From assembly GCA_018715725.1 (NCBI GenBank), contig DVLD01000056.1, forward strand, positions 1 to 33,413: DNA of 33,413 bases, read 5' to 3'. The translations under genes were made by a program, and so were the position numbers. Below the pieces are notes generated by a model that saw only the letters and a list, made by a program, of their open reading frames with translations, made no database searches and had not been told where the DNA came from. Source of the DNA: Candidatus Aveggerthella excrementigallinarum (GTDB lineage Bacteria; Actinomycetota; Coriobacteriia; Coriobacteriales; Eggerthellaceae). Shown here in pieces: positions 1-33,413 of the stretch (positions are counted from its first letter, which is position 1; each line of letters begins with the position of its first letter).

Positions 1-1277
1 GCCGCGTAGCGCACGCGCTTGGCGTTCTTGCGCAGCGTGTGCACCGCGTCAGCGTCGGCGAAGTCCACCGTCTCGAAGCCTTCGTCCACGCCGCGCGCCA
101 TGTCGTCGAAGCGAGCTTGGGCAGCATCGGGTTCGATGCCCCACCGCCTTACGGCGCGCGTCCAGGGCAGGCGCTTCACGCCTGCGCGCACGCGCTCGAG
201 CGCCGCCCGCGCCTCAGCGCCGCCGAGGAACGCAACCACGCGGTCGCGCTCCGCCTCGCGCGCGGTGCGCACGGCGGCAACGAGCTCGCCGGTGGGAAGG
301 GGCAGCTCAGCAGCCTGTTTCATGAGCACGTCGTACTCGCGCAGGCGCGAGGTCTCGATCACGACGGCGCGCAGGTCGCGCTGCAGGGCCTTGTGGCGCT
401 TGCGGTCAAGAAACGGCGCGGCAAACGCAAGCAGGCTGCGCAACGTGCGGATGGACACGCGCAGCTTATGGAGCGTCTCTGGCTCGTCCGGGTCGGCCAA
501 GAAGACGCCCAGGCGCGCCTCGACCGTCTCATCCCACGCACGCACGACTTCCTGGATGACCGCGCGCGTCTTCCAGCACTGGGAGCGCGGCCCTTGGACG
601 AACCAGAGCAGGCGTGGCTGCTCGCCACGGGCGCCGGACGCGGCGTCGAGCGGTGCCGTTGCGGGCGCCGCCTCGCATGGTGGCACGGCGTCATCCCTTT
701 GATCAGCAGCTGCGCCGTCAGGCACGACGTCGAAGTAGCCGACCTCCTCTTCGGCCAGGCTGCACTCGGCGGGCGCGACCTCGCGCGCGAACCAGTCTTC
801 GACACGTCGCGGCAAACGCACTGCCGCGACCGCACCGGTGGCGCAGTCAATCCGCGCGCCGCACAAACACGCAAGCGCATCCTCCACGAACGGGTTATGC
901 CCCACCACAATGACGCACGACGCGTTCGTTTCCGCCAGCTCCGCGCAAAATGCCGCAAAGTCCTGCCGCGCCAAGCAGTCGTGCTCGTCGACGGGGATGT
1001 CAGCCTTGGCGATTCTAGTGTACGCGCGCACGACCTCGTCGGCCGTTTGGCGCGTGCGCGCCGTGGGGCTGACCCACAGCTCGACCGGCGCTGCTCCGTC
1101 GAGCGCGCTCTCCTGTGCCTCCGCGAACAGCCCCTTCGCAAGCTTCGCGGACTTCGGCAGCCATGCGCGCAAGGCTTGCCTACCCGCCTTTGTGAGCGTG
1201 CGCTCTTCGTCCGGCAGCCCCAAATCACGCGACTGCGCCTTGCCATGTCTGATGAAGATTACCGTGCGTGCTGCCAT
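1..1277 (-). CDS. SixA-type histidine phosphatase fused to a CHAD domain (3' end beyond window)
   Basis: This gene is absent from the ORF track because it has no stop inside the window; I read 425 codons from an ATG at 1277, preceded by AAAAGGGGGC. The N-terminus (about residues 4-180) is a histidine phosphatase: FIRHGKA at 8-14 carries the catalytic RHG, SPTARTRQT follows at 70-78, and a second histidine lies in VVVGHNPF near 127. After a low-complexity linker (about 185-225) comes a CHAD domain, with LHKLRVSIRTLRSLL at 269-283 and VHTLRKNAKRVRYA at the window edge, both matching the conserved basic helices of that family. SixA enzymes remove phosphate from phosphohistidine proteins; CHAD domains bind polyphosphate. 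The joint role is inferred: a cytoplasmic phosphatase tethered to, or regulated by, polyphosphate. No signal peptide or membrane segment is visible. The long plus-strand ORFs over this region are shadows. Confidence 0.85.
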   Translation of the reverse strand, partial: MAARTVIFIRHGKAQSRDLGLPDEERTLTKAGRQALRAWLPKSAKLAKGLFAEAQESALDGAAPVELWVSPTARTRQTADEVVRAYTRIAKADIPVDEHDCLARQDFAAFCAELAETNASCVIVVGHNPFVEDALACLCGARIDCATGAVAAVRLPRRVEDWFAREVAPAECSLAEEEVGYFDVVPDGAAADQRDDAVPPCEAAPATAPLDAASGARGEQPRLLWFVQGPRSQCWKTRAVIQEVVRAWDETVEARLGVFLADPDEPETLHKLRVSIRTLRSLLAFAAPFLDRKRHKALQRDLRAVVIETSRLREYDVLMKQAAELPLPTGELVAAVRTAREAERDRVVAFLGGAEARAALERVRAGVKRLPWTRAVRRWGIEPDAAQARFDDMARGVDEGFETVDFADADAVHTLRKNAKRVRYA

Positions 1278-1313
1278 GGGAGCCCCCTTTTCCGCGGTTC
1301 TTCGCTTTGCCCC

Positions 1314-1319
1314 ATTCTA
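1314..1319 (-). promoter_or_regulatory. Candidate -10 box for the SixA-CHAD gene
   Basis: The minus strand reads GGGTAGAATGG, with TAGAAT 37 bases upstream of the start codon. A possible -35 (TTGCCT) lies 19 bases upstream, which is a poor spacing. The box fits the -10 pattern seen at other promoters in this window. Confidence 0.4.
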
Positions 1320-1486
1320 CCCGCCCACCATCAAGACCAGGCAACGGGACGGCAACCGAACATGGTCGTTAGACGGCGGGATTCCGCGTCAATGCCGTCG
1401 ATTGCGCGATGACGGCACGCGGCGCTTTCGCGCGACCAAATAACATGCCAGCAGGCGTGCTGCCCGCGCATCGGTGGTTTCGCTGC

Positions 1487-2689
1487 CTACTTGTCGCCCG
1501 CGCGCAACGCATCGGTCCGCTTCATCGGGCGAATCATGAGCGCGCCGCACAGCACGAACGCCACGATGGCGAACGCCGCCCCCACGTACCCGACGGACGC
1601 GATGCCACTCGCCGCCACCACCAAGCCGCCAATCTGCGTGCCCCCGCTGATGCCGAGGTTGAACAGGCCTGAGTAGATGGACATGGCGACCGCCGAGGCG
1701 TCCGACGGCGCGTACTTGAGCACCTCCGCCTGGAACGCCACGTTAAACGCGGTGTAGCACATGCCCCACAGCACGCAGCACGCGAACGCCGTGCCAAATG
1801 CGGACGCGGCGACACCCAGCAGCCCCAGCGCCGCGGCGACGCCCAGGATGGTGCAGCGCAGGAACGCGAAGCGCGCGCTGCCGTACAAGCGCGAGAAGAG
1901 CGCGCTGCCCGCGATGCCCGCCGCGCCGTAGACGCACAGCACCGTCGTGACAAGCCCCTCCGGCATGCCTGCCACCTGCAGCAAGAACGGCTCGATGTAG
2001 CTGTACCCCACGAAGTGCGCGCCTGCCAAGACGACCGTCACCACGAAGATGCCCACGAGCGGACGAACACGGAACAGCCCCGGCAGCTCTTTCACGCCGA
2101 AGCGCTTGCCTGCCGGCATCTTCGGCAGCGTGCGCCACAAATACGCAAGCGCCACGAACGCTGCCACCGCCACGCACGCGAACGTCATGCGCCAGCCGAG
2201 CGCAAGGCCGATGGAGCGGCCGAGCGGCAGGCCGCATACCACCGCGACGGCGGAGCCAGTGGCGATGCAGCTGAGCGCAAGCGAGCTGCGCCGATAGTCG
2301 ACGGCGTACACCGCCATGGGCGAGGCGATGGACCAGAACACCGCGTGCGCGCTCGCCACCACCAGGCGCGCGCCCACGAGCAGCGCGAAGCTCGGCGCCA
2401 CTGCCGAAAGCAGCTGCCCGAGGCCGAACACGCCGATCACCGCAAGCATGAGCCCTTTGAACGCGAACCGCGAAGCAAGCATCATGAGCGGCAGCGACAA
2501 CACGAGCACCGCAAGCGCGTACACCGAGATCATGACGCCGGCATCCGCCTCGGTCATGGAGAAGTCCGCCGCGATGTCCACGAGCAGGCCGATGGGCATG
2601 AACTCGGAGGTGTTCATCATGAACGCCGAGAACGCAAGCCCCATGAGCGGAAGCCACTCCCGTGCCGTCATGCCGCCTTTCCCTGCCAT
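1487..2689 (-). CDS. MFS exporter, AraJ/SotB/YdhP-like (DHA1 group)
   Basis: A predicted 12-helix inner-membrane drug or sugar efflux permease of the major facilitator superfamily. Near the N-terminus, TSEFMPIGLL matches the signature of the AraJ/SotB/YdhP group, and the rest is a regular series of hydrophobic helices. The final length is about 400 residues, normal for the family. The ORF track starts at 2746, but a TATAAT box lies at 2740-2735, so that start would be upstream of transcription. I chose ATG 2689 (MAGKGGMTARE) with AAAGGGGC in front; ATG 2671 is the alternative. It appears to be a single-gene unit. The 209 bases between its stop and the next gene hold only weak hairpins (1449-1462 and 1393-1417), the first followed by ATGTTATTT and possibly a weak terminator. 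The substrate cannot be read from the sequence. Confidence 0.85.
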   Translation of the reverse strand: MAGKGGMTAREWLPLMGLAFSAFMMNTSEFMPIGLLVDIAADFSMTEADAGVMISVYALAVLVLSLPLMMLASRFAFKGLMLAVIGVFGLGQLLSAVAPSFALLVGARLVVASAHAVFWSIASPMAVYAVDYRRSSLALSCIATGSAVAVVCGLPLGRSIGLALGWRMTFACVAVAAFVALAYLWRTLPKMPAGKRFGVKELPGLFRVRPLVGIFVVTVVLAGAHFVGYSYIEPFLLQVAGMPEGLVTTVLCVYGAAGIAGSALFSRLYGSARFAFLRCTILGVAAALGLLGVAASAFGTAFACCVLWGMCYTAFNVAFQAEVLKYAPSDASAVAMSIYSGLFNLGISGGTQIGGLVVAASGIASVGYVGAAFAIVAFVLCGALMIRPMKRTDALRAGDK

Positions 2690-2734
2690 GCGCGCCCCTT
2701 TCTGCCGCGTCGTCCCTTTCGCAAACGGCCTGCG

Positions 2735-2740
2735 ATTATA
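2735..2740 (-). promoter_or_regulatory. -10 box (TATAAT) for the MFS gene
   Basis: The minus strand reads GTGCGCTATAATCGC, a perfect -10 hexamer 46 bases upstream of the chosen ATG. No -35 hexamer is recognisable; the expected position falls inside the terminator of the upstream cupin gene. Confidence 0.6.
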
Positions 2741-2747
2741 GCGCACG

Positions 2748-2779
2748 AAAAAGCGGGCGGGGCCTGCGCCCCGCCCGCT
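2748..2779 (-). terminator. Rho-independent terminator of the CMD-cupin unit
   Basis: The minus strand forms a perfect 12-bp GC stem (AGCGGGCGGGGC with GCCCCGCCCGCT) around a 4-base loop, followed directly by TTTTT. It lies about 45 bases after the cupin stop codon and almost touches the -10 box of the MFS gene, so it insulates the two units. Confidence 0.85.
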
Positions 2780-2824
2780 CCACGCGCGCGTTCGCGAACT
2801 CTCCGCGCGGCATGCGCCACGCGT

Positions 2825-3256
2825 TTACCGGACCGCCGCGTACTGCTCGTCGTCCACCGGCTCGAGCCACTCGTTCGTGGCGCCCTCGACCGGCTCGGAG
2901 AAGGCGATGTGCGACATCCAACTGTCCGCCGCCGCACCATGCCAGTGTTTGACCTCCGGCGGGATGTTGATGACGGTGCCCGGCACAAGCGCCACGGCTG
3001 GCTTGCCCCATTCCTGGTACCAGCCGCGGCCGCCCATCACGATGAGGATTTGGCCGGCGCCATGGTGCACATGCCAGTTGTTGCGGCACCCCGGCTCGAA
3101 GGTGACGTTGCTCACGAACACCCGGTCGGTGGTGAGCGGCGCCAGGTAACTCTGCCCGATGAAATACTGCGCGTAGGCGTCATTCGGGTCGCCGATCGGG
3201 AAGGCCATGCCCTCGCCCAGGCTGGCCTTCGCCTCCGCCATCTTCTGCTCATCCAT
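2825..3256 (-). CDS. Small cupin-domain protein
   Basis: A 143-residue single-domain cupin. The metal-binding motif 1 is visible as WHVHHGAGQILIVMGGRGWY and motif 2 as PPEVKHWHGAAADSWMSHIAF; the His-rich positions are what cupins use to hold one divalent metal. Proteins of this shape often sit beside carboxymuconolactone decarboxylase-like genes, as here, and may protect against or detoxify reactive compounds, but the substrate is unknown. Two ATGs compete: 3262 (MSMDEQ) is only one base from AAGGAG, whereas 3256 (MDEQKM) is seven bases away, so 3256 is preferred. The track start at 3550 adds an arginine-rich stretch that is not cupin and overlaps the upstream gene. It is probably cotranscribed with the CMD gene across a 131-base gap holding a 7-bp GC hairpin (3347-3365) without a U-run. 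Confidence 0.85.
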   Translation of the reverse strand: MDEQKMAEAKASLGEGMAFPIGDPNDAYAQYFIGQSYLAPLTTDRVFVSNVTFEPGCRNNWHVHHGAGQILIVMGGRGWYQEWGKPAVALVPGTVINIPPEVKHWHGAAADSWMSHIAFSEPVEGATNEWLEPVDDEQYAAVR

Positions 3257-3387
3257 GCTCATGCTCCTTTCGTTTCCCGCGAACGCCCCGGATGCGCTCG
3301 CAAAGCTTGACCCGTGCTGACGGGCTCGCGATGTGTTGACAAGGATCCGCCGGAACCCCCGGCGGCGACGTTCGGGGTCAATCGGCA

Positions 3388-4125
3388 TTACCCCTGCGCC
3401 TTCGCCGCCGCGTCCACGCAGGCAAGCGCATTCAGGCTGCGCGGGTAGCCCACGTAGGGCAGGCACTGGTGCACGACGGCGTACAGGAGCGACTTGTCGT
3501 TGCCCATGCTCAGATTGCCGCCGGCGTGCGCGGTCAGCTGCGGCTCGCAACCGCCCTGCGCCGCCAGGTAGCAGAACGTGACCAGCTCTCGCTCTGCCAG
3601 CGTGAGCCCGCCGCGCGTGTAGTAGTCGCCGAAGCAGTTCTCCGCAAGCCAGCGGTTCACGACCGCGCGCTCTTCAGGGCACTTCTCCCAACTGCCGCGC
3701 ATGCCTTCGCCGAAGATGTCGACCTGCGCCTGGTTGCCCTTCTGCAAGCGGTCGTCCGCCGAGGTCGTCCCTTGCGCTTCGAGCGGCAGCCTCACGCCGC
3801 GTGACGCGAAGACGTCGTTCATGACGCCCACGAACGGCAGCACGCGACCGATGCCGAGGTAGTCCACCGCCTGGTAGACCACCTCGCGCAGCTCGAGGGG
3901 CGTCACGCCCCCATCCAGGATACCCGGCAGCTCGGCGCGGAACGCATCGATGCCCTGGCATCCCAGCAGCGTGGCGGCCACGCACAGCCCGCGCGTGCGC
4001 TCCGGCAGCCGCACCGCCTCTTCCTGCCGCGCTTCGCTCACGAACCTGCTGACAATGCCCGCCAGTTCGGGGTCGGTCTGGACAATGTCCGCGCACACGC
4101 CTGCCACGGCCTCTTGTTCCACCAT
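3388..4125 (-). CDS. Carboxymuconolactone decarboxylase-family protein (two CMD halves)
   Basis: At 245 residues this is about twice the length of a single CMD domain, and two related halves can be seen: ELPGILDGGVTPLELREVVYQAV in the first and YYTRGGLTLAERELVTFCYLAAQGG in the second. The second half ends with AHAGGNLSMGN, like gamma-carboxymuconolactone decarboxylase. I see no CxxC peroxidase pair, so an AhpD-type thiol peroxidase is less likely. Two-domain CMD proteins with a cupin partner are common in anaerobes and usually unassigned. The start at 4125 has AAGGAAGG five bases upstream. A MerR-type promoter (4165-4195) points to induction by a thiol- or electrophile-responsive regulator encoded elsewhere. 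Confidence 0.85.
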   Translation of the reverse strand: MVEQEAVAGVCADIVQTDPELAGIVSRFVSEARQEEAVRLPERTRGLCVAATLLGCQGIDAFRAELPGILDGGVTPLELREVVYQAVDYLGIGRVLPFVGVMNDVFASRGVRLPLEAQGTTSADDRLQKGNQAQVDIFGEGMRGSWEKCPEERAVVNRWLAENCFGDYYTRGGLTLAERELVTFCYLAAQGGCEPQLTAHAGGNLSMGNDKSLLYAVVHQCLPYVGYPRSLNALACVDAAAKAQG

Positions 4126-4164
4126 GTTCGCCTTCCTTTCGCACAGGCCCTACCGTCCGAAGCG

Positions 4165-4195
4165 ATGCTAGGCCTTGGAGCAAGCTCAAAGTCAA
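4165..4195 (-). promoter_or_regulatory. MerR-type promoter with dyad operator upstream of the CMD gene
   Basis: The minus strand holds TTGACT, a 19-bp spacer and TAGCAT. The spacer and the last bases of the -35 form a near-perfect dyad: CTTTGAGC and GCTCCAAG, 7 of 8 paired, around a TT centre. A 19-bp spacer with the dyad inside it is the hallmark of MerR-regulated promoters, in which the activator twists DNA to realign the two hexamers. The half-site resembles operators of NmlR/AdhR-type MerR proteins. The start codon is 40 bases downstream. No MerR gene lies in the window. Confidence 0.75.
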
Positions 4196-4230
4196 CACGA
4201 AAACGCGCCATTTTTTGCCCGGACGCACGA

Positions 4231-4263
4231 CGGCCCGGGAGGGCATGCCGCCGTCCCGGGCCG
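4231..4263 (-). terminator. GC hairpin after leuB, possible terminator without a U-run
   Basis: A perfect 10-bp stem (CGGCCCGGGA with TCCCGGGCCG) around a 13-base loop, 24 bases after the leuB stop. The minus strand has no U-run after it, so it may stabilise the 3' end or work with Rho rather than terminate by itself. Confidence 0.5.
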
Positions 4264-4287
4264 TTCCCTGCGCTGGATCGTGCTCGC

Positions 4288-5397
4288 CTACAGGCGCTCA
4301 ACCACCAGATCGCCCATCTTGACCGTGCCGACCACGTGGTCGTCCGGCGTGTCCGGGCTCTTGATGTCGCCCGTGCGCCAACCTTCGTCGAGCACGGCAG
4401 CCACCGCGCGGTTGACGTCGTCCGCCGCCTCGTTCATGCCGAAGCTGTAGCGCAGCATCATCTCGACGGAGAGAATCTGCGCAAGCGGGTTCGCGACGCC
4501 CTGGCCGGCGATGTCCGGCGCGCTGCCGTGGCTCGGCTCGTAGAGCGCGGTGCCGTCGCCCAGGCTGGCGCTTGCCAGCATGCCGAGCGACCCGGTGATC
4601 TGGGCCGCCTCGTCAGAGAGGATATCCCCGAACATGTTCTCCGTCACCACGACGTCGAAGTCGGCCGGACGGTTGATGAGCTGCATGGCGGTGTTGTCCA
4701 CCAGCAAGTCCTCCAACTCCACGTCCGGGTAGTCTGCGTCATGCACGCGGTGCACGATCTCGCGCCACAGGCGGCTCGTCTCGAGCACGTTCGCCTTGTC
4801 CACGCTCGTGACCTTGCCGCGGCGCGTGCGCGCGGCTTCGAATGCCTGGCGCGCAATGCGCTCGATCTCGTACTCGCGGTACTCCAGCGTGTCGTAAGCG
4901 CGCTGGCCGCGAGCGCCGTTCGCGCCGGCGCCCTCTTCGTCGTAGAAGCGCTCACGACGCCCGAAGTACAAGCCGCCCGTGAGCTCGCGCACGATGACCA
5001 GGTCCACGCCGTCGATGACCTCGGGCTTCAGCGTGGAAGCGCCAGCGAGGGCGTTGAAGATCTTCACCGGGCGCAGGTTCGTGTACAGGCCGAGCGCCTT
5101 GCGGATGCCAAGCAGGCCCTGCTCCGGACGCGGCTTCTCCGGGTCGGTCGTGTCCCACTTCGGGCCGCCCACGGCGGCCAGCAGCACGGCGTCGGACGCG
5201 TTCGCCGCCTCCAGCGTCTCCTGCGGCAGCGCGGTGCCGGTGGCGTCGATGGCAGCGCCGCCCAGCAGCGCTTCGGTGTACTCGAACGCGACATCGTACT
5301 TCGCGCCCAGCGCGTCGAGCACCTTCACGGCTTCAGCGATGATCTCCGGCCCGATGCCGTCGCCCGGCAGCAGGCAGATTTTGTAGGTGGCGGTCAT
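4288..5397 (-). CDS. leuB: 3-isopropylmalate dehydrogenase
   Basis: LeuB oxidises and decarboxylates 3-isopropylmalate to 2-oxoisocaproate with NAD+, the third committed step of leucine synthesis, in the cytosol. At 369 residues the protein has the normal length. Family landmarks are present: [11 protein letters not shown] at the N-terminus, the NLRPVKIF region, ELTGGLYFG, the [15 protein letters not shown] segment with the catalytic lysine, and the metal-binding [18 protein letters not shown] followed by the nucleotide-binding [15 protein letters not shown]. The start at 5397 has GGAGG six bases upstream. It lies 10 bases after leuD and is the last gene of leuCDB. leuA is not in the window. 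Confidence 0.97.
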
Positions 5398-5407
5398 GCT
5401 TCCTCCC

Positions 5408-5905
5408 TTACTTCAGCCCCAGGACTTCGCGGGTGCGGTTCACCAGGCCGCCCTTCTCGATGATCTCGCGGATGAACGGCGGGAACGGGTGCGCCTGGAA
5501 CACAGCACCCGTGGTCTCGTCGGTGATGACGCCGGTGTCGGCGTCAACCTTCACCACGTCACCCTGCTTGATGGCGTCCACAGCCTCGGGGCACTCCATG
5601 ATGGGCAGGCCGATGTTGATGGAATTGCGGTAGAAGATGCGCGCGAAGCTCTTTGCGATGACGCACGACACGCCCGCCGCCTTGATGCAGAGGGGTGCGT
5701 GCTCGCGCGAAGAGCCGCAGCCGAAGTTCTCTTCCGCCACCAGGATGTCGCCCGGGGCAACGTTCCGCACGAAGTCGGCGTCCAGATCCTCCAGGCAATG
5801 CTTCGTCAGCTCTGCCGGATCGGAGGTGTTCAGATAGCGCGCAGGGATGATGACGTCAGTGTCGATATCGCGCCCATAGCGGTGCGCGGTGCCTTTGAAT
5901 TCCAT
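5408..5905 (-). CDS. leuD: 3-isopropylmalate dehydratase small subunit
   Basis: LeuD is the swivelling small subunit of isopropylmalate isomerase; with LeuC it converts 2-isopropylmalate to 3-isopropylmalate. The protein has 165 residues, typical of the short bacterial/archaeal-type LeuD. Visible features are the N-terminal [21 protein letters not shown], the substrate-contact loop [13 protein letters not shown] and [15 protein letters not shown]. The start at 5905 has GGAGACC upstream. It is separated from leuC by 47 bases largely filled by a palindrome (5922-5954), and is followed 10 bases later by leuB. The palindrome might lower expression of leuD and leuB relative to leuC. Confidence 0.97.
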
Positions 5906-5921
5906 GACGGTCTCCTCTCAG

Positions 5922-5954
5922 AATGTGAAAAAGTGCCTGACCCTTTTTCACATT
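5922..5954. repeat. REP-like palindrome between leuC and leuD
   Basis: A perfect 12-bp inverted repeat (AATGTGAAAAAG and CTTTTTCACATT) around the 9-base loop TGCCTGACC. It overlaps the leuC stop codon. It is AT-rich in a very GC-rich setting, which suggests that it came from outside the operon. The GTGCCTGACCC core resembles short dispersed palindromes that I recall from many bacterial genomes; that is recollection, not a search result. As RNA it can form a hairpin on either strand, each with a U-run in one arm. Confidence 0.8.
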
Positions 5955-7218
5955 ACAGGTCTTCCGGAAGGGCAAGGTGACCCGCCACGGCGGACGCGGC
6001 GGCCACGGCCGGGTTCGACAGGTACACTTCGGACGTCGGGTCGCCCATGCGGCCGACGAAGTTGCGGTTCGTGGTGGCCACACAGCGCTCGCCTGCCGCG
6101 AGGATGCCCATGTAGCCGCCCAGGCACGGACCGCACGTGGGCGTGGACACGGCGCAATTGGCGTCCAGGAAGACCTCCATCAGGCCCTCCTCGATGCACT
6201 GGCGGTACACCAGCTGGGTGGCCGGGATGACGATGCAGCGCACGTTCGGGTGGACCTTCCGACCGCGCAGCACTTCCGCCGCCTGGCGCATGTCCTCGAT
6301 ACGGCCGTTCGTGCAGCTGCCGATGACGGCCTGGTCGATCGCGATATCGCGGGACTCGGCCACCGGATGCGCGTTGGACGGCAGGTGCGGCCAGCTGACC
6401 ATGACCGGGATGTCCTCGGCCTTGATCCGGTAGACGTGCGCGTACTCCGCATCGGCGTCAGAGTGGTACTCCACGCCCGGGCGCTCCATGCGGCCCTGCA
6501 TATAAGCGCGCGTGACGTCGTCCACCTCAATGATGCCGGCCTTGCCGCCCGCCTCGATGGCCATGTTGGAGATGGCGAGGCGGCCTTCCATGGACAGGCT
6601 GCGGATGGCGCTGCCCGTGAACTCCATGGCCTTGTACAGCGCGCCGTCCACGCCGATCATGCCGATGATGTAGAGGATGATGTCCTTGCCGGTGACACCC
6701 GGGCGCAGCTCGCCCTCGATCTCGAACTTGAGCGATTCCGGCACCTTGAACCATGCGCGGCCGGTGGCAAAGCCCACCGCGGCGTCCGTGGAGCCCACGC
6801 CCGTGGAGAACGCGCCGAGCGCTCCGTAGGTGCAGGTGTGCGAGTCCGCACCGATGATGAGGTCGCCGGCGGCCACGACGCCCTGCTCGGGCAGCAGCGC
6901 ATGCTCGACGCCCATGCAGCCGACCTCGTAGTAGTGCGCGATGCCCTGCTCGCGCGCGAAATCGCGCAGCATCTTGGTCTGCTCGGCGCTTTTGATGTCC
7001 TTGTTCGGCGCGTAATGGTCGGGCACGAGGGCAATCTTCGCGGCGTCGAAGACGCGCTCGGCGCCAATCTTGCGGAACTCCTTGATGGCGATGGGGCCCG
7101 TGATGTCGTTGGCGAGCACCAGGTCCAGATCGCACTCGATGAGCTGGCCCGGAACGACCTCGTCCAAGCCCGCGTGGGCCGCCAAGATCTTCTCGGCGAT
7201 GGTCATGGGACGCGGCAT
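5953..7218 (-). CDS. leuC: 3-isopropylmalate dehydratase large subunit
   Basis: LeuC carries the [4Fe-4S] cluster of isopropylmalate isomerase, an aconitase-family enzyme. At 421 residues it is the shorter archaeal-type form. The sequence shows DHYAPNKDI near the start, GADSHTCTYGALGAFSTGVGSTD, and cluster cysteines in IGSCTNGRIEDM and in TPTCGPCLGG; TTNRNFVGRMG is the conserved C-terminal substrate loop. The track start at 7437 adds an arginine-rich extension; ATG 7218 (MPRPMTIAEK) has AAGGAG seven bases upstream and is preferred. It is the first gene of leuCDB, with a promoter near 7323 and a long structured leader (7250-7305). No leucine-rich leader peptide was found. Confidence 0.97.
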   Translation of the reverse strand: MPRPMTIAEKILAAHAGLDEVVPGQLIECDLDLVLANDITGPIAIKEFRKIGAERVFDAAKIALVPDHYAPNKDIKSAEQTKMLRDFAREQGIAHYYEVGCMGVEHALLPEQGVVAAGDLIIGADSHTCTYGALGAFSTGVGSTDAAVGFATGRAWFKVPESLKFEIEGELRPGVTGKDIILYIIGMIGVDGALYKAMEFTGSAIRSLSMEGRLAISNMAIEAGGKAGIIEVDDVTRAYMQGRMERPGVEYHSDADAEYAHVYRIKAEDIPVMVSWPHLPSNAHPVAESRDIAIDQAVIGSCTNGRIEDMRQAAEVLRGRKVHPNVRCIVIPATQLVYRQCIEEGLMEVFLDANCAVSTPTCGPCLGGYMGILAAGERCVATTNRNFVGRMGDPTSEVYLSNPAVAAASAVAGHLALPEDL

Positions 7219-7249
7219 GTGCGCACTCCTTCGTCTTGCGGTACACGAC

Positions 7250-7305
7250 GGGCGGAGCCGGCCCCTTGCGCCGCAGCCGGCGCGCGGAATCGCCCGGCTC
7301 CGCCC
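7250..7305 (-). promoter_or_regulatory. Long hairpin in the leuC leader
   Basis: GGGCGGAGCCGG and CCGGCTCCGCCC form a perfect 12-bp stem enclosing 32 bases, which can themselves fold (GCGCC/GGCGC). It lies in the predicted 5' leader of leuC, about 30 bases before the start codon. It may act as an attenuator or in leader stability, but I cannot assign it to a known riboswitch or T-box, and no U-run follows it. Confidence 0.55.
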
Positions 7306-7322
7306 TCCTTGGAAACCCGCCC

Positions 7323-7352
7323 ATTGTAGCACTCGGAAATTCGCGATTTTCC
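7323..7352 (-). promoter_or_regulatory. leuCDB promoter (-10 TACAAT) with adjacent dyad
   Basis: The minus strand reads GTGCTACAATGG, an extended-type -10 (TGCTACAAT) at 7328-7323. Immediately upstream, 7335-7352 is an 18-bp imperfect palindrome (GGAAAATCGCGAATTTCC, 16 of 18 symmetric) where a -35 or an operator would sit. A repressor or activator site is inferred. The rest of the 288-base gap up to the kdpE stop at 7507 holds only short GC stems (for example 7444-7463). Confidence 0.5.
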
Positions 7353-7506
7353 AAGGAACGCCGTCCGCAATACGCGCGAAACAGAAGGGCCGGGCCAATA
7401 CGGCAACGCGCCCGCGCCACGATGCCGCACGCAGCACGGAATCGCGCGCAGCACACGGCGCGCGCTCAGAGCGCTCGGCGTGCTCGGCGGCAAGACGGCC
7501 TGGCGC

Positions 7507-8202
7507 CTACTCCCCCACGAAGCGATACCCGACGCCCACTTCGGTGGCGATGAACCGCGGCGTGGCGGGCTTGTCGCCGAGCTTGCGGCGCAACGACGCC
7601 ATGATCACGCGAAGGGTCTTGTAGCCGTCGGCCGCCGGGTATCCCCAGACCGCGCTTTGGATGAACCGGTGTGTGAGCGCCTTGCCGCGGTTCTCCACCA
7701 TGACCGTGAGCAGGCGGTATTCGTAAGGGGTCAGGTGCACGGGCTCGCCGTCGAGCGTCACCGCGCGCGCGTCCTGGTCGACCCGCAGGCCGTCGACTTC
7801 GAAGACCGCGGGCAGCGCGGCGCCGTGCCGTTCGCTCTCCCGATGGCGCAGCGCCACGCGGATGCGCGCGAACAGCTCCGCCATGCTGAACGGCTTCACC
7901 ACGTAGTCGTCCGCGCCGGCATCGAGCGCCCGCACCTTCTGTTCGTCCTGCGTTCGCGCCGTGACCACGATGACCGGCGTGCTGCCCACCGCGCGGACGC
8001 GCGCAAGCACGTCCATGCCGTCGCAGTCGGGGAGCCCCATGTCCAACAGCACCAAGGACGGGGCGTTCGCCTCAACGAGCGCAAGGGCGGCAGCGCCCGT
8101 GCTCGCCTCGGAGACGCGATAGCCTTCGGTGCGCAGGGAGATCTTCAGCAGCCGCCTGATGGTGTCGTCGTCTTCCACGACGAGGATCTCATCGTCCGCC
8201 AT
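7507..8202 (-). CDS. kdpE: KdpE-like response regulator (OmpR family)
   Basis: A 231-residue two-domain response regulator. The receiver shows the acidic pair in VVEDDD (11-12), the phosphoacceptor Asp54 in VLLDMGLPDCDG, a T/A switch in VVTARTQDE and the lysine in YVVKPFSM. The C-terminus is an OmpR-type winged helix (LTPYEYRLLTVMVENRGKALTH, then VWGYPAADGYKTLRVIMASLRRKLGD, ending GVGYRFVGE). The set of motifs resembles KdpE. ATG 8202 has GGAGGAGGG upstream; the track start adds arginine-rich residues. It overlaps the kinase gene by 14 bases. No kdpFABC genes are here, so the likely target is the trk operon that contains it; this is inference. Confidence 0.88.
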   Translation of the reverse strand: MADDEILVVEDDDTIRRLLKISLRTEGYRVSEASTGAAALALVEANAPSLVLLDMGLPDCDGMDVLARVRAVGSTPVIVVTARTQDEQKVRALDAGADDYVVKPFSMAELFARIRVALRHRESERHGAALPAVFEVDGLRVDQDARAVTLDGEPVHLTPYEYRLLTVMVENRGKALTHRFIQSAVWGYPAADGYKTLRVIMASLRRKLGDKPATPRFIATEVGVGYRFVGE

Positions 8203-9670
8203 GGGCACCCTCCTCCTCGGCGCGGTGCATGGGCAGCGTGAACTCGAACGTCGCGCCGCCCTCCCGGTTGTTTCGTGCCACGATGCTGCCATCGTGCGCC
8301 TCGACGATGGCCTTGCAGATGCTCAAGCCCAGCCCGATGCCGCCTTTGCGGCCCGGCTCGGCGTCTTCCGACACGAACCGGCCGAATATCTTCTCCAGCA
8401 TGTCCGGCGCGATGCCGCCGTCGTCGTCCGCCACGCGAAACACCATGTCGTCTCCCGCCCGCTCGGCAGAGACGCGGATGCGCGAGTTGGGCGCGGAGTG
8501 CTTGATCGCGTTGTCGATAAGGTTCACGAGCACCTGCCGAATGAGCTTGCCGTCCATGGGAACCGTCTCCACGTCCTGGGGCGGCTCGACCGCGATCTCG
8601 TGCTCGCCGCGGTAGGGCATGACCCGCGCGACGGCATCGCCGATGACGTCGTCCACCACCTCGGGCTGGAAATCGAGCGGCACGTCCTCATCCTGCACGC
8701 GCGTCATGCCGAGCAGGTTGTCGATCATCTCGGCCAGCCACCTCGCGTCGCTCGCCATGGAGGAGAGCAGCGCATCGCGGTCCGCCGGGCTCACCTGGTC
8801 GGCGTTCGCGGCCAGAAACTCGGCGTTGCCCTGAATGCCCGCAAGCGGCGTGCGCAAATCGTGCGAGACGCTGCGCAGCAGCGTCGTCTTGAAGCGCTCG
8901 CGCTCGATCTTGAGCTCGTCGGCGCGCGCGTGCTCCTCCAGCTCGTTGCGCTCGACGGCCACGACCGTCTGGGAGATCACGGAGTCCAGGAACGTCCGGC
9001 TTGAGGCGTCCAGCCCGCCTTCGCTGCAATCCACCGCCACCACGCCGTACACGTGCGATTTCGCGGAAAGGGGCAGGTAGCGCACCGTGCAGCCGGGATA
9101 TTCCGGCATGCCGGCGCCCGTTTGGTACCCCTGCTCGAAGCACTCGAGCGCGGCGGCGTCCTCCGCCGGCCTGCCCAGGTACATGCCCACTTCGCGACCG
9201 AGAATCTGCGTGAGCGCGGACGCGGAGCATGCGCACGCGTCCTCCGCCGACGTGCTGTCGATGAGCCCGGCGCTAATCTTGTTGAGGCGTCGCAGCACGA
9301 GCGCATTGTGTTCGGCTATCTCCACCTGCTGCTTCATGCGGTTCGCCAGCGCGCCGGTGATGAGCGCCACGATGGCGAAGATCACGAGCGTGATGGCGTC
9401 GTTCCGGTTGAGGATGGGCAACGCCAGGTGCGGGACCATGAAGAAGTAGTCGTAGACGAGCAGGTACAGCACGCCGAGGATGATGCCCCACACGCCCGAG
9501 TCCGTCTCGATAGAGACGATGAGCACGCCCAGGACGAACAGGAGGAAACTCGCCTCCGCCCCCAGGCCCAGCAGCGAGAACCCGAACGCGGCAGCAATGC
9601 CGGCCACGAACAGCAACGCCGCGATGCCGGCGTTCCGTCCGCCCAGGCTGAACCTAACGTCGCGCAACAT
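8189..9670 (-). CDS. kdpD: KdpD-like sensor histidine kinase lacking the N-terminal KdpD/USP region
   Basis: A membrane kinase of 493 residues, much shorter than the roughly 900 of classical KdpD. It begins directly with a DUF4118-like membrane block (four hydrophobic segments within about residues 13-108). A GAF-like region follows (about 120-240), then the dimerisation domain with phosphoacceptor His270 in LRSVSHDLRTPLAG and an ATPase domain with NLIDNAIKHS, DDDGGI and GIGLGLSICKAI. The cytosolic N-terminal KdpD and universal-stress domains that bind nucleotides in enterobacterial KdpD are missing. ATG 9670 has GGAGG upstream and overlaps trkH by 17 bases, so the two are translationally coupled. 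It probably senses potassium, turgor or ionic strength and phosphorylates the next gene's product. Confidence 0.88.
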   Translation of the reverse strand: MLRDVRFSLGGRNAGIAALLFVAGIAAAFGFSLLGLGAEASFLLFVLGVLIVSIETDSGVWGIILGVLYLLVYDYFFMVPHLALPILNRNDAITLVIFAIVALITGALANRMKQQVEIAEHNALVLRRLNKISAGLIDSTSAEDACACSASALTQILGREVGMYLGRPAEDAAALECFEQGYQTGAGMPEYPGCTVRYLPLSAKSHVYGVVAVDCSEGGLDASSRTFLDSVISQTVVAVERNELEEHARADELKIERERFKTTLLRSVSHDLRTPLAGIQGNAEFLAANADQVSPADRDALLSSMASDARWLAEMIDNLLGMTRVQDEDVPLDFQPEVVDDVIGDAVARVMPYRGEHEIAVEPPQDVETVPMDGKLIRQVLVNLIDNAIKHSAPNSRIRVSAERAGDDMVFRVADDDGGIAPDMLEKIFGRFVSEDAEPGRKGGIGLGLSICKAIVEAHDGSIVARNNREGGATFEFTLPMHRAEEEGAHGGR

Positions 9671-11156
9671 TGCGCGCCTCCTCTCCAATGCCGTGCAGCA
9701 TCCACCGGATTCCGAACACGAGCGGGAACACCTCCAAGCGTCCCAGCAGCATGGTAGCCGAGCCCACGAGCAGCACGATGGGCGACGACCCGTTCTGGAT
9801 GAAGCCAACGCCCACGCCCGTGTTGCCCAGGCACGACGCCGACTCGAAGATCGCGTCGCCCAGCGGGGCGCCGCACAGCGCGAACACGAACCCGCACAGC
9901 GCCAGCAGCGTCATGTACACGCCCACGTAGACCTGCACCGAGGAGACCTCCTCTTTCGTGCATTCGATGGACTTCCCGAAGCGGTTGATCTTCGCGCTGT
10001 AGACGCGACGGCGGTGGCCGAACTTCTCGCGCAGGGACCACAGCAGCCCGCGCACGTACACCACCAGGCGGTAGACCTTGATGCCGCCCGCCGTCGAGCC
10101 CGCCTCGCCGCCGACGACCATCAGGAAGACGAGCACGTACAGCACGCCCGAGCACAGGGCGGCGAAGCTCGGCACCGTCTGCAGGCCCGTCGAGGTCATG
10201 ACGGACACCACTTGGAACAGCGCCGTGCGCACCGCCTCGAAGGGCGTGCCCGCCGTGTGGTCGGCCACGAGCATGGCCGCCACGAGCAGCGTGGACACGA
10301 GCACGATGCCGTAGAACGGAAGGGTCTCGGCATGGCGCGCGAACGCGCGGAGCTTGCCCTGTGCCAGCATGAAGTTCAGCAGGAAGTTCGTGGCGCCCGC
10401 CAGCATGAGCACGACGACGATGAGCTCGATGGCGAAGCTGTCGTAGGACGCCATGCTGTCAGGCCGGACGGCGAAGCCGCCCGTCGAGACCGCGGAGATG
10501 GAGATGTTGATGGCGTCGAACAGCGGCATGCCCGCCACGACGAGCGCCACGACGCCCGCCGCGATGATGCCCGTGTACAGGAACAGCACCATGCGCGCCG
10601 AGCTGGACACGCTGGAGAGGAGGCGCTCGGTGTGGCCCTCGGCGTTGTACATCTTGAGGCCGTGCGCGTCGTTCACGACGCACGCGAGCACCAAGATGAG
10701 GCCGACGCCTCCCACGTAGTGCATGAGGCTCCGGTGCAGGAGCAGCAGCTTCGGGCACGATGCCACGTCGACCACGGAAAAGCCCGTCGTGGTCAAGCCG
10801 CTCGTGGACTCGAAAATGGCCTCCGGCACGTTGAGCATGCCCGCAAGCACGAGCGGCATCGCGTAGGCGACGACCGAAAGCACCCAAATGGCGGCGGTGA
10901 CGCCCGCCGCCTCCACGCGCGTGAGCGTGAGCGCCGCCGCGCCCTTCGACCCGAAGAAGTACGCAAGGTAGCCGACGAGCATCGTCACGACGCTCGGGAA
11001 GATGAAGCACGGCGCCAAGGTCACCTCGTCGGGGAACGCCGGCAACGCCGCGAGCGGCGTGAGCATCATGGCTCCCGCGAACACGAGCGCGATGCCCACC
11101 TGGCCCGCCGCGGCATGCGAGCTGTCGCGGTGCGGGCTACGCATGGCCTTCGCCAT
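9654..11156 (-). CDS. trkH: TrkH/KtrB-type potassium channel subunit
   Basis: Membrane pore protein for K+ uptake, 500 residues. The fold has four repeats, each with a pore loop containing a filter glycine; I can see TSGLTTTGFS, SAVSTGGFAV, MTSTGLQTVP and CLGNTGVGVG in order. Regular hydrophobic helices fill the rest. ATG 11156 overlaps the upstream trkA by 20 bases; ATG 11144 (MRSPHR) is possible. It needs a cytosolic TrkA/KtrA nucleotide-binding partner, and two candidates are encoded directly upstream. Together with the kinase and regulator downstream it forms a self-contained potassium uptake and sensing operon. Confidence 0.93.
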   Translation of the reverse strand: MAKAMRSPHRDSSHAAAGQVGIALVFAGAMMLTPLAALPAFPDEVTLAPCFIFPSVVTMLVGYLAYFFGSKGAAALTLTRVEAAGVTAAIWVLSVVAYAMPLVLAGMLNVPEAIFESTSGLTTTGFSVVDVASCPKLLLLHRSLMHYVGGVGLILVLACVVNDAHGLKMYNAEGHTERLLSSVSSSARMVLFLYTGIIAAGVVALVVAGMPLFDAINISISAVSTGGFAVRPDSMASYDSFAIELIVVVLMLAGATNFLLNFMLAQGKLRAFARHAETLPFYGIVLVSTLLVAAMLVADHTAGTPFEAVRTALFQVVSVMTSTGLQTVPSFAALCSGVLYVLVFLMVVGGEAGSTAGGIKVYRLVVYVRGLLWSLREKFGHRRRVYSAKINRFGKSIECTKEEVSSVQVYVGVYMTLLALCGFVFALCGAPLGDAIFESASCLGNTGVGVGFIQNGSSPIVLLVGSATMLLGRLEVFPLVFGIRWMLHGIGEEARNVARR

Positions 11157-11721
11157 CCCCGCCCGCGGCGCCGTCGTCGGCAGCCTGCAAGCCCTCGCTC
11201 AGGACACGGCGCAGGCCAGCCGTTGCGTCCAGGCTCTCGTCGTGGCCGGCATGCTCGAAGACCGCGGCGCGCGCACGGTCGGCGCGGCGTTCGCCCGCGC
11301 GCCCGCCCGTGCTGCCCAACGCGGCAAACGACGCCTCCTCGATAAGCTTCGAGAGCACGAACGTGGCGCTCACGACCGACGAGATGCCCAGCTTCTTGAA
11401 CACCGCCACGTTGCGCGGGTTGTACGCCGTGCACACTTGGCGCTCGATGCCGAAGTAGAACTGCGCCATCTGGCAAATGACTAGATTGTCTGCGTCGCTG
11501 TCCGACAGCGCGATCATGAGGTCGAACCCCTCGATGTCGGCGTCGTCGAGCACGTAGCGCTTCGTGGCGTCTCCGCAGACGACGGGGACGTCATGGCGCG
11601 CCGCCAGGTGCTCGCACCACGCGCGGTCGTTGTTGACGATCACCACGTCGTTGCCGCCCGCCACAAGCGACTCGACCAGAAAGTCCGTGCGGGAGCGCCC
11701 TCCTGCGATCACGACACGCAT
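11137..11721 (-). CDS. TrkA-family protein, single RCK-type N domain with degenerate glycine motif
   Basis: Cytosolic gating subunit for the TrkH channel, 194 residues. It starts MRVVIAGGRSRTDFL, where a normal Rossmann loop would read GxGxxG; GGRSR is therefore degenerate, and the nucleotide affinity or type may differ. Later landmarks are VVCGDATKRYVLDDADIEGFDLMIALS and DADNLVICQMAQ, typical of TrkA_N. The last 50 or so residues are Ala/Arg/Gly-rich without a TrkA_C domain. The start has AAGGAGGGG upstream. It lies 12 bases downstream of a second TrkA-like gene, so the two halves may assemble as a heteromer that replaces the two tandem halves of E. coli TrkA. Confidence 0.82.
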   Translation of the reverse strand: MRVVIAGGRSRTDFLVESLVAGGNDVVIVNNDRAWCEHLAARHDVPVVCGDATKRYVLDDADIEGFDLMIALSDSDADNLVICQMAQFYFGIERQVCTAYNPRNVAVFKKLGISSVVSATFVLSKLIEEASFAALGSTGGRAGERRADRARAAVFEHAGHDESLDATAGLRRVLSEGLQAADDGAAGGDGEGHA

Positions 11722-11733
11722 GCTTGCCCCTCC

Positions 11734-12246
11734 TTACGACTCGCGCTTCCAACCGAACCCGCGGACGGAACGTCCGCCGGTCCACCCGCCGCGGGATTCC
11801 GACATCGCGCGCGGCGTGCGCTGGTCCAGCGGGAGGTTTGCAATGCGGCAGAAGGCGCCCAGGCACAGCGCGTGCGGGCAGATGGGCTCGATCGTGCTGT
11901 CCTCGAGCATGGCCACCAAGTCCCCGTCGTCGATGCGCGCGTACACGTGCTCCACACCGTACACTTCGCTCGCCACGCGAGCGATGAAGTAATTGACGGA
12001 GTCGCGCGTCGTGCACGCGACGAAATAGGACGCGCGGTCGATCTCGCACGCCTCGAGCGTCGAGACGTCGGCGCCGTCGCCCACAAGCGTCTCGCCCCCA
12101 AAGCTTGCCGGAAGCCCGTTGAACGCCGCGGCGTTCATGTCGACCACCGTGACCGCACATCCAAGCGACGAGAGCTTGTCCGCGACGGCCAGCCCGAACT
12201 CGCCGCATCCGACGACGAGCGCGCGCTTCGTCTTGACGATGCCCAT
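11734..12246 (-). CDS. trkA: TrkA-family protein with intact nucleotide-binding motif
   Basis: First gene of the potassium operon, 170 residues. The Rossmann motif VVGCGEFGLAVADKL fits GxGxxG, followed by the acidic residue at the end of strand 2 (VTVVDMN) that contacts the ribose of NAD(H). GDGADVSTLEACEIDRASYFVACT is the usual TrkA_N region. The C-terminal tail (from about 145) is Ser/Arg/Gly-rich and seems unstructured; no TrkA_C is present. ATG 12246 follows AAAGGGGAAGGGG; the track start at 12405 would lie upstream of the -10 box at 12300-12295, so I rejected it. It likely gates TrkH in response to NAD(H) or ATP/ADP, judged by family. Confidence 0.83.
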   Translation of the reverse strand: MGIVKTKRALVVGCGEFGLAVADKLSSLGCAVTVVDMNAAAFNGLPASFGGETLVGDGADVSTLEACEIDRASYFVACTTRDSVNYFIARVASEVYGVEHVYARIDDGDLVAMLEDSTIEPICPHALCLGAFCRIANLPLDQRTPRAMSESRGGWTGGRSVRGFGWKRES

Positions 12247-12294
12247 GGCCCCTTCCCCTTTCGACAGCACACCGGCCATGCCAGCTTCGAACCG

Positions 12295-12300
12295 AGTATA
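12295..12300 (-). promoter_or_regulatory. -10 box (TATACT) of the trk-kdp operon
   Basis: The minus strand reads GGTTCTATACTCGG, 49 bases upstream of the start of the first TrkA gene. No convincing -35 is present at 16-19 bases. Confidence 0.5.
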
Positions 12301-12334
12301 GAACCGCGCGCATAAAGACGGCGTTAATTCGAAA

Positions 12335-12362
12335 GCCCGCCCGGAACAAAATCCGAGCGGGC
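12335..12362 (-). terminator. Hairpin followed by TTTCGAATT, possible stranded terminator
   Basis: GCCCGC, one mismatch and CGGA pair with TCCG, a mismatch and GCGGGC around a 6-base loop. On the minus strand it is followed by TTTCGAATT. The nearest upstream minus-strand gene ends at 13259, with the plus-strand toxin-antitoxin cassette in between. It may alternatively be an operator for either divergent unit. Confidence 0.4.
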
Positions 12363-12395
12363 GACGGAAGCAAGAGCGGGCGACGCTCTGCAGAC

Positions 12396-12449
12396 GACGC
12401 AGCATGCGTCATGCCATGGTATGATGAGAACATGCAAAATGCATGCATT
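12396..12449 (+). promoter_or_regulatory. Toxin-antitoxin promoter with two flanking palindromes
   Basis: TATGAT at 12420-12425 is a -10 candidate. Upstream, GACGCA-GCA-TGCGTC (12396-12410) is a 6-bp dyad in the -35 region; downstream, AATGCATGCATT (12438-12449) is a perfect 12-bp palindrome. Both contain GCATGC. Sites of this kind, flanking the promoter, are where FitA/VapB-type antitoxins bind to repress their own operon. Confidence 0.55.
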
Positions 12450-12470
12450 ATTCCTGCAAAAGGAGGACTC

Positions 12471-12842
12471 ATGCCAGCCTTGCAAGTACGAGAGCTCCCT
12501 GAGGATTTATACGAAGCTCTGCGCGAATGCGCGAGCAATGAAGACCGCAGCATCTCCCAGCAGACAATCCACATCCTGCGCGAATACTTGCGCGCATACC
12601 GAGCAAGCAACGAACCTGTTGCGTGGACCGCCGTCCCCGCAGCACCGCAAACGCCCCAAGCGAACATCGGAGTCGACGAACGCGAGCAGCGTGTCCGAAA
12701 GCGAGCCCTGGCGTTCGAAAGGATTGACGCCCTCCCTTCCTTCAACGTCCCCGGAGGATTTCCCGAACCGGCAGAGCTCGTCCGCTCTGCCCGCGAAGAA
12801 CGCGGTGGGAGCTCTCTGGAATGGCGGGGCGACGCACAATGA
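12471..12842 (+). CDS. FitA/VapB-like ribbon-helix-helix antitoxin
   Basis: A 123-residue antitoxin. The N-terminus (LQVRELPEDLYEALRECA, then DRSISQQTIHILREYLR) matches FitA-type ribbon-helix-helix proteins, which bind DNA as dimers and block a PIN toxin through their C-terminal tail. The tail here is long, Pro-rich then charged, with an NVPGGFPEPAELVRSAR stretch likely to contact the toxin. ATG 12471 has AAAGGAGG upstream; earlier ATGs at 12411 and 12432 lie before this strong site or in the promoter. Its stop overlaps the toxin start in ATGA. The gene and its promoter are less GC-rich than the neighbours, and the strand is opposite to everything else, both signs of acquisition. Confidence 0.82.
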   Translation: MPALQVRELPEDLYEALRECASNEDRSISQQTIHILREYLRAYRASNEPVAWTAVPAAPQTPQANIGVDEREQRVRKRALAFERIDALPSFNVPGGFPEPAELVRSAREERGGSSLEWRGDAQ

Positions 12843-13246
12843 TCGTCCTTGATTGCAGCGCCGCCGTCGAAATAGCGCGCGGAACAGAGCGCGGTAGGGC
12901 ATTTCGGGCCTTGATGCTCGAAGGAGAGCCTGTTATGACGTCGGACCTTTTCCGCGTCGAGGTTCGCAACGCGTTCTGGAAGTACGTACACGCCAGACTC
13001 CTCGCAAGCCGTGACGCAGAACAATACGTCGACGGGGCTCTCGCCCTCGTCGACGTATTCGTGCCGCTTTGCGAGAACGCCGACGAGGCGTTCGCGGAAG
13101 CCGTGCGCCAGGACCATTCCGTCTACGACATGTTCTACTTGACCCTTGTGCGACGCAGCAACGGCACGTTGCTCTCCGCGGACCGCAGGCTCATCGCACT
13201 CTGCGAGGACATGCGACTCAACTGCGTTGTGGGCGCCGAGCTGTAG
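12839..13246 (+). CDS. PIN-domain ribonuclease toxin (FitB/VapC-like)
   Basis: A predicted RNase toxin of 135 residues. PIN acidic residues are visible: Asp in MIVLDCSAAVEI, Glu in DLFRVEVRNAFWK, Asp in HSVYDMFYLTL and Asp in LLSADRRLIAL, in the spacing of a Mg2+ site. ATG 12839 overlaps the antitoxin stop in ATGA and gives the usual MIVLD start; ATG 12821 (MAGRRT) is an alternative with GGGAG upstream. The cassette is tightly packed: its stop is only 12 bases from the stop of the convergent gene at 13259. The target RNA cannot be deduced; many VapC enzymes cut tRNA or rRNA. Confidence 0.85.
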   Translation: MIVLDCSAAVEIARGTERGRAFRALMLEGEPVMTSDLFRVEVRNAFWKYVHARLLASRDAEQYVDGALALVDVFVPLCENADEAFAEAVRQDHSVYDMFYLTLVRRSNGTLLSADRRLIALCEDMRLNCVVGAEL

Positions 13247-13258
13247 CCCAGCGCCCCG

Positions 13259-13870
13259 CTAGAACGTGCCGTAGTAGGAGAACGACGACGGATCAGCCGT
13301 GTAGGCGCCCGCCCCGACCGCCGCAACGACGGTGCCGATGAAGCCCATGACGGCGATACCGATGAGGATGCCGATCACGAACGTGCAGGCGAAGCCCACG
13401 ACCGACCACTTGATGGCGGAGTTGCGAATAGCCGGATGCTTGTCGGCGTTGATGAGCCATGCGATCAAGATGCCGAGCAGGTTGCCCAAAAAGCCCAGCG
13501 CGAAGTAGCCGAACTTCATGCCGCCCGTGAGCTGCGGCACGAGCGCAGGCTGCGGCGGGAACGGCTGCGGCGCCTGCTGGGCGTACGGCGGCACGGGCGC
13601 GGACTGGGCGTTCGCCCCCGCGAAGCCCTGTGCGCCGGGCGCGCCGGCCTGCTGGTCGGAGGGCCGGCCGAACGGCGGCACGGCAGCCCCCGGCTGCTGG
13701 GCGGCAGGCTGCTCGGGCGCCGGCTGTGCGGCCGCGTGCTCAGGCGCCGGCTGGGCGGCGGGCTGTCCGACGGCAGGCTGCTCGGTGGAAGCGGCGTGCG
13801 GGCCCTGTTCCGGGATGGCAGCGCTTTCGCCCTGCGGAGCGTTCGGGTTGGGGTTCGTATTCTCAGGCAT
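13259..13870 (-). CDS. Membrane protein with Pro/Ala/Gln-rich N-terminal tail, function unknown
   Basis: 203 residues. The first 115 or so are low complexity, with repeated QPA and QPAPE units (QPAAQPAPEHAAAQPAPEQP), followed by a Pro/Tyr/Gln-rich stretch. The C-terminal part has two hydrophobic segments, GYFALGFLGNLLGILIAWLI and one around FVIGILIGIAVMGFIG, joined by a basic loop (ADKHPAIRNSAIKW). Such Pro-rich proteins with a short membrane pair are common in actinobacteria and often unassigned; some resemble DUF4190-like proteins. The start at 13870 follows AGAGGACACC. A 17-bp-spaced promoter candidate lies upstream (13909-13937). No terminator is seen directly after it, since the toxin gene ends 12 bases away. 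Confidence 0.75.
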   Translation of the reverse strand: MPENTNPNPNAPQGESAAIPEQGPHAASTEQPAVGQPAAQPAPEHAAAQPAPEQPAAQQPGAAVPPFGRPSDQQAGAPGAQGFAGANAQSAPVPPYAQQAPQPFPPQPALVPQLTGGMKFGYFALGFLGNLLGILIAWLINADKHPAIRNSAIKWSVVGFACTFVIGILIGIAVMGFIGTVVAAVGAGAYTADPSSFSYYGTF

Positions 13871-13908
13871 GGTGTCCTCTTTCGCCAGAATGGTTGCTCA
13901 ATGACGCG

Positions 13909-13937
13909 AGCGTACCACGGGAATCGCGCCCGTCGAA
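13909..13937 (-). promoter_or_regulatory. Candidate promoter of the Pro-rich membrane protein gene
   Basis: The minus strand has TTCGAC, a 17-bp spacer and TACGCT, with TGG just before the -10. The start codon is 38 bases downstream. Confidence 0.4.
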
Positions 13938-13987
13938 AACCTGGCACGATCCCGTCACGGAACCGACACGCGCCGCTACCCCGCACG

Positions 13988-14040
13988 GCGTACGCGGTCG
14001 CATACGCAGGCGTAGGCGCAGACGCGGGTGCGGACGCGAC
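13988..14040. repeat. Degenerate hexanucleotide repeat
   Basis: About nine imperfect six-base units with a shared CG core (for example catacg, caggcg, taggcg, cagacg, cggacg). It lies in the gap 13871-14087 between two minus-strand genes. In the minus-strand frame that is open here it would encode an Arg/Leu run, which does not look like a real protein. Confidence 0.5.
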
Positions 14041-14070
14041 GCGCGAGAACGCAAGGGGCTCCCAGACGGA

Positions 14071-14100
14071 CAGACGCCCGTGGACGCCTACGGGCGTCTG
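14071..14100 (-). terminator. Perfect hairpin spanning the stop codon of the flippase-like gene
   Basis: CAGACGCCCGT and ACGGGCGTCTG form an 11-bp perfect stem around 8 bases. The stop codon (14088-14090) lies in the loop and stem, so the last three codons are part of the structure. There is no U-run on the minus strand. Confidence 0.5.
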
Positions 14101-15302
14101 TTCGGACGCTCGCGGATGACGCCCATCTCTTTCGCGGCGTCCACCAGCGCTTCGGTGTCGTGGTCTTCTTCGACTGCGGCAATCTGCTCAAGCGTCGCAT
14201 GCACCACGCTCGATTCCAGCTCGGAATCGACGGCATCGGGGACCGCCGGACGATCGCCTTCGGGCGCGGCATCGGCATCGGCGGCCTTTCCCTTCGTTCC
14301 GGCATTGCGGAACGTCTTCGTGGTCTGAATGAGGATGGCGCCGATGATGAACGGCATCCAGAAGACGATGCCGCGGTACACGAGCGCGATGGACAGGCCC
14401 GCCGACGCTGCCTGGCCAAACGAGGTGAACGCCACCGTGACGGCCGCTTCCACCACGCCCACGCCTTGCGGCGTGACCGAGACCATGGCGAACAGCGTGG
14501 CCACCACGTAGCCGCACACAAGCGCTTCGGGCGAGAACACGCCGAACCCCATGCCCACCAGGCTGAAGCACGACAGCTCGCAGATAGAGGCGAACACCGA
14601 GCACCCGAACGCCTTCGCCGTGGTCTTCGGCTGGCTGGCGATGAGCCCCGCCGCTTCGGAGAACGAGGCGACCGTGCGCTCGACCCACGGCTTGAGCGAG
14701 GCTTTGCCCATCTTCGCCAGAATGCGGTTAATGAGGCGGTCCACCTTCGAGAGCAGGCGGATGATGACCTGCGGGCGCTTGCGGCCCATGACCATGATGA
14801 ACACCATGGCGCTCACGATGAGCAGGACGATCAGGCCCGGCAACGCCCACATGGGGTCGAGCCCCACGGCGATGGCCAGCACGAGAAAGCCCGAGAGCAT
14901 GATGATGGCGAAGCCGGAGTCGATGGTGATCTGCATGAGCAGCGCGGCGGACGTGGCCTTGCCGGCGGGGATGCCGCGACGGCGCGCGTCGTCCACCACG
15001 AGCGTGGTGCCCGCCAGGTTGAGCGAGGGCGCGATGGTGTTCATGAAGAACGTGCCGAACACGAGCGGCAGCGTGTTGCGCGCCGCCATGTGCTCGCCCA
15101 CCGCCGCAAACGCGAACGAGTACGCGAAGCTCTGCGCGAAGTACTTGCCTAGCTGCGTGAGCACGGCGACCGCCATGAACAGGGGCTGGCCCTGCTTCAT
15201 GGTCTCCACGAGCTCCACGAGCTGGTCGCCGCGGAAGAGCACGAACGCGAGCACGATGATGATGACCAGGCCGGCGAAGAGGTTGCGTACGTTCAGCTTC
15301 AT
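14088..15302 (-). CDS. Flippase-like membrane protein (lysylphosphatidylglycerol synthase TM family)
   Basis: 404 residues, with about eight predicted membrane helices and a charged cytoplasmic tail of roughly 80 residues (Ala/Asp/Glu-rich, from about 325). The family signature VTPQGVGVVEAAVTVAF is clear, together with the earlier FFMNTIAPSLNLAGTTLVVDDARRRG. Members of this UPF0104/LPG_synthase_TM group act in lipid or glycolipid transfer across the membrane; the aminoacyl-transferase domain of full MprF is absent, so lysine transfer is unlikely. ATG 15302 follows GGGGGAGCGAGGG. The track start at 15551 overlaps feoB and lies upstream of the -10 box at 15372. The acidic tail may be a protein-interaction segment. 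Confidence 0.85.
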   Translation of the reverse strand: MKLNVRNLFAGLVIIIVLAFVLFRGDQLVELVETMKQGQPLFMAVAVLTQLGKYFAQSFAYSFAFAAVGEHMAARNTLPLVFGTFFMNTIAPSLNLAGTTLVVDDARRRGIPAGKATSAALLMQITIDSGFAIIMLSGFLVLAIAVGLDPMWALPGLIVLLIVSAMVFIMVMGRKRPQVIIRLLSKVDRLINRILAKMGKASLKPWVERTVASFSEAAGLIASQPKTTAKAFGCSVFASICELSCFSLVGMGFGVFSPEALVCGYVVATLFAMVSVTPQGVGVVEAAVTVAFTSFGQAASAGLSIALVYRGIVFWMPFIIGAILIQTTKTFRNAGTKGKAADADAAPEGDRPAVPDAVDSELESSVVHATLEQIAAVEEDHDTEALVDAAKEMGVIRERPNRRP

Positions 15303-15366
15303 GGGCCCTCGCTCCCCCGTAGTCGTCTCCGGCCGGCACCGCGGCCCTTGGCTGTTGTAAAGTCCC

Positions 15367-15372
15367 ACTATA
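15367..15372 (-). promoter_or_regulatory. Extended -10 box (TGCTATAGT) for the flippase-like gene
   Basis: The minus strand reads CCCGTGCTATAGTGGG, an extended -10, 64 bases upstream of the start codon. No -35 is visible. Confidence 0.6.
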
Positions 15373-15460
15373 GCACGGGGATACCGCGCGCAGGACGCGT
15401 CGCCGCGCACGGTGCGAACGCCCCGCCGGCGGGCGGCGGCGAACGCCTTGTGCGAACACC

Positions 15461-17604
<2,144 letters not shown>

Positions 17605-17608
<4 letters not shown>

Positions 17609-17847
17609 GCGGCAGCCTCCTCCACGGCGATGCCGGCGGCGATGCCGCTGCCGAGCGCGAACCGCGCGCCGCGCACGCGCACGATGACCGTGCCCTTTCC
17701 CTTGCCGTTGAGCACCTCGATGAGCGCGCCGTGCGTCATGCCGAGCGCCTCAAGGCGCTTTTCCACTGCCGTCTCCAGCTGGATGCCGCGCACGCGGTAC
17801 CGTCCGCCCACGCGCGCTTTGTCAAGCGTCGTCTGTCCTGCCGTCAT
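17605..17847 (-). CDS. feoA: FeoA-family protein
   Basis: An 80-residue cytosolic SH3-like protein needed for FeoB-dependent iron uptake. The sequence shows GGRYRVRGIQLETAVEKRLEALGMTHGALIEVLN, the family's central pattern, then GTVIVRVRGARFALGSGIAAGI. ATG 17847 has GGGAG upstream; the track start at 17922 adds unrelated residues. It is translationally coupled to feoB, and no feoC was found. The -10 box at 17957-17952 and a TTAC-N6-GTAA dyad upstream suggest iron- or redox-dependent control, although no canonical Fur or DtxR box is readable. Confidence 0.93.
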
Positions 17848-17951
17848 GCTTCTCCCGAACGTTTCGCCCGCAGCAGCGCCCGTTGAACGCACAGGCGCTG
17901 TGCACGGCTTTTCTGCCCGCACGCGGGCACGCTTCCTTATTTCGGCTGAAC

Positions 17952-17981
17952 ACTATAGCAGAGAATGTTACACACGGGTAA
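17952..17981 (-). promoter_or_regulatory. feoAB promoter (TGCTATAGT) with upstream TTAC-N6-GTAA dyad
   Basis: The minus strand has CTCTGCTATAGTG, an extended -10 at 17957-17952. Ten bases upstream is TTACCCGTGTGTAA (17981-17968), a short dyad in the -35 region that could be an operator. The link to iron is inferred from the operon only. Confidence 0.5.
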
Positions 17982-18061
17982 TTTTCCACACGCGCACGGT
18001 TGCCCGAAAACACCGGCACAAGCGCAGACCGGGCGCGCAGGGCGGCTCCATGCCGTGCTGC

Positions 18062-19693
18062 TTACCGACGCTGCTCGTCGACGGCGCCCTCGACCATGTC
18101 CAGCAGTTCCTGGCGCGTGTGCACGCCAAGCTTCGCGTACACGTTCTTGATATGGGTCTTCGCGGTGTTGACGGAGATGCCCAACTCCTCGTGGACGTAC
18201 TCGATCGAACGGCCTTTCGCCAGCAGGAACAGGACATCCCTCTCGCGCGTGGAGAGTCCGCCGTCATCGGCGATGAGGTTGCACGCGCGCGTCCAGGCGC
18301 CCTGCGGCCGCGATGCGGCGTCGCCCTCGTCAGACGCGCCGGCACCTTCGACCATGCTATCCGGGAAGATGCTGCCGAACGCGTCCGCCTCGGCTCGCTC
18401 GAGACCGTTCGCCTGGCGCAGCACGCGGCCGATCGCACGGTCGTTGAACACGAGCATGACCACAATGAGCAGGACGAACACCATCACGATCGAGACCGCG
18501 ACGATGACCGTTGGGTTGTCGCCCGTCTGCTCGAGCAGCATCGAGCCCAGCACCCACCCCAACGTCGTGCCGGCAGCGGAGGCACCGCGGCCCCAGCCGA
18601 ACACGCGCACAGGCGACAAGCTGGTCATGTAGGACACGTGCGCGCACAAGCACCAGATGACCATGACGAACAGCGCGTACGCCACGCCGATGACCTGTCC
18701 TTCGAACGCGCCCGTGCTCGCCCCGCCCGTGGCGGACGAGACGACCGGCGTGACCAACACGCCGCCCGACACCAGAATCGTCGCCGGATAGTACAGCTTC
18801 GAAACGTCAAAATCGCGCATGAGCATGCCGGCGACCAGGAAGAGGATAGCGGCGATGCACGCCGTCACCGCCACGATGATCACGCCTTTCGCGCTCAGGA
18901 CGTCAACGCCGCCCGACAACGTCGAGTAACCGCGCGTCACTCCCACGACCACGGCGAACACCGCGACCGCCAGCACGAACCGCGCGAAGAACCCGTGCGG
19001 CAGCGACCCGGTCGGACGGCGGTCGGACCGCGCAGCGTCCGTGCGCGCAAGCGTGGCGACGGAGCACAGCGCCGCCATCGTCGGCAAGAACGCCGCAAAG
19101 ACAATGCCCGCAAGCTCGGGCAAGCCCACGGCAACGAAGTACAGCATGCCGGCGAACACGAACGACGCCGCAGTGTACATGAGCGCCTGGCGCGCCGGCA
19201 CCGTGCCGTACACCATGCCAAGGCGCAGCGCGATCCATGCAGTCCCGACGCCCGTCAGGGCCGAGAAGACCGCGAAGGCGGGACCCTCCCCGCCGAAGAC
19301 CACGCCCACCGTGCTCACGGTGGCGAGCACTCCCGCAGCGAACACGATGAAGGAACGGCGCAGAATGGTCTCGACCTTGGAAGCGAACAACGACGAGACG
19401 ATGAACACGAGCGCAAGGGCTGTCGTCGAGAGCAAGTACATGTCGAACACGCTGTACGCAGCCTGGTCCTGCATCCAATCGGGCACAAGAACCTCGCTGT
19501 CGTAGCACAGCCAAATCCACGCGTAGTAGCAACCAAAGCCAAGGAACTTCAGGCTCGGCCACTGCTCGTCAATGTCCGCGAACAGCGTCGACATCGAAAG
19601 CCACGGGCGCTTCCCCTCCGCTCCTACAGCCGTGACCGCCTTCTCCTCGGACGATCGAGAAAGCGTGCTTGTTTCGTTTCGTCTTGCGTCCAT
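18062..19693 (-). CDS. Membrane-bound LuxR-family regulator with multi-helix N-terminal domain
   Basis: 543 residues. After a short polar N-terminus, residues from about 45 to 430 are almost wholly hydrophobic, with about 12 predicted helices. The tail is a LuxR helix-turn-helix (LSTRERDVLFLLAKGRSIEYVHEELGIS, then VNTAKTHIKNVYAKLGVHTRQELLDM). The arrangement, a transporter-like sensor fused to a LuxR output, is characteristic of Eggerthellaceae, where these genes often lie next to molybdoenzyme clusters. ATG 19693 has GGAGG upstream, and a -10 box lies at 19725-19720; the track start at 19720 would overlap the box. It is the last gene on the left of the oxidoreductase cluster, in its own transcription unit and on the same strand. 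The sensed ligand is unknown; the natural guess is the substrate of the neighbouring enzyme. Confidence 0.88.
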   Translation of the reverse strand: MDARRNETSTLSRSSEEKAVTAVGAEGKRPWLSMSTLFADIDEQWPSLKFLGFGCYYAWIWLCYDSEVLVPDWMQDQAAYSVFDMYLLSTTALALVFIVSSLFASKVETILRRSFIVFAAGVLATVSTVGVVFGGEGPAFAVFSALTGVGTAWIALRLGMVYGTVPARQALMYTAASFVFAGMLYFVAVGLPELAGIVFAAFLPTMAALCSVATLARTDAARSDRRPTGSLPHGFFARFVLAVAVFAVVVGVTRGYSTLSGGVDVLSAKGVIIVAVTACIAAILFLVAGMLMRDFDVSKLYYPATILVSGGVLVTPVVSSATGGASTGAFEGQVIGVAYALFVMVIWCLCAHVSYMTSLSPVRVFGWGRGASAAGTTLGWVLGSMLLEQTGDNPTVIVAVSIVMVFVLLIVVMLVFNDRAIGRVLRQANGLERAEADAFGSIFPDSMVEGAGASDEGDAASRPQGAWTRACNLIADDGGLSTRERDVLFLLAKGRSIEYVHEELGISVNTAKTHIKNVYAKLGVHTRQELLDMVEGAVDEQRR

Positions 19694-19719
19694 GGCCCCT
19701 CCTCGGAAGGGCGCGCACA

Positions 19720-19725
19720 TCTATA
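19720..19725 (-). promoter_or_regulatory. -10 box (GCTATAGAT) of the luxR gene
   Basis: The minus strand reads CCGCGCTATAGATGTG, 26 bases upstream of the start codon, giving a short leader. Confidence 0.5.
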
Positions 19726-19761
19726 GCGCGGCCTTCCCCACTTCGCAGTGTCCCCCTTCTG

Positions 19762-20757
19762 CTACTTTACCTGTTTTTCACTGTGCTCCTGAGAACGAAA
19801 TCCACCGTTCAACAATGGAAAACTGATAGCGTGCGCTGGGCACTTGTCCGCGCACGCGCGGCATTTCGTGCATTCAGAGAGCGGCGCGGAGACCGTCCCG
19901 TCGTGCAGATCGATGCCCTCTTCGCACACCTCCGCACACTTGTGGCACGCCTCGCCGTTCTCACGCAGGCACGTCGTCGTGTCGACGCGCGGACGGAACG
20001 TGCGGTTTAGGCGCGCGATCAGCGAGAACAGCGCGCCGAGCGGGCAAAACCGGTGGCACCACTTGCGCAGCACGACGATCTCCAACAGCAGCAACGCCGG
20101 AAACACGATCAAGGATAGCGTCGCTTCGTTGAACTGGAACAGCCTCCAGAGCACAATAATCGTGCCGAACGTGAGGCCAACCGGGCAGATTAGGCAGAAG
20201 ACCGGGAAGCCGAACAGCGCGGTCGAAAGAATCGTGCCGCCCAGGACCCAGTTGCGGGAATCATGAATCCCGCCGCGTAGCTTGCGCGGGATTCCCAGCG
20301 CGCCCTGTTCGATCATCTCACCTGGATGCAAGCGGGCTTCAGCCTCCTCGGCTGCCACCTCTTCAAGCTCCTTGAGCGCCTTCTCGCGCTCTTCGCCCTC
20401 GACGCGCGCCGCGCGCTTACCCAGCTTGCGCTCCCGCTCCGCTCGCTTCTCCTGCGGAGACTTCAAGCCCAGGACGCGACGAAGCAGCGGGATGGGGCAG
20501 CCCCACGCGCAGAACGCGCGTCCGAACACGATGGTGAGGACAACGACGATGGCAGCGCCCAGCAGCATGGGCGGGACGATCGTGCGCGATGCGATGGCCG
20601 CCTCGACGGCACCGAGCGGGCAGAGCGCGGCGATGTCGGCGATGCCCCACGAGGACGGGGTGCCGAAGCCGGTGTGGATGGCCAGCCCCAGGCACACGAG
20701 TGCGATGACCGCGACCGCGCTCAACGTGCGAAGCAGCGTAGACGACGGCTTTTTCAT
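19762..20757 (-). CDS. NapH-like membrane ferredoxin
   Basis: 331 residues. Membrane helices lie at about 10-28, 60-80, 165-190 and 205-235. The NapH-type cysteine motifs are FCAWGCPIPLL, FCLICPVG and HRFCPLGAL, and two [4Fe-4S] sites follow near the C-terminus (CHKCAEVC and CTKCRACADKCP). Between helices 2 and 3 is a charged segment rich in Glu, Arg and Lys (about 120-150), probably a coiled coil. NapH proteins take electrons from menaquinol and hand them to NapG-type partners at the outer face. It starts one base after the stop of the NapG-like gene. No nap nitrate reductase is nearby, so the pair probably serves the adjacent molybdoenzyme or its maturation. Confidence 0.85.
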   Translation of the reverse strand: MKKPSSTLLRTLSAVAVIALVCLGLAIHTGFGTPSSWGIADIAALCPLGAVEAAIASRTIVPPMLLGAAIVVVLTIVFGRAFCAWGCPIPLLRRVLGLKSPQEKRAERERKLGKRAARVEGEEREKALKELEEVAAEEAEARLHPGEMIEQGALGIPRKLRGGIHDSRNWVLGGTILSTALFGFPVFCLICPVGLTFGTIIVLWRLFQFNEATLSLIVFPALLLLEIVVLRKWCHRFCPLGALFSLIARLNRTFRPRVDTTTCLRENGEACHKCAEVCEEGIDLHDGTVSAPLSECTKCRACADKCPAHAISFPLLNGGFRSQEHSEKQVK

Positions 20758-20758
20758 G

Positions 20759-21385
20759 TCACATCAACTCGCTTTCGGTCGAGACCGTCGTGCGCGAAAG
20801 GCGGTCGTACACCGCGGGAGACACGACCTCGATGCCGCGGTGCATGCCGCCGACGAACGAGCGGTACACGAGCGCCGGGCATTCGTCGACGCACAGGCCG
20901 CACCCATTGCACGCGTCGGCATTGACCTGCGGATGGCCCGCCCCGTCAAGCGAGATGGCCTCGTACGGGCAGACCTCGGCACACCGGTCGCACCCGCCGT
21001 AGTACGCGACGCACCGATCTTCGATGACGACCGCGACGCCGATCTTCTCGCGCGTCTCGTCGAACGGGCGAATGGCGCCCGTCATGCAGACTTCCGCGCA
21101 CTTGTCGCAGAAATCGCAGTAGCCTTTGTGAAAGTCAAGAATGGGCGTGCGCGCGTTCACCAGCCCGTCTTCGACATGTCCGACGGCGATCACGCCGGTC
21201 GGGCACACGGAGCGGCACCGATCGCAGCGCACGCAAGTGCTTAGCAGGTGCGCCTCGTCCTGAGCGCCCGGCGGGCGCAGCAACTCGTCGGAGGAACCGA
21301 GAACGCGGACTCCCCCGCCGATTCCAGCGCACGCGACAACGCTCGCGCACGCGCCAATGAACGTTCTGCGCGTCAAGTCAGCCAT
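20759..21385 (-). CDS. NapG-like Tat-exported ferredoxin (four [4Fe-4S] sites)
   Basis: 208 residues, with a Tat signal at the N-terminus (MADLTRRTFIGACASVVACAG). Four cysteine groups follow: CVRCDRCRSVCP, CDFCDKCAEVC, CDRCAEVCP with an upstream Cys (CVAYYGGC), and CNGCGLCVDECP. This is the layout of NapG/MauM-type proteins that carry electrons outside the membrane. The start at 21385 has GGAGAGG upstream. It follows the TorD gene by 85 bases that contain a GGCGAGCGCTCGCC palindrome. The protein likely forms an electron route with the NapH-like protein, in addition to the DmsBC route, or feeds a common acceptor. Confidence 0.87.
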   Translation of the reverse strand: MADLTRRTFIGACASVVACAGIGGGVRVLGSSDELLRPPGAQDEAHLLSTCVRCDRCRSVCPTGVIAVGHVEDGLVNARTPILDFHKGYCDFCDKCAEVCMTGAIRPFDETREKIGVAVVIEDRCVAYYGGCDRCAEVCPYEAISLDGAGHPQVNADACNGCGLCVDECPALVYRSFVGGMHRGIEVVSPAVYDRLSRTTVSTESELM

Positions 21386-21470
21386 GCCTCTCCTCTCTCT
21401 CCGCGATCGGGACGTTACCCGCCAAGCGCCCGCGCTGCATCGGCGAGCGCTCGCCTGCTCGCGCTTACGC

Positions 21471-22145
21471 CTACTCCCGCGCGTACGCCGCCAGGTCGTC
21501 CACGACCTCGCGGTCGAGCGCCAGGAAGCCGCGCGTCAAGCTCGCCACGCCGCGGTAGAAGTCGGTGCGGGCATGCTCGTCGATCGCCTGCGTGAACGTG
21601 GGAATCCAGTTCTCCAGATGCTCCGCAAGAAAGCGGTCCTGCACGCCGACCAGGCGAGCGAACTCTGCGTCGTCGCCTTCGTCGATCGCCTCGACCGCAC
21701 GGTCGATCAAGCGCGCCATGAATTGCATCTCGAACGACACGTGGTCCTCGGGCGTGGTGTTGTCGGCGGGAAGGTCGATCCCCTCGGCGCGGTAGAACGC
21801 GACCGCACCGTCGCGCGCCTCCTGCATGAGCAGGTGCTGCTCGCTCGTGAAGACCGACTCGTACGGCGGCGCCATGACCGTGTCGTACATGCCCGCGCTC
21901 AGGAACGTGTGGGCGTAGTCGACCGCCAGCTCCTGTCGCGTACCTGCGTCACGGTGCCGCAGGTATTCCTTGATGGTTGCGTACCCCTGCGCGATCTCGG
22001 AGTCGTCCTGCGGGAACTCTTGCGTCGCCAGCGTTTCAATCTGCTCGACGGTCAATTCCGTGAAATAGACGCTCGCCAGGAAGCGGTAGAACGTGGCGCG
22101 TGCTTCGCTCGATTCGCGCACGTCCTGTTTCATTGCTTCGTCCAT
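21471..22145 (-). CDS. TorD/DmsD-like molybdoenzyme chaperone
   Basis: 224 residues, all helical in appearance. The motif LAVDYAHTFLSAG...APPYESVF matches the TorD-family signature (YxxLF, then PYES/V). The C-terminal EHLENWIPTF is also typical (E-x2-H-x4-P). TorD proteins bind the Tat signal of a specific molybdoenzyme and hold it until the cofactor is inserted. ATG 22145 has GGAGACC upstream; the track start at 22361 overlaps the hairpin region and the end of the dmsC-like gene. The partner is almost certainly the DmsA-like protein encoded in the same cluster. Confidence 0.88.
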   Translation of the reverse strand: MDEAMKQDVRESSEARATFYRFLASVYFTELTVEQIETLATQEFPQDDSEIAQGYATIKEYLRHRDAGTRQELAVDYAHTFLSAGMYDTVMAPPYESVFTSEQHLLMQEARDGAVAFYRAEGIDLPADNTTPEDHVSFEMQFMARLIDRAVEAIDEGDDAEFARLVGVQDRFLAEHLENWIPTFTQAIDEHARTDFYRGVASLTRGFLALDREVVDDLAAYARE

Positions 22146-22184
22146 GTGATGGTCTCCTTGCTTCGTCAGGTTTGGAACGGTCGA

Positions 22185-22330
22185 GCCGGCCTTGGGAGGG
22201 ATCAGAGGGATGGGGTACACAAGGCCGGCCGATCGACCGGCGAAGCGCCGTGCGAGAGAGGGGAAGCTGCATGGCGCTTCGCCGAGCGGTCGTCCGAAGA
22301 GCTGCCGGCCCGCATTCGCAGGCCGGCAGC
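22185..22330 (-). repeat. Three tandem perfect hairpins between dmsC-like and torD-like genes
   Basis: C (22301-22330): GCTGCCGGCC/GGCCGGCAGC, 10 bp, loop 10, starting 20 bases after the dmsC-like stop. B (22239-22283): GGCGAAGCGCC/GGCGCTTCGCC, 11 bp, loop 23, extended by GACC/GGTC beyond a bulge. A (22185-22229): GCCGGCCTTG/CAAGGCCGGC, 10 bp, loop 25. No U-run follows. They may act as an RNA-stability barrier, an attenuator or a processing site that sets the ratio of structural subunits to chaperone. Confidence 0.75.
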
Positions 22331-22350
22331 GGAACATGCCTTGGGGCTCC

Positions 22351-23163
22351 TTAGAGGGCAACCCCGAACAGGGACATCAGGGCCGAGCCTACAAGCCACA
22401 TGACGCAGCGCAGGCCAATCGACCCGATGAGGGCGCCCACCACGGCGATGGCGCCGTAGGTCAGGCCAGAAGCGGGCTTCTTGCTCGCCAGGTAGCCGAA
22501 CACAATCGGCGCGACGCCGCCACAGACGACGACCGCCAGCCAGAAGATAGCAGCCTGGTCGCCGAAGGCGACGTTGCCGGCAACGCCGTAGACGACGCCG
22601 AGCACCAGGGCGAGCACGCCACCCGCGGTGGCGAGCAGGCCAGCGAAGGAGATCGCCTCATCGCTCTCCTTCAGAGCAGCGCACAGCACCAGGTAGAGCG
22701 CCGTGCCGCTGGCAGCGGCAGTGCCCAGGTACGCGAGCGGAAGCGTGACGGTGTCCCACATGGCGTGGGAGGACATCATGTAGGACGCGCCGCAGGCGAA
22801 GGTCAGCGCGATGGCGGCGATGATGCCGAGGACCGCGAAGACCTTGCGGGCTCCAGCAGACGCCTCGCGCTTCACCAGGATCGCGTAAACGATCGCGACG
22901 ACGGCGAGGATGCCCAGGAGCAGCGCCTCCAGGAAGATGCCCGCGGTGGGATGGCCGAGGGCTGCCAGCATGCGCTCAGGATGCGAAAGGTGCGTCACAG
23001 AGCAGATGCCGCCGACTGCCAGCAGGACCACCGCCAGGATAGCGGCAGGGAACGCCGTCTTTTTCGTCGTGCCCTTGAGCTCATCGATGGCGGCGCTAGC
23101 AAACAGCCACGCACCGGCACCGGAGAGCACCGTGAACAGAACGAGTGACCATTGGATCTCCAT
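22351..23163 (-). CDS. dmsC: DmsC-like membrane anchor
   Basis: 270 residues with eight predicted membrane helices and the opening MEIQWSLVLFTVLSGAGAWL characteristic of DmsC. DmsC-type subunits oxidise menaquinol in the membrane and pass two electrons to the iron-sulfur subunit. The segment HLSHPERMLAALGHPTAGIFLEALLLG is the conserved second-helix region, HPxR included. The start overlaps the end of the dmsB gene, with stop TAA followed directly by ATG; GGAG lies nine bases upstream. As in E. coli, order dmsA-dmsB-dmsC is kept. Confidence 0.9.
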   Translation of the reverse strand: MEIQWSLVLFTVLSGAGAWLFASAAIDELKGTTKKTAFPAAILAVVLLAVGGICSVTHLSHPERMLAALGHPTAGIFLEALLLGILAVVAIVYAILVKREASAGARKVFAVLGIIAAIALTFACGASYMMSSHAMWDTVTLPLAYLGTAAASGTALYLVLCAALKESDEAISFAGLLATAGGVLALVLGVVYGVAGNVAFGDQAAIFWLAVVVCGGVAPIVFGYLASKKPASGLTYGAIAVVGALIGSIGLRCVMWLVGSALMSLFGVAL

Positions 23164-23748
23164 TTAGATGCGCTCCTTCCATTCGCCATGCTTCGGGGAC
23201 CAGATGTAATGGGTCGCCGGATGGTTCCCCACGTCCTCGAGCGTGTGGATCGCGTCAGCGTCGTAGCGCGCGAGCTCCTTGGACACGTCGGAATCCGGGT
23301 CGTCCAAGTCGCCGTAGAAGCGCGCGCCAGCGGCGCAGCTCTTCACGCACGCGGGCAGCTCGCCCTGCGCGGTCAGGTGGCCGCACAGCGTGCACTTCTC
23401 GACCGTCTTGGTCTCGGCGTTCCAATTGCGGACGCCGTACGGGCACGCCATCATGCAGTACTTGCAGCCGATGCACTTCTCGCGGTCGACGAGCACGATG
23501 TTGGTCTCGGGGTCGCGGTAGCTCGCGCCGGTCGGGCACACGTGGACGCACGGGGCGTCCTCGCACTGCTGGCACATGGACGGCACCTTGTAGCGCGTGA
23601 TGTCCGGGTAGTCGCCGATCGGTCCGACCTCGACGACCTTGTTCCAGTACTCACCCAGCGCGATGTCGTTCTCCATCTTGCAGGCGACCTCGCAGCCGTA
23701 GCAGCCAGTGCAGCGGTCGAGGTTCACGACGATGCAATTACGCGCCAT
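23164..23748 (-). CDS. dmsB: DmsB-like four-cluster ferredoxin subunit
   Basis: 194 residues with four [4Fe-4S] motifs: CTGCYGCEVACK, CQQCEDAPCVHVCP, CIGCKYCMMACPYG and CTLCGHLTAQGELPACVKSC. That arrangement identifies the electron-transfer subunit of DMSO reductase-family enzymes. It has no signal peptide, so it would be exported by riding on the Tat-directed catalytic subunit. The start lies 10 bases inside the 3' end of the dmsA-like gene, so the two are translationally coupled. Confidence 0.93.
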   Translation of the reverse strand: MARNCIVVNLDRCTGCYGCEVACKMENDIALGEYWNKVVEVGPIGDYPDITRYKVPSMCQQCEDAPCVHVCPTGASYRDPETNIVLVDREKCIGCKYCMMACPYGVRNWNAETKTVEKCTLCGHLTAQGELPACVKSCAAGARFYGDLDDPDSDVSKELARYDADAIHTLEDVGNHPATHYIWSPKHGEWKERI

Positions 23749-26476
23749 AATCGAACACCTCCTCGGTAGGATCGGAGGGCGTCGGCAGCCACGGAGTGAA
23801 GTCCTCGGGCTTCATCCAGGTACCTTCCGGCGCGCCTTCGGGGCACGGGTAGACCTTGACCGTGAAGCCGCGGAGCGTGTAGGTGCCGTACTCCGGGTTG
23901 TACGGGGCGTCGGTCTTGCTCAGGACGTTGTAGTTCATGGCCGTGTAGGCGAGCTTCGGGTCGTCGCTGTTCAGGAACTCAGGATTCCAGAAACGCTCCT
24001 GGTACAGGACGCCCTCCGGGATGGCAGTCGTGACCTTCGCCAGGCCGCGCGTCTTGGCGCGGCGGGACTCGATCCACGTCCACGTGCCGTCCTCGATGCC
24101 GTACTTCTCGGCATCCGCGGGGTTGATCCACAGCTCGGGCACGGGATAGATCTCGCGCAGCCACGGGACGTTGCGCAGCGTGCCATGGTGGTACATGGGC
24201 AGGCGGCCGTTCGTGATGACGAGCGGGAAGTCGGGGTCGTAGCCCTCGGCGCCCTCGATCGGGGACTCCGCCGGCTCCACGTAGTAGCAGAGCGGCTCGT
24301 AGTCGGCGCTGGCGGGCGGAACCTCGAAGTGCTCCTCTTCGGCGCACTTCGCCCACGGATAGCCCGTGCGGCCCAGGATGGTGTTGGACTCGGCGTAGAT
24401 CTCGAGCTTCTTAGACGGCGTGCCGAAGCCCTTCGGCTTGCCGGTCTTCTCGTCGATCTTCTTGTAGACCTCGTAGGTGCGGTACTCGTCGACGGAGCAC
24501 CACTCCATGACGCCCTTCTCGCAGAGCTCGTCCCACGTGATGCCGGACGTGCCCATGTGCTGCTTCTGCTTCTCGTACTCGTTCTTATAGAGCACGTGTC
24601 CGAAGGTCGCTTCCGGGTCGAAGGCGCGGGCGGCGGCTTCGTTGCCCAGCTCGGCGCACTTCTGGACGATGTTCGTCCAGATGATGCCCTCTTCCACCGT
24701 CTCGAACAGGTGGGTGACCGCCTGGCGGACGACGACGGTGTTGAGCTGCGGGATGGGCAGGTTCGTCTCCAGCCACTCCGTGCACGGCAGCGCGTAGTCG
24801 GCGTACATGCGGGTGAAGGCCGTCGGGTACATGTAGATGTGGACGATGCAGTCGACGTTCGGCGTGACCTCGTCAAGCTGCAGGGCGTTGCCAAGCACTG
24901 CGTGCTTGTTGCCGGAACGGTCGAACCACATGTGAATCTGGTACGGGTCGCCGTCCTTCATCATGGTCATGACATCGGGGATGAAGCACATATCCCAGTC
25001 CATGAGGCCCTTGTGCTCGATGTAGCCCGCACGCCTCATGACCTTTTCCTTAGACAGCAGGCGCGGGGTATTGCCCAGCTGGTCCTTGACGGGGCAGCCC
25101 TTGAAGTTCTGCAGCATGGTACCGGGTTTCTCGACGTTGCCCATGAGGAATTCCAGGGCAAGGGCAGCCAGCGCGCACTGCTGGGACTGCGGGTACTGGT
25201 CGATCGGCACGCCCTGCATGATGCCGGACTGGCCCTCGGGGTCGGTGTAGATCTCGAGCGCCTTCACGATCTGGTCGGCGTCCAACCAGCAGACCTCGGC
25301 GGCCTTCTCGACGGTCCACTCCTCGCAGGACTGCTTGAGCAGCTCACCGCCGGTGGAGCACTGCATGCCGTTGACCTCGTAGGTGCCGAACAGCGCCGGG
25401 TCGACGCCTTCGTTCATGGGATAGTCCACAACGACGGGCTGGTTGGTCTTGGAGTCCCACACCACGTAGTCCTTGTCGGTACCTTCAAGTCCAGCCTCCG
25501 TCGCCTTGAGCGTCAGGCGCGTCTCCGGGTTGATCAGGTACGGCATGTTCGTCCAGGTCTTGCAGAACTCGGCGTCATATCGCTCGTTCTCGATGATCCA
25601 GTGCTCCCATGCCAGAAGCAGCGCGGCGTCGGTGCCCGGGCGGATGGGCAGCCACACGTCGGCCTTGGACGCGTCCAAGGTCATGCGCGGGTCGATGACC
25701 ACCGTCTTGAGGCCCTGCTCGCGAGCACGCAGCTCCGCCAGCGCGCGACCGCCGGTCGCGACGGAGGAGTTGGACGGGTCGGTGCCCCACAGCACCAGGC
25801 TCGTCACCGGCGTGTCGTCGAAGTAGTAGTCCCAACCGTTGGAGTCCGCGAAGGACAGGTTGTTCGGCTTGCCGGCGCCGTAGACCAGCTGCGAGGCGGC
25901 CATGCGGGGCAGATAGCACTGGGCGCAACCGGGCTCCCACACGTTCGGCGTGTTGATGGACTCGCCGAACCACTTCACGTTAGAGAAGTGTGGGTTGCCG
26001 CCGCCGCCCGTGGACACCGTGATGGCCTCGGAACCGTACTTGTCGGAAATCTCGTTGATCTTGGTCGCGATATCCGTGATGGCCTCGTCCCAGGAGATGC
26101 GCTCCCAGTCGTTGCCACCGCGCTCGCCCACGCGACGCAAGGGATACTGCAGGCGGTTCGGGTTGTAGAGCGCCTGGATGCCGGCAAGACCCTTGGCGCA
26201 CACGCCGCCCATGCTCATGGGACTCTCCGGATTGCCCTCGATCTTGATGACGCGACCGTTCTGGACGTGCGCCAGGACAGCGCATGCCGCGATGCACGCA
26301 CGGCACGAGGTCTTGACGATCTTGACGTCGTTGCTCTCGGCAGCGCGGGCGGGATCAGCCTTCACAAAGCAGTCCGTCGCCGCGATGCCGGAAGCGGCAA
26401 CCGCACCACACAACGCCGACGCCTTCACGAAGCTACGGCGCGACATGGTCGCGGATGCCTGGCTCGCTGTTGCCAT
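23738..26476 (-). CDS. dmsA: Tat-exported molybdopterin oxidoreductase catalytic subunit, DmsA-like, substrate unknown
   Basis: 912 residues after choosing ATG 26476 (AAAGGAGGG upstream); the track start adds 17. A Tat signal is clear (MSRRSFVKASALCGAVAAS). Four cysteines (Cys58, 61, 65 and 93, in SCRACIAAC and GGVCAKG) form the N-terminal [4Fe-4S] site. Molybdopterin-binding landmarks include VLWGTDPSNSS and VIDPRMTLDASKADVWLPIRPGTDAAL; the C-terminal domain starts at LVITNGRLPMYHHGT. In the segment where E. coli DmsA has its ligand serine, this protein reads VWEPGCAQCYLPRMAAS; by spacing against formate dehydrogenase, Cys187 (or Cys184) would be the ligand. Cys-type enzymes act on substrates such as nitrate, sulfur compounds, acetylene or catechols, so the dms symbol names a relative, not a substrate. 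It is coupled to dmsB. Confidence 0.92.
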   Translation of the reverse strand: MATASQASATMSRRSFVKASALCGAVAASGIAATDCFVKADPARAAESNDVKIVKTSCRACIAACAVLAHVQNGRVIKIEGNPESPMSMGGVCAKGLAGIQALYNPNRLQYPLRRVGERGGNDWERISWDEAITDIATKINEISDKYGSEAITVSTGGGGNPHFSNVKWFGESINTPNVWEPGCAQCYLPRMAASQLVYGAGKPNNLSFADSNGWDYYFDDTPVTSLVLWGTDPSNSSVATGGRALAELRAREQGLKTVVIDPRMTLDASKADVWLPIRPGTDAALLLAWEHWIIENERYDAEFCKTWTNMPYLINPETRLTLKATEAGLEGTDKDYVVWDSKTNQPVVVDYPMNEGVDPALFGTYEVNGMQCSTGGELLKQSCEEWTVEKAAEVCWLDADQIVKALEIYTDPEGQSGIMQGVPIDQYPQSQQCALAALALEFLMGNVEKPGTMLQNFKGCPVKDQLGNTPRLLSKEKVMRRAGYIEHKGLMDWDMCFIPDVMTMMKDGDPYQIHMWFDRSGNKHAVLGNALQLDEVTPNVDCIVHIYMYPTAFTRMYADYALPCTEWLETNLPIPQLNTVVVRQAVTHLFETVEEGIIWTNIVQKCAELGNEAAARAFDPEATFGHVLYKNEYEKQKQHMGTSGITWDELCEKGVMEWCSVDEYRTYEVYKKIDEKTGKPKGFGTPSKKLEIYAESNTILGRTGYPWAKCAEEEHFEVPPASADYEPLCYYVEPAESPIEGAEGYDPDFPLVITNGRLPMYHHGTLRNVPWLREIYPVPELWINPADAEKYGIEDGTWTWIESRRAKTRGLAKVTTAIPEGVLYQERFWNPEFLNSDDPKLAYTAMNYNVLSKTDAPYNPEYGTYTLRGFTVKVYPCPEGAPEGTWMKPEDFTPWLPTPSDPTEEVFDYGA

Positions 26477-26501
26477 ACTCCCTCCTTTTTCTCTCTTCCT
26501 T

Positions 26502-26543
26502 GGACGTTCGTCCACGTGAATGTGCACAAGGCGGCATGCCGCC
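26502..26543 (-). repeat. Two short palindromes ahead of the dmsA-like gene
   Basis: GGCGGCATGCCGCC (26530-26543) is a perfect 14-bp palindrome, and GGACG-TT-CGTCC (26502-26513) a 5-bp dyad. They lie in the 122-base gap between the unknown gene ending at 26599 and dmsA. They could be operator sites or RNA hairpins near the ribosome-binding site. Confidence 0.4.
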
Positions 26544-26598
26544 TAGTGACCGAAGTAAAACGACGCGCGACCGTGCGCGGCCGCGCCGCCCAGCGGGC

Positions 26599-27222
26599 TT
26601 ACGCGCCCGCCCTCCGCAGGAAGCGCAGTCCTGCATCCGTGGTCTTCCAGCAGCCCTCCCACTCAAGGCCGCCTGCCGCTTCGAGCTTCGAGACGAAATA
26701 CTCGGGATAGACGCTCTTTCCGTCGGCCTCGACCTTGCCGCCAAGCGCCTCGTTCACGTCGGAGAGCTTTGCGCCCTGTTCACACGCACGCAGCGTCTCC
26801 TTAATGGCGGCCGTGAACTCCGCGGGCTCGGACGCGCACAGCGCGTCAATCATCTTCGCGGGCTCGAGCGACGCGAGCACCGTCTGGCCTGCCGGGGTGG
26901 TCTTGAGCGTCCAGTCCGTCGGCTGATCCTCGGAATCGAGGTTGGATTCATCAGCGGTTTCCGCGGACTCCTCTTCCACTGCGGTACGCTCGATGCCGCC
27001 CGCCTCGACGAGCAGGTTGATGAGCACGTGCGGCGTCTGCAGGCTGGTTTTCATAACCGTCAACGACTCAAGACCGGCTTCGATGTCGCGGTACGGCGCC
27101 TCCTCCAGACACGCGCGCAGACACGCGCACATGGGCAGCGTGTTCGCACGCGTCTTGCGCACGCACGCCATGACTCGCTCCACCGCCTCGGTGGAGCGGT
27201 CGGTCGTTTCGATAGAAGTCAT
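26599..27222 (-). CDS. Protein of unknown function with two similar halves, first gene of the oxidoreductase operon
   Basis: 207 residues, no signal peptide or membrane segment. Two halves resemble each other: TPHVLINLLVEAGGIE...WTLKTTPAGQTVL in the first and YPEYFVSKLEAAGGLE...CWKTTDAGLRFL in the second, each preceded by an Arg/Ala/Cys-containing helix (ACLRACLEE; ETLRACEQG). The repeated pattern of helix, strand-like LEAAGGLE and TTxAG looks like a duplicated winged-helix domain, which would suggest DNA or protein binding, but I do not recognise the family. An acidic linker (EEESAETADESNLDSEDQ) separates the halves. The start has G7 as its Shine-Dalgarno, next to A8. Its position before dmsA suggests a regulatory or assembly role. 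Confidence 0.8.
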   Translation of the reverse strand: MTSIETTDRSTEAVERVMACVRKTRANTLPMCACLRACLEEAPYRDIEAGLESLTVMKTSLQTPHVLINLLVEAGGIERTAVEEESAETADESNLDSEDQPTDWTLKTTPAGQTVLASLEPAKMIDALCASEPAEFTAAIKETLRACEQGAKLSDVNEALGGKVEADGKSVYPEYFVSKLEAAGGLEWEGCWKTTDAGLRFLRRAGA

Positions 27223-27227
27223 GCTGT

Positions 27228-27242
27228 CCCCCCCTTTTTTTT
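27228..27242 (-). repeat. A8G7 homopolymer pair at the ribosome-binding site of the unknown gene
   Basis: On the minus strand the sequence is eight A followed by seven G and then ACAGC before ATG. The G-run itself is the only Shine-Dalgarno candidate. Homopolymers this long are rare elsewhere in the window and can change length by slippage. Confidence 0.6.
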
Positions 27243-27332
27243 CAGCGCTCCGAGCAACCTGACGCCCATTTCCTAAACGCGTTGCTTGGATACGCTGACA
27301 GTAGTCAAGATGAGGGGCAGCTAAGAAGCCCC

Positions 27333-27393
27333 GTAGTTCGTGAAACCGGAACTCTTTTTTGGTGAGGGCGTGTTTTCGAACCTCACGAATAAC
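27333..27393. promoter_or_regulatory. Inverted pair of TTCGTGA sites upstream of the oxidoreductase operon
   Basis: GTAGTTCGTGA (27333-27343) and, in inverse orientation, GTTATTCGTGA (27393-27383) agree at 9 of 11 positions. They lie 110-170 bases upstream of the first gene of the cluster, beyond a TTGACT at 27308-27303. They are candidate binding sites for a dimeric regulator such as the LuxR protein of this cluster; this is inference. Confidence 0.4.
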
Positions 27394-27404
27394 GGGTGAT
27401 AAAC

Positions 27405-27431
27405 ATAAAAGAAGGCCTGCGAACAGGCCTT
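27405..27431 (-). terminator. Rho-independent terminator after the small coiled-coil gene
   Basis: AAGGCCTG and CAGGCCTT form an 8-bp stem around 4 bases, just past the stop of the gene at 27432. The minus strand then reads CTTTTATG; the plus strand also has TTTT after the stem, so it may work both ways. It separates the PHP/NUDIX genes from the oxidoreductase cluster. Confidence 0.8.
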
Positions 27432-27734
27432 TTAGTTCTCATCTTCGCCATGCGCGTCCTCGAGGGGCGCCATGAGCGAAAGCGTGCTCTGGATGGCGAG
27501 CTTTTGCGCGAGCAGCTGCTGGGCGCTCGCGCTGCGCGCGCGACCCTGCGCTTTCAGGACGTCGATGCGCGCCTCCAGTTCGTCGCAGCGAGCCGAGAGC
27601 GCCTCGTAGATGTCCTCGAGCGCGCCCAGCCGGTCGATTGCCGCGCCGCCTGCCGTGCTGTCGTCGTTCGCGCGAACGGCGGCCGCGTCGACCGCGAACG
27701 AACCGTCCGGGCGCTTCGTGGTCAGTCGCTTCAT
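27432..27734 (-). CDS. Small coiled-coil protein of unknown function
   Basis: 100 residues. The N-terminus MKRLTTKRPDGSFAVD and the AIDRLGALEDIYEAL segment recall short proteins often found in prophages and mobile elements of Firmicutes (opening MKRLT, followed by IDRLAAYEDT). The middle (about 35-85) is a likely coiled coil: LEDIYEALSARCDELEARIDVLKAQ. No membrane segment is present. ATG 27734 has GGGTGC upstream. It is the last gene of a NUDIX-PHP-small-protein unit. I cannot assign a function. Confidence 0.7.
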   Translation of the reverse strand: MKRLTTKRPDGSFAVDAAAVRANDDSTAGGAAIDRLGALEDIYEALSARCDELEARIDVLKAQGRARSASAQQLLAQKLAIQSTLSLMAPLEDAHGEDEN

Positions 27735-27743
27735 GCCAGCACC

Positions 27744-28586
27744 CTACCCTTCAATCCGGCAGCACCCCAGCGAGGGCGACCGCCCGAACACGCCATGGTA
27801 ATCGGAGCCGCCCGTGCAGAACAGGCCATAGCGGCGCGCCAGGTTGTAGCACCGGTCGTGATCCGCCGCACCGTGGTCGGGATGCAGGCGCTCGATGCCC
27901 GACAGGCCCGCCTCCACGAGTGCGGGCACGAGCTCGTAGTTGCCCATCTGCCCCGGGTGCGCCAAGACCGCTCGTCCGCCGTCGCGCACGATGGCTGCGA
28001 CGGCGTCGCGCGCGTCCACGTACTCGATATCGCGCACGGCGACGCCCTCTCCTTTGAAGAGGCGGCGGTACAAGCGTTGCCACTCAGGGCTCGCGCAGGG
28101 CGCGTCCACCAGACCCGCCATGATGTGCTGCTTGTACAGGCAGGTGGACGCTGCCGCCAGACGCTCGACCTTTTCCACGTCCACGTCGTAGCCCGCTTGC
28201 AGCAGGCGCTCCAGCTGCCAGCGCGACGCCGCTTCGCGGCGCTGCAGCAATGGCCGACAGAGGCGCTCGACCGCCGGCGACCCCTCGCGCACGCCCAGGC
28301 CAAGAATGTGCACCTTGCGACCGCGCGCGAAATCGTAGGCGGAGATCTCCACGCCGCCCACCACGGTCACGCCAACGGCGCGGCCGGCGCGCTGCGCGGC
28401 TGTGATGCCGCGCGTGGTGTCGTGGTTCGTGAACGCGACGTGCGTCAACCCCGACCCCGCCGCGCGTGCGACCAGCTGTGCGCACGTCTCGGAACCGTCG
28501 GAGAGCGTGGAGTGGACGTGCAGGTCGGCCCGGTACGGCTCCCCCTCGTGCACACCCAGCACTTCAAGCAGCATGCTTTGGTTCAT
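27744..28586 (-). CDS. PHP-domain metal-dependent phosphoesterase
   Basis: 280 residues. The PHP signatures are visible: DLHVHSTLSDGS, FTNHDTTRG, GVEISAY, VLAHPGQMG and GGSDYHG, which supply the His/Asp residues for a three-metal site. Members of this size include the RNase AM/YciV (TrpH) group that removes phosphate from 3',5'-bisphosphonucleotides or degrades short RNA. There is no polymerase domain, so it is not part of DnaE or PolX. The start at 28586 has AAAGGA upstream. It is 38 bases after the NUDIX gene and 9 bases before the small coiled-coil gene. Confidence 0.88.
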   Translation of the reverse strand: MNQSMLLEVLGVHEGEPYRADLHVHSTLSDGSETCAQLVARAAGSGLTHVAFTNHDTTRGITAAQRAGRAVGVTVVGGVEISAYDFARGRKVHILGLGVREGSPAVERLCRPLLQRREAASRWQLERLLQAGYDVDVEKVERLAAASTCLYKQHIMAGLVDAPCASPEWQRLYRRLFKGEGVAVRDIEYVDARDAVAAIVRDGGRAVLAHPGQMGNYELVPALVEAGLSGIERLHPDHGAADHDRCYNLARRYGLFCTGGSDYHGVFGRSPSLGCCRIEG

Positions 28587-28624
28587 GCGGGTCCTTTCCG
28601 TTCGAAACGTTGACAGCCTGCGCG

Positions 28625-29614
28625 CTAGGGAACGAGCGTGCGCAGCGCGATCGAGCCATCATCGCACACGAACGGCTCCAGCATCATGCGCTGCACCGGC
28701 GCAGCGACAGAGCGGAGGGCGCCCTCGAGCGAAGCAGCGCACATCGCTTGCTCCAGATTGTACTTCGTCGGCGGCAGGAGGTTGATGGTTCTGTCGTCAC
28801 CGCGCACGAGCGCCCAGCATGGCTGAACCCAGTCGGAAATGAACGATTCGCTGCATTCCCCGTCAGGTTCTTGGCCCGCGGGCACCGCAGCGGCAAAGAA
28901 GAACGTGTCGTAGCGACGCGGTTCGTACGACGGCGTCGTCCAGCGCGCCTTCGCGCCCAGAAGGTCGGAACGCAGCCGAAGGCCCCGGGCGCGCAGGAAC
29001 TCCGCGAACGACTCGCGGTGGCCGGACAGGGCCGCACGGTGCTCCGACCACGCCGCACCGGACAGGTCGTCCACGACCGCGCCATTGGGCGTGCCCGCCA
29101 AGAGCACGCCGGTCTCTTCGTAGACCTCGCGCACGGCGGCCACCACCGCCCGGCGCGCCGTCTCCTCGCTGACGCCCAGCAGCGTCGCCCACTCAGACGG
29201 CGCGGGGCCTTCCCACGGTAGGTCCTCCTCGACATCGCGCACGTCGGCGCCGCCGCCGGGAAACACCACCGCGTTCGGCGACGTGGGCATGGAGCGCTGC
29301 CGGCGAATCATGAAGATTTCGACGCCGTTGTCCGGCACGGCGAGCGGGTACGGAAGCGGCGCGCCCGCTGCGCGCAGTGCGACCGCGCGCTCGCGCACGG
29401 TCGCCAGCGCCGGATCGCGCTCGATGCTCCAGACGGTCTTCTCCCGACCCCGGCGCTCCCGCATGAGCAGCACGGACGACGACAAGCGCGGCGTGGCGGG
29501 CTTGAAGCCGACCGCCCCCGCGCGCAAGAATGCCCTGGCGCGGTCTGCCGTCTGGGCAGGCACGTCGCGCACGACGAACTGCTCGCCCGACCGGAATAGC
29601 CGTCCTGCGCCCAT
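28625..29614 (-). CDS. Large NUDIX hydrolase (NUDT19-like)
   Basis: 329 residues. The NUDIX box is split in the way seen in NUDT19-type proteins: PNAVVFPGGGADVRDVEED is followed, after an insert, by AVREVYEETGVLLAG. That family includes CoA/acyl-CoA diphosphatases, but the substrate here is not determined. The first 80 residues or so (FRSGEQFVVRDVPAQ, then SSVLLMRERRGREKTVW) form an additional domain. The track start is far upstream. ATG 29614 (MGAGRLFRS) follows GGTGGCGGGGG and is 50 bases after a TACAAT box, which rules out ATG 29668 because it lies inside the box. Confidence 0.8.
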   Translation of the reverse strand: MGAGRLFRSGEQFVVRDVPAQTADRARAFLRAGAVGFKPATPRLSSSVLLMRERRGREKTVWSIERDPALATVRERAVALRAAGAPLPYPLAVPDNGVEIFMIRRQRSMPTSPNAVVFPGGGADVRDVEEDLPWEGPAPSEWATLLGVSEETARRAVVAAVREVYEETGVLLAGTPNGAVVDDLSGAAWSEHRAALSGHRESFAEFLRARGLRLRSDLLGAKARWTTPSYEPRRYDTFFFAAAVPAGQEPDGECSESFISDWVQPCWALVRGDDRTINLLPPTKYNLEQAMCAASLEGALRSVAAPVQRMMLEPFVCDDGSIALRTLVP

Positions 29615-29663
29615 TCCCCCGCCACCTCGCTCTCGTCGATGCTCGTGCGCCCTCATCCGCTTC

Positions 29664-29669
29664 ATTGTA
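29664..29669 (-). promoter_or_regulatory. -10 box (GCTACAAT) of the NUDIX-PHP unit
   Basis: The minus strand reads GGGCGCTACAATGAAG. The box ends with an ATG that the ORF track counted as coding, although transcription should start about seven bases downstream. Confidence 0.5.
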
Positions 29670-29684
29670 GCGCCCGCCAAAACG

Positions 29685-29710
29685 CGCACGGCGCCGTTTG
29701 GCGCCGTGCG
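29685..29710 (-). terminator. Terminator after the four-helix membrane gene
   Basis: CGCACGGCGCC and GGCGCCGTGCG form a perfect 11-bp stem with loop GTTT; the minus strand continues with CGTTTTGG. A second weaker hairpin (29803-29817), followed by CTTTCTC, lies just past the stop codon of the gene ending at 29833. Confidence 0.7.
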
Positions 29711-29832
29711 GTCAGAGTAAACGCAATGTGGCAAGAATGCGTGCCCGCGGTCGCCCGCCTGCGCGAACGGCCGACCCTGCGCCGGCTTCCGCGATGAGAA
29801 AGGCCGCGCAACGCGGCGCCGGCATCGCTCTC

Positions 29833-30291
29833 CTACTTCGAGGTAAGCTGCTTCTTCAGGCGAGCGTCGATAGCGTAACCCACAATGGCAATGACGAGGC
29901 ACAGCAGATTAAGCCACGAGATGCCGCCCGCCAGGCGCGTGACGAAGTCCACCGCCATGAAGGCGATGGCGAACAGGCTGATCCAGTGGAAGGGGACGAT
30001 CTTCGAGGGCTCACGGAACGCGCGGTATCCCAGGAAGCCGAACGCGATCATGAGGAACGCGCCGATGAACACCATGATGATGTCGGCGAACGTGGCTGTA
30101 GGCGCAAAGAGGCGGAGCCATTGCAGCCCGTTGCCCGTGTCAAGCGACGAGAGCGCCGTGCCCGCCAGCACGAGCGCCAGCACGCCCGAAGCAATGCCCG
30201 CAATCGACACGCCCGCAAGCAGGTTCAGATCGCGCGACGACACCGTCACCAAATGTTGGCTGTGAGCGTGTTTATTCTTTTTCTTACTCAT
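29833..30291 (-). CDS. Four-helix membrane protein of unknown function
   Basis: 152 residues. After a Lys/His-rich N-terminus (MSKKKNKHAHSQH) there are four hydrophobic segments, around LAGVSIAGIASGVLALVLAG, DIIMVFIGAFLMIAFGFLGY, ISLFAIAFMAVDFV and LNLLCLVIAIVGYAI. The ends are basic (RLKKQLTSK). ATG 30291 has AAAGGA upstream. It forms its own unit, with a -10 box at 30365-30360 and a terminator at 29685. I do not recognise the family. Confidence 0.75.
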   Translation of the reverse strand: MSKKKNKHAHSQHLVTVSSRDLNLLAGVSIAGIASGVLALVLAGTALSSLDTGNGLQWLRLFAPTATFADIIMVFIGAFLMIAFGFLGYRAFREPSKIVPFHWISLFAIAFMAVDFVTRLAGGISWLNLLCLVIAIVGYAIDARLKKQLTSK

Positions 30292-30359
30292 GCGAATCCT
30301 TTCGTCACCACGCGCGCCGTTGCGCTTGCACGGCGGCACGCCGGCGTTTTCCCGTGCAC

Positions 30360-30398
30360 ATCATACCCGAGCAGGCGGCCGAAAAGGCCTTGCTCGGG
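30360..30398 (-). promoter_or_regulatory. -10 box (TATGAT) of the membrane gene, with a hairpin immediately upstream
   Basis: The minus strand reads GGGTATGATGTG at 30365-30360. Directly upstream, CCCGAGCA and TGCTCGGG (30366-30398) form an 8-bp outer stem with an inner GGCC/GGCC stem. This hairpin lies where a -35 would be and could be an operator, or part of the terminator region of the upstream nfo gene. Confidence 0.45.
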
Positions 30399-30407
30399 CA
30401 AAAGACC

Positions 30408-30445
30408 GCGTGCGTCGGCCGCGACGGAGCGCCGCCGACGCACGC
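30408..30445 (-). terminator. Terminator of the GNAT-nfo unit
   Basis: GCGTGCGTCGGC and GCCGACGCACGC form a perfect 12-bp stem around 14 bases; the minus strand continues GGTCTTTTG. It lies 73 bases after the nfo stop codon. Confidence 0.7.
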
Positions 30446-30517
30446 GGCAGCGGCGCGATGCCTCCTGCGCACCGGCGGCGATGCCGCGCGGGCGCCTTCG
30501 GCATCAAGCGCCCTCCC

Positions 30518-31357
30518 TCATTCGTCGAACGCTTCCCGCAGGCGCGCTATCTCCTCAGCGTAGCCCGGCAGCTCGTTGGGCGTCTCTAGGAAAAACGGCA
30601 GGCCGCGCAGCGCCGGATGGCGCGTCACCGCGGAGAGCGCTTCGAAGCCGATGTGGCCTTCGCCGATGCACGCATGACGGTCCTTGCGCGCGCCGCAGGG
30701 GTTGAGGCTGTCGTTCAAGTGCACGGCCTTCAGGCGGTCGAGGCCTACCGTGCGGTCGAACGTTTCGAGCACCCCGTCGAGGTCGCCCGCGATATCGTAG
30801 CCCGCGTCCCATACATGGCAGGTGTCCAAGCACACGCCCACGTGGTCGGACAGCTCCGTGCGCTCGATGATGGCCGCAAGCTCCTCGAACGACCGGCCGA
30901 CCTCCGTGCCCTTGCCCGCCATGGTCTCGAGCAGCACCGTCGTAGTCTGCTCCGGGCGCAGGACCTCGTTCAAGACGGCGGCAATTTTCTCAATCCCCAC
31001 GCTCACGCCTTGCTTCACGTGGCTGCCCGGATGGAAGTTGTACAGCTGCCCAGGCGTGGCCTCCATGCGCGCAAGGTCGTCGGCGAACGTCTCCCGTGCG
31101 AACTCTTGCACGCGCGCGTCAGCTGCGGCGGGATTCAGCGTGTAGGACGCGTGCGCCAGGAACACGGTCATCCCCTGCTCTTCCGCATACGCATGAAATG
31201 CCGCGATGTCCTCCGGGTCGAGCGCCTTCGCCTTGCCACCGCGCGGGTTGCGCGTGAAGAACTGGAACGTGCTCGCGCCGATGGAGACGGCGGTCTTCGC
31301 CATGTGCAGGTAGCCCTTGGCGCTGGAGAGGTGGCACCCGATAGTCAGGCCAGGCAT
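30518..31357 (-). CDS. nfo: Endonuclease IV (AP endonuclease)
   Basis: 279 residues, the normal size. Nfo cuts DNA 5' of abasic sites and uses three zinc ions. The sequence shows the opening [63 protein letters not shown] and [25 protein letters not shown], and it ends FFLETPNE; these carry the His/Asp/Glu metal ligands in order. It starts 9 bases after the GNAT gene and likely forms one unit with it. A terminator follows at 30408. Confidence 0.96.
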
Positions 31358-31366
31358 GGCGTCCGC

Positions 31367-31993
31367 CTAAATCTTGATCGTGCCCGCGAGCGCGTCCGAA
31401 AGCACCGCTTCGATAGCGGGCGGCTCGAACGCCGCAATGGGCACAATGGGCTGCGGCTCGGACTCGAAATCGCCGAGCTCTTTCTGGAAGATGAGCACGT
31501 CGTGCCACTCCCCGCACTTGTAGCCCGCGCGATACTGGATGCCCACCACGCGAAAGCCCATCTTGCGGTGCAGGTGCATGCTGCCAACGTTGGGCATGGA
31601 CACGATACCGAACGCGTTGCGCACGCCCTGCATCTGCAGCAGCTTCAGCAGCGCGGTGTACAGCTTGCGGCCCACGCCGCGGCCACGGCAGTTCTGGTCG
31701 ACGTAAATGGACAGCTCCACGTCCCACTGGTAGCCCGGACGCGCCTTGTAGCGACTGGCATAGGCGTAGCCCACCACCTTCCCGTCCACTTCGATGACCA
31801 GGTAGGGGTAGAACGCGATGCGCTCGATGATGCGGTGGCGGAACTCCTCCAACGGCGGGACCTCGAACTCGAAGGTGACCGGCTGGTCAATGTACGGCGC
31901 GTAGATGTCCAAGAGCGCCTCGGCATCCTCCAGCGTGGCGAAACGCATGGACAGGTCGCCGTCGTTGCCCACGATGCTTTGGAACGTGTTCAA
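31367..31993 (-). CDS. GNAT N-acetyltransferase, PAT/MnaT-like
   Basis: 208 residues. The acetyl-CoA loop QNCRGRGVGRKLYTALL fits Q/R-x-x-G-x-G/A, preceded by WDVELSIYVD; the C-terminal GIVSMPNVGSMHLHRKMGFRVVGI is the usual GNAT end. The layout (YIDQPVTFEFEVPPLEEF, then GYAYASRYKARPGYQWDVE) recalls phosphinothricin acetyltransferase-like enzymes such as MnaT/YncA, which acetylate amino-acid analogues; the substrate here is not known. The start is TTG at 31993 with GGAGAGAGAG upstream; ATG 31948 (MRFATLED) is the alternative but has no good ribosome-binding site. Confidence 0.87.
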   Translation of the reverse strand: MNTFQSIVGNDGDLSMRFATLEDAEALLDIYAPYIDQPVTFEFEVPPLEEFRHRIIERIAFYPYLVIEVDGKVVGYAYASRYKARPGYQWDVELSIYVDQNCRGRGVGRKLYTALLKLLQMQGVRNAFGIVSMPNVGSMHLHRKMGFRVVGIQYRAGYKCGEWHDVLIFQKELGDFESEPQPIVPIAAFEPPAIEAVLSDALAGTIKI

Positions 31994-32296
31994 GCTCTCT
32001 CTCCGTTCTCGTTCGTCTGCGCTCCCCCTTTAAGAGCGCGCCCATGCTACCACCGAGGCGCGTCGACAGGAAGCGCGCGCAGGGGATTGTTTGCGTTTCA
32101 TTACCCGATTCGAACACGCGCCGTACACGCCTGTGACGAACCGCGGCCCCACCGTCCAGCGCTCGACGACACAATGCCCGCCCCGCCGTCCGATGCTCAA
32201 CGGCCAATACCCATCACGTCGTCTGGCGTTCGGTGGCAGAATGCCCGCCATGTCCGCGCGCCGCGGCAGCATGCCGCCACCTCGGCGCGTTGTCGC
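31994..32296. other. Intergenic stretch with no supported gene
   Basis: Between the DUF2797-like gene and the GNAT gene. The ORFs listed here (for example 32030-32272 minus and 32091-32327 plus) are Arg/Pro-rich and lack ribosome-binding sites. Visible structure is limited to a GGCGGCATGCTGCC near-palindrome just after the DUF2797-like stop and the -10 box for the GNAT gene. No terminator with a U-run was found. Confidence 0.5.
32044..32049 (-). promoter_or_regulatory. Extended -10 box (TGGTAGCAT) of the GNAT-nfo unit
   Basis: The minus strand reads GGTGGTAGCATGGG, 51 bases before the TTG start, with a weak TTCCTG 17 bases upstream. Confidence 0.45.
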
Positions 32297-33193
32297 TTAC
32301 AGCAGCGTCATCTGCGCCGGCTCGTAGGAGTACTCGTGGATGACATCGCCCACGTGCAGCTCCACCACGTGGGACTCCCAGTCTTTCACCAGCGTCACGA
32401 AGTTCATTTCCCCCTGGCGGAACACCAAGTCTGCGCCCACCATGCCGACGCACCGTCCGGCGCACACATCGTCGGCGCCATCTTGCGGCAGCGTGAGCTC
32501 GTCGACGCTCGGCGACGGGCCCCCGAAGAAGTACGGCGACAGGTCGAACGGCCCTTCGACGATGTCGACGCCGTGCTTCGCCGCCGTCTCCTCCAGCGTG
32601 CGCTTCCCTTCCTCAAAGCTGTACGGCACCTCAATGAGCAGATCGCGCTTCTTCGAGGCGCGCATGGTCTCGTAGATGCCCTCCTCGGCGCACATGCGGG
32701 CTTCCAGTTCGCGCGCGGCATCGGCGTTCTCGAACCGCCCGATGACGCACGCGGCGCGGGCGCCCTGTTCCAGCAGGCGCTCGACCCCGCGCGTCTCCGA
32801 AGAGATGCCCACCTTCACGAAGCCGGGCGCGAAGTACGCCATGTACACGAAGTGCGGCGTGAGGTTGTAGGCGCGCTGCTGCGGCGAGATGGTGGTGGCG
32901 AAGTAGAACGAGGGGTTGAAGCCCGTCTCTTCGATGCACGCCGGGCATTGCGTCTCCTTCATATCCGGCAGCAGCTCCACCTTGTTCGGGCAGCAGCGGG
33001 CCTCGAACGTTTTGAGGTCGAAGGGACCGGTGCAGTAGCGCTTCGGCAGGCGCTTGAGCGAGAACGTGCGCCCGAGCACCGGGAACAGGTAGCGCTTCGA
33101 CTCGTCGATGTCGTTCAGCACGAGGTGCGGGCCGTCGTCGGCAAAGCCGAATCCGGCAAGGACGATCTCGTGGTCGGGCTTGAATCGCGTCAT
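32297..33193 (-). CDS. DUF2797-like protein
   Basis: 298 residues with no membrane segment. The core VYMAYFAPGFVKVGISS...RLLEQGARAACVIG...ADAARELEARM matches DUF2797 (a KVGVT/QGA pattern with a following Glu). It resembles the GIY-YIG-type nuclease fold by pattern, though catalytic activity is not shown. Cys pairs in EARCCPNKVELL and TQCPACIEETG could hold a zinc ion. The start at 33193 follows GGAGGCAAC. It begins 16 bases after the stop of the nucleoid-associated protein gene, so the two are probably cotranscribed. Confidence 0.75.
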   Translation of the reverse strand: MTRFKPDHEIVLAGFGFADDGPHLVLNDIDESKRYLFPVLGRTFSLKRLPKRYCTGPFDLKTFEARCCPNKVELLPDMKETQCPACIEETGFNPSFYFATTISPQQRAYNLTPHFVYMAYFAPGFVKVGISSETRGVERLLEQGARAACVIGRFENADAARELEARMCAEEGIYETMRASKKRDLLIEVPYSFEEGKRTLEETAAKHGVDIVEGPFDLSPYFFGGPSPSVDELTLPQDGADDVCAGRCVGMVGADLVFRQGEMNFVTLVKDWESHVVELHVGDVIHEYSYEPAQMTLL

Positions 33194-33209
33194 GTTGCCT
33201 CCCTACCTT

Positions 33210-33413
33210 TCAGCGGTTCTCGATGTGCGAGATGTTCTTGAGCTCGATGGAGATCAGGCCGTCGGGGCCGCTCGTGAACTCGATGAAGTCCGGGTTGCGA
33301 CCGTACTCGGCCGGGAAGGTGATCTCGATGCCCGTGTCGGTGCGGATCTTGTGGTTGCGCGCCACGCGCTTGGCCGCCGCCTTTTCCACGCTCACGCGCT
33401 CAGGCAGGCCTTC
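33210..33413 (-). CDS. Nucleoid-associated protein, NdpA/YejK-like (C-terminal part only)
   Basis: Only the last 67 codons are in the window; the frame stays open to the edge, reading EGLPERVSVEKAAAKR, so the GTG at 33395 given by the track is not a start. The pattern HKIRTDTGIEITFPAEY...DFIEFTSGPDGLISIELKNI is the C-terminus of the 37-kDa nucleoid-associated protein family, which binds DNA. The 5' part lies beyond the right edge. Confidence 0.75.
   Translation of the reverse strand, partial: EGLPERVSVEKAAAKRVARNHKIRTDTGIEITFPAEYGRNPDFIEFTSGPDGLISIELKNISHIENR

Follow-up and report, generated by a model that had tools for sequence, protein, structure and literature searches.

A conserved molybdoenzyme operon of the Eggerthellaceae with a candidate LuxR operator and a putative tandem winged-helix maturation partner

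The window, a stretch of 33,413 nucleotides from Candidatus Aveggerthella excrementigallinarum (GCA_018715725.1, DVLD01000056.1:1-33413), harbors a module of eight co-directional genes (Table 1). In the order of transcription, these encode a protein of 207 amino acids, a catalytic subunit, a four-cluster ferredoxin, a DmsC-type anchor, a TorD-like chaperone, NapG-like and NapH-like proteins, and a membrane LuxR regulator. The original prediction had described eight neighboring genes forming one module around a Tat-exported enzyme, and all eight open reading frames were indeed found on the minus strand with the expected domains. The catalytic subunit contains Molybdopterin, Molydop_binding, and Fe4S4 domains and carries the Tat motif SRRSF, and TatC is encoded elsewhere in the same genome, in agreement with the predicted export. 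The further claim that the genes cover every step goes too far, as Moco synthesis and the Tat translocase lie outside the module. The TorD-like chaperone scores below the cut-off of the NCBIfam TorD model.

For the catalytic gene, the probable start is the ATG at 26476, closely preceded by AGGAGG, and not the GTG at 26527; torD probably starts at 22145 rather than at 22361, where the longest reading frame begins. A terminator-like hairpin 3' of the upstream gene sets that gene apart from the operon. Another such hairpin (26586-26565), between the first two genes, was considered as a conserved attenuator and rejected, as it is not kept in orthologs.

Table 1. Predicted features of the module, with positions counted from the first nucleotide of the window.
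Feature	Position	Strand	Basis
Module of eight co-directional genes	27222 to 18062	minus	ORFs and domain matches
Acidic tandem winged-helix protein of 207 aa ('DUF207'), first gene of the operon	26599..27222	minus	Homologous halves, model, neighborhood
Catalytic bis-MGD subunit with Tat signal	23738..26476	minus	Domains; start chosen by Shine-Dalgarno sequence
Four-cluster [4Fe-4S] electron-transfer subunit, DmsB/NrfC/TtrB-like	23164..23748	minus	Domain matches
DmsC-like membrane anchor, about 8 hydrophobic segments	22351..23163	minus	PF04976, E 7.7e-11
TorD-like Tat/Moco chaperone	21471..22145	minus	PF02613, E 1.3e-29; start chosen by Shine-Dalgarno sequence
NapG-like ferredoxin, Tat motif TRRTF, four Cys clusters	20759..21385	minus	Domain matches and motif
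NapH-like membrane ferredoxin, possible menaquinol dehydrogenase	19762..20757	minus	Domain matches
TM-LuxR regulator, 12-helix MFS-fold sensor and C-terminal LuxR HTH	18062..19720	minus	PF00196, E 2.4e-13; model
Predicted distal operator TCACCCGTTATTCGTGA	27383..27399	minus	Palindrome search; unique genome-wide
Possible promoter-proximal half-site TCACGAACTACGG (compare E. lenta TCACGAACAACGGACGT)	27331..27343	minus	
Terminator-like hairpin 3' of the upstream gene	27412..27431	minus	

Orthologs of the catalytic subunit with 72-77% identity are present in roughly a dozen further genera of the Eggerthellaceae and related families, and a clear gap separates them from the paralogs, at 55% and below. 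The eight-gene order is nearly whole in the orthologous loci and the flanking genes differ; because the order is conserved so widely, the module is more than a chance arrangement. The type strain of E. lenta, DSM 2243, carries it at 3.20-3.21 Mb (ortholog at 3,210,162-3,212,858) and belongs to the same family, as had been supposed. Two orthologous loci have lost parts, one (L023) being without DmsC and NapGH and another (L028), from a MAG submitted as Gordonibacter, being without the winged-helix protein, and thus not every part of the module is essential. Outside the Coriobacteriales, a search of about 290 other actinobacterial genomes at E 1e-100 yielded no relatives, and on plasmids only distant ones, below 30% identity, were seen. 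A search for conserved flanking genes as a clue to the substrate returned none beyond the module, with an output that was noisy (antisense reading frames, high-GC DNA), and a literature search under E. lenta locus tags, which were guessed, found nothing.

In the catalytic subunit, numbered from the GTG at 26527, the [4Fe-4S] ligands are Cys75, Cys78, Cys82, and Cys110, and the metal ligand is Cys204 within EPGCAQCYLPR. Cys204 aligns with the ligand Cys of PsrA, Ahy, Dadh, and Dodh, and not with the Ser of the DMSO/TMAO reductases. Trees were built with the window protein, Dadh, Hcdh, Dodh, E. coli enzymes, and PDB references, in which the PsrA and Ahy sequences are partial, having been stitched from printed alignments. 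The window protein falls outside the Dadh/Hcdh/Cadh clade, in a clade of its own (support 100/100), inside which the motif EPGC[AS]QC[YF]LPR is nearly fixed. The Dadh/Hcdh clade is its sister (94/92), with moderate support at the deep nodes, and both are found inside an acetylene hydratase/catechol dehydroxylase group (92/88). Grouping the clade with Dadh/Hcdh alone cost 4.2 lnL and was not rejected by the AU test (p 0.11), and neither was joining it to Ahy (p 0.075). The genome of E. lenta DSM 2243 contains the published dadh primer site, and its Dadh has Ser at position 506, the non-metabolizing variant described for that strain.

By its place in the tree, then, the catalytic enzyme is a close cousin of the dehydroxylases that act on dopamine and on phenols from the diet, and its phylogeny together with the shared accessory genes suggests that it most likely carries out the reductive dehydroxylation of an oxygenated gut compound, phenolic or otherwise. 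The enzyme might instead serve respiration with a common inorganic or S/N-oxide acceptor (of the thiosulfate/polysulfide, nitrate, or DMSO/TMAO type), its induction by a TM-LuxR being incidental. The best PDB match, the polysulfide/thiosulfate reductase 2vpw, and the top NCBIfam score, PhsA, point in this direction, as do the DmsC-type anchor and the NapGH-like genes, and the high conservation across genera could fit a common acceptor better than a niche phenol. The NCBIfam equivalog cut-offs are, however, far off (PhsA 238 of 694 bits, DmsA 218 of 778, NapA 120 of 904), and a DMSO/TMAO reductase would be expected to have Ser, not Cys, as its ligand. A tree that unites the clade with DmsA/TorA is rejected by the AU test (p 9e-5), and one that unites it with PsrA is marginally rejected (p 0.047). 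We regard such an acceptor as unlikely. From the separate clade, the AU tests, and the missed cut-offs it follows that the catalytic subunit falls in no clade of known substrate, and the original prediction of a module without an assigned substrate thus withstands the phylogenetic placement proposed as its check. Still less probable, in our estimation, is a non-reductive enzyme of the acetylene hydratase group, such as a hydratase, a transhydroxylase, or an oxidative dehydrogenase. In its favor, the tree places the window protein in the larger group (92/88) that contains acetylene hydratase, an enzyme whose reaction involves no net redox change. Against it, acetylene hydratase is not known to require a respiratory electron chain, whereas the operon encodes such a chain in full, with its four-cluster ferredoxin, anchor, and NapGH-like pair.

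The last gene of the operon encodes the regulator, in which the LuxR HTH occupies residues 489-543. Its structural model has 12 long helices followed by the HTH, at moderate confidence (pLDDT 68.6); a crude hydropathy scan had merged the helices into 7 segments. MFS transporters make up all of the top structural matches (probability 1.00, target-normalized TM about 0.5-0.67), which bears out the transporter-like sensing domain proposed at the outset. The helix count from the model, the MFS matches, and the HTH place the regulator, by its architecture, in the 10-12-TM LuxR family, which has already been described (Dong 2022, PMC9734109). Within this family, DadR, HcdR, and CadR switch on the adjacent dehydroxylases upon exposure to the substrate (PMC9734109), published cases that support the earlier statement that membrane LuxRs near such enzymes can be substrate-responsive. 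In E. lenta, the three nearest LuxRs are those beside the three nearest catalytic relatives, and the sensor and enzyme have therefore diverged together.

The regulator probably turns on its own module in response to the substrate, and what is observed in this respect is a conserved operator-like site. An expectation-maximization search for palindromes, run on the 330 bases that precede the first gene in 11 loci, returned a 17-bp palindrome, TCACC-mATwATk-GGTGA, which recurs 5' of the operon among the orthologs and totals 215 bits, compared with 125 +/- 4.6 in 20 Markov shuffles. When each locus was left out in turn, with two near pairs left out together, the upstream site was the best of the whole 17-33 kb locus in 9 of the 11, the two others being L020 and L027. 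In the window the site lies 177 bases ahead of the first gene, directly following the terminator-like hairpin, and it is single in the 2.03-Mb genome in a pattern search that allowed one mismatch. A second and weaker site, closer to the gene, is present in several loci, and the cluster of the 45% paralog in E. lenta has a related dyad, CTCACGCATTTTGCGTGAG. The palindrome is likely to be the operator of the cognate LuxR, to which that protein would bind. The main text of PMC9734109 names no operator, and the proposal is, as far as could be checked, new.

The first gene encodes the 207-amino-acid protein, which had been noted as an unknown protein with a duplicated domain. It has no Pfam or NCBIfam match, the family members checked are all without a Pfam family, and its two halves are homologous to each other (hhalign 97%, E 3e-11), just as described. 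An AlphaFold model, made from a four-sequence alignment, reaches a pLDDT of 85, and Foldseek returns weak matches to the winged helices of MarR, PadR, and Sso10a, with no E-value under 0.001. Metal binding was considered and rejected, the Cys residues of the protein not being conserved. The family is multicopy, with 1-11 copies in 15 of the 16 genomes searched. The 77 distinct copies analyzed come from loci fetched around these genes, and the counts therefore describe the surroundings of each copy. TorD is near all 77, on the same strand in 75 and within 300 bp in 45. The nearest Mo enzyme belongs to the present clade for 42 copies, to the Dadh/Hcdh type for 29, and to another class for none; for the remaining six, two of which sit on short contigs, the sequence fetched contains no Mo enzyme. 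In E. lenta, where TorD genes number 17, there are six winged-helix copies, whose neighbors are the ortholog and two paralogs from this clade, dadh and one of its paralogs, and hcdh. The copy at dadh, next to torD, spans 609,811-610,422. A genome of the genus Gordonibacter with 17 TorD genes has no winged-helix copy.

These neighborhoods suggest that the winged-helix protein probably works with TorD as a dedicated partner in the maturation of these exported enzymes, a reading that fits the sister grouping of the two clades in the tree. The winged-helix fold, the weak MarR/PadR matches, and the position of the gene at the head of the operon would also suit a second regulator that controls transcription of the operon. 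Such a role seems doubtful to us in view of the acidity of the family, with a pI of 4.05-4.98 in every member checked, and of its constant and often close association with TorD, combined with its absence beside other TorD genes. As a maturation partner, the family is new as far as could be checked. The original prediction had noticed neither its recurrence at the catechol dehydroxylase loci nor the operator. A broader proposal, which we hold only tentatively, is that the protein founds a family of maturation co-chaperones that serves only the Tat-exported catechol dehydroxylases and their sister clade. The sister clade would be a large and widely conserved class of respiratory dehydroxylases with inducers of its own, each read by an MFS-LuxR via a dyad operator whose inner bases provide specificity.

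Taken as one operon, the eight genes would, with fair probability, encode a substrate-induced, exported, and menaquinol-fed molybdoenzyme complex that most likely carries out a reductive dehydroxylation. In the mechanism that we infer, the substrate would bind to the MFS-fold domain of the membrane LuxR, whose HTH would then bind to the palindromic operator that precedes the first gene, thereby activating the operon, including luxR itself. TorD, aided by the tandem winged-helix protein, would hold the catalytic subunit while the cofactor is inserted, and would also gate the joint export of this subunit and the ferredoxin through the Tat system. On the outer side of the membrane, electrons from menaquinol may pass through the DmsC-like anchor, the NapGH-like pair, or both. 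From there they would travel via the four-cluster ferredoxin and the [4Fe-4S] cluster to the Cys-ligated bis-MGD metal, where the substrate would be reduced.

The general plan of the module will be familiar to specialists, and it is the operator and the maturation-partner family that are directly testable. Since the module is kept in E. lenta DSM 2243, which is genetically tractable, the substrate, the sensor, and the partner can all be put to the test there. The predicted operator would help in pairing orphan TM-LuxRs with their enzymes and in building reporters. Enzymes that dehydroxylate dopamine and phenols are hard to make in foreign hosts, and the winged-helix family would represent a maturation step for them that can be recognized from sequence.

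Among known systems, the module resembles the catechol dehydroxylase systems of E. lenta, while lying outside their characterized clade. It shares with Dadh and Hcdh (PMC7028382) the Tat-exported bis-MGD subunit, the four-cluster ferredoxin, the membrane anchor, the TM-LuxR, the nearby TorD and member of the same winged-helix family, and a Cys ligand followed by xxPR. It differs from them in its separate and fully supported clade, with an identity to Dadh of about 26-33%, in a length of 929 amino acids compared with 1017-1205, in its [4Fe-4S] loop, and in the signature EPGC[AS]QC[YF]LPR. Unlike the Dadh/Hcdh loci, the winged-helix gene here comes first and the LuxR gene last, within one operon. 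The regulator has the domain architecture of DadR, HcdR, and CadR (PMC9734109) and, like them, its gene sits beside that of a Mo enzyme, although its identity to DadR is only about 27%.

The Gordonibacter catechol dehydroxylases Dodh, Gp Hcdh, and Eadh, which belong to the same broad bis-MGD group and also have a Cys ligand, are cytoplasmic enzymes of a two-subunit soluble type that have no Tat signal (PMC11585353, PMC12771579). In contrast to these, the window module has a winged-helix partner, which the tested Gordonibacter-genus genome is without. PsrA/PhsA (2vpw) provides the best single sequence match, with a Cys ligand in CxxPR and an A-B-C subunit plan, but the anchor here is of the DmsC rather than the NrfD/PsrC family, and the equivalog score is far below the cut-off. 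Acetylene hydratase (2e7z) shares the larger group and the Cys ligand. Finally, the pairing of a Tat-bearing, four-cluster NapG-like protein with a membrane NapH-like protein that has a ferredoxin tail mirrors the architecture of NapGH, whereas the scores fall far below the equivalog cut-offs (NapG 67 of 269, NapH 87 of 234) and the module, unlike Nap systems, is without NapA, NapB, and NapC.

Clusters that combine a winged-helix gene with torD, the gene of the Tat/Moco chaperone, were found at four fetched loci (L160, L165, L185 and L168) with no molybdenum enzyme inside the fetched stretch. NapGH-like ferredoxin genes are often present in these clusters, which possibly act as stand-alone units for maturation or electron supply.

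Around and within the module, the gap before torD differs from ortholog to ortholog, the hairpin is not conserved in the orthologs compared, and feoA/feoB are absent from the adjoining position in most orthologs. The palindrome at the E. lenta 45% paralog cluster is a likely operator of the paralogous membrane LuxR regulator.

Coordinates of features at the module and at the E. lenta paralog cluster
Feature	Location	Strand	Description
FeoA/FeoB	window 15461-17922	-	ferrous iron uptake; immediately 3' of module
Gap	window 22146-22350	-	205 bases, anchor gene to likely torD start
Hairpin	window 26565-26586	-	strong, terminator-like, T-rich tail; separates winged-helix and catalytic genes
Palindrome CTCACGCATTTTGCGTGAG	L087 (E. 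lenta DSM 2243), ~1.885 Mb		~105 bases 5' of first cluster gene

The genome of the window, a 2.0-Mb MAG that is 87% complete, holds 22 molybdopterin-domain matches and, beyond the module's own, three winged-helix copies (contigs C38, C81 and C173), that on C38 adjoining an enzyme like Dadh, the dopamine dehydroxylase of E. lenta.

Follow-up and report, generated by a model that had tools for sequence, protein, structure and literature searches.

An Operon for a Predicted Exported MopB Reductase with Two Conserved Cysteines in its Ligand Loop, from Candidatus Aveggerthella excrementigallinarum and its Relatives

The window analyzed for the current report, a stretch of 33,413 nucleotides from the genome of Candidatus Aveggerthella excrementigallinarum, contains eight genes that lie together on the minus strand in the order E-A-B-C-TorD-NapG-NapH-LuxR, the TorD, NapG and NapH genes being referred to below as F, G and H. 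These genes, and the elements within and around them that are discussed here, are listed by their positions in the window.

27412..27431, minus strand: terminator-like hairpin upstream of gene E (consensus scan only)
26599..27222, minus strand: gene E, 207 aa, fold unassigned, a probable DadhE homologue (accessory protein), from a profile match at the E. lenta dadh locus and from synteny
23738..26476, minus strand: gene A, catalytic bis-MGD subunit of 912 aa, a MopB protein predicted to be Tat-exported
26336..26476, minus strand: twin-arginine signal peptide of gene A with SRRSFVK, residues about 1-47, read from the sequence (R13, R14 and F16 invariant in a 28-row alignment)
26198..26305, minus strand: [4Fe-4S] motif of gene A, C58-x2-C61-x3-C65...C93 (invariant in the 28-row alignment; PF04879)
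25904..25936, minus strand: ligand-loop signature of gene A, E181-P-G-C184-A-Q-C187-Y-L-P-R191, in the context VWEPGC184AQC187YLPR
25925..25927, minus strand: Cys184, the second cysteine, three residues before Cys187, invariant in its clade and absent from the other paralogs examined
25916..25918, minus strand: Cys187, predicted Mo/W ligand, aligned with the ligand cysteines of PsrA, acetylene hydratase and three formate dehydrogenases
23164..23748, minus strand: gene B, four-cluster ferredoxin electron-transfer subunit of the ArrB/NrfC/TtrB/DmsB type (Pfam, NCBIfam)
22351..23163, minus strand: gene C, membrane anchor of the DmsC family (PF04976, hydropathy, synteny)
21471..22145, minus strand: gene F, TorD-like chaperone (PF02613), with a likely start at 22145, the methionine at which homology begins
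20759..21385, minus strand: gene G, NapF/NapG-like ferredoxin with a Tat-like signal (Pfam, NCBIfam, synteny)
19762..20757, minus strand: gene H, NapH-like membrane ferredoxin (Pfam, NCBIfam, synteny, hydropathy)
18062..19720, minus strand: regulator of the 12-TM LuxR type (GerE domain PF00196, hydrophobic N-terminal part, synteny)

The gene A translation (26476-23738, minus) begins with MATASQASATMSRRSFVK, and its ATG is preceded by AAGGAGGGAGT; a plus-strand reading of 23738-26476 was rejected, the long ORF there being only a GC-rich antisense frame. The protein contains PF04879, PF00384 and PF01568, and thereby the Fe4S4, molybdopterin and dinucleotide-binding domains of the MopB/bis-MGD superfamily. 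Gene B overlaps the end of gene A, the gene E protein has no match in Pfam or NCBIfam, and the count of about 12 TM segments in the LuxR regulator comes from crude hydropathy only. The hairpin at 27431-27412 is a probable upstream limit of the transcription unit and fits an operon that starts at E. A GC-rich hairpin with a T-rich run between genes E and A (26565-26586, minus), by consensus match only, is a possible attenuator. Searches of the window for Rfam families and for tRNA genes gave no matches.

The gene order E-A-B-C-F-G-H-LuxR recurs in about 18 genomes, in which the A proteins are 72-99% and the B proteins 74-99% identical and in which gene E occupies the same position at nearly all loci; the exceptions are few, such as one genome in which E was not found and loci at contig ends. 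Close orthologues of gene A (70% or more identity) occur in about 20 of the 140 genomes of the family, distributed over about nine genera, and, outside the family, in one genome of the same order (L140). No neighbor beyond the eight genes is consistently conserved in the flanks of the syntenic loci, so that an attempt to infer the substrate from neighboring genes was dropped. In another genome of the set (G002, locus L124), three operons that have homologues of E and A follow one another in a tandem array of no more than 20 kb, which suggests that the clade diversifies by duplication, as the catechol dehydroxylases do. The genome that bears the window (G000; 2.03 Mb, 87% complete) yielded 34 matches to the gene A protein and has clearly more than a dozen genes for MopB reductases, several of them on very short contigs and two with in-frame TGA codons (possible selenocysteine formate dehydrogenases).

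A first-pass annotation of this DNA had placed two cysteines, Cys184 and Cys187, in the segment presumed to bear the metal ligand, and EPGCAQCYLPR is indeed read at 25904-25936 (minus). In a phmmer search of the PDB, the best matches to the gene A protein were PsrA/PhsA of Thermus (2vpw, E 3e-46) and the acetylene hydratase (AH) of Pelobacter acetylenicus (2e7z, E 1.2e-43). Cys187 falls on the ligand cysteine in five of five pairwise alignments, namely on Cys173 of PsrA and Cys141 of acetylene hydratase, the metal ligands in these two structures, and on the ligand cysteines of three formate dehydrogenases; opposite Cys184 there is a serine in PsrA and a methionine in acetylene hydratase. Since all five alignments put Cys187 on the known ligand, Cys184 was rejected for this role, and Cys187 is predicted from the aligned sequences to be the sole candidate protein ligand of the pair. 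The earlier claim that a cysteine occupies the ligand position is thus borne out, and alignments of the kind that had been proposed as a check assign the ligand column to Cys187 and not to Cys184. Cysteine ligation is ordinary on this side of the MopB superfamily, where it is found in PsrA, PhsA, acetylene hydratase, NapA, TtrA and ArrA, as against the serine of DorA, TorA and DmsA (PMC10100899) or the aspartate that replaces serine in haloarchaea (PMC10100899, Table 1). A literature search for the residues that precede the ligand in ArrA yielded nothing usable.

Membership in the same superfamily as DmsA, DorA and TorA, together with the DmsB-like and DmsC-like partners and the TorD-like chaperone, might invite the view that the enzyme reduces DMSO, TMAO or another S-oxide despite its cysteine, but we regard this as highly improbable. 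The gene A protein has Cys187 in the column where DMSO reductases have serine (or aspartate), and it scores 217.8 with the DmsA model TIGR02166, well under the cut-off of 777.7. In a tree built from 79 N-terminal regions, it belongs to a 30-member clade (100/99) on the cysteine-ligand side, apart from the group of Ser-type DMSO reductases. Moreover, the same genome already has a separate Ser-type MopB gene that reads GDYSAAQ around the ligand position (C176, L068:9077-11494, minus strand), whose product has TMAO reductase (1.2e-74) and DMSO reductase (7.7e-69) as its best PDB matches and groups with DMSO reductase in the tree (98/88). The fold of an AF2 model of the gene A protein (pLDDT 81.7, pTM 0.86) is matched best by acetylene hydratase (E 3.6e-40, TMt 0.82), then by perchlorate reductase, ArrA and PsrA, and there is no DMSO or TMAO reductase among its best 50 fold matches. 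The alignment of Cys187 with the ligand cysteines of solved structures and the presence of a true Ser-type paralog elsewhere in the genome therefore support the classification of the protein as a cysteine-ligated enzyme other than a DMSO reductase. The first-pass annotation had warned that automatic labeling as a DMSO reductase would probably be wrong; such a label would indeed probably misname the protein, given its ligand and its place in the tree, and a curated annotation, in view of the TIGR02166 score, probably would not say DmsA.

The second cysteine is as strictly conserved as the first. Every one of the 28 aligned sequences has EPGC[AS]QC[YF]LPR, and with it both cysteines, the relatives among them ranging in identity to the window protein from 42% to 99%, and the only invariant cysteines of this alignment are the four Fe-S cysteines, Cys184 and Cys187. 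Of 397 genomes of the phylum, 9 had a match to a degenerate nucleotide pattern encoding the motif, as compared with none among the genomes listed for a reversed control pattern, and these counts, together with the invariance, argue that the motif is real and not a product of chance. The paralogs examined, whether of the catechol dehydroxylase type, the Ser type or another, lack Cys184. Its invariance in the clade makes the question raised earlier of a second role for the two cysteines a legitimate one. They might form a redox pair (as a disulfide or persulfide) with a switching or catalytic function, in which case Cys184 would not be structural; its standing as the sole invariant cysteine outside the cofactor sites and the location of residues 184-187 within one short helical turn of the AF2 model are consistent with this idea. 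Two of the aligned formate dehydrogenases, however, have a cysteine four residues before the ligand (HCARLC and NCARIC), so that a neighboring cysteine may be merely structural, and we consider the redox pair unlikely. It concerns mechanism only and is compatible with the assignment of the operon to a terminal reductase that is set out below.

The motif extends beyond the operon, since EPGCAQCFIPR occurs in two genomes of other actinobacterial families (L134 and L135), and for this reason an initial view that the clade is confined to Coriobacteriia was withdrawn. The proteins concerned are AH-like MopB proteins of about 700 aa that share the motif with the window protein but differ in their shorter open frames, in the other metabolic genes that flank them and in that the B-C-F-G-H operon was not seen beside them. 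At the loci L144 and L145, short AH-like EPGCAQCFIPR proteins are encoded beside genes that resemble, by eye, those for acyl-CoA dehydrogenases and for reductases of the old-yellow-enzyme type. Plasmid homologues were uninformative: the two that were checked have the ligand cysteine without the second cysteine and are only about 25% identical. Unassigned cysteine-using lineages with AH-like, PsrA-like and DmsA-like matches have been noted before (PMC10100899), and the EPGCxQC clade may be among them. A bolder proposal is that the clade constitutes an unrecognized class of gut respiratory molybdoenzymes with a chemistry of its own, in which Cys184 would be catalytic (by donating a proton, carrying a persulfide or forming a reversible disulfide with Cys187) and the substrate a widespread diet- or host-derived compound; we offer it as a speculation that is decidedly unlikely to hold in full.

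The two enzymes that head the sequence and fold comparisons also differ from the window system. In acetylene hydratase, Asp13, next to the second Fe-S cysteine, is catalytic. Its counterpart in the gene A protein is Ile62, with isoleucine in at least 90% of the relatives, and acetylene hydratase is cytoplasmic and not a respiratory complex; the likeness between the two lies in the fold and in the alignment of Cys187 with Cys141. PsrA/PhsA shares with the window system the ligand cysteine (Cys173) and an exported three-subunit complex, and one could suppose on this basis that the operon encodes a sulfur-oxyanion or polysulfide reductase acting on polysulfide, thiosulfate or tetrathionate, the more so because the Thermus protein is the best single PDB match and the PhsA model NF012032 the best NCBIfam match. 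The score with that model is 238 against a cut-off of 694, however, the anchor is of the DmsC type (PF04976), PsrA has serine opposite Cys184 and is not placed inside the clade by the tree, and the NapGH and membrane LuxR genes resemble those of clusters for the reduction of organic acceptors, all of which make a PsrA/PhsA-type activity improbable.

The closest parallels to the operon as a whole are with the catechol dehydroxylases of Eggerthella. One genome of our set is presumably that of E. lenta DSM 2243, in which the gene A orthologue lies at 3.210 Mb, and we take its gene at 604 kb, which has serine at residue 506 and a divergent LuxR gene, to be dadh. Ser506 has been reported in the Dadh of this strain (PMC9734109). 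A profile of gene E orthologues finds a match at 610 kb (E 3.8e-14, in a cut ORF), next to dadh and beside TorD and NapG homologues, and a second match at 631 kb (1.1e-30); homologues of E, TorD, NapG and NapH adjoin dadh with their order kept. Between two pieces of the NapH homologue at about 612-613 kb lies an IS110-family transposase gene (L137:2266-3504), and since it splits that homologue, dadhH looks interrupted in this E. lenta strain, which does not metabolize dopamine. Dadh expressed in a heterologous host depends for its activity on DadR, the regulator, and on accessory genes D to H of the dadh cluster (PMC11887054), and 12-TM LuxR proteins such as DadR, HcdR and CadR respond to substrate by activating dadh, hcdh and cadh (PMC9734109).

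With Dadh, Hcdh, Cadh, eCadh and Vadh (PMC7028382, PMC11887054), the window system has in common a Tat-exported bis-MGD subunit with the Fe-S motif and a cysteine in the ligand column, the B and C subunits, accessory genes of the E, TorD, NapG and NapH types and a hydrophobic LuxR regulator with about 12 TM segments by crude hydropathy. It differs in that its LuxR gene is the last of the operon and on the same strand, that no counterpart of the helicase gene dadhD was seen in it, and that its A protein, 32-36% identical to the E. lenta paralogs of this type, has EPGCxQC[YF]LPR where they have [IV]CKGPR. The catechol dehydroxylase-type paralogs in the tree (n = 14, including the Dadh candidate) all have [IV]CKGPR, with its cysteine in the ligand column, and form a clade of their own (100/100) that leaves the window protein outside. 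Opposite Cys184 they have W (in the dadh candidate) or Y, S or N, and this variable residue, three before the ligand, might line the substrate pocket. The one such paralog that was searched against the PDB had acetylene hydratase as its best match (1.3e-59). Orthology to a characterized E. lenta enzyme was therefore rejected, and by sequence the window protein is a relative and not a member of the group. It could still be a genuine Eggerthella-type catechol dehydroxylase for a catechol that has yet to be tried, as the agreement in subunits, accessory genes and kind of regulator (PMC11887054) would allow, and as would a fold like those of acetylene hydratase and PsrA; in view of the motif and the tree we think this doubtful, though it is the likeliest of the alternatives.

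The reading that we prefer, with a probability of roughly 0.7, is that the product of the operon is an Eggerthella-type terminal reductase with bis-MGD, exported by the Tat route and anchored to the membrane, which is induced through the LuxR protein and acts on a small molecule. It is supported by the sequence and family of the A protein, the alignment of Cys187, the invariance of the motif, the synteny of the operon and the presence of homologues of E, F, G and H at the dadh cluster of E. lenta. From these observations we infer the metal, the direction of the reaction, the electron path and the class of substrate. Subunit A would contain a proximal [4Fe-4S] cluster and bis-MGD, the latter with molybdenum (possibly tungsten) to which Cys187 is the protein ligand. 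Menaquinol would be oxidized via the DmsC-like anchor (C) and/or the NapG- and NapH-like ferredoxins (G and H), from which electrons might travel by way of the four B clusters and then the A cluster to Mo(IV). The latter would then take oxygen or hydroxyl from a specific organic small molecule, or cleave a similar polar bond, and the molecule, reduced outside of the cytoplasmic membrane, would thereby serve as a respiratory acceptor. Ahead of its export, A is expected to be matured by TorD (F) and protein E, and the membrane LuxR protein presumably senses the substrate and turns on the operon. Reductive removal of an oxygen function is most likely the chemistry involved, by analogy; for reductive dehydroxylation in particular, an analogy is what the 32-36% identity to the E. 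lenta paralogs and the lack of CKGPR allow.

For the annotation of such genes, the CxxC at the metal ligand provides a simple mark that separates this group from both the DMSO reductases and the catechol dehydroxylases. The invariant second cysteine and the conserved, uncharacterized operon are the parts of the finding that are most worth keeping, and the effect of a second thiol beside the metal is directly accessible by mutagenesis. Eggerthella and its relatives process many diet- and host-derived molecules with reductases of this kind, most of them without a known substrate. Unlike the patchy, substrate-specific catechol dehydroxylases, the operon described here is alike across about nine genera, and its substrate may therefore be common in the gut.
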